Source: Thermococcus sp. CX2
GTDB taxonomy: Archaea; Methanobacteriota_B; Thermococci; Thermococcales; Thermococcaceae
NCBI RefSeq assembly: GCF_012027555.1
Contig: NZ_SNUQ01000001.1
Coordinates: 248,001 to 312,000, forward strand
Length of the DNA stretch: 64,000 nt
Direction of reading: 5' to 3'
Below the pieces are notes generated by a model. The model had not been told where the DNA came from. It worked only from the letters and a program-made list of their open reading frames with translations, and did not search any database. Below, in pieces: positions 1 to 64,000 of this stretch; position 1 is the stretch's first letter, and the number at the start of each line of letters is the position of its first letter. The position numbers and the translations under genes are program-made.

Positions 1-717
1 ACTCGCTCTGCCGCCTTTGTCGAAGATGTAGAGCAGGGCCCTTTTTTCCTCATCGTTTAGCTCGAGTCCCTCAAGCTTCTTCTCGAACTCCTCGCGCGTG
101 AGCTTAGGTCTTCCCATTCCCCCGCTGCCTCTCCTTCTGAGGAGGTATGCGGCTATACCTCCAACCGCGGCGACACCAACGAAGAGAGCAATGGGGAGGT
201 AGTTCGGCGAGTTCTCCTCGGAAGTTCCAGTGTACTGGAGGGTGTAGGAGACGCTCTGGTTTCCTGGAGGCATAGTTATGGAGTTGCCCGCTATCTCGAG
301 GGGAATGTCGCTCAGGTCAACCACTATGGCGTTCTCTGGGATAACCACGGTGAAAGGGCTCTCAGACGAAACCTTGAGCGTCCAGACAATGCCATCCTTG
401 GATGTTAAGTCGGGAGTATAATAGGAGACCCTGACGACCTGGGCATCCTCTGAGTAAATCAAAAGGCTGCCGTTATCTAGCCGGAAGTTCAGGGGGTTCC
501 CGTTCTCATCCTCTACAAAGAGGTTCTCATAATGCTCTCCGAGGAGGGAAACCTCAATTTGAGAGGCGTAATCAGCGGGGAGGAGCTCGTATTCAACCTT
601 AACGTAGCCGTCCTCGTAGACGGTCAGAACCAGAGACGAGACGGTATACTCTCCACTAACCACCGGAACGAGAATGAGAGCCGTTATCATGAATATCACG
701 AGCGACTTCCTCTCCAT
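1..717 (-). CDS. Membrane-anchored protein with cytoplasmic winged-helix start (partial, cut by window edge)
   Basis: The visible 239 codons begin at ATG 717. The product has a signal peptide or N-terminal anchor (residues 5-22), an extracellular beta-rich domain of about 170 residues (starting EYTVSSLVLTVYEDGYVKVE), one membrane helix near residue 195 (YLPIALFVGVAAVGGIAAYLL) and a basic cytoplasmic tail. The tail ends in EEKRALLYIFDKGGRAS, which resembles the first helices of the MarR/ArsR-like winged helix found at the C-terminus of many Thermococcales surface proteins. The rest of that domain lies outside the window. Inference: a one-protein transmembrane sensor that carries an outside signal to DNA. 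No ligand can be named. The next gene (754-1956) is on the same strand, 36 bases upstream, so the two may be co-transcribed. Confidence 0.7.
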   Translation of the reverse strand, partial: MERKSLVIFMITALILVPVVSGEYTVSSLVLTVYEDGYVKVEYELLPADYASQIEVSLLGEHYENLFVEDENGNPLNFRLDNGSLLIYSEDAQVVRVSYYTPDLTSKDGIVWTLKVSSESPFTVVIPENAIVVDLSDIPLEIAGNSITMPPGNQSVSYTLQYTGTSEENSPNYLPIALFVGVAAVGGIAAYLLRRRGSGGMGRPKLTREEFEKKLEGLELNDEEKRALLYIFDKGGRAS

Positions 718-753
718 TTAAGCATCCCTCCAAATCAAATGAAAAGGGAAAGG

Positions 754-1956
754 TCATGCATGGGCAAGGATGAACTCGTCGACCCTGTGGAGCATGTCCA
801 GGGCTATTGCGAAATGAGCCTTGGCCTGGAGCGGCTTTCTGTCCTTAAGGAGTTCAACGCCTATCCTGAGCTCCTGCACGGCGGTCTTTAGCTGGATCTC
901 CGCGCGGGTGGTGTCTACGCCCTCCCTCTTGAGCTCGGCCAGTGCCTTGGCGTCCTTCCCAATCCTGTCGTTCATTTCCCTGAGGAAGGCCCTGATGTCG
1001 TTAAGCCTCTCCTCAAGCTCCCTTTCGTAGACCTTCATCCTGATGAACTCAATGGCTTTTTGGAATTCCCTGATGGTCTCCCTGTTTTCGTCCATTACTT
1101 TGAGGGCCTCCCCCCACTTGCCCTCGTCGGCAAGGGCCTTCACTTCGTCGTACACGGCAAGGAAAGCGTTGAGTCTCTCCTGGAGTTCAGCGGTGTCGTA
1201 GCCGTTCTCCTGGGCCTTCTCGATTGCCTGCTGGGCGATTTCTATTCCCTTCTCGCCCTTGATGAGGAACTCCTGGACTATCTTATCCGCGTTTGCATAG
1301 GCGAGCTCCTCGCGAACCTTCCCCAGCTCCTCGTCGAGTAGGACCTTCTTCTCTAGGGCAACCTCGTAGTCTGCCTTGGCCTTCTCTATGTCCCCAGCCT
1401 TCAGGTCATCGAGGACGAGCTTGTAAGCGGCTTTGGCCTCGTTGTAAAGCTGAATTATGTTGCTCACGTCTATTCCCTGGTTCTGGGCGAACCTGATAGT
1501 CTTCTCGACCATCTGGAAGTATTCCATCATCCTCTCAGCCTCGATCCTGATGCGCTCCCTGAGATCCTGAACCCTATCTGCCGCTTCCTGAAGCCCTGAG
1601 AGGGCGAGCTTGTAGTAGTGCATCGCCGTCAGGCTGTCCAGGATTGAGTTGTAGTAGCCCCCGGCCTCATATTCGCTGATAGCCCTGTCCTTATATTCCT
1701 CTGCGGTTTCGTAGTTAGTCAGTATGCTGGAATTCTCGGGCAGCTTGTCCTTAATAGGTTCTATCCTATCCTCAGCAAACTTACTCAGCCTCTGCAGCTG
1801 GTTGATGAGCTGCTCCGCTATCACCATCTCCCTGGTGCTGTTGTCCAGAAGGGTTGCATCGCTTGCAGTGGCGTTGTCTTCGGCCATGCTCAGTGGAACG
1901 ACGCTTCCAAGCAACAGCAGGACGAGGGCAAGTGCCCCCCACTTCGTGCCTGCCAT
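754..1956 (-). CDS. Secreted all-helical coiled-coil protein
   Basis: 400 residues. ATG 1956 is preferred because GGTGAT ends 4 nt before it; a GTG at 1965 and an ATG at 1962 are in frame but sit on the ribosome binding site. Residues 4-24 are a hydrophobic signal (WGALALVLLLLGSVVPLS) with probable cleavage near AMAED-type residues, followed by an N-glycosylation-rich start (NATA, NSTR). The rest is Glu/Lys/Leu-rich heptad-like helix with no second membrane span and no cysteines, so it is probably released or held by partners at the cell surface. It is not an enzyme I recognise. The partial sensor-like gene downstream on the same strand could be a partner, but that is only positional inference. 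Confidence 0.65.
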   Translation of the reverse strand: MAGTKWGALALVLLLLGSVVPLSMAEDNATASDATLLDNSTREMVIAEQLINQLQRLSKFAEDRIEPIKDKLPENSSILTNYETAEEYKDRAISEYEAGGYYNSILDSLTAMHYYKLALSGLQEAADRVQDLRERIRIEAERMMEYFQMVEKTIRFAQNQGIDVSNIIQLYNEAKAAYKLVLDDLKAGDIEKAKADYEVALEKKVLLDEELGKVREELAYANADKIVQEFLIKGEKGIEIAQQAIEKAQENGYDTAELQERLNAFLAVYDEVKALADEGKWGEALKVMDENRETIREFQKAIEFIRMKVYERELEERLNDIRAFLREMNDRIGKDAKALAELKREGVDTTRAEIQLKTAVQELRIGVELLKDRKPLQAKAHFAIALDMLHRVDEFILAHA

Positions 1957-2017
1957 GGGCATCACCGTTCATACCTACTGGCTCAACCTATTTGAGGAAT
2001 CCTGTGAAAAGTACGTT

Positions 2018-2299
2018 TCACACCGTTCCATTCTTCTCGAGCTCCCTTATATACAGAGCAGTGGCACAAATTCCCTCAATTATGCTTCCAAACGCTGGAA
2101 TATCCCCAAACTGAGAGTATAGGCTTCCGTAGTTGGAGTGCCACGCGTCCACCTGCTTCCTTCCCCTACCTGTTATGATGTAAATCACCCAGCCCTTCTC
2201 CTCAAGTGTCTCGATAAGCTTCCAAGCATTGGTCATATCACTCTCGTCGCGGATTTCAATCCCGTACTCGACCTTCACCCTCTCGAAGAGCTCTTTCAT
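2018..2299 (-). CDS. Small conserved-looking hypothetical protein
   Basis: 93 residues, starting at ATG 2299 with GGTGG 4 nt upstream. The composition is that of a soluble alpha/beta protein (for example WVIYIITGRGRKQVDAWHSN near the middle). No signal peptide, membrane span or catalytic motif is visible. I do not recognise the family. It is transcribed away from 2405 and lies upstream of the secreted coiled-coil gene on the same strand, about 60 bases away. Confidence 0.55.
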   Translation of the reverse strand: MKELFERVKVEYGIEIRDESDMTNAWKLIETLEEKGWVIYIITGRGRKQVDAWHSNYGSLYSQFGDIPAFGSIIEGICATALYIRELEKNGTV

Positions 2300-2404
2300 T
2301 TTCCCACCAGCCTAATATGGGAGGCTTGACTAATAAACCTGAGCCCCAGTCTCTTGAAAAACGCTTTAATGATTTATAGGCAAATTATTTTTGGTGGCGG
2401 GGCA

Positions 2405-2962
2405 TTGAAGCGTGAGGTTCTCATATTCTGGCTCATTGCTGTTCTCGCCGTGATAGTTACTCAGCCTGGAGCAATAGGTGTGGCCAACTGGGACGCTCCC
2501 TACGGCTTTTACAAGGATTTGGGTGCGTGGATGGAAGCAGCCTTTGGAGTCTCGGTTTTTGTTTTCTTGTATGGCCTTTTGAGGAGAGAAAAGATAGGGA
2601 TCATTAGCCTGACCCTTCACGCGCTCCTCCTGATTTCTATCGCGGTGGTAGGCTATCAGGCAGACATGCTGGCACTCGATGAGGTCAACCCGAATTTCAG
2701 CTTCTTTGATTTCATTGTGGTTTCCTTCCTGATGGCATCGATGGCCCTTTACCTCTTCTTACCGAGCCTTCCGTGGGTTCTCACGGGAAAAGCTTACTAC
2801 TCATACGACAGGCCACTGGTTATAGCAGAGGTCGTTCTGACGGCCATTGCTGTGACTATCTATCTGCTCTACAGAAAATCAGAGGAGAAAGAGAAGAGAG
2901 ACCTCACGGCACAGGATAACCCAGCCCCTTCAGAATCATCCTCAGGGCAAGCAGAGCCATGA
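2405..2962 (+). CDS. Polytopic membrane protein of unknown function
   Basis: 185 residues from TTG 2405. This start fits GGTGG at 2393 and a TATA-like AAACGCTTTAAT near 2360; the upstream in-frame ATG at 2354 would precede the promoter and looks wrong. It shows about five hydrophobic helices (first EVLIFWLIAVLAVIVTQPG, last VIAEVVLTAIAVTIYLLY) and a charged, Ser/Pro-rich cytoplasmic tail. I see no conserved acidic or His motif that would mark a transporter or protease. Its last 59 bases overlap, tail to tail, the end of the TauE-type exporter gene on the other strand. Confidence 0.6.
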   Translation: MKREVLIFWLIAVLAVIVTQPGAIGVANWDAPYGFYKDLGAWMEAAFGVSVFVFLYGLLRREKIGIISLTLHALLLISIAVVGYQADMLALDEVNPNFSFFDFIVVSFLMASMALYLFLPSLPWVLTGKAYYSYDRPLVIAEVVLTAIAVTIYLLYRKSEEKEKRDLTAQDNPAPSESSSGQAEP

Positions 2963-3668
2963 CGACCGCGAAGGCGTTCTTCAGGTTCTTCGCCTTGGTT
3001 CTCTTGGCAATCCTTGCCCCGAGCTGGGCGCCGACTATCAAGCCCGGAATGAGGAGAACGAGCCAGTGAAGCTCGACGTTCCCCAGGGTGTAGTGCTTTA
3101 TGGCACCAGCCGTGGCGGTGAAGACTATGGCGAAGCTGGAAGTGGCCACCGCGTAGTGTATCGGGAGACCGAGCCACGTCAGGAAGGGCACGTTGATTAT
3201 CCCTCCTCCGACGCCGAGCAGGCCACTCGCTATTCCAGCGAAAAAGCCGCCGATTGGGACGAGCCTGTAGTCAACCTCCACGTCTTCAAGCCTTACTTCC
3301 GTTGGCTCCGCCGTTTTCTTGCGGTAAATCCTGATTGCGACTATGATGAGCGTTGCTCCAAAGATGACCTTAAGCGTTCCAGCGCTTATGAAGCTCGTCA
3401 TCCAGGCCCCGATGTATGCTCCAATCACTGCGGTGCTAGCGAGCAGAAGGCCAATCTTGTAGTGTATCCTCTTCTGCCTAGAGTATGCGAGGGCAGAGCT
3501 CAGTGAGGTAAAAACAACCGCGGCGGAGGAAGTTCCCACCGCGTGGTGTATCTCAACCCCAAGCAGGTTAAGCGTCGGCACTATCAGAAAGCCCCCACCG
3601 AGGCCGAAGAGGGCCGCGAGGATTCCTATGAACACGCCAACCGCGAAATAGCCAAGGTATTTGAGCAA
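2904..3668 (-). CDS. TauE/SafE-family sulfite/sulfonate exporter-like permease
   Basis: 254 residues from TTG 3668, which has a strong GGAGGTGA site 4 nt upstream. The protein shows the internal duplication typical of TauE/SafE permeases: two copies of a Gly-rich motif, GILAALFGLGGGFLIVPTL near residue 17 and GIASGLLGVGGGIINVPFL near residue 145, each followed by HHAVGTSSAA or HYAVATSSFA. About eight membrane helices are visible. The family (DUF81) is associated with export of sulfite, sulfoacetate or other small organic anions, but the substrate cannot be read from sequence. Its 3' end overlaps the convergent gene by 59 bases. Confidence 0.85.
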   Translation of the reverse strand: MLKYLGYFAVGVFIGILAALFGLGGGFLIVPTLNLLGVEIHHAVGTSSAAVVFTSLSSALAYSRQKRIHYKIGLLLASTAVIGAYIGAWMTSFISAGTLKVIFGATLIIVAIRIYRKKTAEPTEVRLEDVEVDYRLVPIGGFFAGIASGLLGVGGGIINVPFLTWLGLPIHYAVATSSFAIVFTATAGAIKHYTLGNVELHWLVLLIPGLIVGAQLGARIAKRTKAKNLKNAFAVVMALLALRMILKGLGYPVP

Positions 3669-3681
3669 TCAATCACCTCCG

Positions 3682-4677
3682 TTACAGCTCGAAGGCTATC
3701 GCCTCTATGAGCTTTATCAGTGCCTCAAGGTCGCCCAAGTGGAGCGTCTCGACCTCGCTGTGGAGGTACTTTATGGGCACGCTCAGGGCCAAAACCTCGC
3801 TCTTGCTCTGGAAGACAGAGGCGTCTGTTCCGCCTCCAGTCACACCGATCTGAATAGGTATATCGTTCTTCTCCGCTATTTCCCAGACCTTCCTAGCGAG
3901 CCTGCGAGTGTAAATCGCTGAGTTGTCCACGGCCCTTATGAGCGCTCCGCCACCGAGCTTCACATCTCCAGTCAGCTCGGAGCAGCAGGCGAAGGAATCG
4001 ATGGCGAATGCGTACTTTGGAGAGTAGTGCTCCGCGAGGAACTTGGCCCCCTTAAGGCCTATCTCCTCCTGGACGGTGAAGGCAAAGATGAAGCGGCCGT
4101 TGAGGTCGTGGTCGACCAGGTCCTTAATAGCCTCAACGAGGGCAACCACACCGAAGCGGTCGTCCAAGGAGCGGGTCGAGACGTAGCGGTTGTTGAGCAC
4201 CGCGAAGTGCTTCTTGAAGACCGCATAGTCCAGAACCTTGACTCCCATCTCGAGGGCTTCCTCCTTGCTCTCCGCTCCGATGTCAATGGTGAGCCTGTTC
4301 CATGGAACCGTATCGAACTTCCTCTCAAGGTTCAGGTGGACTGGCAAAGCCCCTATAACGCCGTCGAGCTTCCCGCTCTCGGTGATTACATCCACGTGCC
4401 TGCCGTAGAGGAGGCGGTCGTCTATTCCACCGATTTTCCTGAAGCGGAGCTTCCCATCGGGGGTTATGCCCGTAATCAGAAGCCCAATCTCGTCCATGTG
4501 GGCCATGAAGATGGCCTTGAGCTCACCCTCGCCCAGCTCTACGATGAGGTTTCCGATAGTGTCCACGGTGCAGTCCACGTAGGGCTCAAGCCATTCCATG
4601 AGCTTCTCCCTAACATTCTCCTCGTAGCCGGAAATACCTGGTATGGCGGTTATCTCCCTCAGCTCTTCAACGAGCAT
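3682..4677 (-). CDS. M42-family metallo-aminopeptidase (deblocking aminopeptidase/TET-like)
   Basis: 331 residues from ATG 4677; GAGGTGA ends 6 nt upstream, and ATG 4683 and GTG 4686 are less well placed. All dinuclear metal ligands of the M42 family are visible: His in MAHMDEIGLL near residue 60, Asp in SLDDRFGVV, the catalytic Glu pair in VQEEIGLKGA, Asp in AIDSFA and the late His in YLHSEVE. M42 enzymes form dodecameric tetrahedral shells and trim peptides released by the proteasome. The ribosome binding site overlaps the stop codon of the 2-hydroxyacid dehydrogenase upstream, so the pair is probably one transcript. Peptide specificity cannot be inferred. Confidence 0.9.
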   Translation of the reverse strand: MLVEELREITAIPGISGYEENVREKLMEWLEPYVDCTVDTIGNLIVELGEGELKAIFMAHMDEIGLLITGITPDGKLRFRKIGGIDDRLLYGRHVDVITESGKLDGVIGALPVHLNLERKFDTVPWNRLTIDIGAESKEEALEMGVKVLDYAVFKKHFAVLNNRYVSTRSLDDRFGVVALVEAIKDLVDHDLNGRFIFAFTVQEEIGLKGAKFLAEHYSPKYAFAIDSFACCSELTGDVKLGGGALIRAVDNSAIYTRRLARKVWEIAEKNDIPIQIGVTGGGTDASVFQSKSEVLALSVPIKYLHSEVETLHLGDLEALIKLIEAIAFEL

Positions 4678-4687
4678 TTTCATCACC

Positions 4688-5689
4688 TCAGAGCATCTTT
4701 ACCTCCTCAATCGGTCTGACCTTTAGAACCTCCCGATTAACTAAGTCTCCTGGAACCTCACCGCGGAGAACGGTGAGAAGGTTCTTCACAGCCCGAAAGC
4801 CCATGTCCTCCATTGCTTCCCTGCTCAGACCAGCGTGGTGCGGCGTTAGAACCGTCTCCCACTCCATGCCGAAGAGCTCGTGCTCGGTAACGGGCTCCCT
4901 CTCGAAGACGTCCGTGGCGTAGCCCTTCAGCTTTCCGTCTTTCAGTGCCTTCACGAGGGCCTCCTCATCCACGAGGCTTCCGCGGCCGATGTTGACGAGG
5001 TATTTCCCTTCCATGAGCTTTAGGCGTTCCTCGTTGATGATGTGGTAGGTTTCCGGCGTTGCAGGGAGGGCCAAAACAACGATGTCAGCGCTCTTGAGAA
5101 CCTCCTCGAGCGGGAGGTACTTCGCGTTAACCTCTTCTTCGATGTCTTTCTTCCTCGAGCGCGACCAGTACACCACTTCCGTGCCGAGCGCCTTGACTCG
5201 CCTCGCTATGGCCTTCCCTATCGCCCCCATGCCGAGTATCCCAACGGTTTTGCCGTAAACGGTCTCAATGTCCTTGAAGCCACTCCATATTACTGTGTGA
5301 GACTCCCACTTTCCAGCACGTATGAACCTGTCGGTGTAGGCTATCTTCCTGAGGAGGGCTATCATAAGCCCGACGGCGAACTCGGCGACTGCCTCGCTTA
5401 GAACACCGCTAACCTTTGTGACGTATATTCCCCTCTCGGTGGCGGCCTTCACGTCGACGTGGTCGTAGCCGGCGGAGTGGCAGCTTATAACTTTGAGCCT
5501 TTCGGCCCTCTCGATGACTTCACGCGGGATTGGGTTTAAGGGGGAAACAATTATCCCGTCGAATTCCCCAATTTTCTCCTTGAGCTCCTCCACACTTGGA
5601 TATAGGAGCAGCTCAACGTCTGCGTGCTTTTTGAGTTCCTCTAAAGGCTTGCTTTTCATTTTAAAAAGAACGCCCACCTTTGGTCTCAT
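4688..5689 (-). CDS. D-isomer-specific 2-hydroxyacid dehydrogenase family protein
   Basis: 333 residues from ATG 5689 (AAGGTGGG upstream). The Rossmann motif is GILGMGAIGKAIARR near residue 150. The catalytic triad of the family is present: Arg in LVNIGRGSLVDEEAL, Glu in YATDVFEREPV and His in LTPHHAGLS. The fold and length fit glyoxylate/hydroxypyruvate reductases and phosphoglycerate dehydrogenase without the regulatory ACT domain. Typical chemistry is NAD(P)-dependent interconversion of a 2-oxoacid and a D-2-hydroxyacid. A role in glyoxylate reduction is as likely as serine synthesis. It is followed directly by the M42 peptidase gene and diverges from proS. Confidence 0.85.
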   Translation of the reverse strand: MRPKVGVLFKMKSKPLEELKKHADVELLLYPSVEELKEKIGEFDGIIVSPLNPIPREVIERAERLKVISCHSAGYDHVDVKAATERGIYVTKVSGVLSEAVAEFAVGLMIALLRKIAYTDRFIRAGKWESHTVIWSGFKDIETVYGKTVGILGMGAIGKAIARRVKALGTEVVYWSRSRKKDIEEEVNAKYLPLEEVLKSADIVVLALPATPETYHIINEERLKLMEGKYLVNIGRGSLVDEEALVKALKDGKLKGYATDVFEREPVTEHELFGMEWETVLTPHHAGLSREAMEDMGFRAVKNLLTVLRGEVPGDLVNREVLKVRPIEEVKML

Positions 5690-5789
5690 GTTTCCCACCT
5701 TAAGATGATTATCGAAACGGGCTAATAAGTTTTCCGCCTCCCGGGAAAGCTTAAAAAGTTTTTCTGGCCTCTCACTTTAGGTGGTGCCG

Positions 5790-7238
5790 ATGAAGGTTGA
5801 GCGAAAGAAGTGGAGCGAGGAGTTCAGCGAGTGGTACAACGAGCTGATTGAAACTGCCGGGATACAGGACAAGCGCTACCCGGTCAAGGGAATGAACATC
5901 TGGCTCCCGTACGGGCTTAAAATAATGCGCAACATTGAGAGGTTCATACATGCCGAGATGGAAAGAACCGGCCACGATGAGGTTCTCTTCCCGGCACTCA
6001 TCCCTGAAACCGAGTTCCAGAAGGAGGCAGAACACATAGCGGGCTTTGAAGGTGAGGTCTTCTGGGTCACCCACGCAGGTCACGATCCCCTCGACATCAA
6101 GCTCATCCTCAGGCCGACGAGCGAGACGGCAATGTACTCAATGTTCGCTCTCTGGATTCGCTCACATGCCGACCTTCCCTTCAAGGTCTACCAGATAGTT
6201 AACACCTACCGCTACGAGACCAAGCACACGAGGCCGCTCATCCGTGTCAGGGAGATTAGCAGGTTTTTTGAAGCTCACACAGCCCATGACAGCTTTGAAG
6301 ACGCCGAGAGGCAGATAAAGGAGGATCTTGAGATATTCGACAACCTCGCCAAGTTCCTTGCAATCCCATACATCGTCTCCAAGAGGCCCGAATGGGACAA
6401 GTTCCCGGGTGCATACTACTCCCTCGGCGCCGAGGTCATGATGCCCGACGGGAGAACGCTCCAGATAGGAACGATGCACAACTACAGGCAGAACTTTGCC
6501 AAGGCCTACGAGATACTCTACGAGACCGAGGATGGCGACCATGAGTACGTCCACCAGACGACCTTCGGAATGAGCGAGAGGCTTTTGGCTGCTGTCATAG
6601 CCATCCACGGCGACGACAGGGGAATGGTCCTGCCACCGACGATAGCGCCGATCCAGGTAGTCATAGTACCGATTCCGAAGAAAGACGCCGAGGCCGATGT
6701 GTTCGCCTACGCGAGGGAGATAGCGGATGAGCTTAAAGCCGCAGGAATCAGGGTGCATGTAGACGAGCGCGACATAAGGCCGGGCAGGAAGTTCTACGAC
6801 TGGGAGCTCAAGGGCGTGCCGCTTAGAATAGAGGTCGGCCCGAGAGACGTCGAAGGAAGAAAAGCAGTTCTGGCGAGACGTGACACGCTCACGAAGGAGA
6901 CCGTTGAGAGGGAGGGAATAGTCGAGGCCGTCAGGAAGACCCTCGACGAAATCCACGCGAACCTCTACACGAGGGCAGAGGAGTTCCTCAGGAGCCACAT
7001 AAAGCGCGTTGACACCATCGAGGAGGCCAAGGCCGTCTTTGAGGACAGGCGCGGAATAGTCGAGATTCCCTGGTGCGGCGAGGAGGAGTGCGGTCTGAAA
7101 ATGGAAGAGGAACTCGAAGCTAAGATGCTCGGAACGCCCTATCCCGAGGAGAAGGCCAGGGAGGGCACTGAAGGCAAGAAGTGTCCCATCTGCGGAAGGG
7201 AAGCCAAGTTCATCGCCAGGTTTGCGAGAACATACTGA
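5790..7238 (+). CDS. proS: Prolyl-tRNA synthetase, archaeal/eukaryotic type
   Basis: 482 residues from ATG 5790, with AGGTGG 5-10 nt upstream and a TATA-like GCTTAAAAAG near 5750. Class II signatures are visible: motif 2 around [21 protein letters not shown], motif 3 in [16 protein letters not shown], and the anticodon-binding domain with the ProS signature GPRDVE. The C-terminus has the zinc-binding domain of the archaeal form, with Cys pairs in CGEEECG and CPICG, and ends in FARTY, the terminal tyrosine characteristic of this type. It charges tRNA-Pro with proline in the cytoplasm. There is no bacterial-type editing insertion. It is a stand-alone gene with its own promoter, divergent from the dehydrogenase. 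Confidence 0.97.
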
Positions 7239-7315
7239 ACTTTCCTTTCTATTCTCCCACACTTCACTTTTGGAGTACAGTTAGAAAACAGTCGAGAAAA
7301 GGGAATAGGGCAAAA

Positions 7316-7702
7316 TCAGGCGCTCTCGTTCTCGATGACGGCTTCAAGGAGCTCGACGGCCTGCTTGATGTAGAGGTAGGCCTTCCTGATGTGGACGCTG
7401 AAGACAACCCAGCGCAGGGTCCTTCCCTCGTCCGGAATGCCGTACATCAGCGCCTTCTCGAATTCGGCGGTGGCGTTGGTGTAGAGCTCCATCGCAAGCT
7501 GGAGTGTCTCGTTGCTGACGTTGGCCTGGACGCTGAGGTTGTAGAGCTCGTTGAACTTCTCCTCGTCGCTCTGGTAGAGGTAGTACCAGGCGATGGACTG
7601 CTTGATGAAGTTCTCATAGCTCCAAGCGGTGGCACCGGCGGCTCCCGCGAATGGGACAAGTGCCACCATCAAAACCACGAGGAGTGCAACGGCCCTCTTC
7701 AT
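7316..7702 (-). CDS. Small secreted helical protein
   Basis: 128 residues from ATG 7702, preceded by GGGGGTGG. The N-terminal signal is clear (MKRAVALLVVLMVALVPFAGAAGA). The mature part is a short helical protein of about 100 residues with no cysteines and no membrane span. Composition (Glu, Leu, Ala, Tyr) resembles the larger secreted coiled-coil protein at 754-1956. The promoter (minus-strand AATTTAAAG near 7740) is back to back with that of the carbamoyltransferase gene. Family not recognised. Confidence 0.6.
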   Translation of the reverse strand: MKRAVALLVVLMVALVPFAGAAGATAWSYENFIKQSIAWYYLYQSDEEKFNELYNLSVQANVSNETLQLAMELYTNATAEFEKALMYGIPDEGRTLRWVVFSVHIRKAYLYIKQAVELLEAVIENESA

Positions 7703-7793
7703 GGTTCCACCCCCTTCAAATGTATTCATCCATGAGTACCTTTAAATTCTTTTCTCCCCTAACGTTTAAAAAATGAACATCGAATGAAGTACT

Positions 7794-9398
7794 ATGATTT
7801 TGGGAATCCACGACGGCCACGATGCAGGGGCTGTGCTAATAGATGGTGAGAGGATTTTCGCGGTCAACGAGGAGAGGCTGAACAGAGTTAAGAAGTACCG
7901 CGGCTTTCCGGAGCTGAGCGTTAGGAAAGTCCTTGAGATGGCGGACGCTTCAATAGAAGACGTCGAGGTTATAGCGGTAGCTGGCGTTTTCAGGAAGCAG
8001 AAGAGGCTTCTGGAGCTTGAGGCCCATCTCAGGGACATCTTTGGCCCGGACTTCAAGCGAAAGGTCCTCTTCGTCGAGCACCACCTCGCCCACTCGGCGA
8101 GTGCCTACTACACGAGCGGCTGGAAGGATGCTATAGCCCTAAGCATAGACGCTGCCGGAGATGGGTTGAGCTCATCAATCTATATCGCGAGAGATGGAGA
8201 GATGATTAAAATCGCCCAGAGCACCTATCTAGACTCCCTCGGCGACTTCTATGCATCGGTTACCGAGCTGCTCGGTTTCAAGCCGATGAGACACGAGGGT
8301 AAAGTGATGAGCCTGGCAGCATACGGAAGACCGAGCTACGACTTAAGCAACATCATCGAGCTCAACGGCCTAACCTTTGACAATCACCTCAAGCTCATCG
8401 GCGTCGAGGCGACGAGAAAGTTCGCCGAGCTCTTCGGCTATCCTCTAAGTAAAGCCAAAGAGATAGCCAGTCAGATGAAGCGCGGGAAGCTTGACGGCGA
8501 ACTCCAGAGAAGGGCAATAGAGATAGCGGCCAGCGCTCAGGCGCACCTCGAAAAGCTCATTGACGAGCTAGGGCTTAAGCTGAAGGACTATGGTCTTCCG
8601 CTCGCCTACGCCGGCGGAGTTGCCCAGAACGTCAAGGCCAACGCCATTCTGAGAAAGCTCTTCCCAAGCTTGTGGGTCTTCCCAGCGATGGACGATGGAG
8701 GACTGGCGTTTGGAGCAGCGGTCTTCGTTAAGGCCCAGATGGAAAGGCTCGACGGAAGGTGGAGACCCTTCAAGCTTGAGCACGTTTACCTTGGCCCTGG
8801 CTACTCAAGGGAAGAAGTTGAGGGGTTCCTTAAGGAAGAGGGCATCGCCTACGAGGAAGTAAGCGACGTCCCCTCCTTCGTTGCAGATGCGCTAACCGAT
8901 GGAAAAATCGTCGCCTTCTTCCAGGGGAGAATGGAGTTTGGGCCAAGAGCCTTGGGCAACCGCTCTATTTTAGCAGACCCAAGGGAGGAGGGAGTTAAGG
9001 AGAGGCTCAACGTGGCCCTAAGGAGAGACGTCTTCCAGCCCTTCGCACCTTCGATGCTCGAAGAGCGGACAGAAGAATATCTGGCAGACCTCAACGGCGA
9101 GCCCAACAGGTTCATGACGATGAGCTACACCGCGAGCGACGAGTTTAGAAGGGAAGCCCCGGCGGTTGTCCACGTGGACGGAACAACGAGGCCGCAGAGC
9201 GTTGTGAGGGAGCTCAACCCAGTTTACTACGACATCATAAAAGCCTTTGAGAGGAGAACTGGCCTTGGCGCTGTGCTGAACACGAGCTTCAACATGCACG
9301 GCGAACCGATAGTCTGCTCGCCGAAGGATGCCCTCGAAAGCTTCAGAAAGGCGGGGCTGGACGTGCTGGTTCTTGAGGGATTTGTCGTTCATCAGTGA
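7794..9398 (+). CDS. Carbamoyltransferase of the NodU/CmcH (HypF C-terminal-like) family
   Basis: 534 residues. The N-terminal domain has the acetate-kinase/Hsp70-like fold signature (MILGIHDGHDAGAVLIDG) and the metal-binding motif EHHLAHSASAYYTSG near residue 95. The C-terminal carbamoyltransferase domain contains GRMEFGPRALGNRSILADPR and LNTSFNMHGEPIVCSP. Members transfer a carbamoyl group from carbamoyl phosphate to hydroxyl or amine acceptors, often sugars or antibiotics, through a carbamoyl-adenylate. The hydrogenase maturation protein HypF shares these two domains but adds acylphosphatase and zinc-finger domains, which are absent here, so this is not HypF. The acceptor is unknown. A TATA-like TTTAAAAA is centred about 26 nt before the ATG and no good ribosome site is seen, so translation may be leaderless. 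Confidence 0.85.
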   Translation: MILGIHDGHDAGAVLIDGERIFAVNEERLNRVKKYRGFPELSVRKVLEMADASIEDVEVIAVAGVFRKQKRLLELEAHLRDIFGPDFKRKVLFVEHHLAHSASAYYTSGWKDAIALSIDAAGDGLSSSIYIARDGEMIKIAQSTYLDSLGDFYASVTELLGFKPMRHEGKVMSLAAYGRPSYDLSNIIELNGLTFDNHLKLIGVEATRKFAELFGYPLSKAKEIASQMKRGKLDGELQRRAIEIAASAQAHLEKLIDELGLKLKDYGLPLAYAGGVAQNVKANAILRKLFPSLWVFPAMDDGGLAFGAAVFVKAQMERLDGRWRPFKLEHVYLGPGYSREEVEGFLKEEGIAYEEVSDVPSFVADALTDGKIVAFFQGRMEFGPRALGNRSILADPREEGVKERLNVALRRDVFQPFAPSMLEERTEEYLADLNGEPNRFMTMSYTASDEFRREAPAVVHVDGTTRPQSVVRELNPVYYDIIKAFERRTGLGAVLNTSFNMHGEPIVCSPKDALESFRKAGLDVLVLEGFVVHQ

Positions 9399-9477
9399 AC
9401 TTTACTATTCTTCGATGTCCATCTTTTCGCTGAGGTAAAGTTATAAACATTGGACCGAAGGGCCTTTGGTGATTCTC

Positions 9478-10647
9478 ATGGCGCTGAGCGACAGATTAGA
9501 TCTCGTTAACCCTTCTGAGATTAGAAAGCTCTTCGACCTCGCTCAGGGTGTCGAGGGCCTCATCTCACTCGGAATCGGAGAACCTGACTTTGACACCCCA
9601 GAGCATATCAAGGAGTACGCAAAAGAGGCCCTAGACAAGGGGATGACACATTATAGCCCCAACGCCGGAATCATGATGCTCCGCGAGGCCGTTGCATGGA
9701 AGCTAAAGGAGCAGAACGGCATCGAGGTTGACCCCAAGAGCCAGGTAATGATAACCGTCGGGGCCAACCAGGCGTTCATCATGGGGCTCGCAGCGTTTCT
9801 CAGGGATAACGAGGAGGTTCTGATCCCAAGCCCGATGTTCGTGAGCTATGCCCCAGCGGTAATCCTCGCAGGAGGAAAACCAGTTGAAGTCCCGACCTAT
9901 GAAGAGAACGAGTTCCGCCTGAGCGTTGATGACCTCGAGAAATACGTTACCGAGAAGACGAGGGCCCTCATAATAAACAGTCCGAACAACCCAACGGGAG
10001 CCGTTTTGACCAAGAAGGACCTCGAGGAGATAGCCGATTTTGCCGTCGAGCACGACCTGATAGTTTTCAGCGACGAGGTTTATGAGCACTTCGTTTACGA
10101 CGGCGTCAGAAACCACAGCATAGCGGCTCTCGACGGCATGTTCGAGAGGACGATAACGATAAACGGCTTCTCCAAGACTTTCGCCATGACCGGCTGGCGC
10201 CTCGGCTTCGTTGCCGCGCCGGAGTGGATAATCGAAAAGATGACCCGCTTCCAGATGTACAACGCCACCTGTCCCGTAACTTTCGTCCAGTACGCGGCTG
10301 CAAAAGCTTTGAGGGACGAGAGGAGCTGGAAGGCCGTCGAGGAGATGCGCAGGGAGTACGAAAGGAGGAGAAACCTCGTCTGGAAGAGGCTGAACGAGAT
10401 GGGCCTGCCGACAGTCAAACCGAAGGGAGCCTTCTACATATTCCCGCGCATAAAGGACACTGGGCTGACGAGCAAAGAGTTCAGCGAACTGATGCTCCTC
10501 GAGGCGAAGGTCGCGGTCGTTCCCGGCAGCGCCTTCGGAGAGGCCGGCGAGGGCTACATAAGGATAAGCTACGCCACTGCCTACGAGCAGCTTGAAGAAG
10601 CAATGGACAGAATGGAGAAGGTGTTAAAAGAGAAAAAGCTGGTCTGA
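9478..10647 (+). CDS. PLP-dependent aromatic/aspartate aminotransferase (class I)
   Basis: 389 residues from ATG 9478 (GGTGAT 4 nt upstream; TTATAAAC TATA box near 9440). Class I fold-type I residues are visible: the dinucleotide-like GANQAF, the SPNNPTGAV motif (PLP-binding Asn), DEVYEHFVY, and the Schiff-base lysine in INGFSKTFAMTGWRLGF near residue 235. The start MALSDRLDLVNPSEIRKLFD closely resembles, from memory, the aromatic aminotransferases of Pyrococcus and Thermococcus, which transfer amino groups from Phe, Tyr and Trp to 2-oxoglutarate. The gene stands alone and ends before a pyrimidine-rich stretch (GGTTTTCCTTTTTCC) that may terminate transcription. Confidence 0.9.
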   Translation: MALSDRLDLVNPSEIRKLFDLAQGVEGLISLGIGEPDFDTPEHIKEYAKEALDKGMTHYSPNAGIMMLREAVAWKLKEQNGIEVDPKSQVMITVGANQAFIMGLAAFLRDNEEVLIPSPMFVSYAPAVILAGGKPVEVPTYEENEFRLSVDDLEKYVTEKTRALIINSPNNPTGAVLTKKDLEEIADFAVEHDLIVFSDEVYEHFVYDGVRNHSIAALDGMFERTITINGFSKTFAMTGWRLGFVAAPEWIIEKMTRFQMYNATCPVTFVQYAAAKALRDERSWKAVEEMRREYERRRNLVWKRLNEMGLPTVKPKGAFYIFPRIKDTGLTSKEFSELMLLEAKVAVVPGSAFGEAGEGYIRISYATAYEQLEEAMDRMEKVLKEKKLV

Positions 10648-10670
10648 GGTTTTCCTTTTTCCATTTGACC

Positions 10671-11315
10671 TCACAGGCGCTCCAACATGGCGTTTATCTC
10701 TTCTCCAACTTCTATGATCGCGTAGTAGCCTTTGAAGAGCGGCCCAGGGTTTATTACAGTGGTTTCTCCAATTCTGTCGACGCCCCTCGCCTCGTGGATG
10801 TGGCCGCAGATGACCAGGGGCGGCTGCCTCTCCTCGATGAAACTCCTCAACGCCTTACTGCCGACGTGAAGTCCGGAGCGAACTTTGTCAGTTACCGTGT
10901 TGTAGGGTGGAGCGTGGGAGAGTATCACGTCTCCCTTTTGGTAGTTCCTCTCAAGAATCCCGTGGATTTCTTCTTCGGTTAGCTCCCATATTGTGTTGAA
11001 AGGGGTGATGTTTGAGCCACCGACTCCAACGACGCCCAGTCCGTTGAGCTCAACCCGCTTGTTGTGGACAGAAATTCCGAGTTCTTCCAAAAGCTCTGGC
11101 ACGTCCCTGCCGTCGCAGTTGCCGTGGACGGCTATGATTGGCTTGCCGAGCTCCAAGAGAGGCCCCAGAATCCTCCTGGCCGTTTCAGCACCGCTGAAGT
11201 TGGTTACGTCCCCTGCAATGAGCAGGGCATCGAAGTCCTCCGCAGAGAGCCTGCTGGAGAACTTCTCGACCATTTCGAGGTTTCCATGGAGGTCAGTTAT
11301 AGCGACAAGCCTCAT
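10671..11315 (-). CDS. Calcineurin-like metallophosphoesterase
   Basis: 214 residues from ATG 11315 (GAGGTG 6 nt upstream). The conserved metal-binding motifs are in order: DLHGN near residue 7, LIAGDVTNFSG, the HGNCD block, ILSHAPPYNT and the final GHIHEARG. This is the small single-domain type, close to the YfcE/MJ0936 phosphodiesterases, acting on phosphodiesters or phosphomonoesters with two bound metals. The natural substrate is unknown. The gene is convergent with the aminotransferase and lies just downstream of htpX on the same strand. Confidence 0.88.
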   Translation of the reverse strand: MRLVAITDLHGNLEMVEKFSSRLSAEDFDALLIAGDVTNFSGAETARRILGPLLELGKPIIAVHGNCDGRDVPELLEELGISVHNKRVELNGLGVVGVGGSNITPFNTIWELTEEEIHGILERNYQKGDVILSHAPPYNTVTDKVRSGLHVGSKALRSFIEERQPPLVICGHIHEARGVDRIGETTVINPGPLFKGYYAIIEVGEEINAMLERL

Positions 11316-11348
11316 TGCTACCACCTCAGAACAAAAATGATGAGAGAC

Positions 11349-12221
11349 TCAGAAGTACATGCCCATCTCCTCGGCTATCTTCCTGAGGCGCGCTATCCTC
11401 TTCTCCGTTGGCGGGTGGGTGGAGAACAACTCGGCGACACTCATTCCCCTGAAGGGGTTCACTATGAACATATGAGCGGTGGCTGGGTTGCCTTCGCTCA
11501 TAGGCCTGTATCTCACCGCGGCTTCAATCTTTTCGAGTGCCCTCGCGAGGGCCCACGGCTTGCCGCTTATTCTGGCCCCAGTTTCGTCCGCCAGGTACTC
11601 CCTTGAGCGGCTTATTGCCATCTGTATCATCATCGCCACTATCGGGGCGAGGATGGCTATGAGGATAGCCGTGATCACGTTGCTTCCGTCCCTGTCGTCC
11701 CTGCCAAAGCCGCCGAAGATGGCTACCCACCTCGCCCAGTAGGCGAGGTTAATTATGGCCCCAGCCAGGGCTGCCGCAATTGTGCTTATGAGTATGTCCC
11801 TGTTCTTTACGTGGCCCAGCTCGTGAGCTATGACTCCTTCGAGCTCGTCCCTGTCGAGAATCCTAAGGAGACCTTGGGTAACAGCCACTACCGCGTGCTT
11901 AGGATCCCTGCCAGTCGCGAAGGCGTTTGGCGTCTCGCTGGGAATTATCGCAATCCTTGGCGTGGGAATGCCCGCCTTTTCGGCGAGCTTTCTGACTATA
12001 GCGTAGAGCTCTGGGGCCTCGCTCTCGTCCACTATCCTTGCCCTGTACCAAGCGAGCACTATCTTGTCGCTGTACCAGTAGGAGAAGGAGTTTATCGCCA
12101 GCGCGAAGAGGAACATCAGGAAGGCCGCGTCCTGGCCGCCTATGACGTAGCCGATGGCCATCAACAGGCCAGTGAGGAAACCCATGAGCAGGCTTGTTCT
12201 CAACCAGAGCTCAAGTCCCAT
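11349..12221 (-). CDS. htpX: HtpX-type membrane zinc metalloprotease (M48)
   Basis: 290 residues from ATG 12221 with a strong GAGGAGGTGA site. Two N-terminal membrane helices (residues 8-27 and 32-50) are followed by the HELGH zinc motif in [15 protein letters not shown] near residue 135. Then come a hydrophobic hairpin of two helices and the third zinc ligand Glu in [11 protein letters not shown]. The family degrades misfolded or damaged membrane proteins from the cytoplasmic face. The start codon is 4 bases from the stop of the AK6-like kinase gene, indicating an operon with that gene and possibly the phosphoesterase. Confidence 0.92.
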
Positions 12222-12225
12222 TCTA

Positions 12226-12756
12226 TCACCTCCTCAGATATTTTACTATATCGTCAAACCTGTCACTCCAGTCTACAATTCCAACGCGCCTTTTAACTCC
12301 TCCCTCCAAGAGGTGTACTATTTCCTCTACGATTTCTTCGGGAGTCTTTCCAGTTGTATCCACTTCAATCACGTTCTCGTTCTCTTCCAGAGCCTCAACC
12401 AGTATCTCGTCTATGAGCTCGGCCTCCACGTTCTCCCCTACCTTTTCCTTTGGGTAGTCCCTCTCAATTAAACGTTGCGCCACAATTTTGGGGTCTGCCC
12501 TCAGGACTATCACGAAATCCACCGGAACGTAGTGGCTCAGATGGCCGTCTATGACCACGTTCTCCCCAATGGTCTTGTCCATGACCTCGGCGAGCTCATC
12601 AACGTCTATCTCGATTTCATCGCCAACCCTCTCGCCTATCCCGTGTTCGACCGCGAAGTCTTTTACGCTTATGTACTCGTAGCCCAGCCTCCCGGCGAGC
12701 AGTTTTGAGACTGTTGTCTTCCCAACCCCAGGCGTTCCTGTTATTGCTATCCTCAT
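12226..12756 (-). CDS. AK6/Fap7-like adenylate kinase
   Basis: 176 residues from ATG 12756 (GGTGAGG upstream; the longer reading to 12816 crosses the promoter). The Walker A loop GTPGVGKTT is at residue 7. It is followed by the NMP-binding part ([20 protein letters not shown]) and a short lid ([19 protein letters not shown]) typical of adenylate kinase isoenzyme 6. Archaeal and eukaryotic AK6/Fap7 proteins have ATPase and adenylate kinase activity and act with ribosomal protein uS11 in late small-subunit maturation. Length fits this family (about 180) and not the standard archaeal Adk. It sits directly upstream of htpX. Confidence 0.85.
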
Positions 12757-12890
12757 GCCCTCACCAGTTTTAATAACCACAAGTAGGTTTTTAAACCTAT
12801 GGTCTCGCTTCGACACTTGTCGATTTCAACTTTAGCAGAAAACGAAAGACTTATAAGGTTTGGGGCCCCTAATTATGGCAGGTGAGTAGT

Positions 12891-13112
12891 ATGAAGCGGC
12901 TGAAATCCACCCTACTTCAGAAGAGGCTTCAGGTGGTAAGGGAAAGGAAAAAGATGCTCCTCCTCGAGGAGGCCAGGCTGGTTAGGCTTTCCCGCCAGAA
13001 GAAAATAGCTGCGGAGGTTCTTTCCAAGGTTAGGAAGGAGAAGTTCCAGGTCTTGATGGAAGAAGCAAGGCTCATAAGAACCCTTAAGCAGAGCGGCTAC
13101 CCAGCCGTCTGA
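12891..13112 (+). CDS. Small basic helical protein
   Basis: 73 residues from ATG 12891 (AGGTGAG 6 nt upstream, TTATAAGG TATA box near 12851). The protein is rich in Lys, Arg, Glu and Leu with a heptad-like pattern, no cysteines and no membrane span. It contains a loose internal repeat (LLEEARLVRLSRQKK and LMEEARLIRTLKQS). It could bind nucleic acid or form a coiled coil, but I do not recognise it. Convergent with the AdoMet synthetase gene. Confidence 0.55.
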   Translation: MKRLKSTLLQKRLQVVRERKKMLLLEEARLVRLSRQKKIAAEVLSKVRKEKFQVLMEEARLIRTLKQSGYPAV

Positions 13113-13153
13113 CTCCCTCAACTTTAAAAACTTTGTAAAGAAAGGGGAAAAGC

Positions 13154-14371
13154 TCAGAAGACGGTGAGCTTGTCCTCAAGAATCATCTTCTGGATCTTGG
13201 TTATGTCGGCGAGCCAAGCGTCGGCTATCTCGTAGGCGGGCTTCTGTATGGCATCGATGCTGTAGCCCTTCTTAGGTATCACCTGGATGCTGGCAACGAG
13301 CGGCTCGTCAATCGGCTTGCCTATCTGGCTGAGTATCCTGACGTAGACCTCCTCGACGCCCTCGACCTGCTCGGCGATGTCGTTGGCGATGAGCATCGAG
13401 AGGAGGTTGTAAATCTTTCCAACGTGGCTGACCGGGTTCTTTCCAGCGGCGGCCTCCATGCTCATGTGCCTGTTTGGAGTGATGAGGCCGTTAACACGGT
13501 TGCCCCTACCAACGGAACCGTCGTCGCCGGCCTCGGCTGAAGTTCCGGTGACGGTGATGTAGTAGATGCCCTTCTCCGGGTCGTCGGCGGTGTTGACGTA
13601 GATGTTGACCTTCCTCTCGGTGTGGGCCTCGGCGACGCCCTTAGCGGCCTCGTAGATGGCCTCCTTGACGACAAAGTACTCCTCAGGGTTCTGAACCTCG
13701 CTGTCGACTATGGCGGCGGCTATAGTTATGTCTATCTCATCGCCCCTCCTGAGGCCCATGACCTTGATGTCCTCACCAACAGCCGGCCACTTCTTCTTGA
13801 ACTCGTCGCTGTTGAGCAGCTTTTCGGTCTCAAGGACTATCCTCTCGGTTTCGCTAAGCGGAGCGTAGCCGACACCGAAGGAGGTGTCGTTGGCGAGCGG
13901 AATCGGAGTCTCCTTGGCCTTGTTGAAGACTCCAACGAGGTCAACGCTTCCCTGGCCTATGCGGGAGTCGATGACGACGTGGTAGTCGAGATCAAGGTGC
14001 CTGACGGCATTCTTCAGGTACTCCCTGGCAGCCTTTATTGCGACCTCGTGAACGGGGAACATCTCCCTATCGACTATCTCGACAGCCCTACCGGAGAGGA
14101 GAATGTAAATTGGCTTGATGACCTCACCGCCACCGAAGCGCGGGTAGGCCTTACCGCCAACGACCTCGACCTGATCCGTGTTGTGGTGGAGGATAATTCC
14201 ATATCTCTTTATGTACTCCCTGCTGAGAGCCCTGCTAACGGCCTCGGCTATACCGTCGGCTATGCTGTCGGGGTGTCCTATTCCCTTTCTTTCGACGAGC
14301 TCGACCTTCTGCATCTCCACAGGAGTCCTAACGAGCTCCTCAACCACTATGTTCCTAACCTTCTCGGCCAT
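13154..14371 (-). CDS. S-adenosylmethionine synthetase, archaeal type
   Basis: 405 residues from ATG 14371, which follows GAGGTGA by 5 nt. A longer open frame runs to 14689 but crosses the promoter and the antisense of a structured RNA, and its extra residues do not look like protein. The archaeal MAT signatures are [21 protein letters not shown] near the start, [12 protein letters not shown], and [23 protein letters not shown] in the second half. The enzyme makes AdoMet from methionine and ATP. It belongs to the archaeal branch, which is divergent from bacterial MetK. The TATA box ATTATATAAGC (near 14420, minus strand) gives a leader of about 26 nt. Confidence 0.96.
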
Positions 14372-14469
14372 GAGCGTCACCTCAACTTTGTTGTCTTGGA
14401 CGGGTCTGTTCATCAGCTTATATAATTTTCGGCATGAATTAGGAAGACTAATATTCTCCACAGTTATGA

Positions 14470-14486
14470 AATCCGAAACCCTTAAA
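14470..14486 (+). promoter_or_regulatory. BRE/TATA promoter of the 14.5-kb H/ACA RNA
   Basis: The sequence CGAAACCCTTAAAA is an archaeal BRE plus TATA element. Transcription would start about 25 bases downstream, near 14508-14512, just where the GC-rich structured region begins and with no open frame following. Confidence 0.6.
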
Positions 14487-14510
14487 ATTTTCCTCGAAAA
14501 TTCTCCATAA

Positions 14511-14672
14511 CGGGTAAGCATCCGACGCCGCTCGGCAGCCCGGCCGTGGGAGCTTCCCAAAGGGATGCTGTGAGCACGGTGGACGGCCGAGCGAACAGGG
14601 CTTGGCCTCCGGACCGCTCGAGACTGCCTTCCGGCTTTCGATGAAGGCGGGGGATCAGCCAAGCCCACATTT
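14511..14672 (+). ncRNA. Two-hairpin box H/ACA guide RNA
   Basis: A GC-rich block in an otherwise AT-rich gap. Hairpin I has lower stem CGCTCGGC (14529-14536) with GCCGAGCG (14586-14593), one spacer base and ACA at 14595-14597. Inside are CCGTG/CACGG and a near-perfect AGCTTCCC/GGGATGCT helix. Hairpin II has a perfect 9-bp lower stem, GGGCTTGGC (14598-14606) with GCCAAGCCC (14658-14666), followed at once by ACA 14667-14669. Its upper stem CTGCCTTC/GAAGGCGG closes an apical loop with GATGA, as expected for an L7Ae k-loop. A T5 run follows. Each stem is followed by ACA on this strand only, which fixes the orientation. Such RNAs guide Cbf5-dependent pseudouridylation of rRNA. The T run is also part of the TATA box of the translin gene. 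Targets were not worked out. Confidence 0.78.
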
Positions 14673-14706
14673 TTAAGGACTTCCCCCAACTTTTTCTGGT
14701 GAAAAC

Positions 14707-15324
14707 ATGGGGCTGAAGAAAATAGTCTCCGAGATTAGAGCCGTTCTCGACGAAAAGGACGCCCTCAGGGAAGAAGCATTGAAACTCACGAGAGAGATAG
14801 TAAGACTGAGCGGGGACACGATAAAGGCCCTCCACAGGGGAGAAATTGAGAAAGCCGAGGAGAGGCTCAAACTGGCGCGCGAGAAAGTTGCGCAGCTGAG
14901 GGAGAGACTGGCCGACCACCCAGACCTCTACTTCAGCGGCTACGTCCAGAGCGCTCACCAGGAGTTCGTTGAGGCGACGCTTTTCTACAGCTACATCGCT
15001 GGGAGGGACTTCCCGTCCCCGGGAGAACTCGGCGTTCCAGCGGCGGACTATGCCCTGGGCATAGGGGACTTCATCGGCGAGCTGAGGAGACATTTCCTGC
15101 TGTTGCTCCTTGAGGGCAAACTGGATAAAGCCGAGGAAGTCTACAGATTCATGGAAGAGGCCTACGAGGAGCTCATGACGCTCGAATATCCAAAAGGTCT
15201 TGTAAACATTCGCCAGAAGCAGGATCAGGCAAGGCACATTCTCGAGAGAACTCTCGAAGATTTGACGAGGGCGAAGCTGAGCAAGAGCCTAGAGGAGAAG
15301 CTCGAGAAAACTCTAAAGGATTAG
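14707..15324 (+). CDS. Translin-family protein
   Basis: 205 residues from ATG 14707 with TGGTG 6 nt upstream and a TATA box (TTTTTAAGG near 14670-14678). The protein is all-helical with the translin pattern: an N-terminal helix of about 50 residues, then [24 protein letters not shown] near residue 80 and the block [28 protein letters not shown], which matches the conserved translin/TRAX region with its acidic residues. Archaeal translins form octameric RNA-binding, sometimes RNase-active, shells. Residues in this block fit the family better than any other helical fold. Confidence 0.85.
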
Positions 15325-15354
15325 CTAATTACATAATTAGGTGATTCAGTTATT

Positions 15355-15924
15355 ATGGAATTAAACAAAAAGCTCGAGAGGATTGCGGAGGTTCAGCGGA
15401 AGCTCGCCGCCAGGGTAGTCGAGAGGCCGCTCAACTTGGAGGACATCGAAACAGTTGGGGCAGTTGATGTTTCCTACAGGGAGAGCCTCGCGAGGAGCGC
15501 TTTCATCCTGTGCTCTTTTCCTTCCTGCGAGGTTCTGAAATCCAAGGTTATAGAAACCGAAGTTAGCTTTCCCTACGTTTCGACGTTCTTTTTCCTCAGG
15601 GAGACAAGGTCAGTCCTCTTGGCCCTTCGCGGTGAAGAGTTCGATGTCCTGCTCGTCGAGGGCCACGGAAGGGCACACCCCAGGGGCTACGGGCTGGCCT
15701 CCCATATAGGTCTCCTACTCCATAAACCAACCATAGGCGTCGCCAAAAGGCCCCTGCGCGGCGTTCCTGAGGAATCCTTCGTGAGGGTGGGAAAAGCTTA
15801 TGTAAGCGTCGGACATCTAATCGATTTGAACTCTGCGGTGAGAATCGTTGAAGCTCTACTAGAGCGAGGCTATCCAAAACCGCTAAAACTCGCTGATAGG
15901 CTCTCAAAGAGGGGAAGCCTATGA
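15355..15924 (+). CDS. nfi: Endonuclease V (deoxyinosine 3'-endonuclease)
   Basis: 189 residues from ATG 15355. Motifs in order: GAVDVSY (catalytic Asp) near residue 35, [12 protein letters not shown] (catalytic Glu of the PYxPxxLxFRE motif), [21 protein letters not shown] and the lysine in [11 protein letters not shown]. The usual DGxGxxHPR is [11 protein letters not shown] here, so the Asp that normally binds metal is Glu. The enzyme nicks DNA one base 3' to deoxyinosine and starts repair of deaminated adenine, important at high temperature. It is shorter than most bacterial homologues (about 220). Its stop overlaps the start of the riboflavin kinase gene by 4 bases. Confidence 0.9.
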
Positions 15925-16559
15925 AGAAGCTCAAACTGCTAGTCACGCTCGCAAAAAGGGGTGCGATAGGTGAAAAAGTCAAGATAACTCTCAGGGAGCT
16001 CGCCGATGAGCTAGAAATATCTCCCCAATCGGTTCTCAGGCTGCTAGACGAGATGGAGAAGGAAGGCCTGGTTTCCAAAGAGGTCTTGGGCAGGAAAACC
16101 TACGTCGAGATAGACCATGAGGGGCTAGCGTTCCTCGAAAGCCTCTGCGATGCCATCTCCGAGGCGCTCTACAACGGGGTAATAATAGGAGAGGTAATCT
16201 CAGGAATCGGAGAGGGGGCCTATTACGTTAAGCAGTACGCCCACCTAATAAGGGAGTACCTCGGTTTCGATCCATATCCCGGAACGCTCAACATCAGGGT
16301 TCTCTTCCCGAAGACCGTTTTCGACGCCCTCTGTGGGGTCAGGCCTGTTGTACTCCCGGGCTTCACCAAGGATGGCAGAACCTTTGGGGACGTCAAGGCC
16401 TACCGCATTAGGATCAACGACATAGAGGGCGCGATAGTGGTACCCTCGAGAACCGTCCATCCGCCCAGAATAGCTGAAATAATAGCTCCCGTCTATTTGA
16501 GGGAAGCACTAAACCTTAAGGACGGGTCAAGAATAACTCTAAGGGTCGTGAAAGGATGA
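15921..16559 (+). CDS. CTP-dependent riboflavin kinase with N-terminal regulator domain
   Basis: 212 residues. Residues 1-80 form a winged helix ([28 protein letters not shown]). Residues 85-212 form the archaeal riboflavin kinase barrel, with [30 protein letters not shown] and the late [14 protein letters not shown]. Archaeal RibK uses CTP rather than ATP to make FMN. The fused form (RbkR) is known as both kinase and repressor/activator of riboflavin genes. Here it overlaps endonuclease V (ATGA) and the next membrane gene (ATGA), so it lies in a tight operon without other riboflavin genes nearby. Confidence 0.9.
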
Positions 16560-17080
16560 AGGAGGAATGGAAGTCCATCCTAACAGGGGCGGGAATCGGA
16601 GCGTTTCTTGGATTCACCGTGGCAGTGGCACTCTACTCCACCCTCAACAACGATGATGTGGTATACTTGATATACGTGGGCATGCTCATCGGTGCACTCC
16701 TCGGCCTTAGGTACAGGATTGAGGTCAACGCCTCCGCCTATTCCTTTCCCCTTGGTTTTGCGGTCACTGTTATCCTAGCCGGCATCTGGATGGTGAGGGA
16801 CGTAAGGCCGACCGAGGTCTACCTGTTCCTGGCCGCAGTGATGACTATAATGCTCTTCATAAAATCCGAGGGTCTTTTAGACATGTTCCTCGTGCCGATA
16901 ACATACTTCGGGGGCTTTACAGTGGCTATGCTGGCCTTTAAGGGCTACCAGCCGCTCCAGGGGACAGAAGGTGCTGTTGTAAGCCTCTTTGTGGTTGGTG
17001 TGATGGGGGCGATCTTAGCATTCTTTGCGGTCTTCGCGAGGTGGACCTTTACAAAAGCGAAGAAGATCCCAATGAGGTAA
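16556..17080 (+). CDS. Polytopic membrane protein of unknown function
   Basis: 174 residues, start overlapping the RibK stop by ATGA. About six hydrophobic helices with short loops (for example [54 protein letters not shown]). There are no conserved charged residues inside the helices that would suggest a known transporter. Coupling to RibK might suggest a link to riboflavin, but the operon is also coupled to endonuclease V, so this is weak. Confidence 0.6.
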
Positions 17081-17121
17081 CGTTTAAATATGTTCGCCAG
17101 TAACCTACTCTGGTGGTTAGA

Positions 17122-17331
17122 ATGGTGATGCGTCTCTCGAGGCTCTACGGAAAGCAGATTTACAACACCAGGGGCTACTATGTCGGCTACGTCGACGAGG
17201 TTCTCATTGAGATAGACAAAGGACGCGGGAAGATCCTTGCCCTTGGACTGCCTGGCGAGAAAGTCGGCGTTCCCTACGACAGGGTCACGGCGATAGGCGA
17301 CATAATCCTCGTAAGGTCAAAAGAAGAGTGA
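17122..17331 (+). CDS. PRC-barrel domain protein
   Basis: 69 residues from ATG 17122 (GGTGG 5 nt upstream); ATG 17128 is an alternative. The sequence MRLSRLYGKQIYNTRGYYVGYVDEVLIEIDKGRGKILAL followed by VPYDRVTAIGDIILV is a single PRC-barrel. In archaea these stand-alone barrels are common; related domains occur in RimM and CdvA, and other archaeal examples interact with division and membrane proteins. TATA-like CGTTTAAATATG is at 17082. Confidence 0.8.
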   Translation: MVMRLSRLYGKQIYNTRGYYVGYVDEVLIEIDKGRGKILALGLPGEKVGVPYDRVTAIGDIILVRSKEE

Positions 17332-17333
17332 GG

Positions 17334-18797
17334 CTAAGCCTCTTTAACTTTTAATGCCTCAAGGAACTTTTCCGTTATTGCCTCTTCTGCCAGCCTTAGG
17401 AGAGAGCTCTTGTCCTTGGCTAGCTTGAAGATCCCGAGGGGAATCCTCGCGCCGCCAGACTGGGCGTGGCCACCGCCGCTTCCGATGTCGCCAAAGGCCT
17501 CCCTGAGAACTGCCCCGATATTGACCCTGACGTCGCGCGTTCTGGCTGAAATCTCAATCCTGTCGTCAACGATGCCGAAGACGAGAACCGTCGTTATTCC
17601 CTCCAGCCTCAGGAGGAAGTCCGCCGATTCCGCTATGGCGTCGCGGTTGGTGATGAACCCAACGTTGGAAATGACCACGTTCTTGTAGATGCGCCTGTTC
17701 ATTATGGCCTTCGCGAGTATCTCGGCAGTTTCAGTGGATATGTCCGGGTGCTCTATCTTATCGAGGAGCTCATAGTCCACCTTCTCGGCTAAGAACTCAA
17801 TGGCCTTCAAATCGACATGACTGAGTTTGGAGAACTTTTTGGTGTCGATATATACGCCATAGAACAGGGCCGTCCCGAGGATGTGGTTAACCGAGATGTT
17901 GAGCATCCTCAGATATTCTGCCAGTATTGCGGAGGAGGAATGGACCTCGGGCCTTATGTCAAGGAAGGCATCCTCGGGAAGGAGCTCCTGAAGGTGCTGG
18001 AGGATTTGATGGTGGTCGATGAGAACTTTTATCTTTTCGTAGTCACTCTGGTCGAGTATCGTCAGGTTTCCATTAGGCTGACAGTCAACGAGGGCTATGA
18101 AGGGGTAGCGCCTCAGCTCATAGGAGCCGCGGGATATTTTCCTGAGCTCTACTCCGAGGAGGTTCACAAAGGCCCTGTTCTCGTGGTGGGTTATCTCACC
18201 ACCGTAGACTATCTGGGTCTTGAATCCGAGGGTCTGGGCTATGACGCTCAGGGCTGTGGCGCTTGCTATCGCGTCTGGGTCGGGATTGTCGTGTATGACA
18301 ATGAGAAGGGAATCTCCCTCGTTCCGAAGCTCCTTGAGCTTCTTGACGAGAAGGTTGGCGTTTTTCTTTTCTCCGAGCATCTCAACTGTCCTTACCATTG
18401 CATCCTTGAGTGCAGCCCTTGGAGAGATCGCATAGTCCACTTTGACCTCCGCCTCAAACTCCTCATTTATCTGAGAGATGAGCTCATCAAGGCTTATTTC
18501 GTCAGGTAAGACAGTCAGAATAGGAATTTCTTTGTTGTTTGTACGTATGACGTAGACGGTTTTTTTGATTGTATCGACGTTCATCGTCGTGATTATAGCC
18601 ATCTCGGCCCTCTCAATTCCAGCTTTCAGGAGTGTAGCTGTATATGAGAAATCACCTTGAATTACCTGAAAACCGCTCTCTTCAAGGGCCTTAGCCCGAA
18701 GCTCGTCTTTTTCGATGATTATAATCTCAAATTCTCCCTTGAGAGACTCAGCTATTGAGCGGCCGATTGCGCCACCCCCGAGTATCAGCACCCTCAT
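17334..18797 (-). CDS. RCK_N-DHH-DHHA1 phosphodiesterase (candidate cyclic-di-AMP/nucleotide phosphodiesterase)
   Basis: 487 residues from ATG 18797 (AGGTGAG upstream). The N-terminal Rossmann/TrkA-N domain begins MRVLILGGGAIGRSIAESL. The DHH domain starts near residue 160 with HDNPDPDAIASA and the DHH motif in VLIDHHQILQHL. The DHHA1 domain ends with GDIGSGGGHAQSGGARIPLG. The same architecture occurs in archaeal phosphodiesterases that hydrolyse c-di-AMP or oligoribonucleotides, so a role in second-messenger turnover tied to ion homeostasis is a reasonable family-based inference. It is convergent with the PRC-barrel gene (2 bases apart) and diverges from the 18.9-kb gene across a shared TTTAAATATAA region. 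Confidence 0.85.
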   Translation of the reverse strand: MRVLILGGGAIGRSIAESLKGEFEIIIIEKDELRAKALEESGFQVIQGDFSYTATLLKAGIERAEMAIITTMNVDTIKKTVYVIRTNNKEIPILTVLPDEISLDELISQINEEFEAEVKVDYAISPRAALKDAMVRTVEMLGEKKNANLLVKKLKELRNEGDSLLIVIHDNPDPDAIASATALSVIAQTLGFKTQIVYGGEITHHENRAFVNLLGVELRKISRGSYELRRYPFIALVDCQPNGNLTILDQSDYEKIKVLIDHHQILQHLQELLPEDAFLDIRPEVHSSSAILAEYLRMLNISVNHILGTALFYGVYIDTKKFSKLSHVDLKAIEFLAEKVDYELLDKIEHPDISTETAEILAKAIMNRRIYKNVVISNVGFITNRDAIAESADFLLRLEGITTVLVFGIVDDRIEISARTRDVRVNIGAVLREAFGDIGSGGGHAQSGGARIPLGIFKLAKDKSSLLRLAEEAITEKFLEALKVKEA

Positions 18798-18909
18798 GTT
18801 TCTCACCTTTTGCACGATAATGTTTAAATATAAGCGCTAATATACTAAGACGGTGAATTCCCTCGGGATTTCTTTGATAGAAGGATATATATAGCTAATG
18901 GTGATGAGG

Positions 18910-20628
18910 ATGCAGCTGCCAGACAAGCAACCACTCATGGAGAACGTTGTAGTAACTTCGGTAGGGGAACTGGGAGACCTCATACAAAAAGCCCTCTCTG
19001 AGGGAAGCGGAGCGTTTCTTAAGATATTCGCCAAGGACGCGAGCGGAAAGTACTACGTTACTGTTCTCTTTGACAGATCCAAGATCTTGGCTGCAGAATG
19101 TCTGCTGGTGGACAAAAAGGAGAATCTGATCGGGGAAGAAGTAATCAGGCTGTTGAAGTCATTCATTGGTAAACCCCTGGTCGTTGACGTTTATGCCCTC
19201 GATGATCTGGAAATAAAGCTATCGATAGCGGATAACGTTGATGTATACGTCCAGACCCCGAAGATTCCACTAGACGAGCTGTTTAAGGTGAAAGCTCCCC
19301 CCGAGAAACCAACAAAGAGGGAGGAAGTAGCGGCCATAGCTGCAGCCGAGGCTGCCCCTGCGATACCAAAGCCAACCTCCATCGAGGAAGTTATGGAGAA
19401 AAAGGTTGAGGAGAAACTTCGAGAGGTTGCAAAGGAAGAGCCAAAACCCGCCCCAGTAACGAAGCCCGAGGTTATCATTAACTTAACGGGAGGGACCATT
19501 CCCGAGAACGCGTTCCAGATATATGCAGAGGACCTCCTGAATGAGGCCAAGAAGATAAAAGGTCTCAGAATCCACAGGATCGAGTTCGATGCCAACATTG
19601 GTGAGGGTGTCGTTTACCTCAACGTTCACATCCAAGGTTCCTCGGACGGGAGCGCAAGGGATATCGAGATAGCGGAGAAGAGAATGCTCCACGCGGTCAG
19701 CAAGTATGCTCCAGTTCTCCTTAGAGAAGCGGAGATTAAGCCAATAATCAGGGACGTTAGTATTGTCATTGACGGTGAGGAGGTCAAACCGCAGGAGATA
19801 GTTGACAGGGACAAAAAGAAGACTGGCAACGTTACGAAGGACGGGAGGATAACCCTCTCCGTTCTTGAGGATGTCTGGCCGTACTTCAGTGCCTACGCCA
19901 GAACTGTCATCACTGAAATAGAGAGCGCCGAGATAAGGATCAAGAAGGCCCACTTCGACGTGAAGGGACGCAGGGAGTTTGAAATAAACCTCTCTATGGC
20001 AGCGGAAACGGGAATGTCAAAAGACGAAGTCAGGAGAATTGTGAAGGATGTTCTCAGCAGACACGCAAGGGAGCTCAGCAGGAGCATAAAGAGGTATATA
20101 ACAGTCCACAACATCGAGATCGAAATTATCACTCCCGAAGTTACGGCACCTTCCACCACCCACGCTACCACAGTCGGCACTTCAAGCAAAGCCGCCGAAA
20201 TCCTTGCCAAAAAGGCACTCCTTGAGAAAGAAGTTGAACAACTCCTCAAGCAGGCGGGGATAGAAGAGCTCTCAATACTCACGGAAGAGAAAAAGAAGGA
20301 AGCTGAGGAAGCAATGCTCAAGAGCCGCATAGAACCTGCTGTAGAAACCCTCAAGAGCAGGATACACGCTGAGCTCAAGCTCGTTCCGAGGGTCACCTTT
20401 AAGTGGCTCAAGATGAACCACGAGGTCAGGGGCTCAACTGTCTACGTCGACATCGAGGCTAGCTTCCTGAGAGAGAGCGTTGGGGGACTCTTTGGCTCAT
20501 TCTCTGGGGTCTCCGACGATAGGATACGCAGGGACGTTGCGGAAACTATAAACAGGGTTATAAAAGAAGTCTCAAGGGAGCACGGAATTGGAATGGTCCT
20601 TCGGAAGCTCAACGTTATTATCCGCTGA
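18910..20628 (+). CDS. Large Thermococcales protein, probably DUF2226 family
   Basis: 572 residues from ATG 18910 (GGTGA 5 nt upstream); ATG 18898 is less well placed. Residues 1-125 form a globular domain (GELGDLIQKALSEGSGAFLKIFAKD), followed by a Pro/Glu/Lys-rich linker (residues 125-185). Two similar alpha/beta domains come next, each with an RDIEIAEKRMLHAV- or DDRIRRDVAETINRVI-like helix, and there is a long charged helical segment around residues 425-480. No signal peptide and no catalytic motif are seen. The N-terminus recalls DUF2226 from memory, but no function is known. Confidence 0.6.
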   Translation: MQLPDKQPLMENVVVTSVGELGDLIQKALSEGSGAFLKIFAKDASGKYYVTVLFDRSKILAAECLLVDKKENLIGEEVIRLLKSFIGKPLVVDVYALDDLEIKLSIADNVDVYVQTPKIPLDELFKVKAPPEKPTKREEVAAIAAAEAAPAIPKPTSIEEVMEKKVEEKLREVAKEEPKPAPVTKPEVIINLTGGTIPENAFQIYAEDLLNEAKKIKGLRIHRIEFDANIGEGVVYLNVHIQGSSDGSARDIEIAEKRMLHAVSKYAPVLLREAEIKPIIRDVSIVIDGEEVKPQEIVDRDKKKTGNVTKDGRITLSVLEDVWPYFSAYARTVITEIESAEIRIKKAHFDVKGRREFEINLSMAAETGMSKDEVRRIVKDVLSRHARELSRSIKRYITVHNIEIEIITPEVTAPSTTHATTVGTSSKAAEILAKKALLEKEVEQLLKQAGIEELSILTEEKKKEAEEAMLKSRIEPAVETLKSRIHAELKLVPRVTFKWLKMNHEVRGSTVYVDIEASFLRESVGGLFGSFSGVSDDRIRRDVAETINRVIKEVSREHGIGMVLRKLNVIIR

Positions 20629-20644
20629 TTGTTTCATTATCTTT

Positions 20645-20702
20645 TTCAGCACTCAAGATCGTCATCATCCTGACGTCAGTTCTGCCGAGGTCATCATCTA
20701 TG
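20645..20702 (-). ncRNA. Box C/D guide RNA (2'-O-methylation)
   Basis: Reading the minus strand: box C ATGATGA at 20697-20691, an 11-nt spacer, box D' CTGA at 20679-20676, 7 nt, box C' ATGATGA at 20668-20662, exactly 12 nt, and box D CTGA at 20649-20646. A minus-strand TATA box (TTATAAG, 20722-20727) lies about 25 nt before the expected 5' end. The D guide pairs with 5'-CACTCAAGATCG, predicting methylation of the fifth nucleotide (C). The D' guide pairs with 5'-TTCTGCCGAGG, predicting the fifth (G). The RNA runs antisense in the gap after the 18.9-20.6 kb gene. Confidence 0.8.
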
Positions 20703-20799
20703 TTACCGTGGCTGGGCCCCCTTATAACATTGACCCCGCTGACTTTTAGTCCGTCATCGAAACGTTAAGTTTTTAAGCTGAAAGTTTCCCGATGGATAC

Positions 20800-21669
20800 A
20801 TGAACACCTTAATCCTCGGCGTTCTCGCGGCGCTTACCTCAGCGTTCTCCTGGGCAGCCTCGACGATACTGATAAAGGCAGGCATGAGGAACAAAAGCCC
20901 GGTGGCCGTCAATATATTCCGCCTCTACATCGTTTCCGTAATGTTCGCGGCCATATTCCTGTTCAACGGCACGCTCTCGCAAATAGAATCTCTTTCCTGG
21001 AAGCTTCTTCTGGTAGCGTTCCTTTCCGCCCAGTTCGGCTTCGTCATAGGGGACTACTTCTACTTCAACGCCCTCAATCTCATGGGCGTCTCCAGAACGG
21101 TGCCGATAACCTCGACCTATCCCCTCTGGACGATACTGTGGACGTTCCTGTTCCTCGGAAGGAACATCAGCCCCCAGGTGTTAATCGGAGCGATACTCGT
21201 CGTTGCGGCGATAATAGTCGTCAGAAAGGCCGAGGAAGAGGAGCACCTGAACCCCAAAGGCTTCGTCTTCGCCCTCCTCGCACCGCTCTCCTGGAGCTTC
21301 GCCATACTCACTATGGACTGGCTCACCGGGAGTATGGACGTTCTTACTTTAGCTGGAATCAGGATGATGTTCGCGGCCATCGGTGTTTCGCTATTTCTAC
21401 CGAGATATGGTTCCGAGCTGAGAGAGATAACGAAGCGCGAGGCGACGCTCCTCATAGGTGCCGCAATCAGCGGGCTGATGCTCGGGCAGTACCTTTTCGT
21501 CTACTCCGTCAATCTCGTTGGCTCTCAGATAGCGGCGCCAGTTTCCGCCATAAACCCAATCATAGCCTCAGCCCTTGCAATCCTGCTCCTGAAGGAGCCT
21601 CCAAACAAAAAGATAATAGAAGGTCTCGTTCTGGCCGTTCTTGGGGTCATCCTGATTTCCACCGCATGA
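20800..21669 (+). CDS. EamA/DMT-superfamily transporter
   Basis: 289 residues from ATG 20800. Ten hydrophobic helices are arranged as two EamA repeats (LAALTSAFSWAASTILIKAG at the start; GFVFALLAPLSWSFAILTMDWL near residue 155). Each half has the family's conserved Trp/Ala pattern in its first helix and the FL(x)E/RxxxP(x)xxGxxLxxxG-type end. Family members export or import metabolites such as amino acids or nucleosides; the substrate is unknown. A TATA-like AAGTTTTTAAGC is near 20766 and the ribosome site is weak, so the leader is short. Confidence 0.87.
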   Translation: MNTLILGVLAALTSAFSWAASTILIKAGMRNKSPVAVNIFRLYIVSVMFAAIFLFNGTLSQIESLSWKLLLVAFLSAQFGFVIGDYFYFNALNLMGVSRTVPITSTYPLWTILWTFLFLGRNISPQVLIGAILVVAAIIVVRKAEEEEHLNPKGFVFALLAPLSWSFAILTMDWLTGSMDVLTLAGIRMMFAAIGVSLFLPRYGSELREITKREATLLIGAAISGLMLGQYLFVYSVNLVGSQIAAPVSAINPIIASALAILLLKEPPNKKIIEGLVLAVLGVILISTA

Positions 21670-21673
21670 TCCG

Positions 21674-21690
21674 CCAACCTTTTTAAGGCT
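21674..21690 (+). promoter_or_regulatory. BRE/TATA promoter of the 21.7-kb H/ACA RNA
   Basis: CCAACCTTTTTAAGGC is a good archaeal BRE/TATA element. The start site would lie near 21710, at the beginning of the GC-rich structured stretch, and no open frame follows before 21957. Confidence 0.6.
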
Positions 21691-21711
21691 TTGAATATAG
21701 AGAATACTGCC

Positions 21712-21872
21712 GACAGCGAGGGTACAATCGTACCCTCGTGGGGCTCGGACGAACCCGCACCCCCAACGCGTCGGGTTGGGTGAGGGGGTTGTGCTCACGC
21801 CGAGCCCACAGGGCCGGTGCATCCACCCGCGCGAGCGAATGAACGCGGGCCTCTGTCGCCGGCCCACAGCTT
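21712..21872 (+). ncRNA. Two-hairpin box H/ACA guide RNA with an extra 5' hairpin
   Basis: Three stems lie in a row. A perfect 9-bp hairpin, CGAGGGTAC (21717-21725) with GTACCCTCG (21730-21738), has loop AATC. H/ACA unit I has lower stem GGGCTCGG (21741-21748) with CCGAGCCC (21800-21807), then ACA at 21808-21810. Unit II has lower stem GGGCCGG (21811-21817), extended by G-U and G-C pairs, with CCGGCCC (21859-21865), then ACA at 21866-21868. A T4 run follows. GC content is far above the flanks. The direct ACA after each stem on this strand is the H/ACA hallmark. The role is pseudouridylation guide in rRNA with Cbf5, Nop10, Gar1 and L7Ae. The 5' hairpin is not part of a standard unit. Confidence 0.78.
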
Positions 21873-21956
21873 TTCCACCCTCTTCTGAACCGTAAAACGG
21901 CGCTCTGGACAAAACTTATAACCCAGAAGACTACAGTCAATAACTGGTGGTTATTT

Positions 21957-22529
21957 ATGGTGATAATACCCCGCCCCATAGACCCCCGAGAGATAAGGCG
22001 AATTCGAAAGGAATTAGGAATAACCCAGGAGGAGCTCGCCGAAAGGGCAGGAGTGACACAGGCTTACATAGCTAAGCTTGAGGCGGGAAAGGTCGACCCC
22101 CGGCTGTCCACGTTCAACCGAATTCTTCAGGCCCTTCTCGAGTGCAAAAAGGCCCAGCTTAGGGCTAAAGATGTTATGTCCTCCCCGGTCATCTCCGTCA
22201 AGCCTTATGAGAGTGTGGAAAACGTCATCAAGATAATGAATGAGCACAACATTTCTCAGATTCCGGTGATAGCTGGCAACAAGGTCGTTGGCTCGGTTAC
22301 AGAGCGAACCCTCATCAGGCAGAGCCTTGAGTACGAGGACATCTACGACAGGAAGGTTATGGAGGTTATGGAGGAGCCCTTCCCGATAGTCAGTGAGGAC
22401 GAAGACCTAGAGGTCGTGAAGTATCTCTTAGAGGAACACCCGGCTGTTCTCGTCCAGGACAAGGAGGGAAGAATGACGGGGATAATCACGAGGGTTGACA
22501 TCTTCAGGATTGGGAAAGAAAAAGAGTAG
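21957..22529 (+). CDS. XRE-type HTH regulator with two CBS domains
   Basis: 190 residues from ATG 21957 (GGTGG upstream, TATA ACTTATAACC near 21915). Residues 10-60 form an XRE helix-turn-helix (IRRIRKELGITQEELAERAGVTQAYIAKLEAG). Residues 70-185 carry a CBS pair (AKDVMSSPVISVKPYESVENVIKIM and KVMEVMEEPFPIVSEDEDLEVV). CBS pairs bind adenine nucleotides or AdoMet, so DNA binding may respond to energy state. The target genes are unknown. The architecture is common in archaea and not linked to a specific pathway. Confidence 0.88.
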   Translation: MVIIPRPIDPREIRRIRKELGITQEELAERAGVTQAYIAKLEAGKVDPRLSTFNRILQALLECKKAQLRAKDVMSSPVISVKPYESVENVIKIMNEHNISQIPVIAGNKVVGSVTERTLIRQSLEYEDIYDRKVMEVMEEPFPIVSEDEDLEVVKYLLEEHPAVLVQDKEGRMTGIITRVDIFRIGKEKE

Positions 22530-22733
22530 TCTTCATATCTCTTTTTGCCCGAGTGTTTGGAAAAGCTCCCAGCATCGTGATATCGCCACATTTTTGAAAA
22601 GCCTTTTCGATGGGAGTATATTCTCCCCCAACTTTACGTTTTTAGACTTTTGAAGGCGTCTACATGAAAATGTTTTTATCGTCCGCGCACAAACATCCAC
22701 AAGATTAGTTGTCCCATAATGGGGGGATGGATT

Positions 22734-23927
22734 GTGAAAAAGGTGTTATTCCTCATGGTTCTAATCCTCATCGGTGTCTTCTCCCAGTGCGTCGGGGCGA
22801 CCACAATAGCCGTTGATGTATCGCACGATGAAGGAACGATTGCACTGGTTGCCTCGATAGTTGACCCAACGACGGGTAAGATCGTGGCAGAGGGGATTAT
22901 TCCGACCCTCTCCTGGTACGACTGGTCTTACTTCGGATACGAGCCAGAACTGGAAAACGCAGGCGTAAAGAGGTTGGGAGATGCCATAACCTACGACGCC
23001 TTGAAAGACGTGGACATGCTGATAATCGGCCAGCTTAGGGAAGGGCTTTCCCAGGGAGAGATAGACGCGATAGTGAAGTGGTTCTCCGAGGGTGGAAAAG
23101 TCCTCTGGGTGGCAGGGGATTCGGACATCAAAACCGGTGCCTACATCCAGGACAACGCAAACCGGCTCCTTGCGGCAATTCCAAATGCCAAGCTCAGGTT
23201 TGACTACGCGACAGCCACTGACACCTTCAGCAACGCGGGAAAAAGCACTTACGTAGCCGGCTACGTCAGAGTGGACCTGCACACCCCAGACGCTTCAATC
23301 CTCAACCAGGGCTACCACTCCGAGGTCGGCAAAGTGCTGTTCCACGAACCGGGTGTTCTGGCATGGGTTGATGAGAACGGCAAGTGGCATCCCCTTATCG
23401 CCGGGGAAATCCCGGAGGGAGTATACAGAATAATCACCACGAGCGGCAACGGCATGATAGAGGACTACTCCGCCCCCGAGCCAATGGCATACAGGACATG
23501 GGAAAAGGGCCTCTTCACGCTTTTAGCCGTGGAGTTCGTAAAGTTCCCGAACGGGAGGGAGAGCCTCCTTATCCTCAGCGCCGAGAGTCCCTACGGGAGC
23601 CCAGTGCCTATCTGGGTGAACCGCTATGGTTCCTATCTGTTTGACGGCCAGCAGTTTGTCACAAACCTCCTCCGCTGGGCTACCCTGCAGGCCTCAAACC
23701 TGAAGCCAGAAGAAGAAACGACTACACTAAGCACCACGACAACCACAGGCACCACAACCACAACGACAACAACATCCACAATCACTCCAACTTCGATGGT
23801 TGATGCGACTTCATCCACCACAACAACAGAAGACTCCGGAGGAATCCCAGCGTGGGGCATCGGCCTCGTCGCTGTTCTACTCCTGGGGGCCGTTATCCTG
23901 GCGTTTCTCGTGATGAAGAGGCGGTGA
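22734..23927 (+). CDS. Surface protein with Thr-rich linker and C-terminal membrane anchor
   Basis: 397 residues from GTG 22734, which has GGGGGATG 4 nt upstream; ATG 22719 overlaps that site. A signal peptide (KKVLFLMVLILIGVFSQCVGA) is followed by a DUF4350/glutamine-amidotransferase-like alpha/beta domain with DVDMLIIGQLREGLSQGEIDAIVKWFSEGGKVLWVAGD. Next come a second beta-rich part, a Thr/Ser linker (residues 325-365, likely O-glycosylated) and a membrane helix ending in KRR. The GATase-like domain in extracellular proteins is often catalytically dead and binds polymers. It precedes a second protein with the same linker type, and both may be displayed on the S-layer. Confidence 0.7.
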   Translation: MKKVLFLMVLILIGVFSQCVGATTIAVDVSHDEGTIALVASIVDPTTGKIVAEGIIPTLSWYDWSYFGYEPELENAGVKRLGDAITYDALKDVDMLIIGQLREGLSQGEIDAIVKWFSEGGKVLWVAGDSDIKTGAYIQDNANRLLAAIPNAKLRFDYATATDTFSNAGKSTYVAGYVRVDLHTPDASILNQGYHSEVGKVLFHEPGVLAWVDENGKWHPLIAGEIPEGVYRIITTSGNGMIEDYSAPEPMAYRTWEKGLFTLLAVEFVKFPNGRESLLILSAESPYGSPVPIWVNRYGSYLFDGQQFVTNLLRWATLQASNLKPEEETTTLSTTTTTGTTTTTTTTSTITPTSMVDATSSTTTTEDSGGIPAWGIGLVAVLLLGAVILAFLVMKRR

Positions 23928-24035
23928 CAATTCTTCGTTACTTTTCATACATTTTTCTCAACCTGGCCAAAATATCCAACAAGCTTATATACCACCGCCC
24001 CAACCACTCATGGACAAATAATCCAGGTGATACCA

Positions 24036-25076
24036 ATGAGGCGAACCGCGGTGATTTTGTTCCTCGTCCTGATGCTTGGAGCGGTGGTGGCATCGGGATG
24101 TATAAGCTCCACTGAGACCACCACAACTTCAAGTACCACCTCGCCAAGCACCGAATCTCCCGCCACTACAACGAGCACAATGACAACAACCACTACCACT
24201 TCAACCGAGACACCGTATTATCCAGTCACAATAACAGACTTCGCCAACAGGACGGTTACCATTGAGAGCGAACCCCAGAGAATAGTCTCACTCGCCCCGA
24301 GCATCACCGAGAGCCTCTTCTACATAGGCGCGGGCGATAAGGTAGTCGGTGTCACCGACTACGACGACTTCCCGCCCGTGGTCAAGAACATCACGAGTGT
24401 TGGGGGCTACGGTCAGTACGCCAACATTGAGGTCATAGCGTCCCTTAATCCAGACCTCATCCTCGCGGACAGCTTCTCCATGGTAATACTGGACGACCTC
24501 GAAAAGATAGCACCGGTCGTCATCATTGACCCCAAGAACCTCACCGACATATACAGGGGCATAGAGCTCCTCGGCAAGATAACCAACCGTGAAGAGCAGG
24601 CCAAGCTCGTCGTTGCTGACATGGAAGCCAAGGTGAACTACATAACCTCAATAGTGGCCAACCAGAGCAGGCCCAAGGTGCTCTTTATTACATGGTGGAA
24701 CCCGCTCTACGTTCCAGGCAACGGCACCTTCCAGAACGACCTCATAGAGCTTGCGGGAGGAGAGAATATATTCGCTGACGTGAGCGGCTGGGCGCAGGTC
24801 AGCATCGAGCAGGTTCTCGAGAGAGACCCGGACGTGATAATACTATCCGCCCACGCAGGCATCACCGCGGAAGAGCTCTGCAGCACCGAACTCGCGAACA
24901 CCAATGCAGTCAAGAACGGCATGGTTTTCACCGTCAGCGACGACAACCTCGTCTCAAGGCCCGGACCGAGGATAATCTACGGATTAGAGGAAATTGCTGA
25001 GTTCCTGCACCCGGAGCTCTTCAACTATCAGCCACAGCCACTTGTCTGCAACGCAACTTCTTCGGCATCTGGCTGA
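24036..25076 (+). CDS. BtuF/FhuD-type substrate-binding lipoprotein of an ABC importer
   Basis: 346 residues from ATG 24036 (GGTGA 5 nt upstream, TATA CTTATATACC near 23982). A lipoprotein-like signal ends in VVASGC with the lipid-accepting Cys near residue 23, followed by a 35-residue Thr/Ser linker. The cluster-A-2 type binding domain has PQRIVSLAPSITESLFYIGAGDKVVGVTDYDD near residue 85, NPDLILAD and WWNPLYVPGNG. Family members bind cobalamin, heme or Fe(III) complexes. No permease or ATPase gene lies within several kilobases on either side, so the partner subunits must be elsewhere. A pyrimidine-rich run after the stop may be a terminator. Confidence 0.88.
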   Translation: MRRTAVILFLVLMLGAVVASGCISSTETTTTSSTTSPSTESPATTTSTMTTTTTTSTETPYYPVTITDFANRTVTIESEPQRIVSLAPSITESLFYIGAGDKVVGVTDYDDFPPVVKNITSVGGYGQYANIEVIASLNPDLILADSFSMVILDDLEKIAPVVIIDPKNLTDIYRGIELLGKITNREEQAKLVVADMEAKVNYITSIVANQSRPKVLFITWWNPLYVPGNGTFQNDLIELAGGENIFADVSGWAQVSIEQVLERDPDVIILSAHAGITAEELCSTELANTNAVKNGMVFTVSDDNLVSRPGPRIIYGLEEIAEFLHPELFNYQPQPLVCNATSSASG

Positions 25077-25078
25077 GC

Positions 25079-25097
25079 CTTTCCTTCTTTTTCCCCT
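25079..25097 (+). terminator. Probable U-rich terminator after the binding protein
   Basis: The stop codon is followed by a CCTTTCC/TTCTTTTTCCCC pyrimidine tract. Archaeal terminators are T-rich without a needed hairpin. The next TATA box (GGTTAAAAACC) follows at 25105, consistent with a transcript end here. Confidence 0.4.
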
Positions 25098-25142
25098 TGG
25101 CAAAGGTTAAAAACCATCCCCCCAACGTTTTTCGGTGATACC

Positions 25143-25316
25143 ATGGAGAGAAAGACGTTTTATCGCCTGCTGCTCGCCGTCGTTCTTGTCCTCACGTTCA
25201 TATACACATTGGGACTTATAGGAGTGGTTCCCTTCGAGGTGAGCTATTACATAACCCTGTTCATGGTTATGCTTTTCATCTACCTCCGCTTTGATGCAAA
25301 GGCGAGGGGAGACTGA
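25143..25316 (+). CDS. Mini membrane protein with two helices
   Basis: 57 residues, below the usual size cut-off: starts MERKTFYRLLLAVVLVLTFI at ATG 25143, with GGTGA 4 nt upstream and a TATA box GGTTAAAAACC near 25105. Two membrane helices (residues 8-28 and 34-49) are separated by a short turn and flanked by basic residues, ending RFDAKARGD. Promoter, ribosome site and composition all support a real gene. Function unknown. It resembles in topology half of a two-helix ion-channel domain but lacks the pore motif. Confidence 0.6.
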   Translation: MERKTFYRLLLAVVLVLTFIYTLGLIGVVPFEVSYYITLFMVMLFIYLRFDAKARGD

Positions 25317-25318
25317 GA

Positions 25319-25429
25319 TGCCCTTCGCTTGACGAGCAAAGCGCGTTGAGAAGTCCTATTAACCCATGTAACCTCAAAATTGAGCCCTTGGCCCCGGTAG
25401 GCTGGAGAGAAAATCGTGAGGAAGCATAA
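25319..25429 (+). pseudogene. Probable C-terminal remnant of an IS605-type TnpB with adjoining omegaRNA-like hairpin
   Basis: An open frame without a start reads PSLDEQSALRSPINPC, continues with LKIEPLAPVGWRENREEA and ends at TAA 25427. This looks to me like the degenerate C-terminal tail of an OrfB/TnpB nuclease, recalled from Thermococcales insertion elements and not searched. Just over the stop lies an 8-bp inverted repeat, GAAAATCG (25409-25416) and CGATTTTC (25446-25453), with an inner AAGC/GCTT pair. An 11-bp direct repeat CTCAAAATTGA occurs at 25373 and 25553. TnpB guide RNAs overlap the 3' end of tnpB and run past its stop, so this may be a decayed element that has kept the RNA part. 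Nothing else of a transposon remains. Confidence 0.42.
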
Positions 25430-25577
25430 CGATTGCTCGCGCTTGCGATTTTCATACACGGTTCGGGATTAGAAACCTTGTCAATAACTAAAACGGCATC
25501 ATTGTTTTGTGAGAACACGGAAGACCACAATGACCAAGAGAACTCAAAATTGAAAAGATGGAGGTGAAGCAGATACT

Positions 25578-26798
25578 TCACTTGCTGAGCGGGTAGAGCG
25601 AGTCGCGGTAGATGGCCGCGACGGTCTCCCTGGTAGCCTCGATTGGGGCAAGTGAGAGCAACAGGTCGAGGCTCGGGGTGGTCATGGCGAGTTCGGTGAG
25701 CTTGTCAACGTCCTCCTCGGTGAATCCGACGTCGGTGAGCTTCTGGGTAATTCCGATGTTGAAGAGCCACTCTTCAACCCTCTTTGCAACGAGCTCAGCC
25801 TCTCCTGGGACTCCCTTGGCCTCCGGGACGAGCGGCCTGTAGACCTCGGCGAGTACCCTGGCGGTGGCCGGGTAGATGTGCTTGATAACCGCCGGCAGGA
25901 GCATGGCGAGGCCGAGTCCGTGTGGAAGGTCCGGCTTCACGGCGCTGAGCGGGTGCTCGAGGGCGTGGGTGAAGTGGAGCAGGCCGTTGTCGAAGGATAT
26001 GCCCGCTATCGCGGAGGCGTAGAGCAGGTAGTACCTAGCCTGCAGGTTGTCCGGGTGGGACAGGGCCTCCGGGAGGTAGTCGAATATCAGCCTGGCGGTC
26101 TCCTGGGCGAGGAGTATCGAGTACGGGCTGGCGACCTTGGTGGTGGCAGCCTCAGTGATGTGGTTGAGCGCATCAATGGTTACGTAGCGAGTCTGGTCGG
26201 CCGGAAGCTTGGTCATGAGGGCGGGGTCATCAATCGAGTAGAGCGGGTAGATACAGTCGTAGGCTATGGCCGGCTTGTACTCCTTCTCAGGAATCGAAGC
26301 CACCGCGAACCTGTCAACCTCAGTTCCGGTTCCGTGGGTAGTGTTCACGGCTATGATGGGCTTGGCCTTCGTTGGGGTGAACTTAAGCTCGTAAAGATCC
26401 CTGGCAGTCTTGTCGGTGTACTCCAGCAGAATCGCAACGCTCTTGGCGCTGTCAATTGGACTTCCACCACCAATGCCAATAACGGCCTGGGCTCCGAACT
26501 CTTTACCGAGCTGAGTGGCCTCATCGATCATATCAACGGTCGGGTTTGGGCCGACCTTGTCGTAGTGGACGTACTCAATGCCGTACTCCTCCAGGGCGGG
26601 CTTGACAACGTCCCAAGCGCCACACTTCTTGTATGAGCTCTTTCCAGTGACGAGGATGACCCTGCTTATGCCGCGGTTTTCCTTGAGGTCCTTAGCTATG
26701 TCGTAAAACTTGTTAATGGCACCGACACCGAAGTAGGTCAGTGACCTGCACCTGAGCTCAAACACCTGGTTTATGGGGATCTGGGATTCCCACAACAT
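25578..26798 (-). CDS. Iron-containing (group III) alcohol dehydrogenase
   Basis: 406 residues from ATG 26798 (GGAGGGAT upstream), the length I recall for Thermococcus Fe-alcohol dehydrogenases. The NADP-binding region GIGGGSPIDSAKSVA is near residue 100. Iron ligands are in DALNHITEA (Asp and His), LHFTHALEHPL (His) and LPHGLGLAM (His). Characterised homologues are NADP(H)-dependent, oxygen-sensitive and reduce aldehydes to alcohols when reductant is in excess. A minus-strand TATA (TTTTTATCC, 26843-26850) and an exact SurR-type motif 31 bases further upstream (26882-26898) suggest regulation with the hydrogenase genes next door. Confidence 0.94.
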   Translation of the reverse strand: MLWESQIPINQVFELRCRSLTYFGVGAINKFYDIAKDLKENRGISRVILVTGKSSYKKCGAWDVVKPALEEYGIEYVHYDKVGPNPTVDMIDEATQLGKEFGAQAVIGIGGGSPIDSAKSVAILLEYTDKTARDLYELKFTPTKAKPIIAVNTTHGTGTEVDRFAVASIPEKEYKPAIAYDCIYPLYSIDDPALMTKLPADQTRYVTIDALNHITEAATTKVASPYSILLAQETARLIFDYLPEALSHPDNLQARYYLLYASAIAGISFDNGLLHFTHALEHPLSAVKPDLPHGLGLAMLLPAVIKHIYPATARVLAEVYRPLVPEAKGVPGEAELVAKRVEEWLFNIGITQKLTDVGFTEEDVDKLTELAMTTPSLDLLLSLAPIEATRETVAAIYRDSLYPLSK

Positions 26799-26881
26799 TG
26801 TACATCCCTCCAAATGTGTTCATTTATACCTACATCAACGGGGATAAAAACATTTCTCCAACCAGAAATGTACAACCACAT

Positions 26882-26898
26882 GTTTTCAACGAAGAGTT
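26882..26898 (+). promoter_or_regulatory. SurR-type operator GTTn3AACn5GTT upstream of alcohol dehydrogenase
   Basis: GTT-TTC-AAC-GAAGA-GTT is an exact match to the published extended SurR motif of Pyrococcus (GTTn3AACn5GTT). It lies about 31 bases upstream of the TATA box of the Fe-alcohol dehydrogenase, on the side expected for activation. SurR is a redox switch: reduced, it activates hydrogenases and represses sulfur-reducing genes. The rest of the gap 26799-27068 is AT-rich with no gene. Confidence 0.62.
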
Positions 26899-27068
26899 TC
26901 ACAAAAGCTACCACGCTCTAACTAAAAGGGTAAACAAAAGCATAAAAACATTACGGAAATTGTTACATAATTAATTTTGTTTTCTTTTAGTCGTAATTTA
27001 AAATAGTCCATTTAACATTCCCCAATAACTTTTCAGGACTATGTTGGACAAAACAAATAGAAAGGACT

Positions 27069-27575
27069 CTAAAGTATCCTCCCAACCCCCTCCATGCTCA
27101 CTGAGGAAATCCTCTCGCGCGCTATCTTTTCAGCCGTCCTGCGCCTTATCCGGTCCTCCACCGCTTCCGGCTTTCCAAAGAATATTGCTTCCGCCGGGCA
27201 CATCTCGACGCAAGCCGGCTCCATAGCAAGGCGTCTTCTGTCTGCACACATATCACACTTTGTCATGACCTTCGATTTGACGTCGAAGCTTGGAACGCCA
27301 AAGGGACACACTGCAAGGCACATGTAGCATCCTATGCACCTACCCGGGTTTATTATGATTGCCCCATCTTCATCGCGGTAGATCGCTCCAGCGGGACAGA
27401 CGTCCATACATGGCGCCCTCTCGCAGTGACGGCAGTTTATTGGAATCGGAAGTCCAGTGACGGTATAGTAAATCTTTATGTTGGGTTTGCCGTCGTGAAT
27501 GAAGTCGCAGACCGCCTCACAAGTCTCACAACCAATACACAGGCTGTAATCAACGTGGAGTACTCTTCGAACCAT
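27069..27575 (-). CDS. HycB/CooF-like polyferredoxin of the membrane hydrogenase operon
   Basis: 168 residues from ATG 27575 (GAGGTGAG upstream). Cysteines fit four [4Fe-4S] clusters: CIGCETCEAVC, CRHCERAPCMDVCP, CIGCYMCLAVCP and CDMCADRR...CVEMCP. It resembles HycB/FdhB/CooF electron-transfer subunits that link a formate or CO dehydrogenase to a hydrogenase. It is the last gene of the operon, 5 bases after the GltD-like gene. The catalytic dehydrogenase that such a subunit would normally serve is absent between here and the alcohol dehydrogenase, where there is only AT-rich sequence. Confidence 0.85.
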   Translation of the reverse strand: MVRRVLHVDYSLCIGCETCEAVCDFIHDGKPNIKIYYTVTGLPIPINCRHCERAPCMDVCPAGAIYRDEDGAIIINPGRCIGCYMCLAVCPFGVPSFDVKSKVMTKCDMCADRRRLAMEPACVEMCPAEAIFFGKPEAVEDRIRRRTAEKIARERISSVSMEGVGRIL

Positions 27576-27580
27576 CCCAC

Positions 27581-28639
27581 TCACCTCCCCATCAGCCACA
27601 GGTGCATGCTCTTGGCAGCATAAAGGCCGTCTTTAACTGCCTTACCAACTTTTGATGGGCCCAAAACGACGTCTCCAGCGGCAAAAACACCCTCCCTGCT
27701 CGTCATGTGATTGCTGTCAACCACAACGCGGCCCTTCCTGTCAACGGCTATCCCAATTTCTTCCGCAAATGGTGGGGTTGGATTTTGACCGACGGCGAAG
27801 ATAACATAGTCAACATCGATCTGGAAGTTCGAGCCCTCTATCGGAACGGACATTCTCCTGCCACTCTCGTCGGGCTCGCTGAGCTTGGTCTTCACTAGCT
27901 CAATGGCTCTAACCTTTCCATTCTCACCTATTATCCTGACCGGCATCGTCCTCTCAAGCCACTTCACGCCCCTCTGCCGGAGGAGGTTAATCTCGTAGGC
28001 CCCGGCCGGAGCCTCCCTTATCGTCCTGCGGTAGCTGAGGTAGACCTTATCCGCTCCGAGGAGAACGCTCTCCATGGCGGCATCGACAGCGGTGTGACCG
28101 GCGCCGACGACCAGCACTTTCTTGCCCTCCATAGGTGTTACCTCGCTCCAGCTCATGTGACCGAGCTTGGCGCTCTTTATCCTGAAGAGGTACTCGAGAG
28201 CCGGGAAGACACCCTCCAGCTCCGCTCCCTCTATGTCGGGAATCCAGCACTTCCATGTTCCCGTCGCTATGAGAACCGCGTCGTACTTCTCCACAAGCTC
28301 GTTGAAGTCCACCCTGTTCTCAACGAATTCATCACCGGATTCTCCCTCCGAATTTCCGAAACACACCTTGGTTCTGGTGAAGAACTTGACGTTGTAGACC
28401 CTTTCTAATTCTTCGTAGCCTTCCCTAACGCGGTATATTGGAATCCTGAACTCCGGTATGCCAAAGAGCATTAAACCCCCAGGTTCGGGCAGCTTGTCGT
28501 AGACGTGAACCTCATGCCCCTGGCAGACTAGGTAGCCAGTAACCGCCAAACCTGCTGGTCCGGCTCCGATAACGGCTATTTTCTTCCCAGTTGGCTCGGG
28601 TCTTTCCCTACACAGGAATGCAAACCTCATTCCTCCCAC
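27581..28639 (-). CDS. GltD/NfnL-like NAD(P)H-FAD oxidoreductase
   Basis: 352 residues. GTG 28639 is chosen because GGAGGTG ends 6 nt before it; ATG 28630 is the alternative. The FAD site is IAVIGAGPAGLAVTGYLV and the NAD(P) site is VLVVGAGHTAVDAAMESVLLGADKV. The late FAD motif GVFAAGDVVLGPSKVGKAVKDG is intact. It lacks the N-terminal ferredoxin-like double-cluster domain of full GltD/NfnL proteins and keeps only the reductase core. Within this operon it could pass electrons between NADPH and the HycB-like ferredoxin. Direction and donor are inferred. Confidence 0.85.
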   Translation of the reverse strand: MGGMRFAFLCRERPEPTGKKIAVIGAGPAGLAVTGYLVCQGHEVHVYDKLPEPGGLMLFGIPEFRIPIYRVREGYEELERVYNVKFFTRTKVCFGNSEGESGDEFVENRVDFNELVEKYDAVLIATGTWKCWIPDIEGAELEGVFPALEYLFRIKSAKLGHMSWSEVTPMEGKKVLVVGAGHTAVDAAMESVLLGADKVYLSYRRTIREAPAGAYEINLLRQRGVKWLERTMPVRIIGENGKVRAIELVKTKLSEPDESGRRMSVPIEGSNFQIDVDYVIFAVGQNPTPPFAEEIGIAVDRKGRVVVDSNHMTSREGVFAAGDVVLGPSKVGKAVKDGLYAAKSMHLWLMGR

Positions 28640-28644
28640 ATGAA

Positions 28645-28950
28645 TCACCTCCGAATGAGCTTTAACACAGTGTCTTCCGTAAGATCATCCACTGCAGAGA
28701 GAAGGATTCTCCTATCCTCTTCAGGAAGCAACTCTAGAGGAAGACTAAGCAGGTCTTCTGGTCTGATAAGAATCTCTCCTTCCCCCGCGTTGAGGCTCGC
28801 CCTTATGAGCTCCACGCACTCCTCACTCAGCGTTCCTACGATTCTATACAGCACAACATCGCCCGAGAAGTGGGCGAGGGTTCTACAGAGGTAGGGGGAG
28901 CTATAGTATGTGAGCCTTACCAAGCACCATGTGGTTCTTTTCGAGCTCAT
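28645..28950 (-). CDS. Small unknown protein encoded inside the hydrogenase operon
   Basis: 101 residues if ATG 28950 is used, which has GGTGA 6 nt upstream and overlaps the end of the small-subunit gene by 50 bases; TTG 28923 is an alternative. The sequence is a small alpha/beta protein (DVVLYRIVGTLSEECVELIRASL and LLSLPLELLPEEDRRILLSAVDDL). No cluster-binding or membrane motif is visible except two N-terminal Cys (WCLVRLTYYSSPYLC). Its position between the small subunit and the flavoprotein suggests an assembly or accessory subunit. Confidence 0.65.
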   Translation of the reverse strand: MSSKRTTWCLVRLTYYSSPYLCRTLAHFSGDVVLYRIVGTLSEECVELIRASLNAGEGEILIRPEDLLSLPLELLPEEDRRILLSAVDDLTEDTVLKLIRR

Positions 28951-29698
28951 CTTTAATCACCAGATACTCCCTTTCAAGGAACTTCATCGCAAACTTAACG
29001 CGTGAATCATCAGCTTTCGCGGTGTACTCAGTGACAAGCTGATGAAGGGTCTCCTTGGGATTCTCGCTCTTCTCGGAAGTCTCAACAAGCCGCAAGAAGT
29101 CCTCTAGGATATCATCCCTGTCAAAGTATCCAACTACTCTCCTCAGTTCTTCCCTAAGTAGTAGGTATATGCGCTCACTTACAGGCATATCCGAAGACAA
29201 CAAATCCGAAGCAGAAACGATATGGGATTCACCTCTGACCTTCTTTTCTTTTATGCCTACGAGCTGAGCCAGACCATACAATATCTCTTCGGGACTGGGT
29301 GGACACCCGGGGATGTATATGTCCGGCTTTTTGCCGTATTCTGCAAGGAGTATCTCTATGCCGCCTGTTCTTAGCAGGTCTTTTCCCCTGCTCGGGCAGG
29401 TATTGAAGATTGAGTATCCATCGTAGAAGATCCCACCACTGCATGCACAGGTTCCTACTGCAACCACTATCCTCGGTTTTGACGGCATTGCCTCGTAGAC
29501 AGCCTTCACCGAATAGTACGTTTGTCTGGTAAGTGGGCCCGAAACGAGAAGTGCATCTGCATGTCTCGGCGAACCAACGAGCTTGATTCCCATACGCCTT
29601 ACATCATAATAAGGAGTGAATACATCGAGTATTTCAAAGTCGCAGCTGTTGCACGAACCGCTGTTGACGTGAAACACCCACACAGAGCGCCGTTTCAT
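28901..29698 (-). CDS. [NiFe]-hydrogenase small subunit, group 4 (HycG/NuoB-like)
   Basis: 265 residues, start overlapping the preceding stop by ATGA. Ligands of the proximal [4Fe-4S] cluster are visible: HVNSGSCNSCDFEILDV (two Cys), AVGTCACSGGIFYDG and IYIPGCPPSPEEILYGL. A C-terminal extension of about 110 residues rich in Glu and Lys follows the NuoB-like domain and is longer than in E. coli HycG. It carries electrons from the ferredoxin subunit to the nickel site of the large subunit at the cytoplasmic face of the membrane arm. Confidence 0.92.
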   Translation of the reverse strand: MKRRSVWVFHVNSGSCNSCDFEILDVFTPYYDVRRMGIKLVGSPRHADALLVSGPLTRQTYYSVKAVYEAMPSKPRIVVAVGTCACSGGIFYDGYSIFNTCPSRGKDLLRTGGIEILLAEYGKKPDIYIPGCPPSPEEILYGLAQLVGIKEKKVRGESHIVSASDLLSSDMPVSERIYLLLREELRRVVGYFDRDDILEDFLRLVETSEKSENPKETLHQLVTEYTAKADDSRVKFAMKFLEREYLVIKDELEKNHMVLGKAHIL

Positions 29699-30237
29699 GA
29701 CTTATCACCCTCAAGAACTTTCTCTATCCGGCCTATCCTGCACCGTCTGCAGAGCCTTTCAACATCGCCCAAGTTGAACAGCTTATCCGGAGATATACTG
29801 TGCATCTTCAAAAACAGCCTCTCTGTGTAATCCTCGTAGCGACCACACCTGGGACATCTGTAAAGATTATGCTCCACAACTTCTACTAGGTCGCGTTTAT
29901 CTGGAGTCGCCAGCTCAAAGTTAATTGTTCCCTTCATGGCTCTCGTGGGGCAGACTTCAACACAGTAGTAGCACCTTATGCATCGTGCAATGTTTAGTAT
30001 TATCCTCTTCTTGCCGTTCTCATAGTCTAACTCGGCACTGAGGGCGTCTGATGGGCAGACGTTCACACAGGCAGTACATCCTATGCAGAGCGCGGGGTCT
30101 ATCCACGGGGCACCCCTATATTCCGGTGGCTTTTCGGTATCCGTGAAAGGATAGCGAGTTGTAACTGGGATTCTCACAGTGTCTTCCTCGGGCCTTTTCC
30201 ACCCTCTGAGCTTTTCTATAAAGCTAACCGTACTCAT
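29695..30237 (-). CDS. HycF/NuoI-like 2[4Fe-4S] ferredoxin subunit with zinc-ribbon-like tail
   Basis: 180 residues from ATG 30237, overlapping the large-subunit stop (ATGA). Two clusters are bound by CIGCTACVNVCP and CIRCYYCVEVCP (residues 50-95). A further pair of CxxC motifs (CPRCGRYEDY near residue 130 and CRRCRIGRI near 165) may bind a metal, a feature also seen in HycF-type proteins. It transfers electrons from the soluble donor module to the small subunit. Confidence 0.9.
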   Translation of the reverse strand: MSTVSFIEKLRGWKRPEEDTVRIPVTTRYPFTDTEKPPEYRGAPWIDPALCIGCTACVNVCPSDALSAELDYENGKKRIILNIARCIRCYYCVEVCPTRAMKGTINFELATPDKRDLVEVVEHNLYRCPRCGRYEDYTERLFLKMHSISPDKLFNLGDVERLCRRCRIGRIEKVLEGDKS

Positions 30238-31877
30238 CCACATCCCCCCGTTAGGGGAGCCGTCAGGATCCTAGCCTTCCCTCTTTTAACGTCCACAACC
30301 TGTATCCTCTCCGTGCAGGAATAGCACGGGTCGAAGGAGGTTATTATCAGTGGAGCATCCGCGACAGTGTATTCTTTGAGAACCTCTGGAACCACTGGTA
30401 GGGTGTTGTATGTGGGTGGTCTGACCTTCCAGCGGTATATCCTGTTGCCGCCTTCTGTCATCACATACATTACGAGCTCTCCCCTCGGCGCTTCGCAATA
30501 ACTAAGAATCTCCTGGTATTCTGGTAGTTTCTCTATTGGAGTGTATATCTCCCCTCCGGGCATTTCATCAATGGCCTGCTCTACTATCCATACACTTTCC
30601 ATGAGCTCATCCATTCTCTGGAGAACTCTACTCAGGACATCCCCTTTCCTGTAAACTGGAACTCTGAAGTCAATGTCCTTGTAGGCCGCGTACGGATAAT
30701 CTCTCCTAATGTCGATATTTATTCCGGAGGCCCTTGCATTCGGGCCGAGAACAGAGTAGTCCTTCGCGAGCTTTTTAGGCAGAACTCCTATCCCCTCTAT
30801 CCTCCGGATAAATGTGTTTGTGTTCAGGATCAGATCACGTATCTTTTCAAACTCATTCTTTAACTCTTGGATTTTTTTGAGTACCAGCTCCTTCCTGTAG
30901 TCAAGAAAGTCCCTCCTCACACCTCCAACAGTATTCATCCCATACGTTCTCCTGTTTCCAGTCAGGCGTTCCACCAGCCACATTATCGGCTCCCTGATGC
31001 GCCACGTGTGCATGAAACCCAAATCAAAGCCTGCCATGTGGCAGGTAACTCCCATCCACAAGAGGTGGGAGTGGATCCTCTCCAGCTCGAGGAGAACCGT
31101 CCGTATGTAAAGAGCTCTCTCCGGAACATCGGCTCCAACTATAGTCTCGATTGCTTGAACGTACGCCGTTGAAAACTGGAAACTACATATGCCGCATATT
31201 CTCTCTGCTATGAATGGTATTTGGTTATAGCCCAATCTGCTCTCACCTATTTTCTCTATGCTCCGGTGGGAGTAGAAGCCCCTGTATTCAACGTCCACTA
31301 TTCTTTCTCCTTCCACAAAGAGCCTGAAGTGCGCAGGCTCGTCAAGTGCAACGTGATATGGCCCGAGAGGAACGACAGTTGTGTCCTCCGGCCCAGGCTT
31401 ATAGTCCCCTTTTCTCTTCCCGAGGGGAGAATAGTCATGACTCACATCTTTTCTCAGGGGATATACATTCTCCGGCCAGTCCTCCGGAAGGACAAGCCTC
31501 CTTAGGTCTGGATGATTTTCGGGCTTCAGCCCCAATAAATCGTGAACTTCCCTCTCAGCCCAAAGCGCCGCGGGAAGTTTTTCTGCCACCGCGGGAAACG
31601 TTGGGTTTTTGGCGGGAAGATACGCCTTCAGGAGTATCCAGAGGTTTTTTCTTCCGACAGCGACGTTTATGACTGGGATGTAAGAAAATGTTCCAGTAAC
31701 GGGCCTCTCGTCCGTACCGACACTCATGGAGTAGTGAGTCGAATCTCCTCTTTCGTGCCAGTACAGCACCATTTCTTGGAGAGCAGCCCTATCAACGACG
31801 TAGAGAACTTGATTACCCGATAACCACTTCTTTCTTCGTATGAACTTTTCAAATTTCTTCTCAAACTCTTCGAGCAT
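30234..31877 (-). CDS. [NiFe]-hydrogenase large subunit with fused 30-kDa domain (HycE-like, group 4)
   Basis: 547 residues from ATG 31877. Residues 1-170 are the NuoC-like domain (ALWAEREVHDLLGLKPENHPDLRRLVLPEDW). The rest is the NuoD-like catalytic subunit. Both nickel-binding motifs are complete: ERICGICSFQFS and DPCYSCTER. After DPCYSCTER a 23-residue tail remains (IQVVDVKRGKARILTAPLTGG...), strongly like E. coli HycE, which is cut after the Arg by a maturation protease. So the gene predicts an active, processed nickel hydrogenase and not a complex I relative. It forms H2 from protons using low-potential electrons. Confidence 0.95.
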   Translation of the reverse strand: MLEEFEKKFEKFIRRKKWLSGNQVLYVVDRAALQEMVLYWHERGDSTHYSMSVGTDERPVTGTFSYIPVINVAVGRKNLWILLKAYLPAKNPTFPAVAEKLPAALWAEREVHDLLGLKPENHPDLRRLVLPEDWPENVYPLRKDVSHDYSPLGKRKGDYKPGPEDTTVVPLGPYHVALDEPAHFRLFVEGERIVDVEYRGFYSHRSIEKIGESRLGYNQIPFIAERICGICSFQFSTAYVQAIETIVGADVPERALYIRTVLLELERIHSHLLWMGVTCHMAGFDLGFMHTWRIREPIMWLVERLTGNRRTYGMNTVGGVRRDFLDYRKELVLKKIQELKNEFEKIRDLILNTNTFIRRIEGIGVLPKKLAKDYSVLGPNARASGINIDIRRDYPYAAYKDIDFRVPVYRKGDVLSRVLQRMDELMESVWIVEQAIDEMPGGEIYTPIEKLPEYQEILSYCEAPRGELVMYVMTEGGNRIYRWKVRPPTYNTLPVVPEVLKEYTVADAPLIITSFDPCYSCTERIQVVDVKRGKARILTAPLTGGCG

Positions 31878-31878
31878 A

Positions 31879-32769
31879 TCACCACCCCACGAACGAGAGG
31901 GCCAACACCACCAGCGATGTTATGAATACTTTCATGTTTATTCTCATGATCTGATCTATCCGGAGTCTTGAGCTTGTGCCCTCTACAGTTGCAAAGAGGG
32001 CGTAAATAGCCGTAGCAATTCCAAGCTGTAGCAGAAGGCGGATTGGCCAGGATATCGAACCAACTAACGGAAGTACTATAAAGCTTGACAGGAGCCATAT
32101 GAGTGCAAAGCGCTTGATGAGCAGTGCATAGAGGAAAACTCCGAGGAGTCTCCCGCTGTATTCTACAAACACTCCCCCACCGAGCTCTATTTCGGCTTCC
32201 GCAACATCAAAGGGCAGAAAACCACACTCAACGTAGACAGAATACGCGAGAAGGATATATGCAAGGACTGTCGAGAACGAGAGAGATAATGCTAGGGGAG
32301 CCTCTGATACCGTTAGGGTTCCAGAATTGAGGGCAAATATCCCAAGGGAGACTGCAAGGATTGGTTCGGTACTGAGCAGGATTATCATTTCTCTATGACC
32401 GCCTATATGAGAGAATGAGTTTTTAACGCTGAATGCTCCGAGCATAACAGATACACTGACCATGGCCACAACGTAGAGAACCACTATAACGTCTCCACCG
32501 AAGCTGAGTGGAGCAACACTGCCATAGGGCAGGAAGAGCGCCGCTGATATTGCGGCCGCAAGCGCGAGATAAGGGGCGATTACGAAGAGCTTATTATCTG
32601 TGGGCACCCTTGAAGGTAACCTGACCAGCTTTTCCAGGTCATAGAAAGTCTGAAGAAGAGGTGGGCCAGCACTGTACTGCAGTCTCGCCTTTATCTTCCG
32701 TACTAACCCATCGAAGAACGGAGGAAGTAGCAGGATGAAAACTAAAGAAATTGGCACGCTCGCATTCAT
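31879..32769 (-). CDS. Membrane subunit HyfC/NuoH-like of the hydrogenase
   Basis: 296 residues from ATG 32769 (GGGGTG 6 nt upstream; ATG 32775 possible). About eight hydrophobic helices. NuoH-type landmarks are present: a Gly/Pro-rich start of the first loop (ARLQYSAGPPLLQTFYDLEKLVRL) and the conserved acidic loop FDVAEAEIELGGGVFVEYSG. This subunit forms the junction between the hydrophilic hydrogenase arm and the ion-pumping subunits. It stops one base before the large-subunit start. Confidence 0.92.
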   Translation of the reverse strand: MNASVPISLVFILLLPPFFDGLVRKIKARLQYSAGPPLLQTFYDLEKLVRLPSRVPTDNKLFVIAPYLALAAAISAALFLPYGSVAPLSFGGDVIVVLYVVAMVSVSVMLGAFSVKNSFSHIGGHREMIILLSTEPILAVSLGIFALNSGTLTVSEAPLALSLSFSTVLAYILLAYSVYVECGFLPFDVAEAEIELGGGVFVEYSGRLLGVFLYALLIKRFALIWLLSSFIVLPLVGSISWPIRLLLQLGIATAIYALFATVEGTSSRLRIDQIMRINMKVFITSLVVLALSFVGW

Positions 32770-32792
32770 CCGCATCACCCCGCCAAAATTTT

Positions 32793-34727
32793 TCACACCC
32801 CACGCAGTACTGTCCAAAGCGTTCGAATATAACGAACCACAGGCATCAGCCAGGCTTCGTCAAGGTAAACCGCTGGGCACTCCCTTAAGTCATCGAGTGT
32901 CTTCACATCAACGCCCGGAATCTCAGAGACCTTGACGAAGTACTTGGCAATCCAGAGGTAGCCCCTTACAACCGCCCCAAGGATGGCCTCTCCTACCCGC
33001 TTAGCCGCACTTCCAAAGCCGTAGAATGCCCCGATTCTTTCCTCGCACTGTAAATAGTAGTCCCTTGCACGCATTCCAAAGCGGTCCTTTGGCAGCTCCG
33101 TTGAACCGGCGTCCCAGGGCTCGGCATCCTCCGTCTTACTCGGGAGAGCTATGTAGAGGCCAATCCCGATGATGCCAAGAATTATCAGGAAACCAACTGG
33201 CGAGAAGTACGTCGAGAGGTAACCGATGCCGGTCGCGTCAGAGCTCACTATCTCCATAACTGGCTCCGTCAAAAGCGGCACTACCAGCGCCGGGAAGATT
33301 CCTATGATGAGACACAAGATCGAGAGAATGCCTTGACCAAAGAGCATCGAAGCGGGAACCTCTTCTCCATCTAGCTCGGATTTGCCACAGAAAGCTGCAG
33401 TGTAGAACTTGAAAGAGTAGGCTAAGGTCACTGCACTCATGAACATTGCCAAGATTGAACCAAGGACAAAGAGACTCACTCCGGAGTAGTAGCCAGCTTC
33501 GTAGAGCATCCACTTGCTGAGGAAGCCATTGAACGGAGGAATCCCCGAGATGGCGAACGAAGAAAGAAGCGCAAAGAGGGCGGTGAATGGCATTACCCTA
33601 TAGAGGCCACCCAACCTGTTGAGGTCCTGGGTGCCGAGGGAGTACTCGAAGGTTCCGACAGTGAGAAAGAGAGAGCCCTTGAAGAGCGCATGGTTGAGCG
33701 CGTGGAAGAGTCCGGCCACCATACCTAGGGCGCCGACAATAGCTAGCTCACCCCCTCTGGGAATGAGCGCCATCCCGATTCCAACGCCGAGCCAGATGTA
33801 GCCCATCTGACCAACACTGGAATAGGCGAGCAACCTCTTTGCGTTTGTCTCTTTAAAGGCGTAGAGCGATCCAACGGCAAGAGTAATAATGCCCAGGATC
33901 GCAACTAGGTAGCCAAACTTAACGTTCGGTGGAAGCATAGTATAGGTCATCCTGAGCAGACCGTAGAGGGCCACTTTCTCCATTATCCCTGCTAGAAGTG
34001 ATGAAACGTTACTCGGAGCGGTCCTGTACACTTCTGGTACCCAGAAGTGGAAGGGCACTATTCCCGACTTCGCCATGAAGGCAAAAAGGAACGAGCCATA
34101 GAACAGGGCAAGAAGTGGCGTTGAAAGATTTTCGATGTTGCCGGCTATGTTAGTGTAGCTCATGGTCTCAAGTGAGCCGGTGAGGGAGTAGCCAATTCCC
34201 ATTGATATAAAGAGAGGAACCGTAGCAAGTACCTGCATCGCAATGTAGTAGTCCGTCGCGGGTTTGAGGCTCTTATCCTCGTCCCAGATAATCAGGACGA
34301 AAGAGCACAGCGTCATCAGCTCCCAGAAGAAGACAAACCACATTAGGTTGCCCGTAACGATAAGAAGGGCCATGGAAGCGAGGAAGGTGTTGTAAACCAG
34401 GGCGTACAGCCGTGCTTTGTCGAGCCCTTTGTACAGGTTCATGTAATCCACGGAGTAGACTGATGTAGCGAGGCCGCTGAGACCAAGTATAATCAGGAAG
34501 ACTAGTGAAAAGCCGTCAACGTAGAGTGGGACGCCTAAGAGGTGGCCCTCAATTGGGAATCTCTCCTTTGAGGTGTAGACTTGGAAGACGTAGCCTATCA
34601 GCGCAGTCGAGCCGAGCGCCGCGAAGAGGCTCGAGAGCCTAACCGATGCGCGGTAGCTTCCTACGACTCCCATAATGGCACCAGTGGTGAAGAAGGCGAG
34701 CGCAATCTCGAGTGCCTCTATTCCCAT
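32793..34727 (-). CDS. Antiporter-like membrane subunit (HyfB/NuoL-like) of the hydrogenase
   Basis: 644 residues from ATG 34727, which overlaps the preceding stop (TAATG). About 15 helices of the proton-translocating Nqo12-14/Mrp family. The motif EVYRTAPSNVSSLLAGIMEKVALYG corresponds to the conserved APTPVSALLHAATMV-type region, with a central lysine/glutamate pattern in neighbouring helices. A hydrophilic C-terminal extension of about 130 residues follows the last helices, as in NuoL/HyfB with a lateral helix. It probably couples H2 formation to proton or sodium transport. Confidence 0.9.
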   Translation of the reverse strand: MGIEALEIALAFFTTGAIMGVVGSYRASVRLSSLFAALGSTALIGYVFQVYTSKERFPIEGHLLGVPLYVDGFSLVFLIILGLSGLATSVYSVDYMNLYKGLDKARLYALVYNTFLASMALLIVTGNLMWFVFFWELMTLCSFVLIIWDEDKSLKPATDYYIAMQVLATVPLFISMGIGYSLTGSLETMSYTNIAGNIENLSTPLLALFYGSFLFAFMAKSGIVPFHFWVPEVYRTAPSNVSSLLAGIMEKVALYGLLRMTYTMLPPNVKFGYLVAILGIITLAVGSLYAFKETNAKRLLAYSSVGQMGYIWLGVGIGMALIPRGGELAIVGALGMVAGLFHALNHALFKGSLFLTVGTFEYSLGTQDLNRLGGLYRVMPFTALFALLSSFAISGIPPFNGFLSKWMLYEAGYYSGVSLFVLGSILAMFMSAVTLAYSFKFYTAAFCGKSELDGEEVPASMLFGQGILSILCLIIGIFPALVVPLLTEPVMEIVSSDATGIGYLSTYFSPVGFLIILGIIGIGLYIALPSKTEDAEPWDAGSTELPKDRFGMRARDYYLQCEERIGAFYGFGSAAKRVGEAILGAVVRGYLWIAKYFVKVSEIPGVDVKTLDDLRECPAVYLDEAWLMPVVRYIRTLWTVLRGV

Positions 34728-36181
34728 TACACCGCCACCCCTATGCTGGTTATGAAGTGGTAGCTGATCCATGGTGCTATGATTCCGAGGATTATGAGGA
34801 CCACTAGCGTTGCTTCCATCAGATAGGGAATCTCCACGTGCTCAGCGCTCGGTTCCCCGTAGAGCATCCTTCTGAGCCAGGTTATTGCCACTATGAAGAA
34901 GACCACTGCATCGAGGAGCACCAGGATGAGTGGTACCCAGCAGAGGGCCGCAGATAGTACCAATTCCCCATTCATCAGGATATACCCCTTGCTGAAAAAC
35001 AGGCCAAGGGGAGGAGCTCCAGCAAGACCTACCAGTGCCAAAAACCAGGCAACGCTCACGGTGGGCATGATTTTCCTCAGTCCGGTTATTTTTTTCATGT
35101 TGAGAGTCCCGAGGGCGTAGCTGAAGGCTCCAGCCGAGAGGAAAGCCAAACCCTTGACAAAGGCGTGATTGAAGAGCTGGAATATAGCCGCCTGCAGACC
35201 GTCGGTGTGGCCTAGAAGGGCGTAAAGCAGACCAACGTACATAACGCCCGCCATTCCTATGGTTGAGTAGGCGAACAGCCTTTTGGCGTCTTTCTGGAGT
35301 GGGTAATAAATTATGACCAGTATCTGGGTTATTGCCACGAGAATTAGCATAACATAGAAGGCCGTTCTTGGAATGGGGCTCATAAACTGGATTATCCTCG
35401 CCAGCAGGAAGACCCCCATTTCTACCATTGCCGCGCCGTTGAGGAACGCACTTGCGGGGGTCGGTGCCGTCATGGCGTCGGGCAACCATGAATAGAGGGG
35501 AAACTGGGCACTCTTGGCGAATGCAGCTATCATGGTACAGAGGAAGAGTATCAGCTTGGTGTCAGAGTCGAGTCTGGCTAGGGCGTAGAGGCTCAGGTCG
35601 TGGAGCTTAGTTACTCCTATCGCAACCGCCAGACACAATCCAATGAGGGCGCCTAGGTTGGTGACAAAAAAGGCTTTGTGGGCAGCCATGTGGGCTTCTT
35701 TGGTTCCGTAGTATTTTACGACACCCCAGCATGCTAGGTTCATCATCTCAAAGAAAATGAGCATCTGAAGCATTGATGACGCGTAGACAAACGCCAGCGT
35801 CGCTCCTACGAGAATAACCATCCAGGCGTAAAAGCGCCCTTTGCCCGAGTAGACAGGGTGCAGTCTGTTCTTCTCGCTTATGTAATTAATGGCATAGAGA
35901 AGGAAAATGACACTAATGATACTAACCTCAATGCCGATGAGAACGCTTATAGGGTCGATTATAACTCCGTAAACCTCGCCTATGGAGGAGGTCTTGAGAT
36001 AAACGATGTGGTGAACACCACGGACCTTTAGATATTCAAAGACTCCAATAGCGTTTTCAACAAATGATGCAGAAATCACCGCTAGCATGAAAGCATCAGC
36101 TTTTTTGCCGTCCAATTTTACCAGAAATGGGCCAAAAAGCAGGGGGATTAGGAAAGATAAGTTGAAATGTAGAAAATTCAT
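34727..36181 (-). CDS. Antiporter-like membrane subunit (HyfF/NuoM/N-like), first gene of the hydrogenase operon
   Basis: 484 residues from ATG 36181 with GGGGGTG 9 nt upstream. About 14 helices, with the family motif PDAMTAPTPASAFLNGAAMVEMGVFLLAR near residue 235 and the following KDAKRLFAYSTIGMAGVMYVG. It is the second ion-translocating subunit besides the 644-residue one, as in E. coli Hyf and in Thermococcus membrane-bound formate hydrogenlyases. No separate Mrp antiporter genes accompany it. Its promoter (TTTTAAAG, 36235-36242) sits 17 bases downstream of an exact SurR-type motif. Confidence 0.9.
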   Translation of the reverse strand: MNFLHFNLSFLIPLLFGPFLVKLDGKKADAFMLAVISASFVENAIGVFEYLKVRGVHHIVYLKTSSIGEVYGVIIDPISVLIGIEVSIISVIFLLYAINYISEKNRLHPVYSGKGRFYAWMVILVGATLAFVYASSMLQMLIFFEMMNLACWGVVKYYGTKEAHMAAHKAFFVTNLGALIGLCLAVAIGVTKLHDLSLYALARLDSDTKLILFLCTMIAAFAKSAQFPLYSWLPDAMTAPTPASAFLNGAAMVEMGVFLLARIIQFMSPIPRTAFYVMLILVAITQILVIIYYPLQKDAKRLFAYSTIGMAGVMYVGLLYALLGHTDGLQAAIFQLFNHAFVKGLAFLSAGAFSYALGTLNMKKITGLRKIMPTVSVAWFLALVGLAGAPPLGLFFSKGYILMNGELVLSAALCWVPLILVLLDAVVFFIVAITWLRRMLYGEPSAEHVEIPYLMEATLVVLIILGIIAPWISYHFITSIGVAV

Positions 36182-36234
36182 CTATTTTGCACCCCCGGGG
36201 TCCTATTGTTGACATAACCAGGCATTCCCCGTTC

Positions 36235-36242
36235 TTTAAAAG
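36235..36242 (-). promoter_or_regulatory. TATA box of the membrane hydrogenase operon
   Basis: Minus-strand CTCTTTTAAAGAAC contains TTTTAAAG. The predicted start site is near 36212, giving a leader of about 31 nt that includes the GGGGGTG ribosome site. The SurR-type motif ends 17 bases upstream, the position of an activator. Confidence 0.55.
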
Positions 36243-36259
36243 AGTTTTTTGATAGCTTT

Positions 36260-36276
36260 GTTTTCAACAAAAAGTT
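36260..36276 (+). promoter_or_regulatory. SurR-type operator GTTn3AACn5GTT upstream of the membrane hydrogenase operon
   Basis: GTT-TTC-AAC-AAAAA-GTT matches the published SurR consensus exactly and has the same orientation relative to its gene as the copy upstream of the alcohol dehydrogenase; the first nine bases (GTTTTCAAC) are identical in both. It lies just upstream of the TATA box. In Pyrococcus, SurR activates hydrogenase operons through such sites in the absence of sulfur. Confidence 0.68.
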
Positions 36277-36555
36277 AACTAAACGGAGTAAATGGCTAAA
36301 TATGGTTTAAATGGTCTCAATAAGTACAATTATGCTGTGTGCTGTCATTAAACATATTTGTTAATGGTCATGAAAAAAGTACAGCAAAAAAGTTCCTCAA
36401 GAGTATGAACTTTCCATTATCCATCAGTATAAGATCCATACACGACTCTGTTTGCTTGGGCAACAATGAAACAATGTGCTGTTTTGCTCATCCTTCCCCA
36501 TGGGACCAATATCTGTCGCCCTATTGTCTTAATAAACCATGTTGTAGACTTTTAA

Positions 36556-36583
36556 GTTTCAACGTAAACAAAAACGTTTCAAC
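36556..36583 (+). repeat. Two GTTTCAAC direct repeats upstream of hydB
   Basis: GTTTCAAC occurs at 36556-36563 and 36576-36583, a 20-bp period, that is two helical turns. The repeats end 20 bases before the hydB TATA box (GTTTAAAA, 36604-36611). Each is a SurR-like half motif with a 2-nt in place of a 3-nt spacer, so this may be a degenerate SurR site or that of another activator. Confidence 0.45.
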
Positions 36584-36695
36584 CTTTGGTTTACAATTTT
36601 CGGGTTTAAAAACGCTTTTTTATCTATCTACCAAGCCTAGACTGAGGGAACAAACATGAGCACGTGTACATTTATGTCCATTAGGGGGTGATAAT

Positions 36696-37799
36696 GTGAG
36701 ATACGTCAAGTTGCCAAAAGAAAACACATATGAATTTTTAGAAAGACTAAAAAACCTCGGAAAGCTGTACGCTCCAGTGAAAATTTCTGATAAGTTCTAT
36801 GACTTCAGAGAAATTGACGACGTCCGGAAGATTGAATTCAACTACACTAGAACCATAATGCCGCCCAAAAAGTTCTTCTTCGCTCCGAGGGAGAAAATGT
36901 TCGAATTTAGTATTTCAAAGGCAGAATACAAAGAGGTAATCCCGGAAGTAGAGCCATTCGTTTTGTTCGGCCTTCATGCCTGCGACATCTACGGTCTGAA
37001 GATACTCGACAGCGTATACCTGGATGAGTACCCTGACAAGTACTACAAGGTCAGGCGTGAAAAAGGCATAATCATCGGTATAAGCTGCATGCCAGATGAG
37101 TACTGCTTCTGCAACCTGCTAAGGACTGACTTTGAGCATGACGGCTTTGACCTGTTTTTCCACGAGCTTCCCGATGGCTGGCTGGTGAGGATCGGAACTC
37201 CAACGGGCCACAGGATAGTTGACAAGAACATCAAGCTGTTTACCGAAGTCACATCCGAGGACATCTGCGCCTTCAGGGAATTTGAAAGGAAGCGTGCCCA
37301 GGCATTTAGGTATCACGAAGAGTGGGACAACATCCACTATCTGCTGGAGCTCGAGATGGAGCACCCACTCTGGGAAAAAGAGGCGGATAAATGCTTTGCC
37401 TGTGGCAACTGCAGCACCGTCTGCCCAACCTGCAGGTGCTATGAGGTTAGGGATGTCGTGAACATTGATGGCGACACAGGCTACAGGGAAAGGCGCTGGG
37501 ATTCGTGTAAGTTTAGGAGCCATGCGCTCGTGGCTGGCGGTCACAACTTCAGGCCTACCAAGAAGGACCGCTTCATAAACCGCTATCTCTGTAAGATGTC
37601 CTTCCACTGGACGCTTGGAATCAACTTCTGTGTCGGCTGTGGAAGGTGTACCGCCTTCTGTCCGGCCGGCATTGATTTCGTGAAGAACCTCAGAATTATA
37701 GCTGGATTGGAGGACCCAGCCTGCCCGTCCGAGCTGAGCGAAGAAATCCCGAAGAAAGGTTTTGCATATGCCAACAACGTGAGGGGTGAGGACATATGA
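36696..37799 (+). CDS. hydB: Cytosolic sulfhydrogenase beta subunit (HydB)
   Basis: 367 residues from GTG 36696 (GGGGGTGA 4 nt upstream). Length equals, from memory, that of Pyrococcus HydB. The N-terminal 230 residues resemble anaerobic sulfite reductase subunit A. The C-terminal half binds two [4Fe-4S] clusters through [19 protein letters not shown] and [16 protein letters not shown]. It carries electrons between the flavoprotein HydG and the small subunit HydD. First gene of hydBGDA; its TATA box is at 36604-36611, giving a leader near 65 nt. Confidence 0.95.
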
Positions 37800-38671
37800 G
37801 CGAGTCCAACGTCTGCCTCTGCCACGACAATCCGTACGCCCTCGACAAGGTCAAAGTTCTCAGGGTGTACTCACTGACGGAGAAGGAGAAGCTTTTCCTC
37901 TTCAGGTTTGAGGATCCAGAGATAGCCGAAAACTGGACCTTCAAGCCAGGACAGTTCGTCCAGCTCACCATCCCGGGTGTTGGAGAGGTCCCGATAAGCA
38001 TCTGTTCATCGCCTATGAGGAAGGGATTCTTTGAGCTGTGCATAAGGAAAGCAGGAAGAGTTACAACCGTTGTCCACAGGCTCCAGCCTGGCGACACCGT
38101 CTTAGTGAGGGGCCCCTACGGAAATGGCTTCCCAGTGGACGAGTGGGAGGGCATGGACTTACTCCTAATCGCTGCTGGCCTCGGAACGGCTCCACTCAGG
38201 AGTGTCTTCCTCTACGCCATGGACAACCGCTGGAAGTATGGAAACATAACCTTCATCAACACAGCTCGTTATGGGAAGGACCTCCTCTTCTACAAGGAGC
38301 TTGAGGCCATGAAGGACCTTGCCGAAGCCGAAAACGTCAAGATAATCCAGAGCGTTACGCGCGACCCAGACTGGCCAGGCCTGCATGGGAGGCCTCAGAA
38401 CTTCATAGTTGAAGCCAACACCAACCCGAAGAACACCGCCATAGCCATATGCGGCCCGCCGAGAATGTACAAGGCAGTCTTTGAAGCGCTCATAAACTAC
38501 GGATACCGCCCGGAGAACATCTACGTGACTCTGGAAAGGAAGATGAAGTGTGGAATAGGCAAGTGCGGTCACTGCAACGTCGGAACGAGTACCTCATGGA
38601 AATACGTGTGTAAAGATGGCCCCGTCTTTACGTACTTTGACATAGTCTCAACCCCAGGGCTGCTTGATTGA
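37796..38671 (+). CDS. hydG: Cytosolic sulfhydrogenase gamma subunit (HydG), NADP(H)/FAD reductase
   Basis: 291 residues, start overlapping hydB (ATGA). Ferredoxin-reductase fold: FAD-binding region around LKPGQFVQL-type [18 protein letters not shown] and PISICSSP, the NADP-binding [17 protein letters not shown] and [12 protein letters not shown]-terminal Cys cluster ([13 protein letters not shown]...VCKDGP) binds a [2Fe-2S] centre. It exchanges electrons between NADP(H) and the iron-sulfur chain, allowing the enzyme to make NADPH from H2 or H2 from NADPH. Confidence 0.95.
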
Positions 38672-38681
38672 GGTGGTAGAA

Positions 38682-39470
38682 ATGACGGGGAAAATTAGGA
38701 TAGGGTTTTACGCTCTCACCTCATGCTACGGCTGTCAGCTCCAGTTCGCCATGATGGATGAAATAATTCAGCTCCTCAATAAGGCCAACATCGAGTGCTG
38801 GTTTATGGTAGACAGGGACAGCGACGAGGATAGGGAAGTTGATATAGCCTTCATCGAGGGAAGCGTTTCAACAGAGGAGGAAGTCGAGCTTGTAAAGAAA
38901 GTTAGGGAGAAGGCAAAAATAGTCATCGCGGTTGGCTCATGCGCTGTTCATGGAGGAGTGCAGAGCTGGGCCAACGACAAGAAGCTCGAAGAGCTTTGGA
39001 AGACTGTTTACGGCGATGCCAAAGTAAAGTTCCAGCCGAAGATGGCCGAGCCCGTTGAGAAGTACATCAAGGTTGATTACAAGCTCTACGGCTGCCCACC
39101 GGAGAAGAAGGACTTCCTCTACGCCCTTGGAACTTTCCTCGTCGGCTCGTGGCCGGAGGACATAGACTACCCAGTCTGCCTCGAGTGCCGCTTAAAGGGC
39201 AACCCATGCATACTCATAGAGAAGGGCGAGCCGTGCCTTGGACCAGTAACTGTAGCTGGTTGCGATGCGAGGTGCCCGAGCTACGGAATAGCGTGCATAG
39301 GGTGTAGAGGTGCTATAGGCTACGATGTTGCCTGGTTCGACTCACTGGCCAGGACATTCAAGGAGAAGGGCCTCACCAAGGAAGAAATCCTTGAGAGGAT
39401 GAAGATTTTCAACGCCCACAATCCAAAGCTCGAGGAGATGGTTAACAAAATCTTTGAGGAGGGAGAATGA
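38682..39470 (+). CDS. hydD: Cytosolic sulfhydrogenase delta (small) subunit (HydD)
   Basis: 262 residues from ATG 38682 (GAGGTGG upstream); a longer frame from TTG 38664 overlaps the ribosome site. Proximal cluster ligands: [20 protein letters not shown] and [10 protein letters not shown]. Medial and distal cluster ligands lie in [29 protein letters not shown] and CIGCRG. It conducts electrons to the nickel site in HydA. Length agrees with Pyrococcus HydD (about 261). Confidence 0.95.
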
Positions 39471-40750
39471 TGTACATACCAATTACTGTTGATCACATCG
39501 CGCGTGTAGAGGGAAAAGGCGGAATCGAGATAATCATGGGCGACGAAGGCGTTAAGGAGGTCAAGCTCAACATCATTGAAGGTCCAAGGTTCTTTGAGGC
39601 CATAACAATTGGCAAGAAGCTTGAAGAAGCCCTGGCCGTTTATCCAAGAATTTGCTCCTTCTGTTCAGCAGCTCACAAGCTCACCGCCCTGGAGGCTGCT
39701 GAGAAAGCGGTAGGCTTCACCCCGAGGGAGGAGATTCAGGCCCTGAGGGAGGTCCTCTACATAGGCGACATGATAGAGAGCCACGCGCTTCACCTCTACC
39801 TCCTCGTCCTGCCAGACTATCTCGGCTACTCCAACCCGCTCAGCATGATAGATGAATACAAGAAGGAAATCGAGATAGCCCTAAAGCTCAAGAACCTCGG
39901 CTCGTGGATGATGGACGTTCTTGGAAGCAGGGCGATTCACCAAGAAAATGCTATCTTGGGTGGCTTCGGGAAGCTCCCCGATAAAACCACACTAGAGGAG
40001 ATGAAGGGGAAGCTCAAGGAGGCACTTCCGCTGGCAGAATACACCTTCGAGCTCTTTGCAAAGCTGAAGCAGTACAAAGAGGTGGAGGGCCCGATAATCC
40101 ACATGGCAGTTAAGCCGAGGGGAGACGTCTACGGCATCTACGGGGATTACATCAAGGTGAGCGACGGTTTCGAATTCCCAGTTGAGGAGTACAAGAAGCA
40201 CATAGTTGAGAGGGTTGTGGAGCACAGCTTCGCCAAGCACAGCTTTTACAACGGCGAAAGGCCATTCATGGTCGGCGCAATTTCAAGGATAGCCAATAAC
40301 GCAGAGCTGCTCTACGGCAGGGCCAAAGAGCTCTACTCGCAGTATAGAGACCTCCTACAGCCAACCAACCCCTTCGCCAACAACCTCGCCCAGGCGCTTG
40401 AGCTCGTCTACTTCATAGAAAGGGCCATAGACCTAATCGACGAAACCCTCGCTAAGTGGCCGATACGGCCGAAAGACGAGGTAGAGATAAGGGACGGAAG
40501 GGGAGTAAGCTTCACCGAGGCACCGAGGGGACTGCTCGTCTACACGCTCGAGATCAAGGACGGTAGGGTGGCCTACGCTGATATAATAACGCCGACCGCG
40601 ATGAACCTGGCCATGATGGAGCACCACGTCAGGATGATGGCAGAGAAACACTCTAACGATGAGCCGGAGCAGCTCAAGCTCCTCGCGGAGATGGTCGTCA
40701 GGGCCTACGACCCGTGCATCTCCTGTTCGGTGCACGTGGCGAGGCTTTGA
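39470..40750 (+). CDS. hydA: Cytosolic sulfhydrogenase alpha (large, NiFe) subunit (HydA)
   Basis: 426 residues from ATG 39470, better spaced from GAGGAGGGAGA than ATG 39467; overlaps the hydD stop. Nickel ligands: RICSFCSAAH near residue 65 and the C-terminal DPCISCSVH. Only four residues (VARL) follow the His, the short tail expected to be cut by a maturation protease. Group 3b enzyme: reversible H2 oxidation coupled to NADP+, with sulfur reductase activity in vitro. Followed by a T-rich terminator. Confidence 0.96.
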   Translation: MYIPITVDHIARVEGKGGIEIIMGDEGVKEVKLNIIEGPRFFEAITIGKKLEEALAVYPRICSFCSAAHKLTALEAAEKAVGFTPREEIQALREVLYIGDMIESHALHLYLLVLPDYLGYSNPLSMIDEYKKEIEIALKLKNLGSWMMDVLGSRAIHQENAILGGFGKLPDKTTLEEMKGKLKEALPLAEYTFELFAKLKQYKEVEGPIIHMAVKPRGDVYGIYGDYIKVSDGFEFPVEEYKKHIVERVVEHSFAKHSFYNGERPFMVGAISRIANNAELLYGRAKELYSQYRDLLQPTNPFANNLAQALELVYFIERAIDLIDETLAKWPIRPKDEVEIRDGRGVSFTEAPRGLLVYTLEIKDGRVAYADIITPTAMNLAMMEHHVRMMAEKHSNDEPEQLKLLAEMVVRAYDPCISCSVHVARL

Positions 40751-40752
40751 GC

Positions 40753-40771
40753 TTTCCCTCTTTTTTTGTCT
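40753..40771 (+). terminator. U-rich terminator of hydBGDA
   Basis: The stop codon is followed by CTTTCCCTCTTTTTTTG, a strong archaeal-type T tract. The next gene begins 115 bases later after its own possible promoter (GATTATTATAACCG near 40785). Confidence 0.55.
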
Positions 40772-40883
40772 TGGCACTCGAAGCGTGATTATTATAACCG
40801 GGTTCGAGAAAACATAACACTGAAAGGCCACCAAAAGACGCTGGAAGCGTTATTGTCTAAAAAGTAGGCAAGGAGGAAAATCC

Positions 40884-41345
40884 ATGAGCACGCTCATCTT
40901 AGCTCTAGGAAACGAGCTGATGAAGGACGATGGAGTGGGCTTAAAGGTCGGCAGGCTTCTGGCAGAAAAAGGTTACAACGTTCTCGAAGTTGGCACGGAC
41001 ATATTCAGGCTCCAGAGCCATTACAGTGGAGAGGAGCGGCTCATAATCATCGACGCAATACTTAGTGAAAAGTTCAAGCCGGGAGAAATAATCCACGTGA
41101 GCGGCGATGAGGTTTTCGAGAAGCTGAAGGCCGAAATCAGGAGCGCGCACTTCATGGGGGCAATAGACGGGCTCAAACTCCTCATGGCACTCGATGAGAG
41201 GCTCGCCAACGTTGAAATCCACTTCGTTGGTATCGTTGCGAAGGAAATTGACCTCGGCATGGAGCTTAGCGAGGAAGTAGAGAAGGCCCTTCCGAAGGTT
41301 GTCGAGCTTGTTGAAGAATTGGCCAAAAATGAATTCTACAGTTAA
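40884..41345 (+). CDS. [NiFe]-hydrogenase maturation endopeptidase (HyaD/HycI family)
   Basis: 153 residues from ATG 40884 (GGAGG 9 nt upstream). Family features: GNELMKDDGVGLKVGRLL with the nickel-sensing Glu/Asp, an IIIDAI motif (metal-binding Asp) and SAHFMGAIDGLKLL with the late His. It removes the C-terminal tail of the large subunit after nickel insertion. Here two substrates are near: HydA (tail VARL) and the HycE-like subunit (23-residue tail). Position favours HydA, but tail lengths differ greatly and a second protease may exist elsewhere. Confidence 0.88.
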   Translation: MSTLILALGNELMKDDGVGLKVGRLLAEKGYNVLEVGTDIFRLQSHYSGEERLIIIDAILSEKFKPGEIIHVSGDEVFEKLKAEIRSAHFMGAIDGLKLLMALDERLANVEIHFVGIVAKEIDLGMELSEEVEKALPKVVELVEELAKNEFYS

Positions 41346-41353
41346 AAATGAAG

Positions 41354-41647
41354 TCAGCCGAAGAGGAGCTCAAGCTCCTTCTTCATTATGCTTCTGTTCA
41401 TCGCGAGGTGGATTATAATTAGGAACATCATTATTATGCCGTACTGGGCCCTGAGCTTGAGAAAATCCAGCTGGGTCATTCCTAAGAAGCTTCCGGCTTT
41501 GCTGGCGATTATCGTCCCAATCGTTATGAATACAACACCCAGGAACATCACGAACAGAAGCAGCGAGAATGTAGCCTTTATCTTCAGCTTCTTCCTCATT
41601 TTCGGGTTTTTCTTTGCCTCTTCAAACGCTTTAGCCATTGGATCCAT
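41354..41647 (-). CDS. Small membrane protein with three helices
   Basis: 97 residues from ATG 41647 (GGGGTGA upstream). A basic amphipathic N-terminus (AFEEAKKNPKMRKKLKIKA) precedes hydrophobic helices FSLLLFVMFLGVVFITIGTII and YGIIMMFLIIIHLAM and a short tail. The function is unknown. It is convergent with the maturation protease, 8 bases apart, and separate from the Suf genes. Confidence 0.6.
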   Translation of the reverse strand: MDPMAKAFEEAKKNPKMRKKLKIKATFSLLLFVMFLGVVFITIGTIIASKAGSFLGMTQLDFLKLRAQYGIIMMFLIIIHLAMNRSIMKKELELLFG

Positions 41648-41761
41648 ATTATCACCCCACAAAAGAAATGAAGAACCGGTTAAAATCCTTAGTTCGGATT
41701 CACAGGGAAAAAACGACTAAAATTAGGGAGTATAAGAAACAAAGAGAAGAATCTTCAGTAG

Positions 41762-43099
41762 TCACATTCCACCGCTCACTGCCAGCTCGATTATTTTCCT
41801 TATCTCGACGAGGAACTCCATTGGGATGTCCTTGAGCATCGGTTCCAGGAAGCCCTTGACTATCAGCTGGGTCGCCTTTTCCTCGCTCAGGCCGCGGCTC
41901 ATGAGGTAGAAGAGCTCCTCCTCGCGGATTTTACCTATAGCGGCTTCGTGGCTCAGCTCGGCATCATCAACCCTGCTGACCAGACCCGGATATGTCTCCA
42001 TCACCGCTTTGTCGCTCATCAGCAGGGCGTCGCAGCTTATGTGTCCCTTGGTTCTTGGCGCTTCGGCCACTATCTTGCCCCTCGTTATGACAGTGCTCTC
42101 GTCCATTATGACTGCCTTGCTCGCGTTTATGCCAGCGGCTTCCCTCCCCTGGAGGTACATCTCGCCGCCAAGGTCAACGTACCAGTCCTTCTGGCCGAGG
42201 ATGATTCCGTTCAATTCAACGTAGCCGTTCTCCTCAACCCAGTACTTGGGATTGGCTATGTTGCTCCTGCCCGTTCCGAGACCGACGGTGGTGTTGATGA
42301 AGCGGGCGTTCTTTCCTATTCTAGCTCTCGTCATCGGTCTCGTATGAACGTACTCAGGCCAGTTCTGGAGAACCGTGAGCTGGACCCTTGCGCCGTCGTG
42401 TATATACGCCTCCGTCATGTCGAGGTGAAGGGAGTGCTTAACTAAAACGGGTGCCGTACAGCCCTCAATGAGGTGGAACTCCGTGTTGGGTTCGGCGATG
42501 ATTATTATGTGCGGAGCCTGGGCTAATGCGCTCTCCTGTATGAGGAAGAACAGGTGGAGCGGGAAGGGAACCTTTAAGCCTTCCTTGACGTAGAGGAAGA
42601 TACCGCCGTTCCACACTGCCGTGTGATAGGCTGCCAGCTTGCTCTCGTTGGGGCTGAACATCTGGAGGAAGTGCCTCTTTATGACATCGGGGTACTTCTT
42701 CACTGCCTCCTCCATTGGAAGAACTATGAGGCCCTTCTTCGCCCACTCCTGAAGGAACTGGTTGTAGATTATTCCAGTGTCTGTCTGAACGGCCAAACCG
42801 GCAATGTACTTCTGCTCGACCTCGCTTATGCCGAGCCTATCGAGGAGTGCCTTCATCTCTGGAGGGAGGTCATCGAGGCTCTCTATGTGCTCTGGGAAGC
42901 CCTCTATCTCGGGCTTGGCTATGAACCTCAGCAGTTCGTCCTTGCTAATGACCGGGTCATTGTGAGGGGCCTTCTCGAAGGCTTCCAAGCCTTTGTACCT
43001 TATGCGCGTCATCCATTCCGGCTCTTTGTTCCTCCTAGCGAGGTTCTCTATCTCCTGCGCTATGATCTCCTTGGCTTCCTGAATGGTTATCTCACTCAT
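41762..43099 (-). CDS. sufB: SufB/SufD-family Fe-S cluster scaffold protein
   Basis: 445 residues from ATG 43099 (GGAGTG upstream), overlapping the sufC stop by 8 bases. The C-terminal beta-helix core is typical (INTTVGLGTGRSNIANPKYWVEENGYVELNGIILGQ, then EAPRTKGHISCDALLMSDKAVMETYPGLVSRVDDAELSHEAAIGKI). The conserved Cys in HISCDAL and His in ELSHEAAIG match the cluster-assembly residues of SufB/SufD. With SufC it forms the minimal archaeal SufBC scaffold, which supplies the many iron-sulfur subunits encoded nearby. No SufS, SufE or SufU gene lies in the window. Confidence 0.93.
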   Translation of the reverse strand: MSEITIQEAKEIIAQEIENLARRNKEPEWMTRIRYKGLEAFEKAPHNDPVISKDELLRFIAKPEIEGFPEHIESLDDLPPEMKALLDRLGISEVEQKYIAGLAVQTDTGIIYNQFLQEWAKKGLIVLPMEEAVKKYPDVIKRHFLQMFSPNESKLAAYHTAVWNGGIFLYVKEGLKVPFPLHLFFLIQESALAQAPHIIIIAEPNTEFHLIEGCTAPVLVKHSLHLDMTEAYIHDGARVQLTVLQNWPEYVHTRPMTRARIGKNARFINTTVGLGTGRSNIANPKYWVEENGYVELNGIILGQKDWYVDLGGEMYLQGREAAGINASKAVIMDESTVITRGKIVAEAPRTKGHISCDALLMSDKAVMETYPGLVSRVDDAELSHEAAIGKIREEELFYLMSRGLSEEKATQLIVKGFLEPMLKDIPMEFLVEIRKIIELAVSGGM

Positions 43100-43838
43100 C
43101 GCAACCACACTCCTCGAAAAGTCTCTGGAAGCCTTTTTCTTCAATCTCCTTCACGAACTCGCCTCCCTTTTCGAGCACTATCCTGCCGTCCCTCATCACG
43201 TGAACACTGAACGTGCTCGGGTCGAGGTGCTGGAGGATTCTTCCGTAGTGGGTTATCAGTAGTATCGCCGTTCCTTTTTTGTGGAGCTCCTCGATCTTCC
43301 TGCTTATCACGCTGAGCGAATCCACATCAACGCCACTGTCAGGCTCGTCGAGAATTAGGAGCTTCGGCTCGAGGAGCAGTGCCTGGAGGATTTCAAACCG
43401 CTTTCTCTCACCGCCAGAGAAGCCGGCGTTAACGTATCTCATGAGGTCATCCTCTTTGAACCACAGTTCCCTAGCGGTTTCCACTATCATATCATAGGCT
43501 TCAGCAAGGTCAATTCCCTTGACTTCCGCGAGAACCTGCTGGAGGAAATCTATTATTTTGACCCCTTCAACCTCTTCCGGATGCTGGAATGCGAGCATTA
43601 TGCCCATTTTGGCCCTTTCATGGGGAGGTAGATCGGTTATGTCCTTGCCATTGAAGAGTATCTTACCCTCCCTGACTTCATACCTCGGATGACCAGCAAT
43701 GGTCAGCGCGAGGGTGGATTTTCCAGAACCGTTGGGGCCCATGATGACATGAAAGCCCCCCTTATCCACGGAAAGGTTCACGCCCTTGAGAATCTCCTTA
43801 TCTCCGACAGTGACCCTGAGGTTCTCTACTTTGAGCAC
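43092..43838 (-). CDS. sufC: SufC ATPase of the Fe-S cluster assembly complex
   Basis: 248 residues from GTG 43838, which has GGAGGTG 5 nt upstream; the longer frame to 43871 contains that site. ABC-ATPase motifs: Walker A GPNGSGKSTL near residue 33, Q-loop LAFQHPEEV, signature FSGGERKRFEILQALL, Walker B KLLILDEPDSGVDVDSL and switch His in ILLITHYGR. Residue pattern and pairing with sufB identify SufC rather than a transporter ATPase. Confidence 0.95.
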   Translation of the reverse strand: MLKVENLRVTVGDKEILKGVNLSVDKGGFHVIMGPNGSGKSTLALTIAGHPRYEVREGKILFNGKDITDLPPHERAKMGIMLAFQHPEEVEGVKIIDFLQQVLAEVKGIDLAEAYDMIVETARELWFKEDDLMRYVNAGFSGGERKRFEILQALLLEPKLLILDEPDSGVDVDSLSVISRKIEELHKKGTAILLITHYGRILQHLDPSTFSVHVMRDGRIVLEKGGEFVKEIEEKGFQRLFEECGCDE

Positions 43839-43951
43839 TCTCCCACCTCCTAGGTTACCTCGATTGGCCATTTTTTAAGCATTTCTGGCCAAAGATGTAG
43901 AAGGCCATGAAAAGAGCGTCCTTCCGCAAAATAGATAAAAACAAGGTAAAC

Positions 43952-45859
43952 TCAGCGGGAGAGCGGTAGGGTCTCCCTAATCCTCCTGAGAAGCTCCCTC
44001 TTCTTCTCGCTTTCCTCGAGCGCTATCTCGAGAACCTCGTCGATTGTCTCCACTGGAATGATGTTTATCGTCTCGGCTTTGTCCTTGCTGAGGAATACAT
44101 CCTTCTCGTTGCTCTTGGGGATTATGACTGTCTTTATACCCGCCTCGATAGCAGCTTCGATCTTCGGCGTTGCACCGCCTATCGGGAGCACCTCGCCGCG
44201 AACGCTGAGCGAGCCAGTCATTGCCACGTCCTGCCTTATAGGAATCTCTTCAAGGGCCGAGATGACCGCAGTAGCAACGCTTATGCTGGCGGAGTCACCC
44301 TCAACTCCCTCGTAGGTCTGGAGGAACTGGACGTGGATGTCGTAGCGACTAATGTCCTCACCCTTGTAGCGCTTGATTATCGCCGAGACGTTCTGGACTG
44401 CTTCTTTCGCTATCTCGCCAAGTTTTCCAGTGACGATAATCTTACCCTCCTCCTTGCTCGCCGCTGGGGCAACAACAGCTTCAATCGGTAGGACGATACC
44501 GCTCTGCTCACCTATGACTGCTAATCCGTTCACCCTTCCTATCTCGCTGCCCTCAGTCTTGATGACCTGATACTCCTTCTTGCGCTCGATGTACCAGTCT
44601 GCCAGCTGCTTCTCGAGGGGCTTCGCCATCTTTATGGCCTCTAAAACGTCCTCCTTCTCGACGTACTTCTTACCCTTCTTGACCGCTATGTCACCCGCGG
44701 CCCTGACGATACCGCCGAGGTCTCTGAGGCGGAGCGTTAAGTGGCCCTTCCTTCCAGCCCTCTTCTGGGCCTCCCTTACTATCTCTTCGACGGCATCCCT
44801 CGTGAAGTGCGGAATCTTACCGTCCCTAATTACCTCCTGGGCCACGAACTGGACAAGCTTCTTCCTGTTTTCCAGAGTGTCCGGCATAGTTGTCCTCATG
44901 TAGACCTCGTAACCGTAACCCCTGATCCTCGAGCGGAGCGCTGGGTGCATCTTGTCCACAGTATCGAGGTTTCCAGCGGCCACAAGAACGAAGTCACATG
45001 GAACTGGCTCGGTCCTGACCATCGCACCGCTCGACATCTCACTCTGGCCGGTAATGGGGAACTTCTTTTCCTGCATTGCAGTGAGCAGGCTCTGTTGCAT
45101 CTTTAGGCTCAGGGTGGCAATCTCGTCTATGAAGAGCACTCCCTTGTGAGCGCGGTGTATCATTCCCGGCTCAACGCGCTCGTGAGCCGGCGTTCCGAGG
45201 CCACCGCTCTGGAAGGGGTCGTGACGAACATCACCAAGTAGCGCTCCGGCGTGTGCACCCGTTGCGTCGATGAACGGTGCCTTGGTTCTTCCACAGTTAT
45301 CAACGAGGAGCTTTGGAACAAGAACCGAACTTTTGAGGCGCATGTTGGAGAGGGCCATTATGGTGATTATTATGACGAACAGGCCCATGAGGAGAGTGGT
45401 GGCGTTAAACTGAATAAATAACGCCATCATGACGGTGAATATGACAAGTAGGAGAAGGTAGGACTTTATATTCTCCTGACTCTTGGCCTTCTCCCGGTAC
45501 CTCTCAACGATGCGCCTGCCCTGACAGGCAGGGACGGTTTTAATTTTAGGCATGTTCTCGTCTTCGGGGTTGGGGAAGACCAGGATATCCTCAAGGCTCT
45601 CCGTTGGGAGGAGCTCAGCCATCGCCTGGCCGAGCATGGACTTTCCAGTTCCAGGCTCGCCTATGAGAAGGACGTGCCTCTTCTGAGTGGCTGCAGTTTT
45701 AATGACCTCTACTGCATGTTCCTGACCAATAACCTGATCGATGAGCTTTTCCGGAACCTTGATTTCCTCAGTGGTGTTGAACTCAATGCCAAGTTCTAAG
45801 CGCTCCCCGTACTCTTTGGGGGTCAGGACTTCCTTCTTAACGTTCTCGTCGTCCCCCAT
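43952..45859 (-). CDS. lon: Membrane-anchored archaeal Lon protease (LonB)
   Basis: 635 residues from ATG 45859, a length I recall for Thermococcus Lon. The AAA+ domain has Walker [17 protein letters not shown] near residue 60 and a two-helix membrane hairpin inserted in it ([17 protein letters not shown] and [15 protein letters not shown], residues 125-165), the mark of archaeal LonB. Walker [12 protein letters not shown] and sensor/arginine-finger segments follow. The C-terminal protease domain carries the catalytic Ser in [14 protein letters not shown] and Lys in [21 protein letters not shown]. It degrades unfolded and regulatory proteins at the membrane. The LonA-type N-terminal substrate domain is absent. 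Confidence 0.96.
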
Positions 45860-45976
45860 TTTCCTTCCCTCTTGCACCCTCTCAAACTCGAATGCTCAGA
45901 GCGATTTATAACTTTTTTGAGGATGTAAAGAAAAAGCTAAAATAGGCCTTGGCACCCATAGAGGTTGGTGAGAGCA

Positions 45977-46765
45977 ATGAAAGTTGAGGATCAGATTATC
46001 TTTACGGCCCGTCACGGAAGCTGGAAGGTAGGAGACCGGCTCCTCGATATGGACAACGAGAGCATTGCCCACTTTCTCGCGAGCATTGCCAACACCGTGA
46101 ACTTCAAGGTAGCCGAGTATCTAACGGAAGTCATGAACATCGCGGGAATAATGAGCCTCGCCGAGGAGATAGCCAAAAAGGACCTGAGTGATACTGTAGT
46201 GGCCCTCAAGTCTCCAGGAACGGCAAGAAAGCTTGGCACCCTTGTCTTCGAGGAGGACAAGAAGCTAAAGAAGCACCTCGTTGAGGTAGCCAAGGCAATT
46301 CTCGTTAGAGCGGCTCTGGCCAAGAAGGTTCCCATTGACTACCCCGAAGAGCCCTTGAAGGAAGTCAAAATCGTCCTCCCCTTCAACGAAGACCACATCA
46401 ACTTCACGGCCAAGCACGGCAGGTGGATAGTCGTGAAGAGGCTCATGATAGACGATAAGACTCCTATGGCGGATGTCGCCAGAATCCTGGCGAGCATAAA
46501 CGAGACGATAACGCTTAAACTTCCAATCTACGCTGGGATAGACCTGGATGGTATAGATGCTTGGTTCGGGGAATTCAAGAAGGTTAAAAAGGCCGAGATT
46601 CCCGCTGTAGTTGAGAAGTACAAGCACTTCCCGGCCGAGAATTACGCACCGAGTGGCTTTGAGAAACACGCAGAGGTTTATGCCCTTAGGAAGGCCCTGG
46701 AGAAGATAGGCCTCCCGCTCGACGTCCCGGCAAAGAACCTCGAGAAGTACCTGGAGAAGAAATGA
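45977..46765 (+). CDS. DUF2666-like protein with internal duplication
   Basis: 262 residues from ATG 45977 (TTGGTGAG upstream). Two similar halves are visible: DQIIFTARHGSWKVGDRLLDMDNESIAHFLASIANTVNFKVAEYL at residues 3-47 and DHINFTAKHGRWIVVKRLMIDDKTPMADVARILASINETITLKLP at about 138-182. The family is archaeal and uncharacterised; I assign DUF2666 from memory. No signal, membrane or metal motif. Its stop codon lies inside box C of a C/D guide RNA, so mRNA 3' end and guide RNA share sequence. Confidence 0.72.
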   Translation: MKVEDQIIFTARHGSWKVGDRLLDMDNESIAHFLASIANTVNFKVAEYLTEVMNIAGIMSLAEEIAKKDLSDTVVALKSPGTARKLGTLVFEEDKKLKKHLVEVAKAILVRAALAKKVPIDYPEEPLKEVKIVLPFNEDHINFTAKHGRWIVVKRLMIDDKTPMADVARILASINETITLKLPIYAGIDLDGIDAWFGEFKKVKKAEIPAVVEKYKHFPAENYAPSGFEKHAEVYALRKALEKIGLPLDVPAKNLEKYLEKK

Positions 46766-46822
46766 TGAAGCCGAGGACACCCGAGCTGGAGCGATGAGGA
46801 ATCTTCGCTTCGCTGATGTCTT
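46755..46822 (+). ncRNA. Box C/D guide RNA overlapping the end of the DUF2666-like gene
   Basis: Box C ATGATGA at 46762-46768 contains the TGA stop codon. Then follow exactly 12 nt, a variant D' box CCGA at 46781-46784, C' ATGAGGA at 46794-46800, exactly 12 nt, and box D CTGA at 46813-46816. The ends pair (GAAGA with TCTTC) as in archaeal C/D RNAs. The D guide pairs with 5'-CGAAGCGAAGAT, predicting methylation of the fifth base (G). The D' guide would pair with 5'-GTGTCCTCGGCT (fifth base C). Its promoter must be inside the gene, or it is cut from the mRNA. Confidence 0.75.
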
Positions 46823-46842
46823 CCCTGTTTGGAGGTGAAAGA

Positions 46843-47229
46843 ATGAAGAAGGAAGTGGTTTTCACGGAAGATGCCCCAAAGCCAATCGGGCCCTACAGCC
46901 AAGGGGTAATTGTGGAAGCCAAGAGGTGGCTTTTCGTTTCCGGCCAGATACCGATAAATCCAGAGACAGGGGAACTGATAGACGGCCCAATCGAAGAGCA
47001 GGCAAAGCAAGCCCTTGAGAACCTCTTAGCAGTTGTGAGGGCCGCCGGCGGAAGCGCTGACAACGTCGTCAAAGTTACCGTCTACATAACAGACATGGCT
47101 GAATATGCCAAGTTCAACGAGGTCTATGCCAAGTATTTCTCTGGATCCAAACCGGCCAGGGCAGTCGTCGAGGTTTCAAACCTGCCAAAAGGAGTCAAGG
47201 TTGAGATTGATGCCATCGTCGCCCTTTGA
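46843..47229 (+). CDS. RidA (YjgF/YER057c/UK114) family enamine/imine deaminase
   Basis: 128 residues from ATG 46843 (GGAGGTGA 5 nt upstream). The family core is evident: [62 protein letters not shown]-like segment and the catalytic-site Arg in [25 protein letters not shown]. RidA proteins form trimers and speed hydrolysis of reactive 2-aminoacrylate made by PLP enzymes. The stop overlaps the start region of the JAMM gene. Confidence 0.94.
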
Positions 47230-47252
47230 CTTCCATTTTTTGGTGGTTGATA

Positions 47253-47624
47253 ATGGAAACAGTCAAAATCCGCAGAGAACTACTCGAATATCTCCTCGAA
47301 TTGGCTAGGGAGTTCTATCCTAACGAATTCGCTGGCTTTTTGAGGGAGAGAGACGGGATTTTTGAGGAGGTTCTCATCGCCCCAGCTGGACACTTCGGTC
47401 GCAATTCGGCGTTTTTCAACACTTGGATGCTACCCTATGATGAGACCATAAAGGGGACGGTTCATTCCCACCCGAGCCCCAATCCGTGGCCCTCCCAGGC
47501 AGATTTAGAATTTTTCTCCAAGTTCGGAGGGGTTCATCTAATAATCGCCTACCCATTTACAGAGGAGAGCGTGAGGGCTTACAAAAACGATGGAACCCGA
47601 TTGAGACTTGAGGTTCTTGATTAA
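47253..47624 (+). CDS. JAMM/MPN+ metallopeptidase (candidate desampylase)
   Basis: 123 residues from ATG 47253 (TTGGTGG 6 nt upstream). The zinc site is complete: Glu in PNEFAGFL near residue 24, and GTVHSHPSPNPWPSQADLEFF (HxHPx7SxxD). Short stand-alone archaeal JAMM proteins such as HvJAMM1 and PfJAMM1 remove ubiquitin-like SAMP modifiers from proteins and release them from linear fusions. No SAMP gene is next to it. Located directly after ridA, likely same transcript. Confidence 0.9.
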   Translation: METVKIRRELLEYLLELAREFYPNEFAGFLRERDGIFEEVLIAPAGHFGRNSAFFNTWMLPYDETIKGTVHSHPSPNPWPSQADLEFFSKFGGVHLIIAYPFTEESVRAYKNDGTRLRLEVLD

Positions 47625-47681
47625 TTTTCATGTGAAAATTCTTAAAAGGGGACTGTCCAATTTACTAACTGGTGTTGCACT

Positions 47682-48059
47682 ATGAGGGTTAAAGATGTAC
47701 TAGGAGAACTGGACGAGAAGCAGCGGAAGACTGTCATTCAATGTGCAGAAACCTGCGGAATTCCAGATCTCGAAAAGGACATTGAATCCTCTGTGAATAA
47801 GGACATCGTAAAATTCCTTAAGGCAATATCAAACCCACTGAGGCTTCAGATACTCAAAATTCTGAAAGACAATTGGCTGTGTGTGTGCCTGATATCCAAA
47901 ATACTCGGGCAGGATCAGACCCTAATCAGCCACCACCTTCGTACTCTAAGAGCCCTCGGCCTAATACTCGAGAGGAAGGAGGGCAAGATGCACTTCTATA
48001 AAACAAATACGGAGACCCTGGAGAGATACTTATCACAGGTTAGAACTGAACTAGTGTAG
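47682..48059 (+). CDS. ArsR-family winged-helix regulator with CVC metal-site motif
   Basis: 125 residues from ATG 47682. An N-terminal extension with Cys in QCAETCGIPDLEKD precedes the ArsR core: NPLRLQILKILKDNWLCVCLISKILGQDQTLISHHLRTLRALGLI. The CVC in WLCVCL is at the position of the ELCVCDL metal site of ArsR/SmtB, so a soft metal or a thiol redox signal may be sensed. It is not SurR, which is about twice as long. A TATA-like CTTAAAAGG is at 47640. It precedes a MazG-like gene by 8 bases. Confidence 0.82.
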   Translation: MRVKDVLGELDEKQRKTVIQCAETCGIPDLEKDIESSVNKDIVKFLKAISNPLRLQILKILKDNWLCVCLISKILGQDQTLISHHLRTLRALGLILERKEGKMHFYKTNTETLERYLSQVRTELV

Positions 48060-48067
48060 GTGTCTCT

Positions 48068-48370
48068 ATGAACGAACATCAACAAAGAGTCGATAAGCTC
48101 GTCAAGGAATTCGGGGGTTACTGGAAGCCATTTGAGATGCTGGCAGCTTTAGTGGAGGAGATTGGAGAGCTCTCCGACGAACTCCTGAAACTGGAGGGAG
48201 TTAAGGGAGCCGGGAGCCAAAAGAAATTGAGAGAAGAGCTAGGGGATGTGATGTTTGCCCTCTCGTGTATTGCCAATTACTATCGAGTGGACCTTCTGGA
48301 GGCACTCGAGGAGAGCATACGGAAGTACGGAGAGCGCGACGCGGAACGTTGGAAAAACCCCGAAAAATGA
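48068..48370 (+). CDS. MazG-like nucleotide pyrophosphohydrolase
   Basis: 100 residues from ATG 48068. The all-alpha NTP pyrophosphohydrolase acidic pattern is visible: EEIGELSDELLKL (ExxE) near residue 30 and REELGDVMFALSCIANYY (ExxD) near 58. Small single-domain members hydrolyse canonical or damaged dNTPs. It shares a transcript with the ArsR-like gene. The gap after it (48371-48539) holds a TATA box for the next gene and nothing else that I see. Confidence 0.87.
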   Translation: MNEHQQRVDKLVKEFGGYWKPFEMLAALVEEIGELSDELLKLEGVKGAGSQKKLREELGDVMFALSCIANYYRVDLLEALEESIRKYGERDAERWKNPEK

Positions 48371-48539
48371 ACTTTCTTTTATCAATTTCTTGGATGTAAC
48401 ATAGTGTCTCATCACATAATCCAGTTTTAGGGAAGTAGTAGCATTTAGGATAACCTACTGATTGGAAACATTCCAAATTATCGAAAGATTTTTATAAGAG
48501 TTTACACAATTTCTGCCATAGTTAGGTGGGGTGAACGCA

Positions 48540-48989
48540 ATGGCGGATAAAATAACTGGAGTTGATGTGAAGATTCTGAAACTTCTCGCCAAGAACGCCC
48601 GTTTGACCTACAAAGAGCTTGCAGAGATTTTGGGAACCACCAGGCAGAGGATTTCCAGGAGAATGGACCGTCTCGAGAGGAACGGCATAATCAAGAAGTA
48701 CACAATAATTCCGGACTACGATGCTCTCGGTTACGTCCACGTCATTCTGGGGATAACCATCAGGCCATCTGTTGACATAGACGAAGTTATTGAACTCCTC
48801 AAAGAAGATGAGAACGTCAAAGTAATCGAGAGGGCATTGGGCTCCCACAATCTGGTGGTGCACATTGTTGGCCCGAAAGACATGAAGGAAATGGAAAAGA
48901 TAATTTCTAATGTCTCCAGGAAAATACCCGGCATCGACAAGCTCGATATAACTTTCGTTACGGAGATTGTGAAGTTCGAGGTTCTTTAA
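48540..48989 (+). CDS. Lrp/AsnC-family transcription regulator
   Basis: 149 residues from ATG 48540 (GGTGGGGTGA upstream, TATA TTTTTATAAG at 48489). The N-terminal HTH (VDVKILKLLAKNARLTYKELAEILGTTRQRISRRMDRLERNG) is followed by an RNP-like AsnC/RAM effector domain (GYVHVILGITIRPSVDIDEVIELL). Such proteins form octamers around amino-acid ligands and act as activators or repressors. Targets unknown; the gene is alone. Confidence 0.92.
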   Translation: MADKITGVDVKILKLLAKNARLTYKELAEILGTTRQRISRRMDRLERNGIIKKYTIIPDYDALGYVHVILGITIRPSVDIDEVIELLKEDENVKVIERALGSHNLVVHIVGPKDMKEMEKIISNVSRKIPGIDKLDITFVTEIVKFEVL

Positions 48990-49067
48990 TTTCCTTTACT
49001 TCCTTCGTCAATGAACGAGAGAAAGAATAATAAAGCATTGATAAGCGAGTTCTCCAAGGTGACAGTG

Positions 49068-49781
49068 ATGCTCGAAAGGCTGGCAGTAGACGTTGCAGTG
49101 ATGGCAGGATTGAGCGTAGGTTCTTACAAGATAAAGGCTCTCGATACCAAGGGTGCCCTTGCAGCCGCGGCTATAGGTCTGGCTGTTGTTGAGCTCGGCG
49201 GAACGTATCCGCTTTTGGCTATGATAACCTTTGTAATCCTTGGTGTTCTGGCAACAAAGTACAGGTTCAGAGAGAAAGCAAAACTCGGCCTCGCTCAGAG
49301 CAGGAACGGGGTAAGAAGCTGGGGCAATGTTCTTGGCAACGGACTCGCAGCGGTGATTTTCTTAGCCTTTGAATACTTCTCCAACATGGACGTTTTCTGG
49401 GCCGCCACTTTTGCATCCATAGCGACCGCCAACGGCGACACCCTCGCAAGTGAGCTGGGAAAAGTTTTCGGAAAACGACCCAGGCTTATAACCAATCTCA
49501 AGCCAGCTAAACCCGGCGTCAACGGGGCCGTTTCACTGCCTGGAGAGCTCTTTGCGCTTATCGGCTCGTTTATCATAGCGCTCTTCGCCCTTCCGCTCAC
49601 GACTCAAAAAGCCCTCATGCTTCTGGCGGTTACCCTCGGGGGGTTCATAGGGGTTAACCTCGACAGCCTCATCGGGGCAACCCTTGAGAACGAGGGAATA
49701 ACAAACAACAACTCCACCAACTTCCTGGCTTCACTTCTCGGTGGCTTCGCCGGTGCGCTCCTTTTCTATGTCCTTGCGTGA
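49068..49781 (+). CDS. DUF92-family membrane protein (VTE6-like)
   Basis: 237 residues from ATG 49068, which has AGGTGA 5 nt upstream; ATG 49011 has no site. Seven or so helices with the family motifs ATANGDTLASELGKVFGKRPRLITNLKPAKPGVNGAVSLPGE and GVNLDSLIGATLEN. Plant and cyanobacterial relatives act as CTP-dependent phytyl-phosphate kinases, so a polyprenyl phosphate kinase role in archaeal lipid salvage is possible but unproven. The guide RNA promoter begins at its stop codon. Confidence 0.85.
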   Translation: MLERLAVDVAVMAGLSVGSYKIKALDTKGALAAAAIGLAVVELGGTYPLLAMITFVILGVLATKYRFREKAKLGLAQSRNGVRSWGNVLGNGLAAVIFLAFEYFSNMDVFWAATFASIATANGDTLASELGKVFGKRPRLITNLKPAKPGVNGAVSLPGELFALIGSFIIALFALPLTTQKALMLLAVTLGGFIGVNLDSLIGATLENEGITNNNSTNFLASLLGGFAGALLFYVLA

Positions 49782-49782
49782 G

Positions 49783-49791
49783 GTTTAAAAG
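49783..49791 (+). promoter_or_regulatory. TATA box of the 49.8-kb C/D RNA
   Basis: GTTTAAAAG lies 26 nt before the expected 5' end of the C/D RNA and starts 2 bases after the DUF92 stop codon. Confidence 0.55.
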
Positions 49792-49812
49792 AGACTGCGA
49801 AAAAGCCCGATT

Positions 49813-49874
49813 TGGCGGATGATGACTACGGCGGATTCCTGAGCGGTGAGGAAGACCTTAGGGTCTGACGCCGT
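49813..49874 (+). ncRNA. Box C/D guide RNA (2'-O-methylation)
   Basis: Box C ATGATGA at 49819-49825, 13 nt, box D' CTGA at 49839-49842, 4 nt, C' TGAGGA at 49847-49852, exactly 12 nt and box D CTGA at 49865-49868. Flanks GGCG and CGCC can pair as terminal stem. The D guide AGACCTTAGGGT pairs with 5'-ACCCTAAGGTCT, so the fifth base (U) would be methylated. The D' guide pairs with a GAATCCGCCGTAG-type target. The TATA box at 49783-49791 fits. The following 50 bases to the convergent gene hold nothing I recognise. Confidence 0.85.
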
Positions 49875-49924
49875 CTACTTGCCAATAATTGTTGAATTCT
49901 GGAATTAAATAAAAAAGTAAAAGC

Positions 49925-50974
49925 TCACTCTTCCCTCGTCCTGGCGTACTCTTCGTAAACCTCCCACAAGGACACCAGCGCAGCGGGAATACCGTGCTCA
50001 GTTGCAAAGGTCATGTAGGGAGCCAGATCCACGACATAATCAGCGAAGCGGAAGAGACCGCGCGGTATTCCCTCGCGGGAACCGACAAAGATGACGACCT
50101 CCTTGGCATAGTAAAGGTCCTTGGCCAGCTTATCTTTCACCTCGGCCAACGTTGGTCCCTTCGGGTCGGTAATTATGAGTAGCCTCTTATTCCTTCTCTT
50201 GTCTCTGACCACCTGGTAGAGATCCCAGACGCTGACGGGCACCTTCTCGACCTTCCACGGATAGGCCTCGCGCTGTATCTGGTGCCTGCTCTCCTGGCCG
50301 ACCCTCACCCCCTTAATGAACTCCATTAGCTCGAAGGCATCCATCTTCTCCTTGGGGGCTATTATAAGCTCCCTCACCTCAAAGGCCTGGGCAGCCCTTC
50401 CAATCTTCTCACCAAAGCTCCTGCAGGCCTTGTAGTCACCCCAGTAGGGCATCTGGACGAGCGTAACCTTGCGGAAGAGCTTCCTCGCGTCGATTTTATC
50501 AGGGGTAAACTTCCTGTACTCCTCCCCAGGAAGAAGGGAGATGTAAGCTTTATCGCCTATTATCTCGACCTGAACCACCTTGTCAGGCCAGCTTAGGTTA
50601 ACATCGGCGTTGGTGAGTTCCTTGATTTTCGCACCGAGCTGGACGTTAACGTCGAGGCTCGAGAAGTCGTGCTTCCCGCGGCGCTTGGTCTTAACGGCAA
50701 AGGTCTCGTTTTCTCTGATGAGCTTTGCAACATCCTCAGCTACGCTCAGGATAGCCTCAAGCTCGGCGGGAACCTCGAAGAGGACCCTTATAGCCCTCTC
50801 AACCTCAGGTATCTCCAATATCTTTTCCTCGGCACTTCTATCGTCAGTCTCCACTATGACGAGGCCAGAGTAGCCCATCGGAGATGCCCACACCTCTGCA
50901 TCTGGAAGGGCCTCTCTGATGTAGTTAGCGGCAACACTCTCCATCCCGCGCTGAGTCTTGACTAGAAACTTCAC
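49925..50974 (-). CDS. THUMP-SPOUT RNA-binding/methyltransferase-like protein
   Basis: 349 residues from GTG 50974 (GGAGGTGA 4 nt upstream). Residues 1-160 form a ferredoxin-like plus THUMP module (MKFLVKTQRGMESVAANYI and AKLIRENETFAVKTKRRGKHDFSSLDVNVQLGAKI). The C-terminal 170 residues resemble a SPOUT knot (LIITDPKGPTLAEVKDKLAKDLYYAKEVVIFVGSREGIPRGLFRFADYVVDLAP). It resembles archaeal MTH909-type THUMP-SPOUT proteins, predicted to modify tRNA. The modification is not known to me. Confidence 0.8.
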   Translation of the reverse strand: MKFLVKTQRGMESVAANYIREALPDAEVWASPMGYSGLVIVETDDRSAEEKILEIPEVERAIRVLFEVPAELEAILSVAEDVAKLIRENETFAVKTKRRGKHDFSSLDVNVQLGAKIKELTNADVNLSWPDKVVQVEIIGDKAYISLLPGEEYRKFTPDKIDARKLFRKVTLVQMPYWGDYKACRSFGEKIGRAAQAFEVRELIIAPKEKMDAFELMEFIKGVRVGQESRHQIQREAYPWKVEKVPVSVWDLYQVVRDKRRNKRLLIITDPKGPTLAEVKDKLAKDLYYAKEVVIFVGSREGIPRGLFRFADYVVDLAPYMTFATEHGIPAALVSLWEVYEEYARTREE

Positions 50975-51063
50975 CCTCTCACCTCCAGAGGAAGAACGCT
51001 TGGGTGTTTAAAAGCTTGCCGAGAAGAGAACTGGAAGGTATAGAGAAGAGGGTTGAGAGGCCT

Positions 51064-51666
51064 TCAGGCCTCCGGCTCTGCGAGAACCTTTATCTTCCTA
51101 ATCTCGGCCCTCTTGATCGGGTAGATCCTCCTGGCTTCCTTGGCTATCTCGGTGGCCATCTTTCCAGTGACGGCCTCGAGGATGAAGTCCTTGTAGTTGA
51201 GCTCCTCGGCCTTCTTGTAGATTATGTCCCTCATTATCTCCCTGATGGCCCTCTCCTGGCTGGTCTGTATGCGCCTGTAGGCGATGACCATACCCATAAC
51301 GCGGAGCTTGTAGCCGTCCTTGGTGGTGATGTTGAATATGCCGTCAATTCTCGTGGTTCTCCTCCTAACGAGGCTCCTGATGTAGCTCCTCGCGAGGGTG
51401 TGGCCCTTGAACTTGGTGTAGGCGTTCTGGCCCTTGACGTCGTAGACCTGGAAGTAGAGCTTGACCTGGCCCTTGGTGAAGTCGCCGGTGAGGTCCTTGA
51501 GGGTAGTCTCGATGACCCTTCCGATGACCTTCTCGGGGTCGTCGGCTGGAGTTAAGCCTATCTCCTTGTTGCCGAAAAAGTCTGGAGCGTAAACCACGAA
51601 CCACTCTTTCATCTTCCACTTATCCTTGGTTGCAGCAGCCCTCTTCCTTGGGTTAGCCTTTGCCAT
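51064..51666 (-). CDS. Small-subunit ribosomal protein eS1 (S3Ae)
   Basis: 200 residues from ATG 51666 (GGAGGTG upstream). The sequence [40 protein letters not shown] and [24 protein letters not shown] is characteristic of eS1. It is a component of the 30S platform. It follows Pcc1 by 18 bases and closes a run with uS15, GAN and Pcc1 that is conserved in Thermococcus. Confidence 0.96.
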
Positions 51667-51684
51667 CTTAACACCTCCAACCTT

Positions 51685-51936
51685 TCACGTGACATCTTCG
51701 GCGATTTTGATTGAAAACACCAAATCGTCCAGCGCTTTGATGAGTGTTTCAATCTCACCCGAGTATTTAACCTTTGTTATGACGTCCCCATCATCCCATC
51801 GGGTTTTCACATTTAAACTTTTCTTTAGGCTCGCCGGAAGGCTCGTGTTGTCCACCTCGAGCGCCTGGGCTATAGCTTTGGCCCTCTCTTCGTTTCCGTA
51901 GTGCCAGACGATTTCGACCTTTGCTTTAATCTCCAC
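51685..51936 (-). CDS. pcc1: KEOPS complex subunit Pcc1
   Basis: 83 residues from GTG 51936 (GGAGG 8 nt upstream), overlapping the end of the nuclease gene by 11 bases. The fold signature [15 protein letters not shown]-like (here [39 protein letters not shown]) and length fit Pcc1. Pcc1 dimerises and bridges two Kae1 subunits in KEOPS, which makes t6A37 on ANN-decoding tRNAs. Placed between DNA-replication and ribosomal genes. Confidence 0.9.
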
Positions 51937-53356
51937 TGCCGCTGCCTCCCGTAACCTGCTTTGCCAGGGCCTCGTTGAAGTACTTGATGAACTCGTCTAT
52001 CCTGCTCTTTGGGAAGCGTATTCCAGCGGCTATGGCGTGCCCACCACCCTCTCCGCCAAGCTTCTCCGCAACTTCCTTGAGGGCCTTGCCGAGGTGGTAG
52101 CCCTTCGCCAGGGCCTTCTCCGTCGTCCTTGCCGAGCCCTTCACGAGGTTTGGATCCTCATCGCTGTCCGCGAGTACAACGACGGGCTTTTCTGGGTCTG
52201 CCAAGCCGGCGTTGATGGCTATGTTGGCCGCTATGCCGACCAGAGTATCCCTGATGTTTCTGCCCACGTAGAAGACATAGGCATGCTCGCCCTCGTCGGC
52301 CATGTTCCAGTTCTGGATTATGAACTTCCTCGCCTCTATCTGCTCCCTTTTGTAGTCGTCGAGCATTTTCCTTGCCCTTTTGTAAGCTTCCTCGTCTCCC
52401 AAGCATATCGCGGCACCAAGAGTTCCAGCGTTGAGCCTGCCGGTGGCGTTCAAGAGTGTCGCGAATTCCCTTGCCTCGTGCCGCGGATCGCCTTCAGGGT
52501 AGAGCGGGCTTATGACCACGTCGCCGATAAGCCTGTCTATGGCTTCCTTGGGGGCATTGTGCTTTATCATGTGGATTATCAAAGCATCGTGAAGCTTCCT
52601 CTTCTCCTCTTCGCGAAGCTGCCAGTATTTCATGTCTGGATCAAAGCCTTTAGCTCTAAGCCACTCTATGGCCTTCCTTTCGTCACCGGTTATTTCTGGA
52701 ATCTCAGGGTTGGTCGCGTAGGCGAGCATCTGGGCGAGGGTCCTGCTCTCTCTGCCGAAGAGACGGAGCTCCTTCCTTATCTCGAGAATGCCGAGCTTTT
52801 TCCCGTCCTCGATGATGTCCAGGTTCATCCCATGGAAGGTTCCGTCTATTTCCTGCATGTCCCCAACTGACCCAACGAGTGCGATATAGCTCAAGTCCCT
52901 GTTCTTATCGTTCATCTCTCTAGCGACGAAGTAAGCAACGCCAGAGCCACTCAGGTCTCTAACGCTGTTAGCACCTAAGGAGACGGGATTCACCAAGAGG
53001 TGGGAATCGGTGGAGAACTCGTCCTTCTCGGGCGGATGGTGGTCAGATACCACCACCGTCGCGTTCGTGAGGTATCTTTCGATTAGCTCCATCGAACCGC
53101 TTCCCAGGTCGCTGAAGACGTAGATACGGTGCTTCTCCTTGGCCAGCTCTTGAATCAATTCCCCACTGAGCTGCTTGACTATACTGAGCTGGAAGTTTCC
53201 GCCCTCCCTTGCTATCGCCTTGGCGAGAATGGCACCGGCAGTTATACCGTCTGCATCGCGGTGGGAGATTATCCTTATGGTGTGCCCTAGCTCGATGTGC
53301 ATCTTAATTAGCTCTGCCCCTTCGCGAGCCTTCTCCAAGAAAGCGCCCTTGTCCAT
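51926..53356 (-). CDS. RecJ-like DHH nuclease GAN (GINS-associated)
   Basis: 476 residues from ATG 53356 (AGGTGG upstream). DHH-family motifs: [15 protein letters not shown] near residue 30, [21 protein letters not shown], then the DHHA1 motif [16 protein letters not shown] near the C-terminus. Length and neighbourhood (uS15 upstream, Pcc1 downstream) match the T. kodakarensis GAN locus. GAN is a 5'-to-3' single-strand exonuclease that binds GINS51 and associates with the CMG replicative helicase. Confidence 0.93.
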
Positions 53357-53385
53357 CGTACCACCTTATAAGAAGGAAAGGGAAA

Positions 53386-53841
53386 TCAGCGGACTAAGAG
53401 CTTGGCCTGCTCTGGGTCGTAGCGCCACTTCGCTGGCAGCTTGCCGGTTCTTCTGTAGTACTTGACAAGCCTCCTGATTTTGCTCTCGGTGAGCTGGAGA
53501 CCGCGCCTTGAGTGCTTGTCCTTCGGATGCATCTCAAGGTGCTTCCTGAGCTTGACGGCCTTCCTGATAAGGGCCATGAGGTCCTCCGGGATCTCCGGGG
53601 CGAGGCCGTTCTCCTCGAGTATCTTGGTTATCTTCTTGCCGGTGATGAGCTTGACGCTCGGAATGCCGTACTGATCCCTGAGGATGGTTCCTATCATGGC
53701 AGCGCTGTAGCCTTCCTTCCTGAGCTTAATAACGAGCCCCTCGACCTCCTCCGCCGTGTACTCTACCCAGGTCGGCGGAGCGGTCCTCGGTGGCCTCTTA
53801 GAACCAGACCTACCCCTCTTTCTCGCGTGTATCCTTGCCAT
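53386..53841 (-). CDS. Small-subunit ribosomal protein uS15
   Basis: 151 residues from ATG 53841 (GGAGGTG 7 nt upstream). Archaeal/eukaryotic uS15 with the long N-terminal arm ([18 protein letters not shown]) and the core [40 protein letters not shown] with the Lys/His residues that contact 16S helix 22. First gene of the uS15-GAN-Pcc1-eS1 run. Confidence 0.97.
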
Positions 53842-53924
53842 ATCATACACCTCCCGGTGACGGCCAGCTCCCGCCAGCCGCCCCTTCGCATCAGCCTAAA
53901 AGAAGGAGTTTAAAAAGTTTGCCG

Positions 53925-54461
53925 TCAGTGACAGCTGACGGCTCCCCCTTCCTCTCCGGTCCAGCTGCAGCTGTCCACGAGATTCCCACTTGCGTCGTAG
54001 AGGTAGGCAGTATCGCCGTCGTTGTTCCAGACAGCCTTCTTTTTGCCCCAGTATAAGTCTGTGTCAGTATCAGTTCCCGAGCCGGTATGTATAGTCACCG
54101 TTTTTCCGGCCTTCAAGATGAAGCCGTCTGGGAAAGAATACGTGTGCTTTTTTTCATCTACCAGCTTCCATCCGCTTAGGTCTTCGTCTTTACATCCCAA
54201 ATTGGCTATAACAACGTACTCATCGTTTAGATTTAGACGCTCTATCCCGTTAGCATTATAATGGACGTAGTATATCACCACCTTGGAACTCCCGTTGCAC
54301 GACTGATTTGTCAGTTCCTGCGCTATTTCGTTTGAGATAGCTTCCATTACAGCCGTGTAATCAGAAGTCATTACTGCCAGCTGGTGGATGACAACGAACA
54401 CTACTACCAGTGCCACGGGAATAAGGAGCAAATATCCGATACTGGCAACTCCCTTTCTCAT
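53925..54461 (-). CDS. Pilin-like N-terminus fused to a lamin-tail domain
   Basis: 178 residues from ATG 54461 (AGGGGAT upstream; ATG 54467 possible). The N-terminus RKGVASIGYLLLIPVALVVVFVVIHQL resembles a class III/type IV prepilin signal (basic, G, then helix), but Gly replaces the usual Glu at position five. Residues 70-175 form a beta domain with DEYVVIANLGCKDEDLSGWKLVDEKKHTYSFPDGFILKAG and NDGDTAYLYDASGNLVDSCSW, the lamin-tail domain pattern. Four Cys could form disulfides outside. It may be an assembled minor pilin or a secreted adhesin. The insertion after uS15 and AT-leaning composition suggest an accessory gene. Confidence 0.72.
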   Translation of the reverse strand: MRKGVASIGYLLLIPVALVVVFVVIHQLAVMTSDYTAVMEAISNEIAQELTNQSCNGSSKVVIYYVHYNANGIERLNLNDEYVVIANLGCKDEDLSGWKLVDEKKHTYSFPDGFILKAGKTVTIHTGSGTDTDTDLYWGKKKAVWNNDGDTAYLYDASGNLVDSCSWTGEEGGAVSCH

Positions 54462-54497
54462 CTTCATCCCCTTGTGGAATTTTATTAACGAAAGCAA

Positions 54498-54883
54498 ATA
54501 AAAGTTTAGCGGGATATCACTGTTTCAGCCGGCATCTATTTCAAACTATGATGCTCTCCACCGCAAGGCGGTGATGTTTTCTCACTTCATAGGGGGCTAT
54601 GTTGGGCTCTAGACCTCTACTATGGAACAGTCCCGAAGCCGGATTCAAAATCCCGCTTTAAAAGGATACCATTGAAACCGTCTCCTCTATTGGTTGCTTT
54701 TGTTATAACGGCTCTCAAGAGAACTGTGTCCTTGCCTCCAACATCTGCCACCAGTAAGTCCGTGTTGCAAAGTTTGCCAAGGAGATAGGATTCACAATCA
54801 AGCGGGAACAGGAAAAGCTTGAACGCCTCTTCAAGCATATTATACAACTCAGAAACTCAAAAATATCATCACAGCCCAGAATG
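54498..54883 (+). other. 386-bp gap with debris, no confident gene
   Basis: Between the lamin-tail gene and tRNA-iMet. A plus-strand open stretch reading NYDALHRKAVMFSHFIGGYVGL then stop, and in the next frame SRPLLWNSPEAGFKIPL then stop (about 54540-54665), looks like a frameshifted protein tail, possibly of a transposase. A minus-strand open frame of 75 codons (54620-54847) has no ribosome site. AGCcGGATT/AATCCcGCT at about 54636-54654 is a short hairpin followed by TTT. I call none of these genes. Confidence 0.4.
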
Positions 54884-54961
54884 TGGTAGCGGGGGGAGGA
54901 TTTGAACCTCCGACCTCCGGGTTATGAGCCCGGCGGGCACTCCTAGCTGCCCCACCCCGCT
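54884..54961 (-). tRNA. Initiator tRNA-Met (anticodon CAT), CCA encoded
   Basis: Cloverleaf on the minus strand from 54961. Acceptor AGCGGGG pairs with CCCCGCT; the A1-U72 pair and three G-C pairs in the anticodon stem (GGGCTCATAACCC) are the marks of an archaeal initiator. T arm GGAGGTTCAAATCCTCC, discriminator A, and CCA encoded at 54886-54884. No intron. It lies at the border between the uS15 cluster and an AT-rich accessory block, a usual type of integration site. Confidence 0.97.
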
Positions 54962-55047
54962 GCTCAACCCGTTAGTTAGTGAACCGTGGAGGGTTTATAA
55001 ATTTTGCGGGGGAGGTATCAAAATAAGAAAACTAAAAAATCACTATG

Positions 55048-55752
55048 TTACTCAGAAGGTTGCACAACAACCGTAACTTTCAAGTCCTTATCTTGGGACT
55101 CGAACCGTACTGGAATGCCCCTTGAATTCACCAATACAGTCCACTCTTTTCCTGAGGGGGACGTGAACCTATACGCAAACAACCTTTCTTTAAGTCCAAG
55201 ACCCATTAGAATCCTGTCCGTTGTAGATAGTTGCAACTGTATCCTAGATAGACCTGTTGAGTTGAGGACAAGACGCCTGAATGCTATCATCGGAAGATTG
55301 TCTTCGAACATAGTAATGGCCTCATCCTTTTCAATACCATAGTACTGACTCCAGAATTCTGTCAAGTCCATTGTCGTTCCATTGTTCAACATGATAGTCC
55401 CCTTAATCTCCCCAGTGTTCAAGTTTACTATCACCTGGGCACGTGTCAGAAGGGTTCCATTGACATAGAACTCCTCCATCGCCTTCACTATTTCCTTTCT
55501 CATGTCAATGTGTCCTACTGTAATAACTTTACCAATATATGTGAAATCTTTCATAACTTTTCTGACCCCATTCTGCTCAATAACATGTACATAATACTGA
55601 TTAAACTCGATACTTCTCGTGAAATTGTAAGCAACTAGAGTTCTCGCAGAGGTAACTAGAGTATCCTTGGATGGAGGCTCAACAAGAGCATACGCTGTTC
55701 CGAGAACACTTCCAATGAACAACACAATAATGAGTGCTAGTATCTTTTTCAT
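55048..55752 (-). CDS. Secreted protein of unknown function
   Basis: 234 residues from ATG 55752 (GGGGGTGA 6 nt upstream). Signal peptide KKILALIIVLFIGSVLGTAYA. The mature part is beta-rich with N-glycosylation sites (NGTL, NNGT, NSTG) and a C-terminal part GLKERLFAYRFTSPSGKEWTVLVNSRGIPVRFESQDKD. No membrane anchor or enzyme motif. Composition is AT-leaning compared with the housekeeping genes around. It is the second gene of a pair with the 150-residue protein upstream. Confidence 0.6.
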   Translation of the reverse strand: MKKILALIIVLFIGSVLGTAYALVEPPSKDTLVTSARTLVAYNFTRSIEFNQYYVHVIEQNGVRKVMKDFTYIGKVITVGHIDMRKEIVKAMEEFYVNGTLLTRAQVIVNLNTGEIKGTIMLNNGTTMDLTEFWSQYYGIEKDEAITMFEDNLPMIAFRRLVLNSTGLSRIQLQLSTTDRILMGLGLKERLFAYRFTSPSGKEWTVLVNSRGIPVRFESQDKDLKVTVVVQPSE

Positions 55753-55766
55753 AGGGATCACCCCCT

Positions 55767-56219
55767 CTACCTCTCGTAAACATTCACATAATGCCAACCT
55801 ATTTCCAACTCAGAGCGAGGGCCTCCTTCATTATCTCTCGGGTAGGGGTAATAGAAACTTTCTGTAAATCCAGGCTCCGTATAAGTTCTGAATAATCTAA
55901 ATCCGGCGCTATTAGTTAACTCTGCCGCCGCATAATCTAGAACATACACCCCGAGAACTGGAATAATGATGTACCCCCACCCCGACCCCTGGTACCATGA
56001 AGTCGTGTATGTCCCAAGAGTACCTTGCATTGTAAACTTGTAAGTGTACGGCCAGAAACCTATCGTTCTCGTTGCATAAAAGTCAGGCCCGGTATCGTAT
56101 AGAACCACGTCGTATATAGCCCCCCATGCTCCCACTGGCTTGACTGAGCCTGCGACTATTGCTTCAAAAAAAACTATCCAAACTATTACCATTGCAACTT
56201 TTTTTACTGGAGATGTCAT
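55767..56219 (-). CDS. Small secreted Tyr/Gly/Trp-rich protein
   Basis: 150 residues from ATG 56219 (GGAGGTG 6 nt upstream). Signal peptide KKVAMVIVWIVFFEAIVAGS, then an aromatic-rich mature part (FWPYTYKFTMQGTLGTYTTSWYQGSGWGYIIIPVLGVYVLDYAAAEL) ending in HYVNVYER. This recalls small secreted toxins or bacteriocin-like proteins such as the lactococcin-972 group, but I have no firm match. The partner gene begins 14 bases downstream. A two-gene surface or toxin-immunity module is possible. Confidence 0.5.
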   Translation of the reverse strand: MTSPVKKVAMVIVWIVFFEAIVAGSVKPVGAWGAIYDVVLYDTGPDFYATRTIGFWPYTYKFTMQGTLGTYTTSWYQGSGWGYIIIPVLGVYVLDYAAAELTNSAGFRLFRTYTEPGFTESFYYPYPRDNEGGPRSELEIGWHYVNVYER

Positions 56220-56340
56220 GGTAGACACCTCCGATGATGTCACTAAAAATTAGAACTTTTTAGTATAATAATTTTACGGTTAATAAGTGTTGAAAAGAAG
56301 AGTTTATAACTCCTCTTTCCCCAGATTCTCTGGTGGTAGA

Positions 56341-57501
56341 ATGTACCTGACCAAAGAGGAAGAACTCATCCTGGCCGGCGAATACGGCTACGCCCTCCAG
56401 AAGGCCATGGAGATACTCGTGGCTCTGGGAGAAATCTACGGTGCTGACAGGCTCATTCCAATTAAAAGTGCCCAGGTTGCTGGTGTTTCATACAAAAACA
56501 TCGGTGACGCTGGAATTGAGTTTCTAAGGGACTTTGCCAACGCTGGGGCAAAGGTGAGCGTCTATACAACTCTAAACCCCGCCGGAATAGGCGACGACGA
56601 GTTCATGGAAAAGCAGATGGAAATACTCGAGCTTTACCGCAGGATGGGCATCGAAGTTACGTCCACGTGCACCCCCTACTACGGGGCAAATCTTCCAAAG
56701 TTCGGCGATCACTTGGCCTGGAGCGAAAGCTCAGCGGTAAGCTTCGCCAACTCGATTTTAGGTGCGAGGACAAACCGCGAAGGAGGGCCTTCGAGTCTGG
56801 CAGCTGCCATAGTCGGCAAAACTCCTAACTACGGCCTGCATCTAGACGAAAACAGGAAAGCAACCGTCATAATCAGCGTTGAGGCAAACGTCAGGACTTT
56901 CGTGGACTACGCGGCCTTGGGTTACCACCTTGGAAAAACCCTCGGCAACGATGTGCCATACATCAAAGGCCTGAAGCCCGAGATGACTGAGTATCTCAAA
57001 GAGATGGGTGCCGCTATGGCCGCGAGCGGCTCTATAGCTCTATATCATGTGGAAGGTGAGACCCCCGAATATAGAAATGCTATAACTGAGAAGCTCGAAA
57101 CGATAACCGTCGAGAATTCTGATATCAGAGCCGTTAAGGAGCAGTTCGCCGATGACTGGAGCGAGATCGACATGATTCTGATTGGCTGCCCCCATACTTC
57201 CCTAGCGGAAGTTAAGGAAATCGCCGAGCTACTGAGCATGCGCGGGAGACCGCTGAAGATACCGCTCTTCATCACGGCGAGCAGAGCGGTCAAGGCATTG
57301 GCAGATTCTCTAGGCTACACTGAGATCATAGAGCGCTACAACGGCAGGATTATTCCCGACATATGCTTCGTAGTCTCACCGATAAAGGGCTGGTACAGAG
57401 GAGTGGCCACCAACAGCGGGAAATCAGCCTTCTACTTCCGGTCCTTTGGCTTCAAGGTGAGGCTCGATGATGCGGAGAACCTCATAAAGGAGGCACCGTG
57501 A
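56341..57501 (+). CDS. Phosphomevalonate dehydratase large subunit (aconitase X type)
   Basis: 386 residues from ATG 56341 (TGGTGG upstream, TATA GTTTATAAC near 56302). DUF521/aconitase-X large subunit with SAQVAGVSYKNIGDAGIEFLRDF, the Cys-containing TSTCTPYYGANLPKFGDHLAWSESSAVSFANSILGARTNREGG and LIGCPHTSL. With the small subunit next door it dehydrates (R)-5-phosphomevalonate to trans-anhydromevalonate 5-phosphate in the archaeal mevalonate pathway, feeding isoprenoid lipids. The enzyme binds a [4Fe-4S] cluster. Confidence 0.93.
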   Translation: MYLTKEEELILAGEYGYALQKAMEILVALGEIYGADRLIPIKSAQVAGVSYKNIGDAGIEFLRDFANAGAKVSVYTTLNPAGIGDDEFMEKQMEILELYRRMGIEVTSTCTPYYGANLPKFGDHLAWSESSAVSFANSILGARTNREGGPSSLAAAIVGKTPNYGLHLDENRKATVIISVEANVRTFVDYAALGYHLGKTLGNDVPYIKGLKPEMTEYLKEMGAAMAASGSIALYHVEGETPEYRNAITEKLETITVENSDIRAVKEQFADDWSEIDMILIGCPHTSLAEVKEIAELLSMRGRPLKIPLFITASRAVKALADSLGYTEIIERYNGRIIPDICFVVSPIKGWYRGVATNSGKSAFYFRSFGFKVRLDDAENLIKEAP

Positions 57502-57510
57502 GGTGAGAAA

Positions 57511-57903
57511 ATGAAACTCAAGGGCAGAAAGATAGTCGGTGGCGAGGCTGAGGGGGAACTGATAGTCTCTCAGAAGCCCCTTTCCTTCCTCGGCGGCGTT
57601 GACCCCGAGACAGGAATAGTTACTGATGCCGAGAGTGATATAAGGGGCCAGAGCATAGCCGGGAAAATCCTGGCATTTCCACGTGGTAAGGGCTCAACCG
57701 TTGGCTCTTACGTTATCTACGCCCTTAAGAAGAACGGAAAGGCACCGAAGGCAATAATCGTCGGTGAGGCCGAGACAATAGTGGCAACAGGAGCTATAAT
57801 AGCGGGTATTCCTATGGTTGATGGCATAGATGTCTCCAAGCTCAAGAGCGGACAGAGAGTCAGGGTCAAAGCCGACGAGGGACTGGTCGAAGTTGGGGAA
57901 TAG
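57511..57903 (+). CDS. Phosphomevalonate dehydratase small subunit
   Basis: 130 residues from ATG 57511 (GAGGTGAG upstream), 9 bases after the large subunit. The swivelling domain of aconitase X: VGGEAEGELIVSQKPLSFLGGVDPETG, then the conserved GKILAFPRGKGSTVGSYVIYALKKNGKAPKAII and a GIPMVDGID motif. It closes the active site over the substrate held by the large subunit. Confidence 0.93.
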   Translation: MKLKGRKIVGGEAEGELIVSQKPLSFLGGVDPETGIVTDAESDIRGQSIAGKILAFPRGKGSTVGSYVIYALKKNGKAPKAIIVGEAETIVATGAIIAGIPMVDGIDVSKLKSGQRVRVKADEGLVEVGE

Positions 57904-57947
57904 CCTTTTTAAGGTACTCCTCAATCCATTTTTAGGGAGTGCGGAAA

Positions 57948-59198
57948 ATGCCGAAGGGTATCTACGAATGTATTGACTGTGGCCACAGGGAGGCTCTTGA
58001 CTCGTCCGAGCCCCTCATTGAAAATGCCTGCCCAAAGTGCGGCGGAGACATGCTCCTCGTTGGATTTCAAGAGGACAAAGAGGGTGTACCGTTTGGAGTT
58101 CAGATCGAGAGGCCAATCCTTCCAGAAGACCTCGAAGCAAAGCTGAAAACCTTCTACGAGCTCGAACTAAAGGGGGTAGAGGGAAGTGTCTTCGTTTTTG
58201 AGGTTCGTGAGATACATGAGGACAACTTTGAGCGAGTGCTGAGGGAACTGGAAGAATTTGGCTACTGGGGGGCGCTCAAAAAGCGTGAGGGTAAGGTGAT
58301 ACTGTTTGTTTTCCCCGCCCAAGAGGTAAAGGAAAATAATAAGCGGCTCCCTTGGATATTCCTCATCGCGACCATATTCACAACTCTGCTGGCGGGCTAT
58401 TACCTCTCGACAGGTTACATCGCAACACTGGACTACTATAACCTGCCAGGCATCCGGAATCCATACATTCACGCCGTTGCGTTTTCGATAAGCGTTATGG
58501 CTATCCTTGGAACCCACGAGCTGGGGCACAAAATAGCGGCGGCCTATCACGGTGTCAGGGCAACCATGCCATACTTCATTCCATTTCCGAGTATGTTAGG
58601 TACCCTTGGGGCCGTTATCAGGGTAAAGTCACCTCTTCCCACGAGGGACGCCGCCATAGACCTTGGTGTCAGCGGTCCCATTGCGGGGTTCTTGGTTGCC
58701 ATACCGGTGAGTATAATCGGGTTAAGGCTCTCCATTCCAATACCCGCCGACCAGATACCATCAATGGAGGGCGGTATAGCATTCGGGGAAAACATCATTT
58801 TTACTCTCCTTGAAAAGTATGTGGTCACGTTCCCCGACAACACTGTGGTTTTCCTCCATCCCGTTGCCATAGCAGGATGGGTTGGTATTCTTGTAACGTT
58901 TCTAAACCTCATACCAGCCGCCCAGCTAGACGGTGGACACATAGCGCGGGCTTTCTTGAACGAAAGAACCCACCGCTATCTTACCATGGGCACAGGGATC
59001 ATGCTTATAGCTATGAGCTACTTCTGGGTTGGCTGGCTTATTTGGGGCATGCTCATACTCCTAATGGGCTCGATTGGGAACCCCGGGGCACTTGATGAGG
59101 TCACTCCAATATCAAAGAAAAGACTTGTCTTAGCAGCCATAGCGGTGATAATCTTCCTAGTGTCGGCGACACCAAGACCCCTATGGGTCACTGGCTGA
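57948..59198 (+). CDS. Site-2-type intramembrane zinc protease (M50) with N-terminal zinc ribbon
   Basis: 416 residues from ATG 57948 (GGGAGTG 6 nt upstream). Residues 1-35 form a zinc ribbon (CIDCG and CPKCGG). Residues 45-125 form a small alpha/beta domain, followed by about eight helices. The active site has HELGH in AILGTHELGHKIAAAYHG and the second ligand motif NLIPAAQLDGGH. Such proteases cut transmembrane substrates within the bilayer, often anti-sigma-like regulators in bacteria. The archaeal substrate is unknown. Its last 11 bases overlap the convergent regulator gene. Confidence 0.92.
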   Translation: MPKGIYECIDCGHREALDSSEPLIENACPKCGGDMLLVGFQEDKEGVPFGVQIERPILPEDLEAKLKTFYELELKGVEGSVFVFEVREIHEDNFERVLRELEEFGYWGALKKREGKVILFVFPAQEVKENNKRLPWIFLIATIFTTLLAGYYLSTGYIATLDYYNLPGIRNPYIHAVAFSISVMAILGTHELGHKIAAAYHGVRATMPYFIPFPSMLGTLGAVIRVKSPLPTRDAAIDLGVSGPIAGFLVAIPVSIIGLRLSIPIPADQIPSMEGGIAFGENIIFTLLEKYVVTFPDNTVVFLHPVAIAGWVGILVTFLNLIPAAQLDGGHIARAFLNERTHRYLTMGTGIMLIAMSYFWVGWLIWGMLILLMGSIGNPGALDEVTPISKKRLVLAAIAVIIFLVSATPRPLWVTG

Positions 59199-59742
59199 CC
59201 TTCTTCTCTTTTAGTATCTGTTCTATGTCGTAGTATATGGAGTCCCTTGAGACGCCGAATATTCTTGCTATCTCAGATATGTTGAGAACCCTCGGGTTGT
59301 AGTTGAACATTCCTAGGACGTTGGCCAAAAGCTCTCTGCGCTCTTTTATCGTGAACTCTCTAAAGGGCCTCTTCTCCAGGGGGACATTGTAAACGACGAC
59401 GCCCACAGCGTAGGTTCTCCTCGTGACGGGAGTGGTATAGGTCCCGACCTCAAAGTTCACGACCCGTGCCTCACTTGGCAGAGCCCTGTTGATTTTCTCT
59501 AGGGCCTTATTTACTGCTTCCTCTTTGCTTCTCCCGATGGCATATTCCGCAAGGATGCCCTTTTTCATATTGACGCTAGTATCCAGAAGAACAGTTACTG
59601 CCAGGTTCATAAACGCACCAAAAGTCAGGGTTATCTTTGAGGACGATATGAAGCCAGGCTTTGAAGAGAGCAGGTTCCTTGACTTAAGCACTATGCTATT
59701 TACACAATCCTCAATATTTGAAGATTCACATTGCATATTCAT
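59188..59742 (-). CDS. Transcription regulator with C-terminal helix-turn-helix
   Basis: About 184 residues; ATG 59742 or 59736 or GTG 59751 could start it, with GTGGAG nearby. Residues 30-110 form an alpha/beta domain (ITLTFGAFMNLAVTVLLDTS and AVNKALEKINRALPSEARVV). The last 65 residues carry an HTH (NISEIARIFGVSRDSIYYDIEQIL). The gene diverges from two class III pilin genes, and a perfect 16-bp palindrome lies 30 bases upstream of its start. That suggests self- and pilin-gene control, inferred from position. Confidence 0.7.
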   Translation of the reverse strand: MNMQCESSNIEDCVNSIVLKSRNLLSSKPGFISSSKITLTFGAFMNLAVTVLLDTSVNMKKGILAEYAIGRSKEEAVNKALEKINRALPSEARVVNFEVGTYTTPVTRRTYAVGVVVYNVPLEKRPFREFTIKERRELLANVLGMFNYNPRVLNISEIARIFGVSRDSIYYDIEQILKEKKVSQ

Positions 59743-59769
59743 TAACTCCACGTGACCACCCCTGTACTT

Positions 59770-59785
59770 TCCGCAATATTGCGGA
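59770..59785. promoter_or_regulatory. 16-bp perfect palindrome, probable operator
   Basis: TCCGCAATATTGCGGA is a perfect inverted repeat between the regulator gene and the pilin promoter. Position and symmetry fit a dimeric HTH protein. It is 26 bases upstream of the pilin TATA box (CTATATAAGC, 59811-59820). Confidence 0.6.
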
Positions 59786-59810
59786 TAACTAGCCTAAATT
59801 TGAGTAGAAA

Positions 59811-59820
59811 GCTATATAAG
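59811..59820 (+). promoter_or_regulatory. TATA box of the first pilin gene
   Basis: GCTATATAAG followed by CTTTTT. The start site would be near 59842, leaving a leader of about 27 nt with GGAGGTGAGG before ATG 59869. Confidence 0.55.
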
Positions 59821-59868
59821 CTTTTTCTGTACATTAGGGTATGGAGTAATTCTCCGGAGGTGAGGAAC

Positions 59869-60045
59869 ATGAAGAGGAAGGCCCAGGGTGCAATTGAGTA
59901 CCTGTTTATGATTGCAGCTGCTCTGATAATAATCCTGATTGTTGTCAGGCAGCTCCAGAACAGGGGCGAGACTGCCTCTACGACCATCGAAGGCGCTGAG
60001 GGAGAGATAAGCAGCGTTCTTAGCTCGATGAGTGCCAGCGGTTGA
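59869..60045 (+). CDS. Class III (QxxxE) pilin-like protein
   Basis: 58 residues from ATG 59869 (GGAGGTGAGG upstream). The prepilin motif KRKA-QGAIEYLFMIAAALIIILIVV has cleavage before Gln and the conserved Glu at mature position 5, as in euryarchaeal pilins processed by EppA/FlaK-type peptidases. The mature protein is about 55 residues with a short acidic tail (TASTTIEGAEGEIS). It would form or join a thin adhesive pilus. Confidence 0.85.
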   Translation: MKRKAQGAIEYLFMIAAALIIILIVVRQLQNRGETASTTIEGAEGEISSVLSSMSASG

Positions 60046-60073
60046 AGTCTTGGCCCTTTTTTTCTATATCAAT

Positions 60074-60104
60074 TACATTTAATTGTCGGACTACATTTAA
60101 TTGT
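60074..60104 (+). repeat. 13-bp direct repeat upstream of the second pilin gene
   Basis: TACATTTAATTGT occurs at 60074-60086 and 60092-60104, an 18-bp period. The copies lie 24-54 bases before ATG 60128. They may be duplicated TATA-like elements (CATTTAAT) or a regulator site. Confidence 0.5.
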
Positions 60105-60127
60105 TGGAATTTACTGAGGGGAAAGTC

Positions 60128-60304
60128 ATGAAAAAACACGCACAAAGTTCCTTGGAGTATGTATTTATGTTCGCCGCAGGTTTACTCATAGTGCTGATAA
60201 TTCTTGTGGTACTCAGAGACCGTCCACATCATACAGCTGCGCAGCTTGTCGAGTCGGAGGACAATCTAGTTTCCGAGGCACTGAGCGAGTTGCAAAATGG
60301 ATGA
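60128..60304 (+). CDS. Class III (QxxxE) pilin-like protein
   Basis: 58 residues from ATG 60128 (GAGGGG 7 nt upstream). The prepilin motif KKHA-QSSLEYVFMFAAGLLIVLIILVVL has the conserved Gln+1 and Glu+5. The tail is acidic with two His (RDRPHHTAAQLVESEDN). It is a paralogue of the protein encoded 80 bases upstream and is convergent with the glycosyltransferase-like gene with no gap. Confidence 0.85.
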   Translation: MKKHAQSSLEYVFMFAAGLLIVLIILVVLRDRPHHTAAQLVESEDNLVSEALSELQNG

Positions 60305-62572
60305 TTAATGATCTCTAAGCTCGAGGATTATCTTATCACCGATTATTTCAATCCGGTTATTGGACACTTTTCTAACTTTGATGTCTTTCCCACCAATCAA
60401 CAAGTGGAAGTCCCCACAATAAACATCAACTGGAGAGTTAGATTCATCGCCAAGTTTTAGGAATTTGTCCTCGCCAAATACTGTTATCTCCCCAGTAAAA
60501 TTGAATACCAGAGCAGCAGGCACGTCTAAAAATATTAATTGGCTCCCATTTAATAACAATCTAAATGCAACCGAGCTGGAAGCGTTTGCGTACTGAACTG
60601 CGAGATAGTCATTCTTATCCAAATCATAGCTCAGCTGAGTGCGGAAATTAAAAGCGGTGTTGTTACTAACTGCGTAGAAATTCGCAATTTCCGTTGAGTT
60701 TACCCAAACAACGACCCTACCATTGTAAGTGCTTATATAAAGTGGCCCTGCGGAATTATGAGTAAGCAATCGTGAATACATTTCTAAGATATCCTTGTTA
60801 TCGTAAGACTCTCCATACAGTAAAGTTGAACCCATCCTCACTGTCGATGCAAAGCTCCGAAGTTGATCTCTGAATTCTTTGTTAACCCAGTTATAATATG
60901 CCCAGGTGCTAATGACGAAATATTCAACTCCCTCCTCTTTCAAGATCTTAAGCATCGTACTAACGTTGAGGTCTTCAAGTAAAAGTAAACCAAATGCGTC
61001 AATGTAATATGGGACTGTGTTGGCGTCCAGATAGTAAGTATTCATTGGATTTAAGGAATAGGTTGTCCCCAGAGCAATGTCGGCGGATGAGAGGTAGTCC
61101 CTAAGATCATCCCTCATCGTTTTTGTGTGAACCGCGTAGATAAACTTTAGATTGCCGTGGGGATACTGGTAAACAATCCCAAAATCAGCCACCAACAGCA
61201 ATAGAACGAGGAAAAAGCCCAGAGTGCGTACATGTCCTTTTTGAACGATGGAGGGAAGATTGTAAAGAACATCCGCAAGCAGAATATGTATCAACAATAG
61301 AAGGGGCAGGATAAACCTGCCTGTGATAATAGATGGAGACACTGCAAAGTACATAAACGCTGTTATTGTTGACAAGACAAGGAGGGATTTGCCCAACGAA
61401 GACATTGGGACTTTCTTGGAAAATGCCCAGATAGCCAGTACTAGGAGTGCTAATAGAACAACAGGAAGAATAAACATCCAGAACTCCAGAGTGTTCTTGT
61501 AAATATCCTCGAAGAGGTCGCTAACGAATATGAAGAAGTTTATTATCGGGAAGCTCCTCCCACCCTGTATCAAATATGTCTGGGAGAGATAATCAGTGCT
61601 AATCGCAATTCCTAACAATCCTTCCACGATTATTTTGGGCAAAAAGAATGCTGAAGCCAGAAGCAAGACGCGTTTTAGATTATGAAGTGAAAAGCTAATC
61701 ATGTCTTTTACTTGGGGAAGATACGAGCAGTTGAATATTTTCAATGTCAGACTGCCCCAGAGGACAAGGAGAACCATTATGGGGATTATCTGATCCCAGT
61801 AAACGATCCTATGAATACCCGGCACCACAACAACAGCCCTAACATACCAGCTTGGCCATAGGATAACAGTTGCCATAACCAGGAGAATCATGATGAGGTA
61901 TGTTGTCGCTAGTATAAAGACCTGTCGTTTGTTAAAAATAACCCCTATTGCACCATGTAAGTATGAAATAATGCGTTCACTTTTGTTGAATAGTATTAGG
62001 ACGTAGAGTGCAAGTGCATACGGAAGAATTGTGAATTTGGATGTGCTTCCGAGACCCACCCAAAATAACGCAATATACGCATATTTTTCATCTTCTGTTT
62101 TTATGTACCTGATAAAATAGTAAACAGACAGCAGAGTGAAAAATTCAATTGAAGATTCATGGAAAACCAAGGAGTTTACCTGAATTAAAAGAGGATCGAG
62201 GGCCAGCAATCCCGAAAGGATAATGCCCAGTTTCCAATCTTTAATCTCCTTGCCAATGTAGTAAGCTATGATCAGTGATAGCAGACCAAAGAAAACTGAT
62301 AGCGCCCGTCCAGTTATATAATTGTCGCCAAATACCCTTAGCCAGACAGCAAGGAGATAATAATAGAGGGGAGGATGAACCGCAAAAATATCCCTGTAAG
62401 GGAGATAACCATGGTTAATCAGCCGTGCAATTAGGAGATACGTACCCTCGTCATAGTCATAGTATTCGCTCATGGATTCAAACATAAGCAGGCGAAGGAG
62501 TATGTAAGCAAAGAATATCATACTTAACAAGGTATATCTATACACTGAGTCCTTATGATCCAGCTTACCCAT
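60305..62572 (-). CDS. GT39-like membrane glycosyltransferase (dolichyl-phosphate-sugar dependent)
   Basis: 755 residues from ATG 62572 (GGAGGAGTG upstream). The N-terminal half has about 12 helices with the family's acidic loop after helix 1 (SEYYDYDEGTYLLIARLINHGYLPYRDIFAVHPPLYYYL), the catalytic Asp/Glu region of PMT/ArnT-like enzymes. A roughly 220-residue extracellular C-terminal domain follows. Members move a sugar from a lipid carrier to protein or lipid outside the membrane. AT-rich third positions and tail differ from neighbours. The start overlaps the upstream gene by 8 bases. Confidence 0.8.
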   Translation of the reverse strand: MGKLDHKDSVYRYTLLSMIFFAYILLRLLMFESMSEYYDYDEGTYLLIARLINHGYLPYRDIFAVHPPLYYYLLAVWLRVFGDNYITGRALSVFFGLLSLIIAYYIGKEIKDWKLGIILSGLLALDPLLIQVNSLVFHESSIEFFTLLSVYYFIRYIKTEDEKYAYIALFWVGLGSTSKFTILPYALALYVLILFNKSERIISYLHGAIGVIFNKRQVFILATTYLIMILLVMATVILWPSWYVRAVVVVPGIHRIVYWDQIIPIMVLLVLWGSLTLKIFNCSYLPQVKDMISFSLHNLKRVLLLASAFFLPKIIVEGLLGIAISTDYLSQTYLIQGGRSFPIINFFIFVSDLFEDIYKNTLEFWMFILPVVLLALLVLAIWAFSKKVPMSSLGKSLLVLSTITAFMYFAVSPSIITGRFILPLLLLIHILLADVLYNLPSIVQKGHVRTLGFFLVLLLLVADFGIVYQYPHGNLKFIYAVHTKTMRDDLRDYLSSADIALGTTYSLNPMNTYYLDANTVPYYIDAFGLLLLEDLNVSTMLKILKEEGVEYFVISTWAYYNWVNKEFRDQLRSFASTVRMGSTLLYGESYDNKDILEMYSRLLTHNSAGPLYISTYNGRVVVWVNSTEIANFYAVSNNTAFNFRTQLSYDLDKNDYLAVQYANASSSVAFRLLLNGSQLIFLDVPAALVFNFTGEITVFGEDKFLKLGDESNSPVDVYCGDFHLLIGGKDIKVRKVSNNRIEIIGDKIILELRDH

Positions 62573-64000
62573 CTTCACTCCTCCTCTCACATTCGGTGAT
62601 TTTCTCCAGAAGTTTTTCATGGATGCATTCTCTACCAGCTTCAGATGGATAAGGATACATCGAATAGCATTCAAGGATGATTTTAGATGCATTAACTATT
62701 ATTAGGTTATCGTATTCACTCTTTTTGAGATACGTTATGTCTTTGTTATAACTCGGCCTCGTGGACTCAATTAGGATAATCGTTTTATTGTCTATGTATG
62801 TTGAGTTAAATGGAGTTACTATATAGTAAGTATCCAGCCTGTTAGCTAAATGAGGAAACAGCTCATTATGAGTCGATATTGGGCATTGACTTTGTTGAAG
62901 ATATTCAACTATCTCGTCAATTACGCCGAAATATGAGTTTCCAACTCTCCACATATAAAGTAGTTGGGTAATCCTATATCCAGACACATAGTCGGTGTCA
63001 ATTACATGAAACGCCGGAGAAAAAAGTAACATTGTCAAGAATGGAATCACTAAAATTTTTTTCAGAGTTACAGAGTATGTATTTGTAAAATCTCTATAGG
63101 CAACCTTGATGGTTATTGCTTCCAAATCTTTCAATCCATAGACGATCATTATAAACAACAATGGAATTAACATGTATGGGTATTGATATCCAATCATCAT
63201 TTGGTAATCGTTGTTAGACAATATATTTTCGAGCCATAGTGGCAACGTAGCTAGGAATAACCTTGGTTTTAACAGGGGCAAAAAACCAAGGGACGTGAGG
63301 ATTACCAAGATATATCCTAATACTAGCTTTCCATTGATATTAATATGGAAGTAGTACACCTCACCAAGTTTATTATCTGAGAAGTAGGGGTATCCCATAG
63401 GATTAAACATTGGCACTACTACAAACATGCTAATTAATATCCACAGGATGCCTATAGATATAAGCACTGTTGGCATTTTCTTTGTTTTGAGGATTTTAGT
63501 CCAATTTCGGATGTTTAGAAGATCCCTAACAGTATAATCCCCAAAAATATACACCAAGCCCAAACTTATTAATGCCAAACCCGCATCTTCCTTCACGGTA
63601 AGAATTACCAGTGCAGATAATAGGGCTCTGAAATACTCATGTTTCTCAAGGTAATAAGCTGTCAGAAAGATAAAAGGAACCGCAAGGCTAACTGGGTGAA
63701 AATTGAACCTATTAATCCCGTGTACTGCAGGATTCATAAGATATAGAAGGACAACAAAGGTAGCTTTCTTCTCGTCATTCGTTACGAGATAAGCAAACTT
63801 AAACAACGGATAAGCTGCAAGACCCAAGGCGGAGGTCTGAATAATCAGGAGAGTCTCAGCGTATGGAAATAACTTATACAATGGAACAAGAAGAAGTAGT
63901 ATGGGCTGATTATGTGTACCGAAGTGGGAGTACACTCCCAAATCCTGCCATTCTCCGGTATTAAACAATAAACCTTGATTATGAGCAGTTGTCCAGAGTG
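62565..64000 (-). CDS. DUF2079-like polytopic membrane protein (N-terminus outside window)
   Basis: At least 478 residues; the frame runs past the right edge (reading LWTTAHNQGLLFNTGEWQDLG), so the true start is not visible and the internal Met at 63968 is not the start. The motif THNQPILLLLVPLYKLFPYAETLLIIQTSALGLAAYPLFK, about ten helices and a soluble end match DUF2079 proteins as I remember them. These resemble glycosyltransferases of the GT-C group with an acidic site in the first loop, here off-window. It is co-transcribed with the GT39-like gene, which supports a surface glycan role. Confidence 0.72.
   Translation of the reverse strand, partial: LWTTAHNQGLLFNTGEWQDLGVYSHFGTHNQPILLLLVPLYKLFPYAETLLIIQTSALGLAAYPLFKFAYLVTNDEKKATFVVLLYLMNPAVHGINRFNFHPVSLAVPFIFLTAYYLEKHEYFRALLSALVILTVKEDAGLALISLGLVYIFGDYTVRDLLNIRNWTKILKTKKMPTVLISIGILWILISMFVVVPMFNPMGYPYFSDNKLGEVYYFHININGKLVLGYILVILTSLGFLPLLKPRLFLATLPLWLENILSNNDYQMMIGYQYPYMLIPLLFIMIVYGLKDLEAITIKVAYRDFTNTYSVTLKKILVIPFLTMLLFSPAFHVIDTDYVSGYRITQLLYMWRVGNSYFGVIDEIVEYLQQSQCPISTHNELFPHLANRLDTYYIVTPFNSTYIDNKTIILIESTRPSYNKDITYLKKSEYDNLIIVNASKIILECYSMYPYPSEAGRECIHEKLLEKITECERRSEDG

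Follow-up and report, generated by a model that had tools for sequence, protein, structure and literature searches.

A predicted SurR activator site in front of a hybrid membrane hydrogenase-like operon in Thermococcus sp. CX2

Archaeal DNA from Thermococcus sp. CX2, analysed here as one stretch of 64,000 nucleotides (the window), contains at positions 36260–36276 what we predict, at a probability of about 0.85, to be a functional SurR activator site of a leftward operon encoding group-4-hydrogenase-like membrane proteins. The kind of site is known, and this one adds a predicted member to the already known SurR regulon. The site falls within the 514-bp intergenic region that separates two divergent operons, where GTTTTCAACAAAAAGTT is read on the plus strand with 0 mismatches to GTTNNNAACNNNNNGTT, that is, as an exact GTTn3AACn5GTT. 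This is the long SurR motif, in reverse orientation relative to the leftward operon. Read along the minus strand, the motif is followed by 17 bases (36243–36259), a TATA-like CTTTTAAAG (36242–36234), about 50 bp and the ATG at 36181, which has a ribosome-binding-like GGGGGTG just 5' of it. An A-rich, BRE-like stretch lies ahead of the TATA-like box and forms with it the core promoter TCAAAAAACTCTTTTAAA (36235–36252, minus strand). Both the exact match and the 17-base distance to the TATA box had been claimed in an earlier sequence-only reading of the window, and both are borne out. The motif is hence placed upstream of BRE/TATA with respect to the leftward operon, and SurR sites upstream of TATA activate (PMC12162507).

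SurR is the switch with which this group of heat-loving archaea senses sulfur. In the regulation that we propose, reduced SurR would bind 36260–36276 when elemental sulfur is absent, just upstream of BRE/TATA, and would aid the recruitment of basal factors. Transcription would then start near 36212 and yield a transcript in the order mD-mB-mH-mL-mI-mS-m101-GltD-FeS. With sulfur, the CxxC of SurR would be oxidised to a disulfide, SurR would depart and the operon would be switched off. In this scheme we infer SurR binding, the direction of regulation and the start site.

The genome encodes a SurR orthologue (G000:C1:489909-490598) that is 66% identical to P. furiosus PF0095 (PDB 2qlz) and retains the redox CxxC (CTEC; context LTCTECYF). 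The 232-aa query for this search differs from PDB 2qlz (Transcription Factor PF0095) at one residue. The surR gene carries the long motif in its own promoter, just upstream of the gene and before TATATAA. The same motif stands at the mbh, mbs, frh, fdh2, shII/nfn, xfn/nfn-type, hypA and hypF promoters of this genome, and at that of a CoA-disulfide reductase (Nsr family). Among these, the frh promoter precedes an F420-hydrogenase-type alpha subunit, the xfn/nfn-type promoter a flavoprotein and the fdh2 promoter FdhA. Two Mrp clusters with the long motif before the first gene were typed by their large subunits, one as Mbh (L176; RICGIC and DPCLSC) and the other as Mbs (L175; ligand motifs absent). 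The motif-bearing gene set is the regulon described in Thermococcales (PMC12162507, PMC8595942, PMC10025317). At the sequence level, the earlier proposal that the operon is linked to the SurR redox switch is supported by the encoded CxxC-bearing SurR, by the motif at promoters of the known regulon and by the recurrence of the promoter unit described below.

Elsewhere in the window, an overlapping pair of long SurR motifs (26874–26898) lies upstream of an iron alcohol dehydrogenase (adh) gene (25578–26813, minus strand), and the long motif at this adh promoter is kept in relatives (L090, L126–L128). More overlapping inverted pairs of the long motif, with the same 8-bp offset as those at adh and shII, occur at three other loci of the genome (L148, L153 and L019). 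The neighbouring genes are a lipoprotein-like gene, a small ORF and a transporter, and these loci are candidate new SurR targets.

The promoter of the leftward operon recurs as a unit. When the intergenic region was aligned to fetched loci, the stretch from motif to TATA (36234–36277) matched fdh2-type promoters only. A motif-anchored alignment of ten fdh2-mfh2 promoters, drawn from several genera, shows agreement with no gap across the motif, the spacer and TATA. A 41-bp pattern combining the motif, the fixed spacing and BRE/TATA (AACn5GTTn3AACnAAGCn5AAAAn4TTTTAA) gave 15 matches in 14 genomes and 0 for the reversed control among 94 genomes of the family, a count that is illustrative and dependent on the known members, given that the pattern was designed after several of them had been seen. 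Its absence elsewhere in the 94 genomes is informative. Apart from the 36260–36276 site, the matches are all promoters of formate-dehydrogenase operons: 13 lie directly before fdhA, and one (L186) is separated from an fdhA-like gene by a membrane-protein ORF. The promoter of fdh2-mfh2-mnh2, the Group 1A formate hydrogenlyase of Thermococcales, shares with the site the orientation of the motif, the distance to BRE/TATA and about 41 bp without gaps. However, the site here precedes mD, without fdhA, and the flanks and the 5' leader are dissimilar. A further likeness is to the genome's own mbh promoter: the 18-bp core TCAAAAAACTCTTTTAAA occurs only twice genome-wide with up to 2 mismatches allowed, both times exactly, in front of the leftward operon and of mbh. 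SurR motifs also lie upstream of the mbh core, but at a greater distance, and one more is found there just before the start codon. Group 1 fhl promoters bear SurR sites (PMC10025317).

GTT and AAC triplets are common, and the motif could be a chance match in an AT-rich intergenic region at which SurR is inactive. Genome-wide, 39 exact matches compare with 22 for the pattern read backwards as a control, so that perhaps half of all exact matches are fortuitous. The motif, counting its short form, occurs at least once in about 8% of T. piezophilus promoters (PMC8595942). The motif alone is moderate evidence by the genome-wide control and weak evidence by the T. piezophilus figure; position and context carry the weight. 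Within the 64-kb window, 3 exact matches are observed where 0.31 are expected, and 0 of 100 shuffles reach 3. Because the intergenic region is AT-rich, local shuffles were used in place of this window-wide estimate (0.31 per 64 kb). With 20,000 dinucleotide-preserving shuffles for each value, keeping the composition of the intergenic region itself, the probability of at least one exact match is 0.0145 in the 514-bp intergenic region and falls to 0.0044 when only the 150 bp upstream of the gene are taken. This last value for the leftward promoter speaks against chance, as do a position, orientation and spacing equal to those of fdh2 promoters and a core promoter identical to that of mbh, and we consider a chance match very unlikely.

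Another reading would have the site serve the operon on the other side of the shared intergenic region, which encodes the cytoplasmic sulfhydrogenase I (SH; beta, gamma, delta, alpha; 36696–40750, plus strand; subunit identities partly from sequence features). This assignment was rejected on distance, with 420 bp from the site to the start of shB, and on the SurR-like site that the SH promoter has of its own, GTTTCAACCTTTGGTT with an n2 spacer (36576–36591, plus strand). Conservation with other SH promoters is also seen only from 36566 onward, and it is highly improbable that 36260–36276 acts on SH and not on the leftward operon. The same kind of n2-spacer variant has been described for SHI of T. 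piezophilus (PMC8595942). Across about 28 SHI promoters compared, the AACCTTTGGTT half is nearly invariant and the outer GTT variable, which suggests that the n2-spacer form at these promoters may be a second accepted form of the site. SurR might also bind 36260–36276 but repress or only modulate, or another regulator might dominate, so that there would be no simple switch-on in sulfur-free conditions. Sulfur does not keep SurR from activating hydrogen genes in T. barophilus, pressure alters the pattern, and a non-SurR regulator has been proposed for the codh cluster (PMC12162507). Nonetheless, the motif here is in the activating position, and sulfur brings down the homologous fdh2 operon of T. 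onnurineus, whose fdh2-mfh2-mnh2 proteins drop strongly (PMC4463584); we judge a repressing or modulating role unlikely. Activation of the leftward operon by SurR is the reading that we prefer.

The leftward operon comprises nine overlapping or abutting minus-strand genes from 36181 to 27069. The first, mD (34727–36181), encodes a 484-aa NuoL/HyfD-type antiporter-like membrane subunit that scores 550 bits as NCBIfam hydrogenase 4 subunit D (cut-off 430). It is followed by mB (32793–34772), a second antiporter-like membrane subunit (HyfB/HycC-like), mH (31879–32817), a NuoH/HycD-like membrane subunit, and mL (30234–31877), a fused NuoC/D-type large subunit (HycE-like). After these come mI (29695–30243), a HycF-like subunit with two [4Fe-4S] clusters, and mS (28901–29698), a HycG/NuoB-like small subunit. 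The small 101-aa protein m101 (28645–28950) gave no family in a family search, and a homologue (39–44% identical) follows mS in fdh1-mfh1 clusters. The last two genes encode a GltD-like FAD/NAD(P)-binding subunit (27581–28648), which is the counterpart of Fdh3B by position and identity and is 90–93% identical to the nfd subunit of relatives, and a 4Fe-4S subunit (27069–27599), the counterpart of Fdh3G2 (Fdh3 subunit naming from PMC8965080). FdhA is absent from the operon; the genome has its genes of the FdhA family at other places. Genes of an Mrp/Mnh antiporter module are absent from the operon as well: GltD and FeS close it, and adh follows. An identity as an ordinary FHL was rejected for lack of FdhA. 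The GC content of the operon is 0.48–0.55 compared with 0.51 for the window, which is not a striking signal of foreign origin.

The sequence-only reading had named this a membrane hydrogenase operon, a name that stands as far as the group-4-hydrogenase-like products and the four Cys are concerned, but not for two invariant His, lost in mL, or for FdhA. To judge from the encoded proteins, 'hydrogenase' is here a statement of homology that implies no activity. The large subunit mL keeps all four Cys ligands (CxxC and DPCxxC, in RICGICSFQF and DPCYSC), but has Phe235 in place of the His of RxCGxCxxxH and Met470 in place of that of EAPRGxLxH. The L1 His (RxCGxCxxxH) is present in all 29 other proteins of the mL tree set, and both His are present in 17 aligned proteins and in the genome's own MbhL. 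Given that each His change takes at least two base changes, sequencing error is unlikely as the cause of H235F and H470M. Further losses are found in mD, which lacks four charged or His positions that are invariant in relatives (D99, R165, H248 and E310), and in mB, which lacks one such position (K174). In the mL tree the window protein forms a long single branch beside mfh1 and related clades. A change of function is a possible meaning of the residue losses in mL, mD and mB.

The operon stands out more by its gene content than by its motif: it is a hybrid of an mfh-type module and GltD/FeS genes. Among the 94 family genomes, none yielded a close orthologue of the operon as a whole (best mD 67%), and a check of motif conservation therefore falls on the homologous fdh2-type promoters, at which the motif is kept. 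The best relatives are fdh1-mfh1 modules, about 65–67% identical. The fdh1-mfh1-mnh1 module has the same subunit order from mD to m101, with mL and mD 65–67% identical, whereas the operon here has no FdhA, no Mrp/Mnh antiporter genes and an mL without the two conserved His. In its place beside SH the operon corresponds to the fdh3/nfd operon that is divergent from sulfhydrogenase I (T. onnurineus TON_0538-0543; L126–L128). The last two genes (GltD-like, FeS) are common to both, but where that operon has its formate transporter and fdhA part, the group-4 module is found here. The three relatives with the closest SH (96% identical) have fdhA, FeS, GltD, FeS and then adh beside SH, and their GltD and FeS genes are approximately 88–93% identical to those of the window. 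From this gene order we infer that an mfh-type module replaced the formate transporter–fdhA part of an nfd (fdh3) operon.

In contrast to the window operon, its fdh3/nfd relatives lack the SurR motif: the long form was not found within 450 bp of shB in nfd-sh relatives or fhl-sh genomes. This agrees with a published survey that reports nfd-sh and fhl-sh promoters, and its Groups 2–4, to be free of SurR sites (PMC10025317). The window thus departs from the rule for this position. Fdh3 of T. onnurineus, the counterpart in the relatives, is reported to go up with sulfur (PMC8965080). An mfh-type module with a SurR promoter of the fdh2/mbh type would extend SurR control to the NAD(P)H and FeS subunits that were kept.

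The predicted SurR regulon gains an operon at a place, divergent from sulfhydrogenase, where no SurR site turned up in the published survey (PMC10025317), and a compact promoter signature is now available for finding further such sites. Tentatively, and with less than even confidence, we suggest that the product of the operon is a group-4 membrane complex of a new kind. In it, a GltD/FeS module linked to NAD(P)H would be joined to an Mfh-type membrane arm whose mL, without two near-invariant His, would work in another way than a hydrogenase does, or with altered properties. A SurR promoter of the fdh2/mbh type would have brought the operon out of the sulfur mode, which goes with the place of fdh3, and into the hydrogen-mode regulon. 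In the hybrid operon, the module that binds NAD(P)H may be wired to a hydrogenase-like arm in the membrane.
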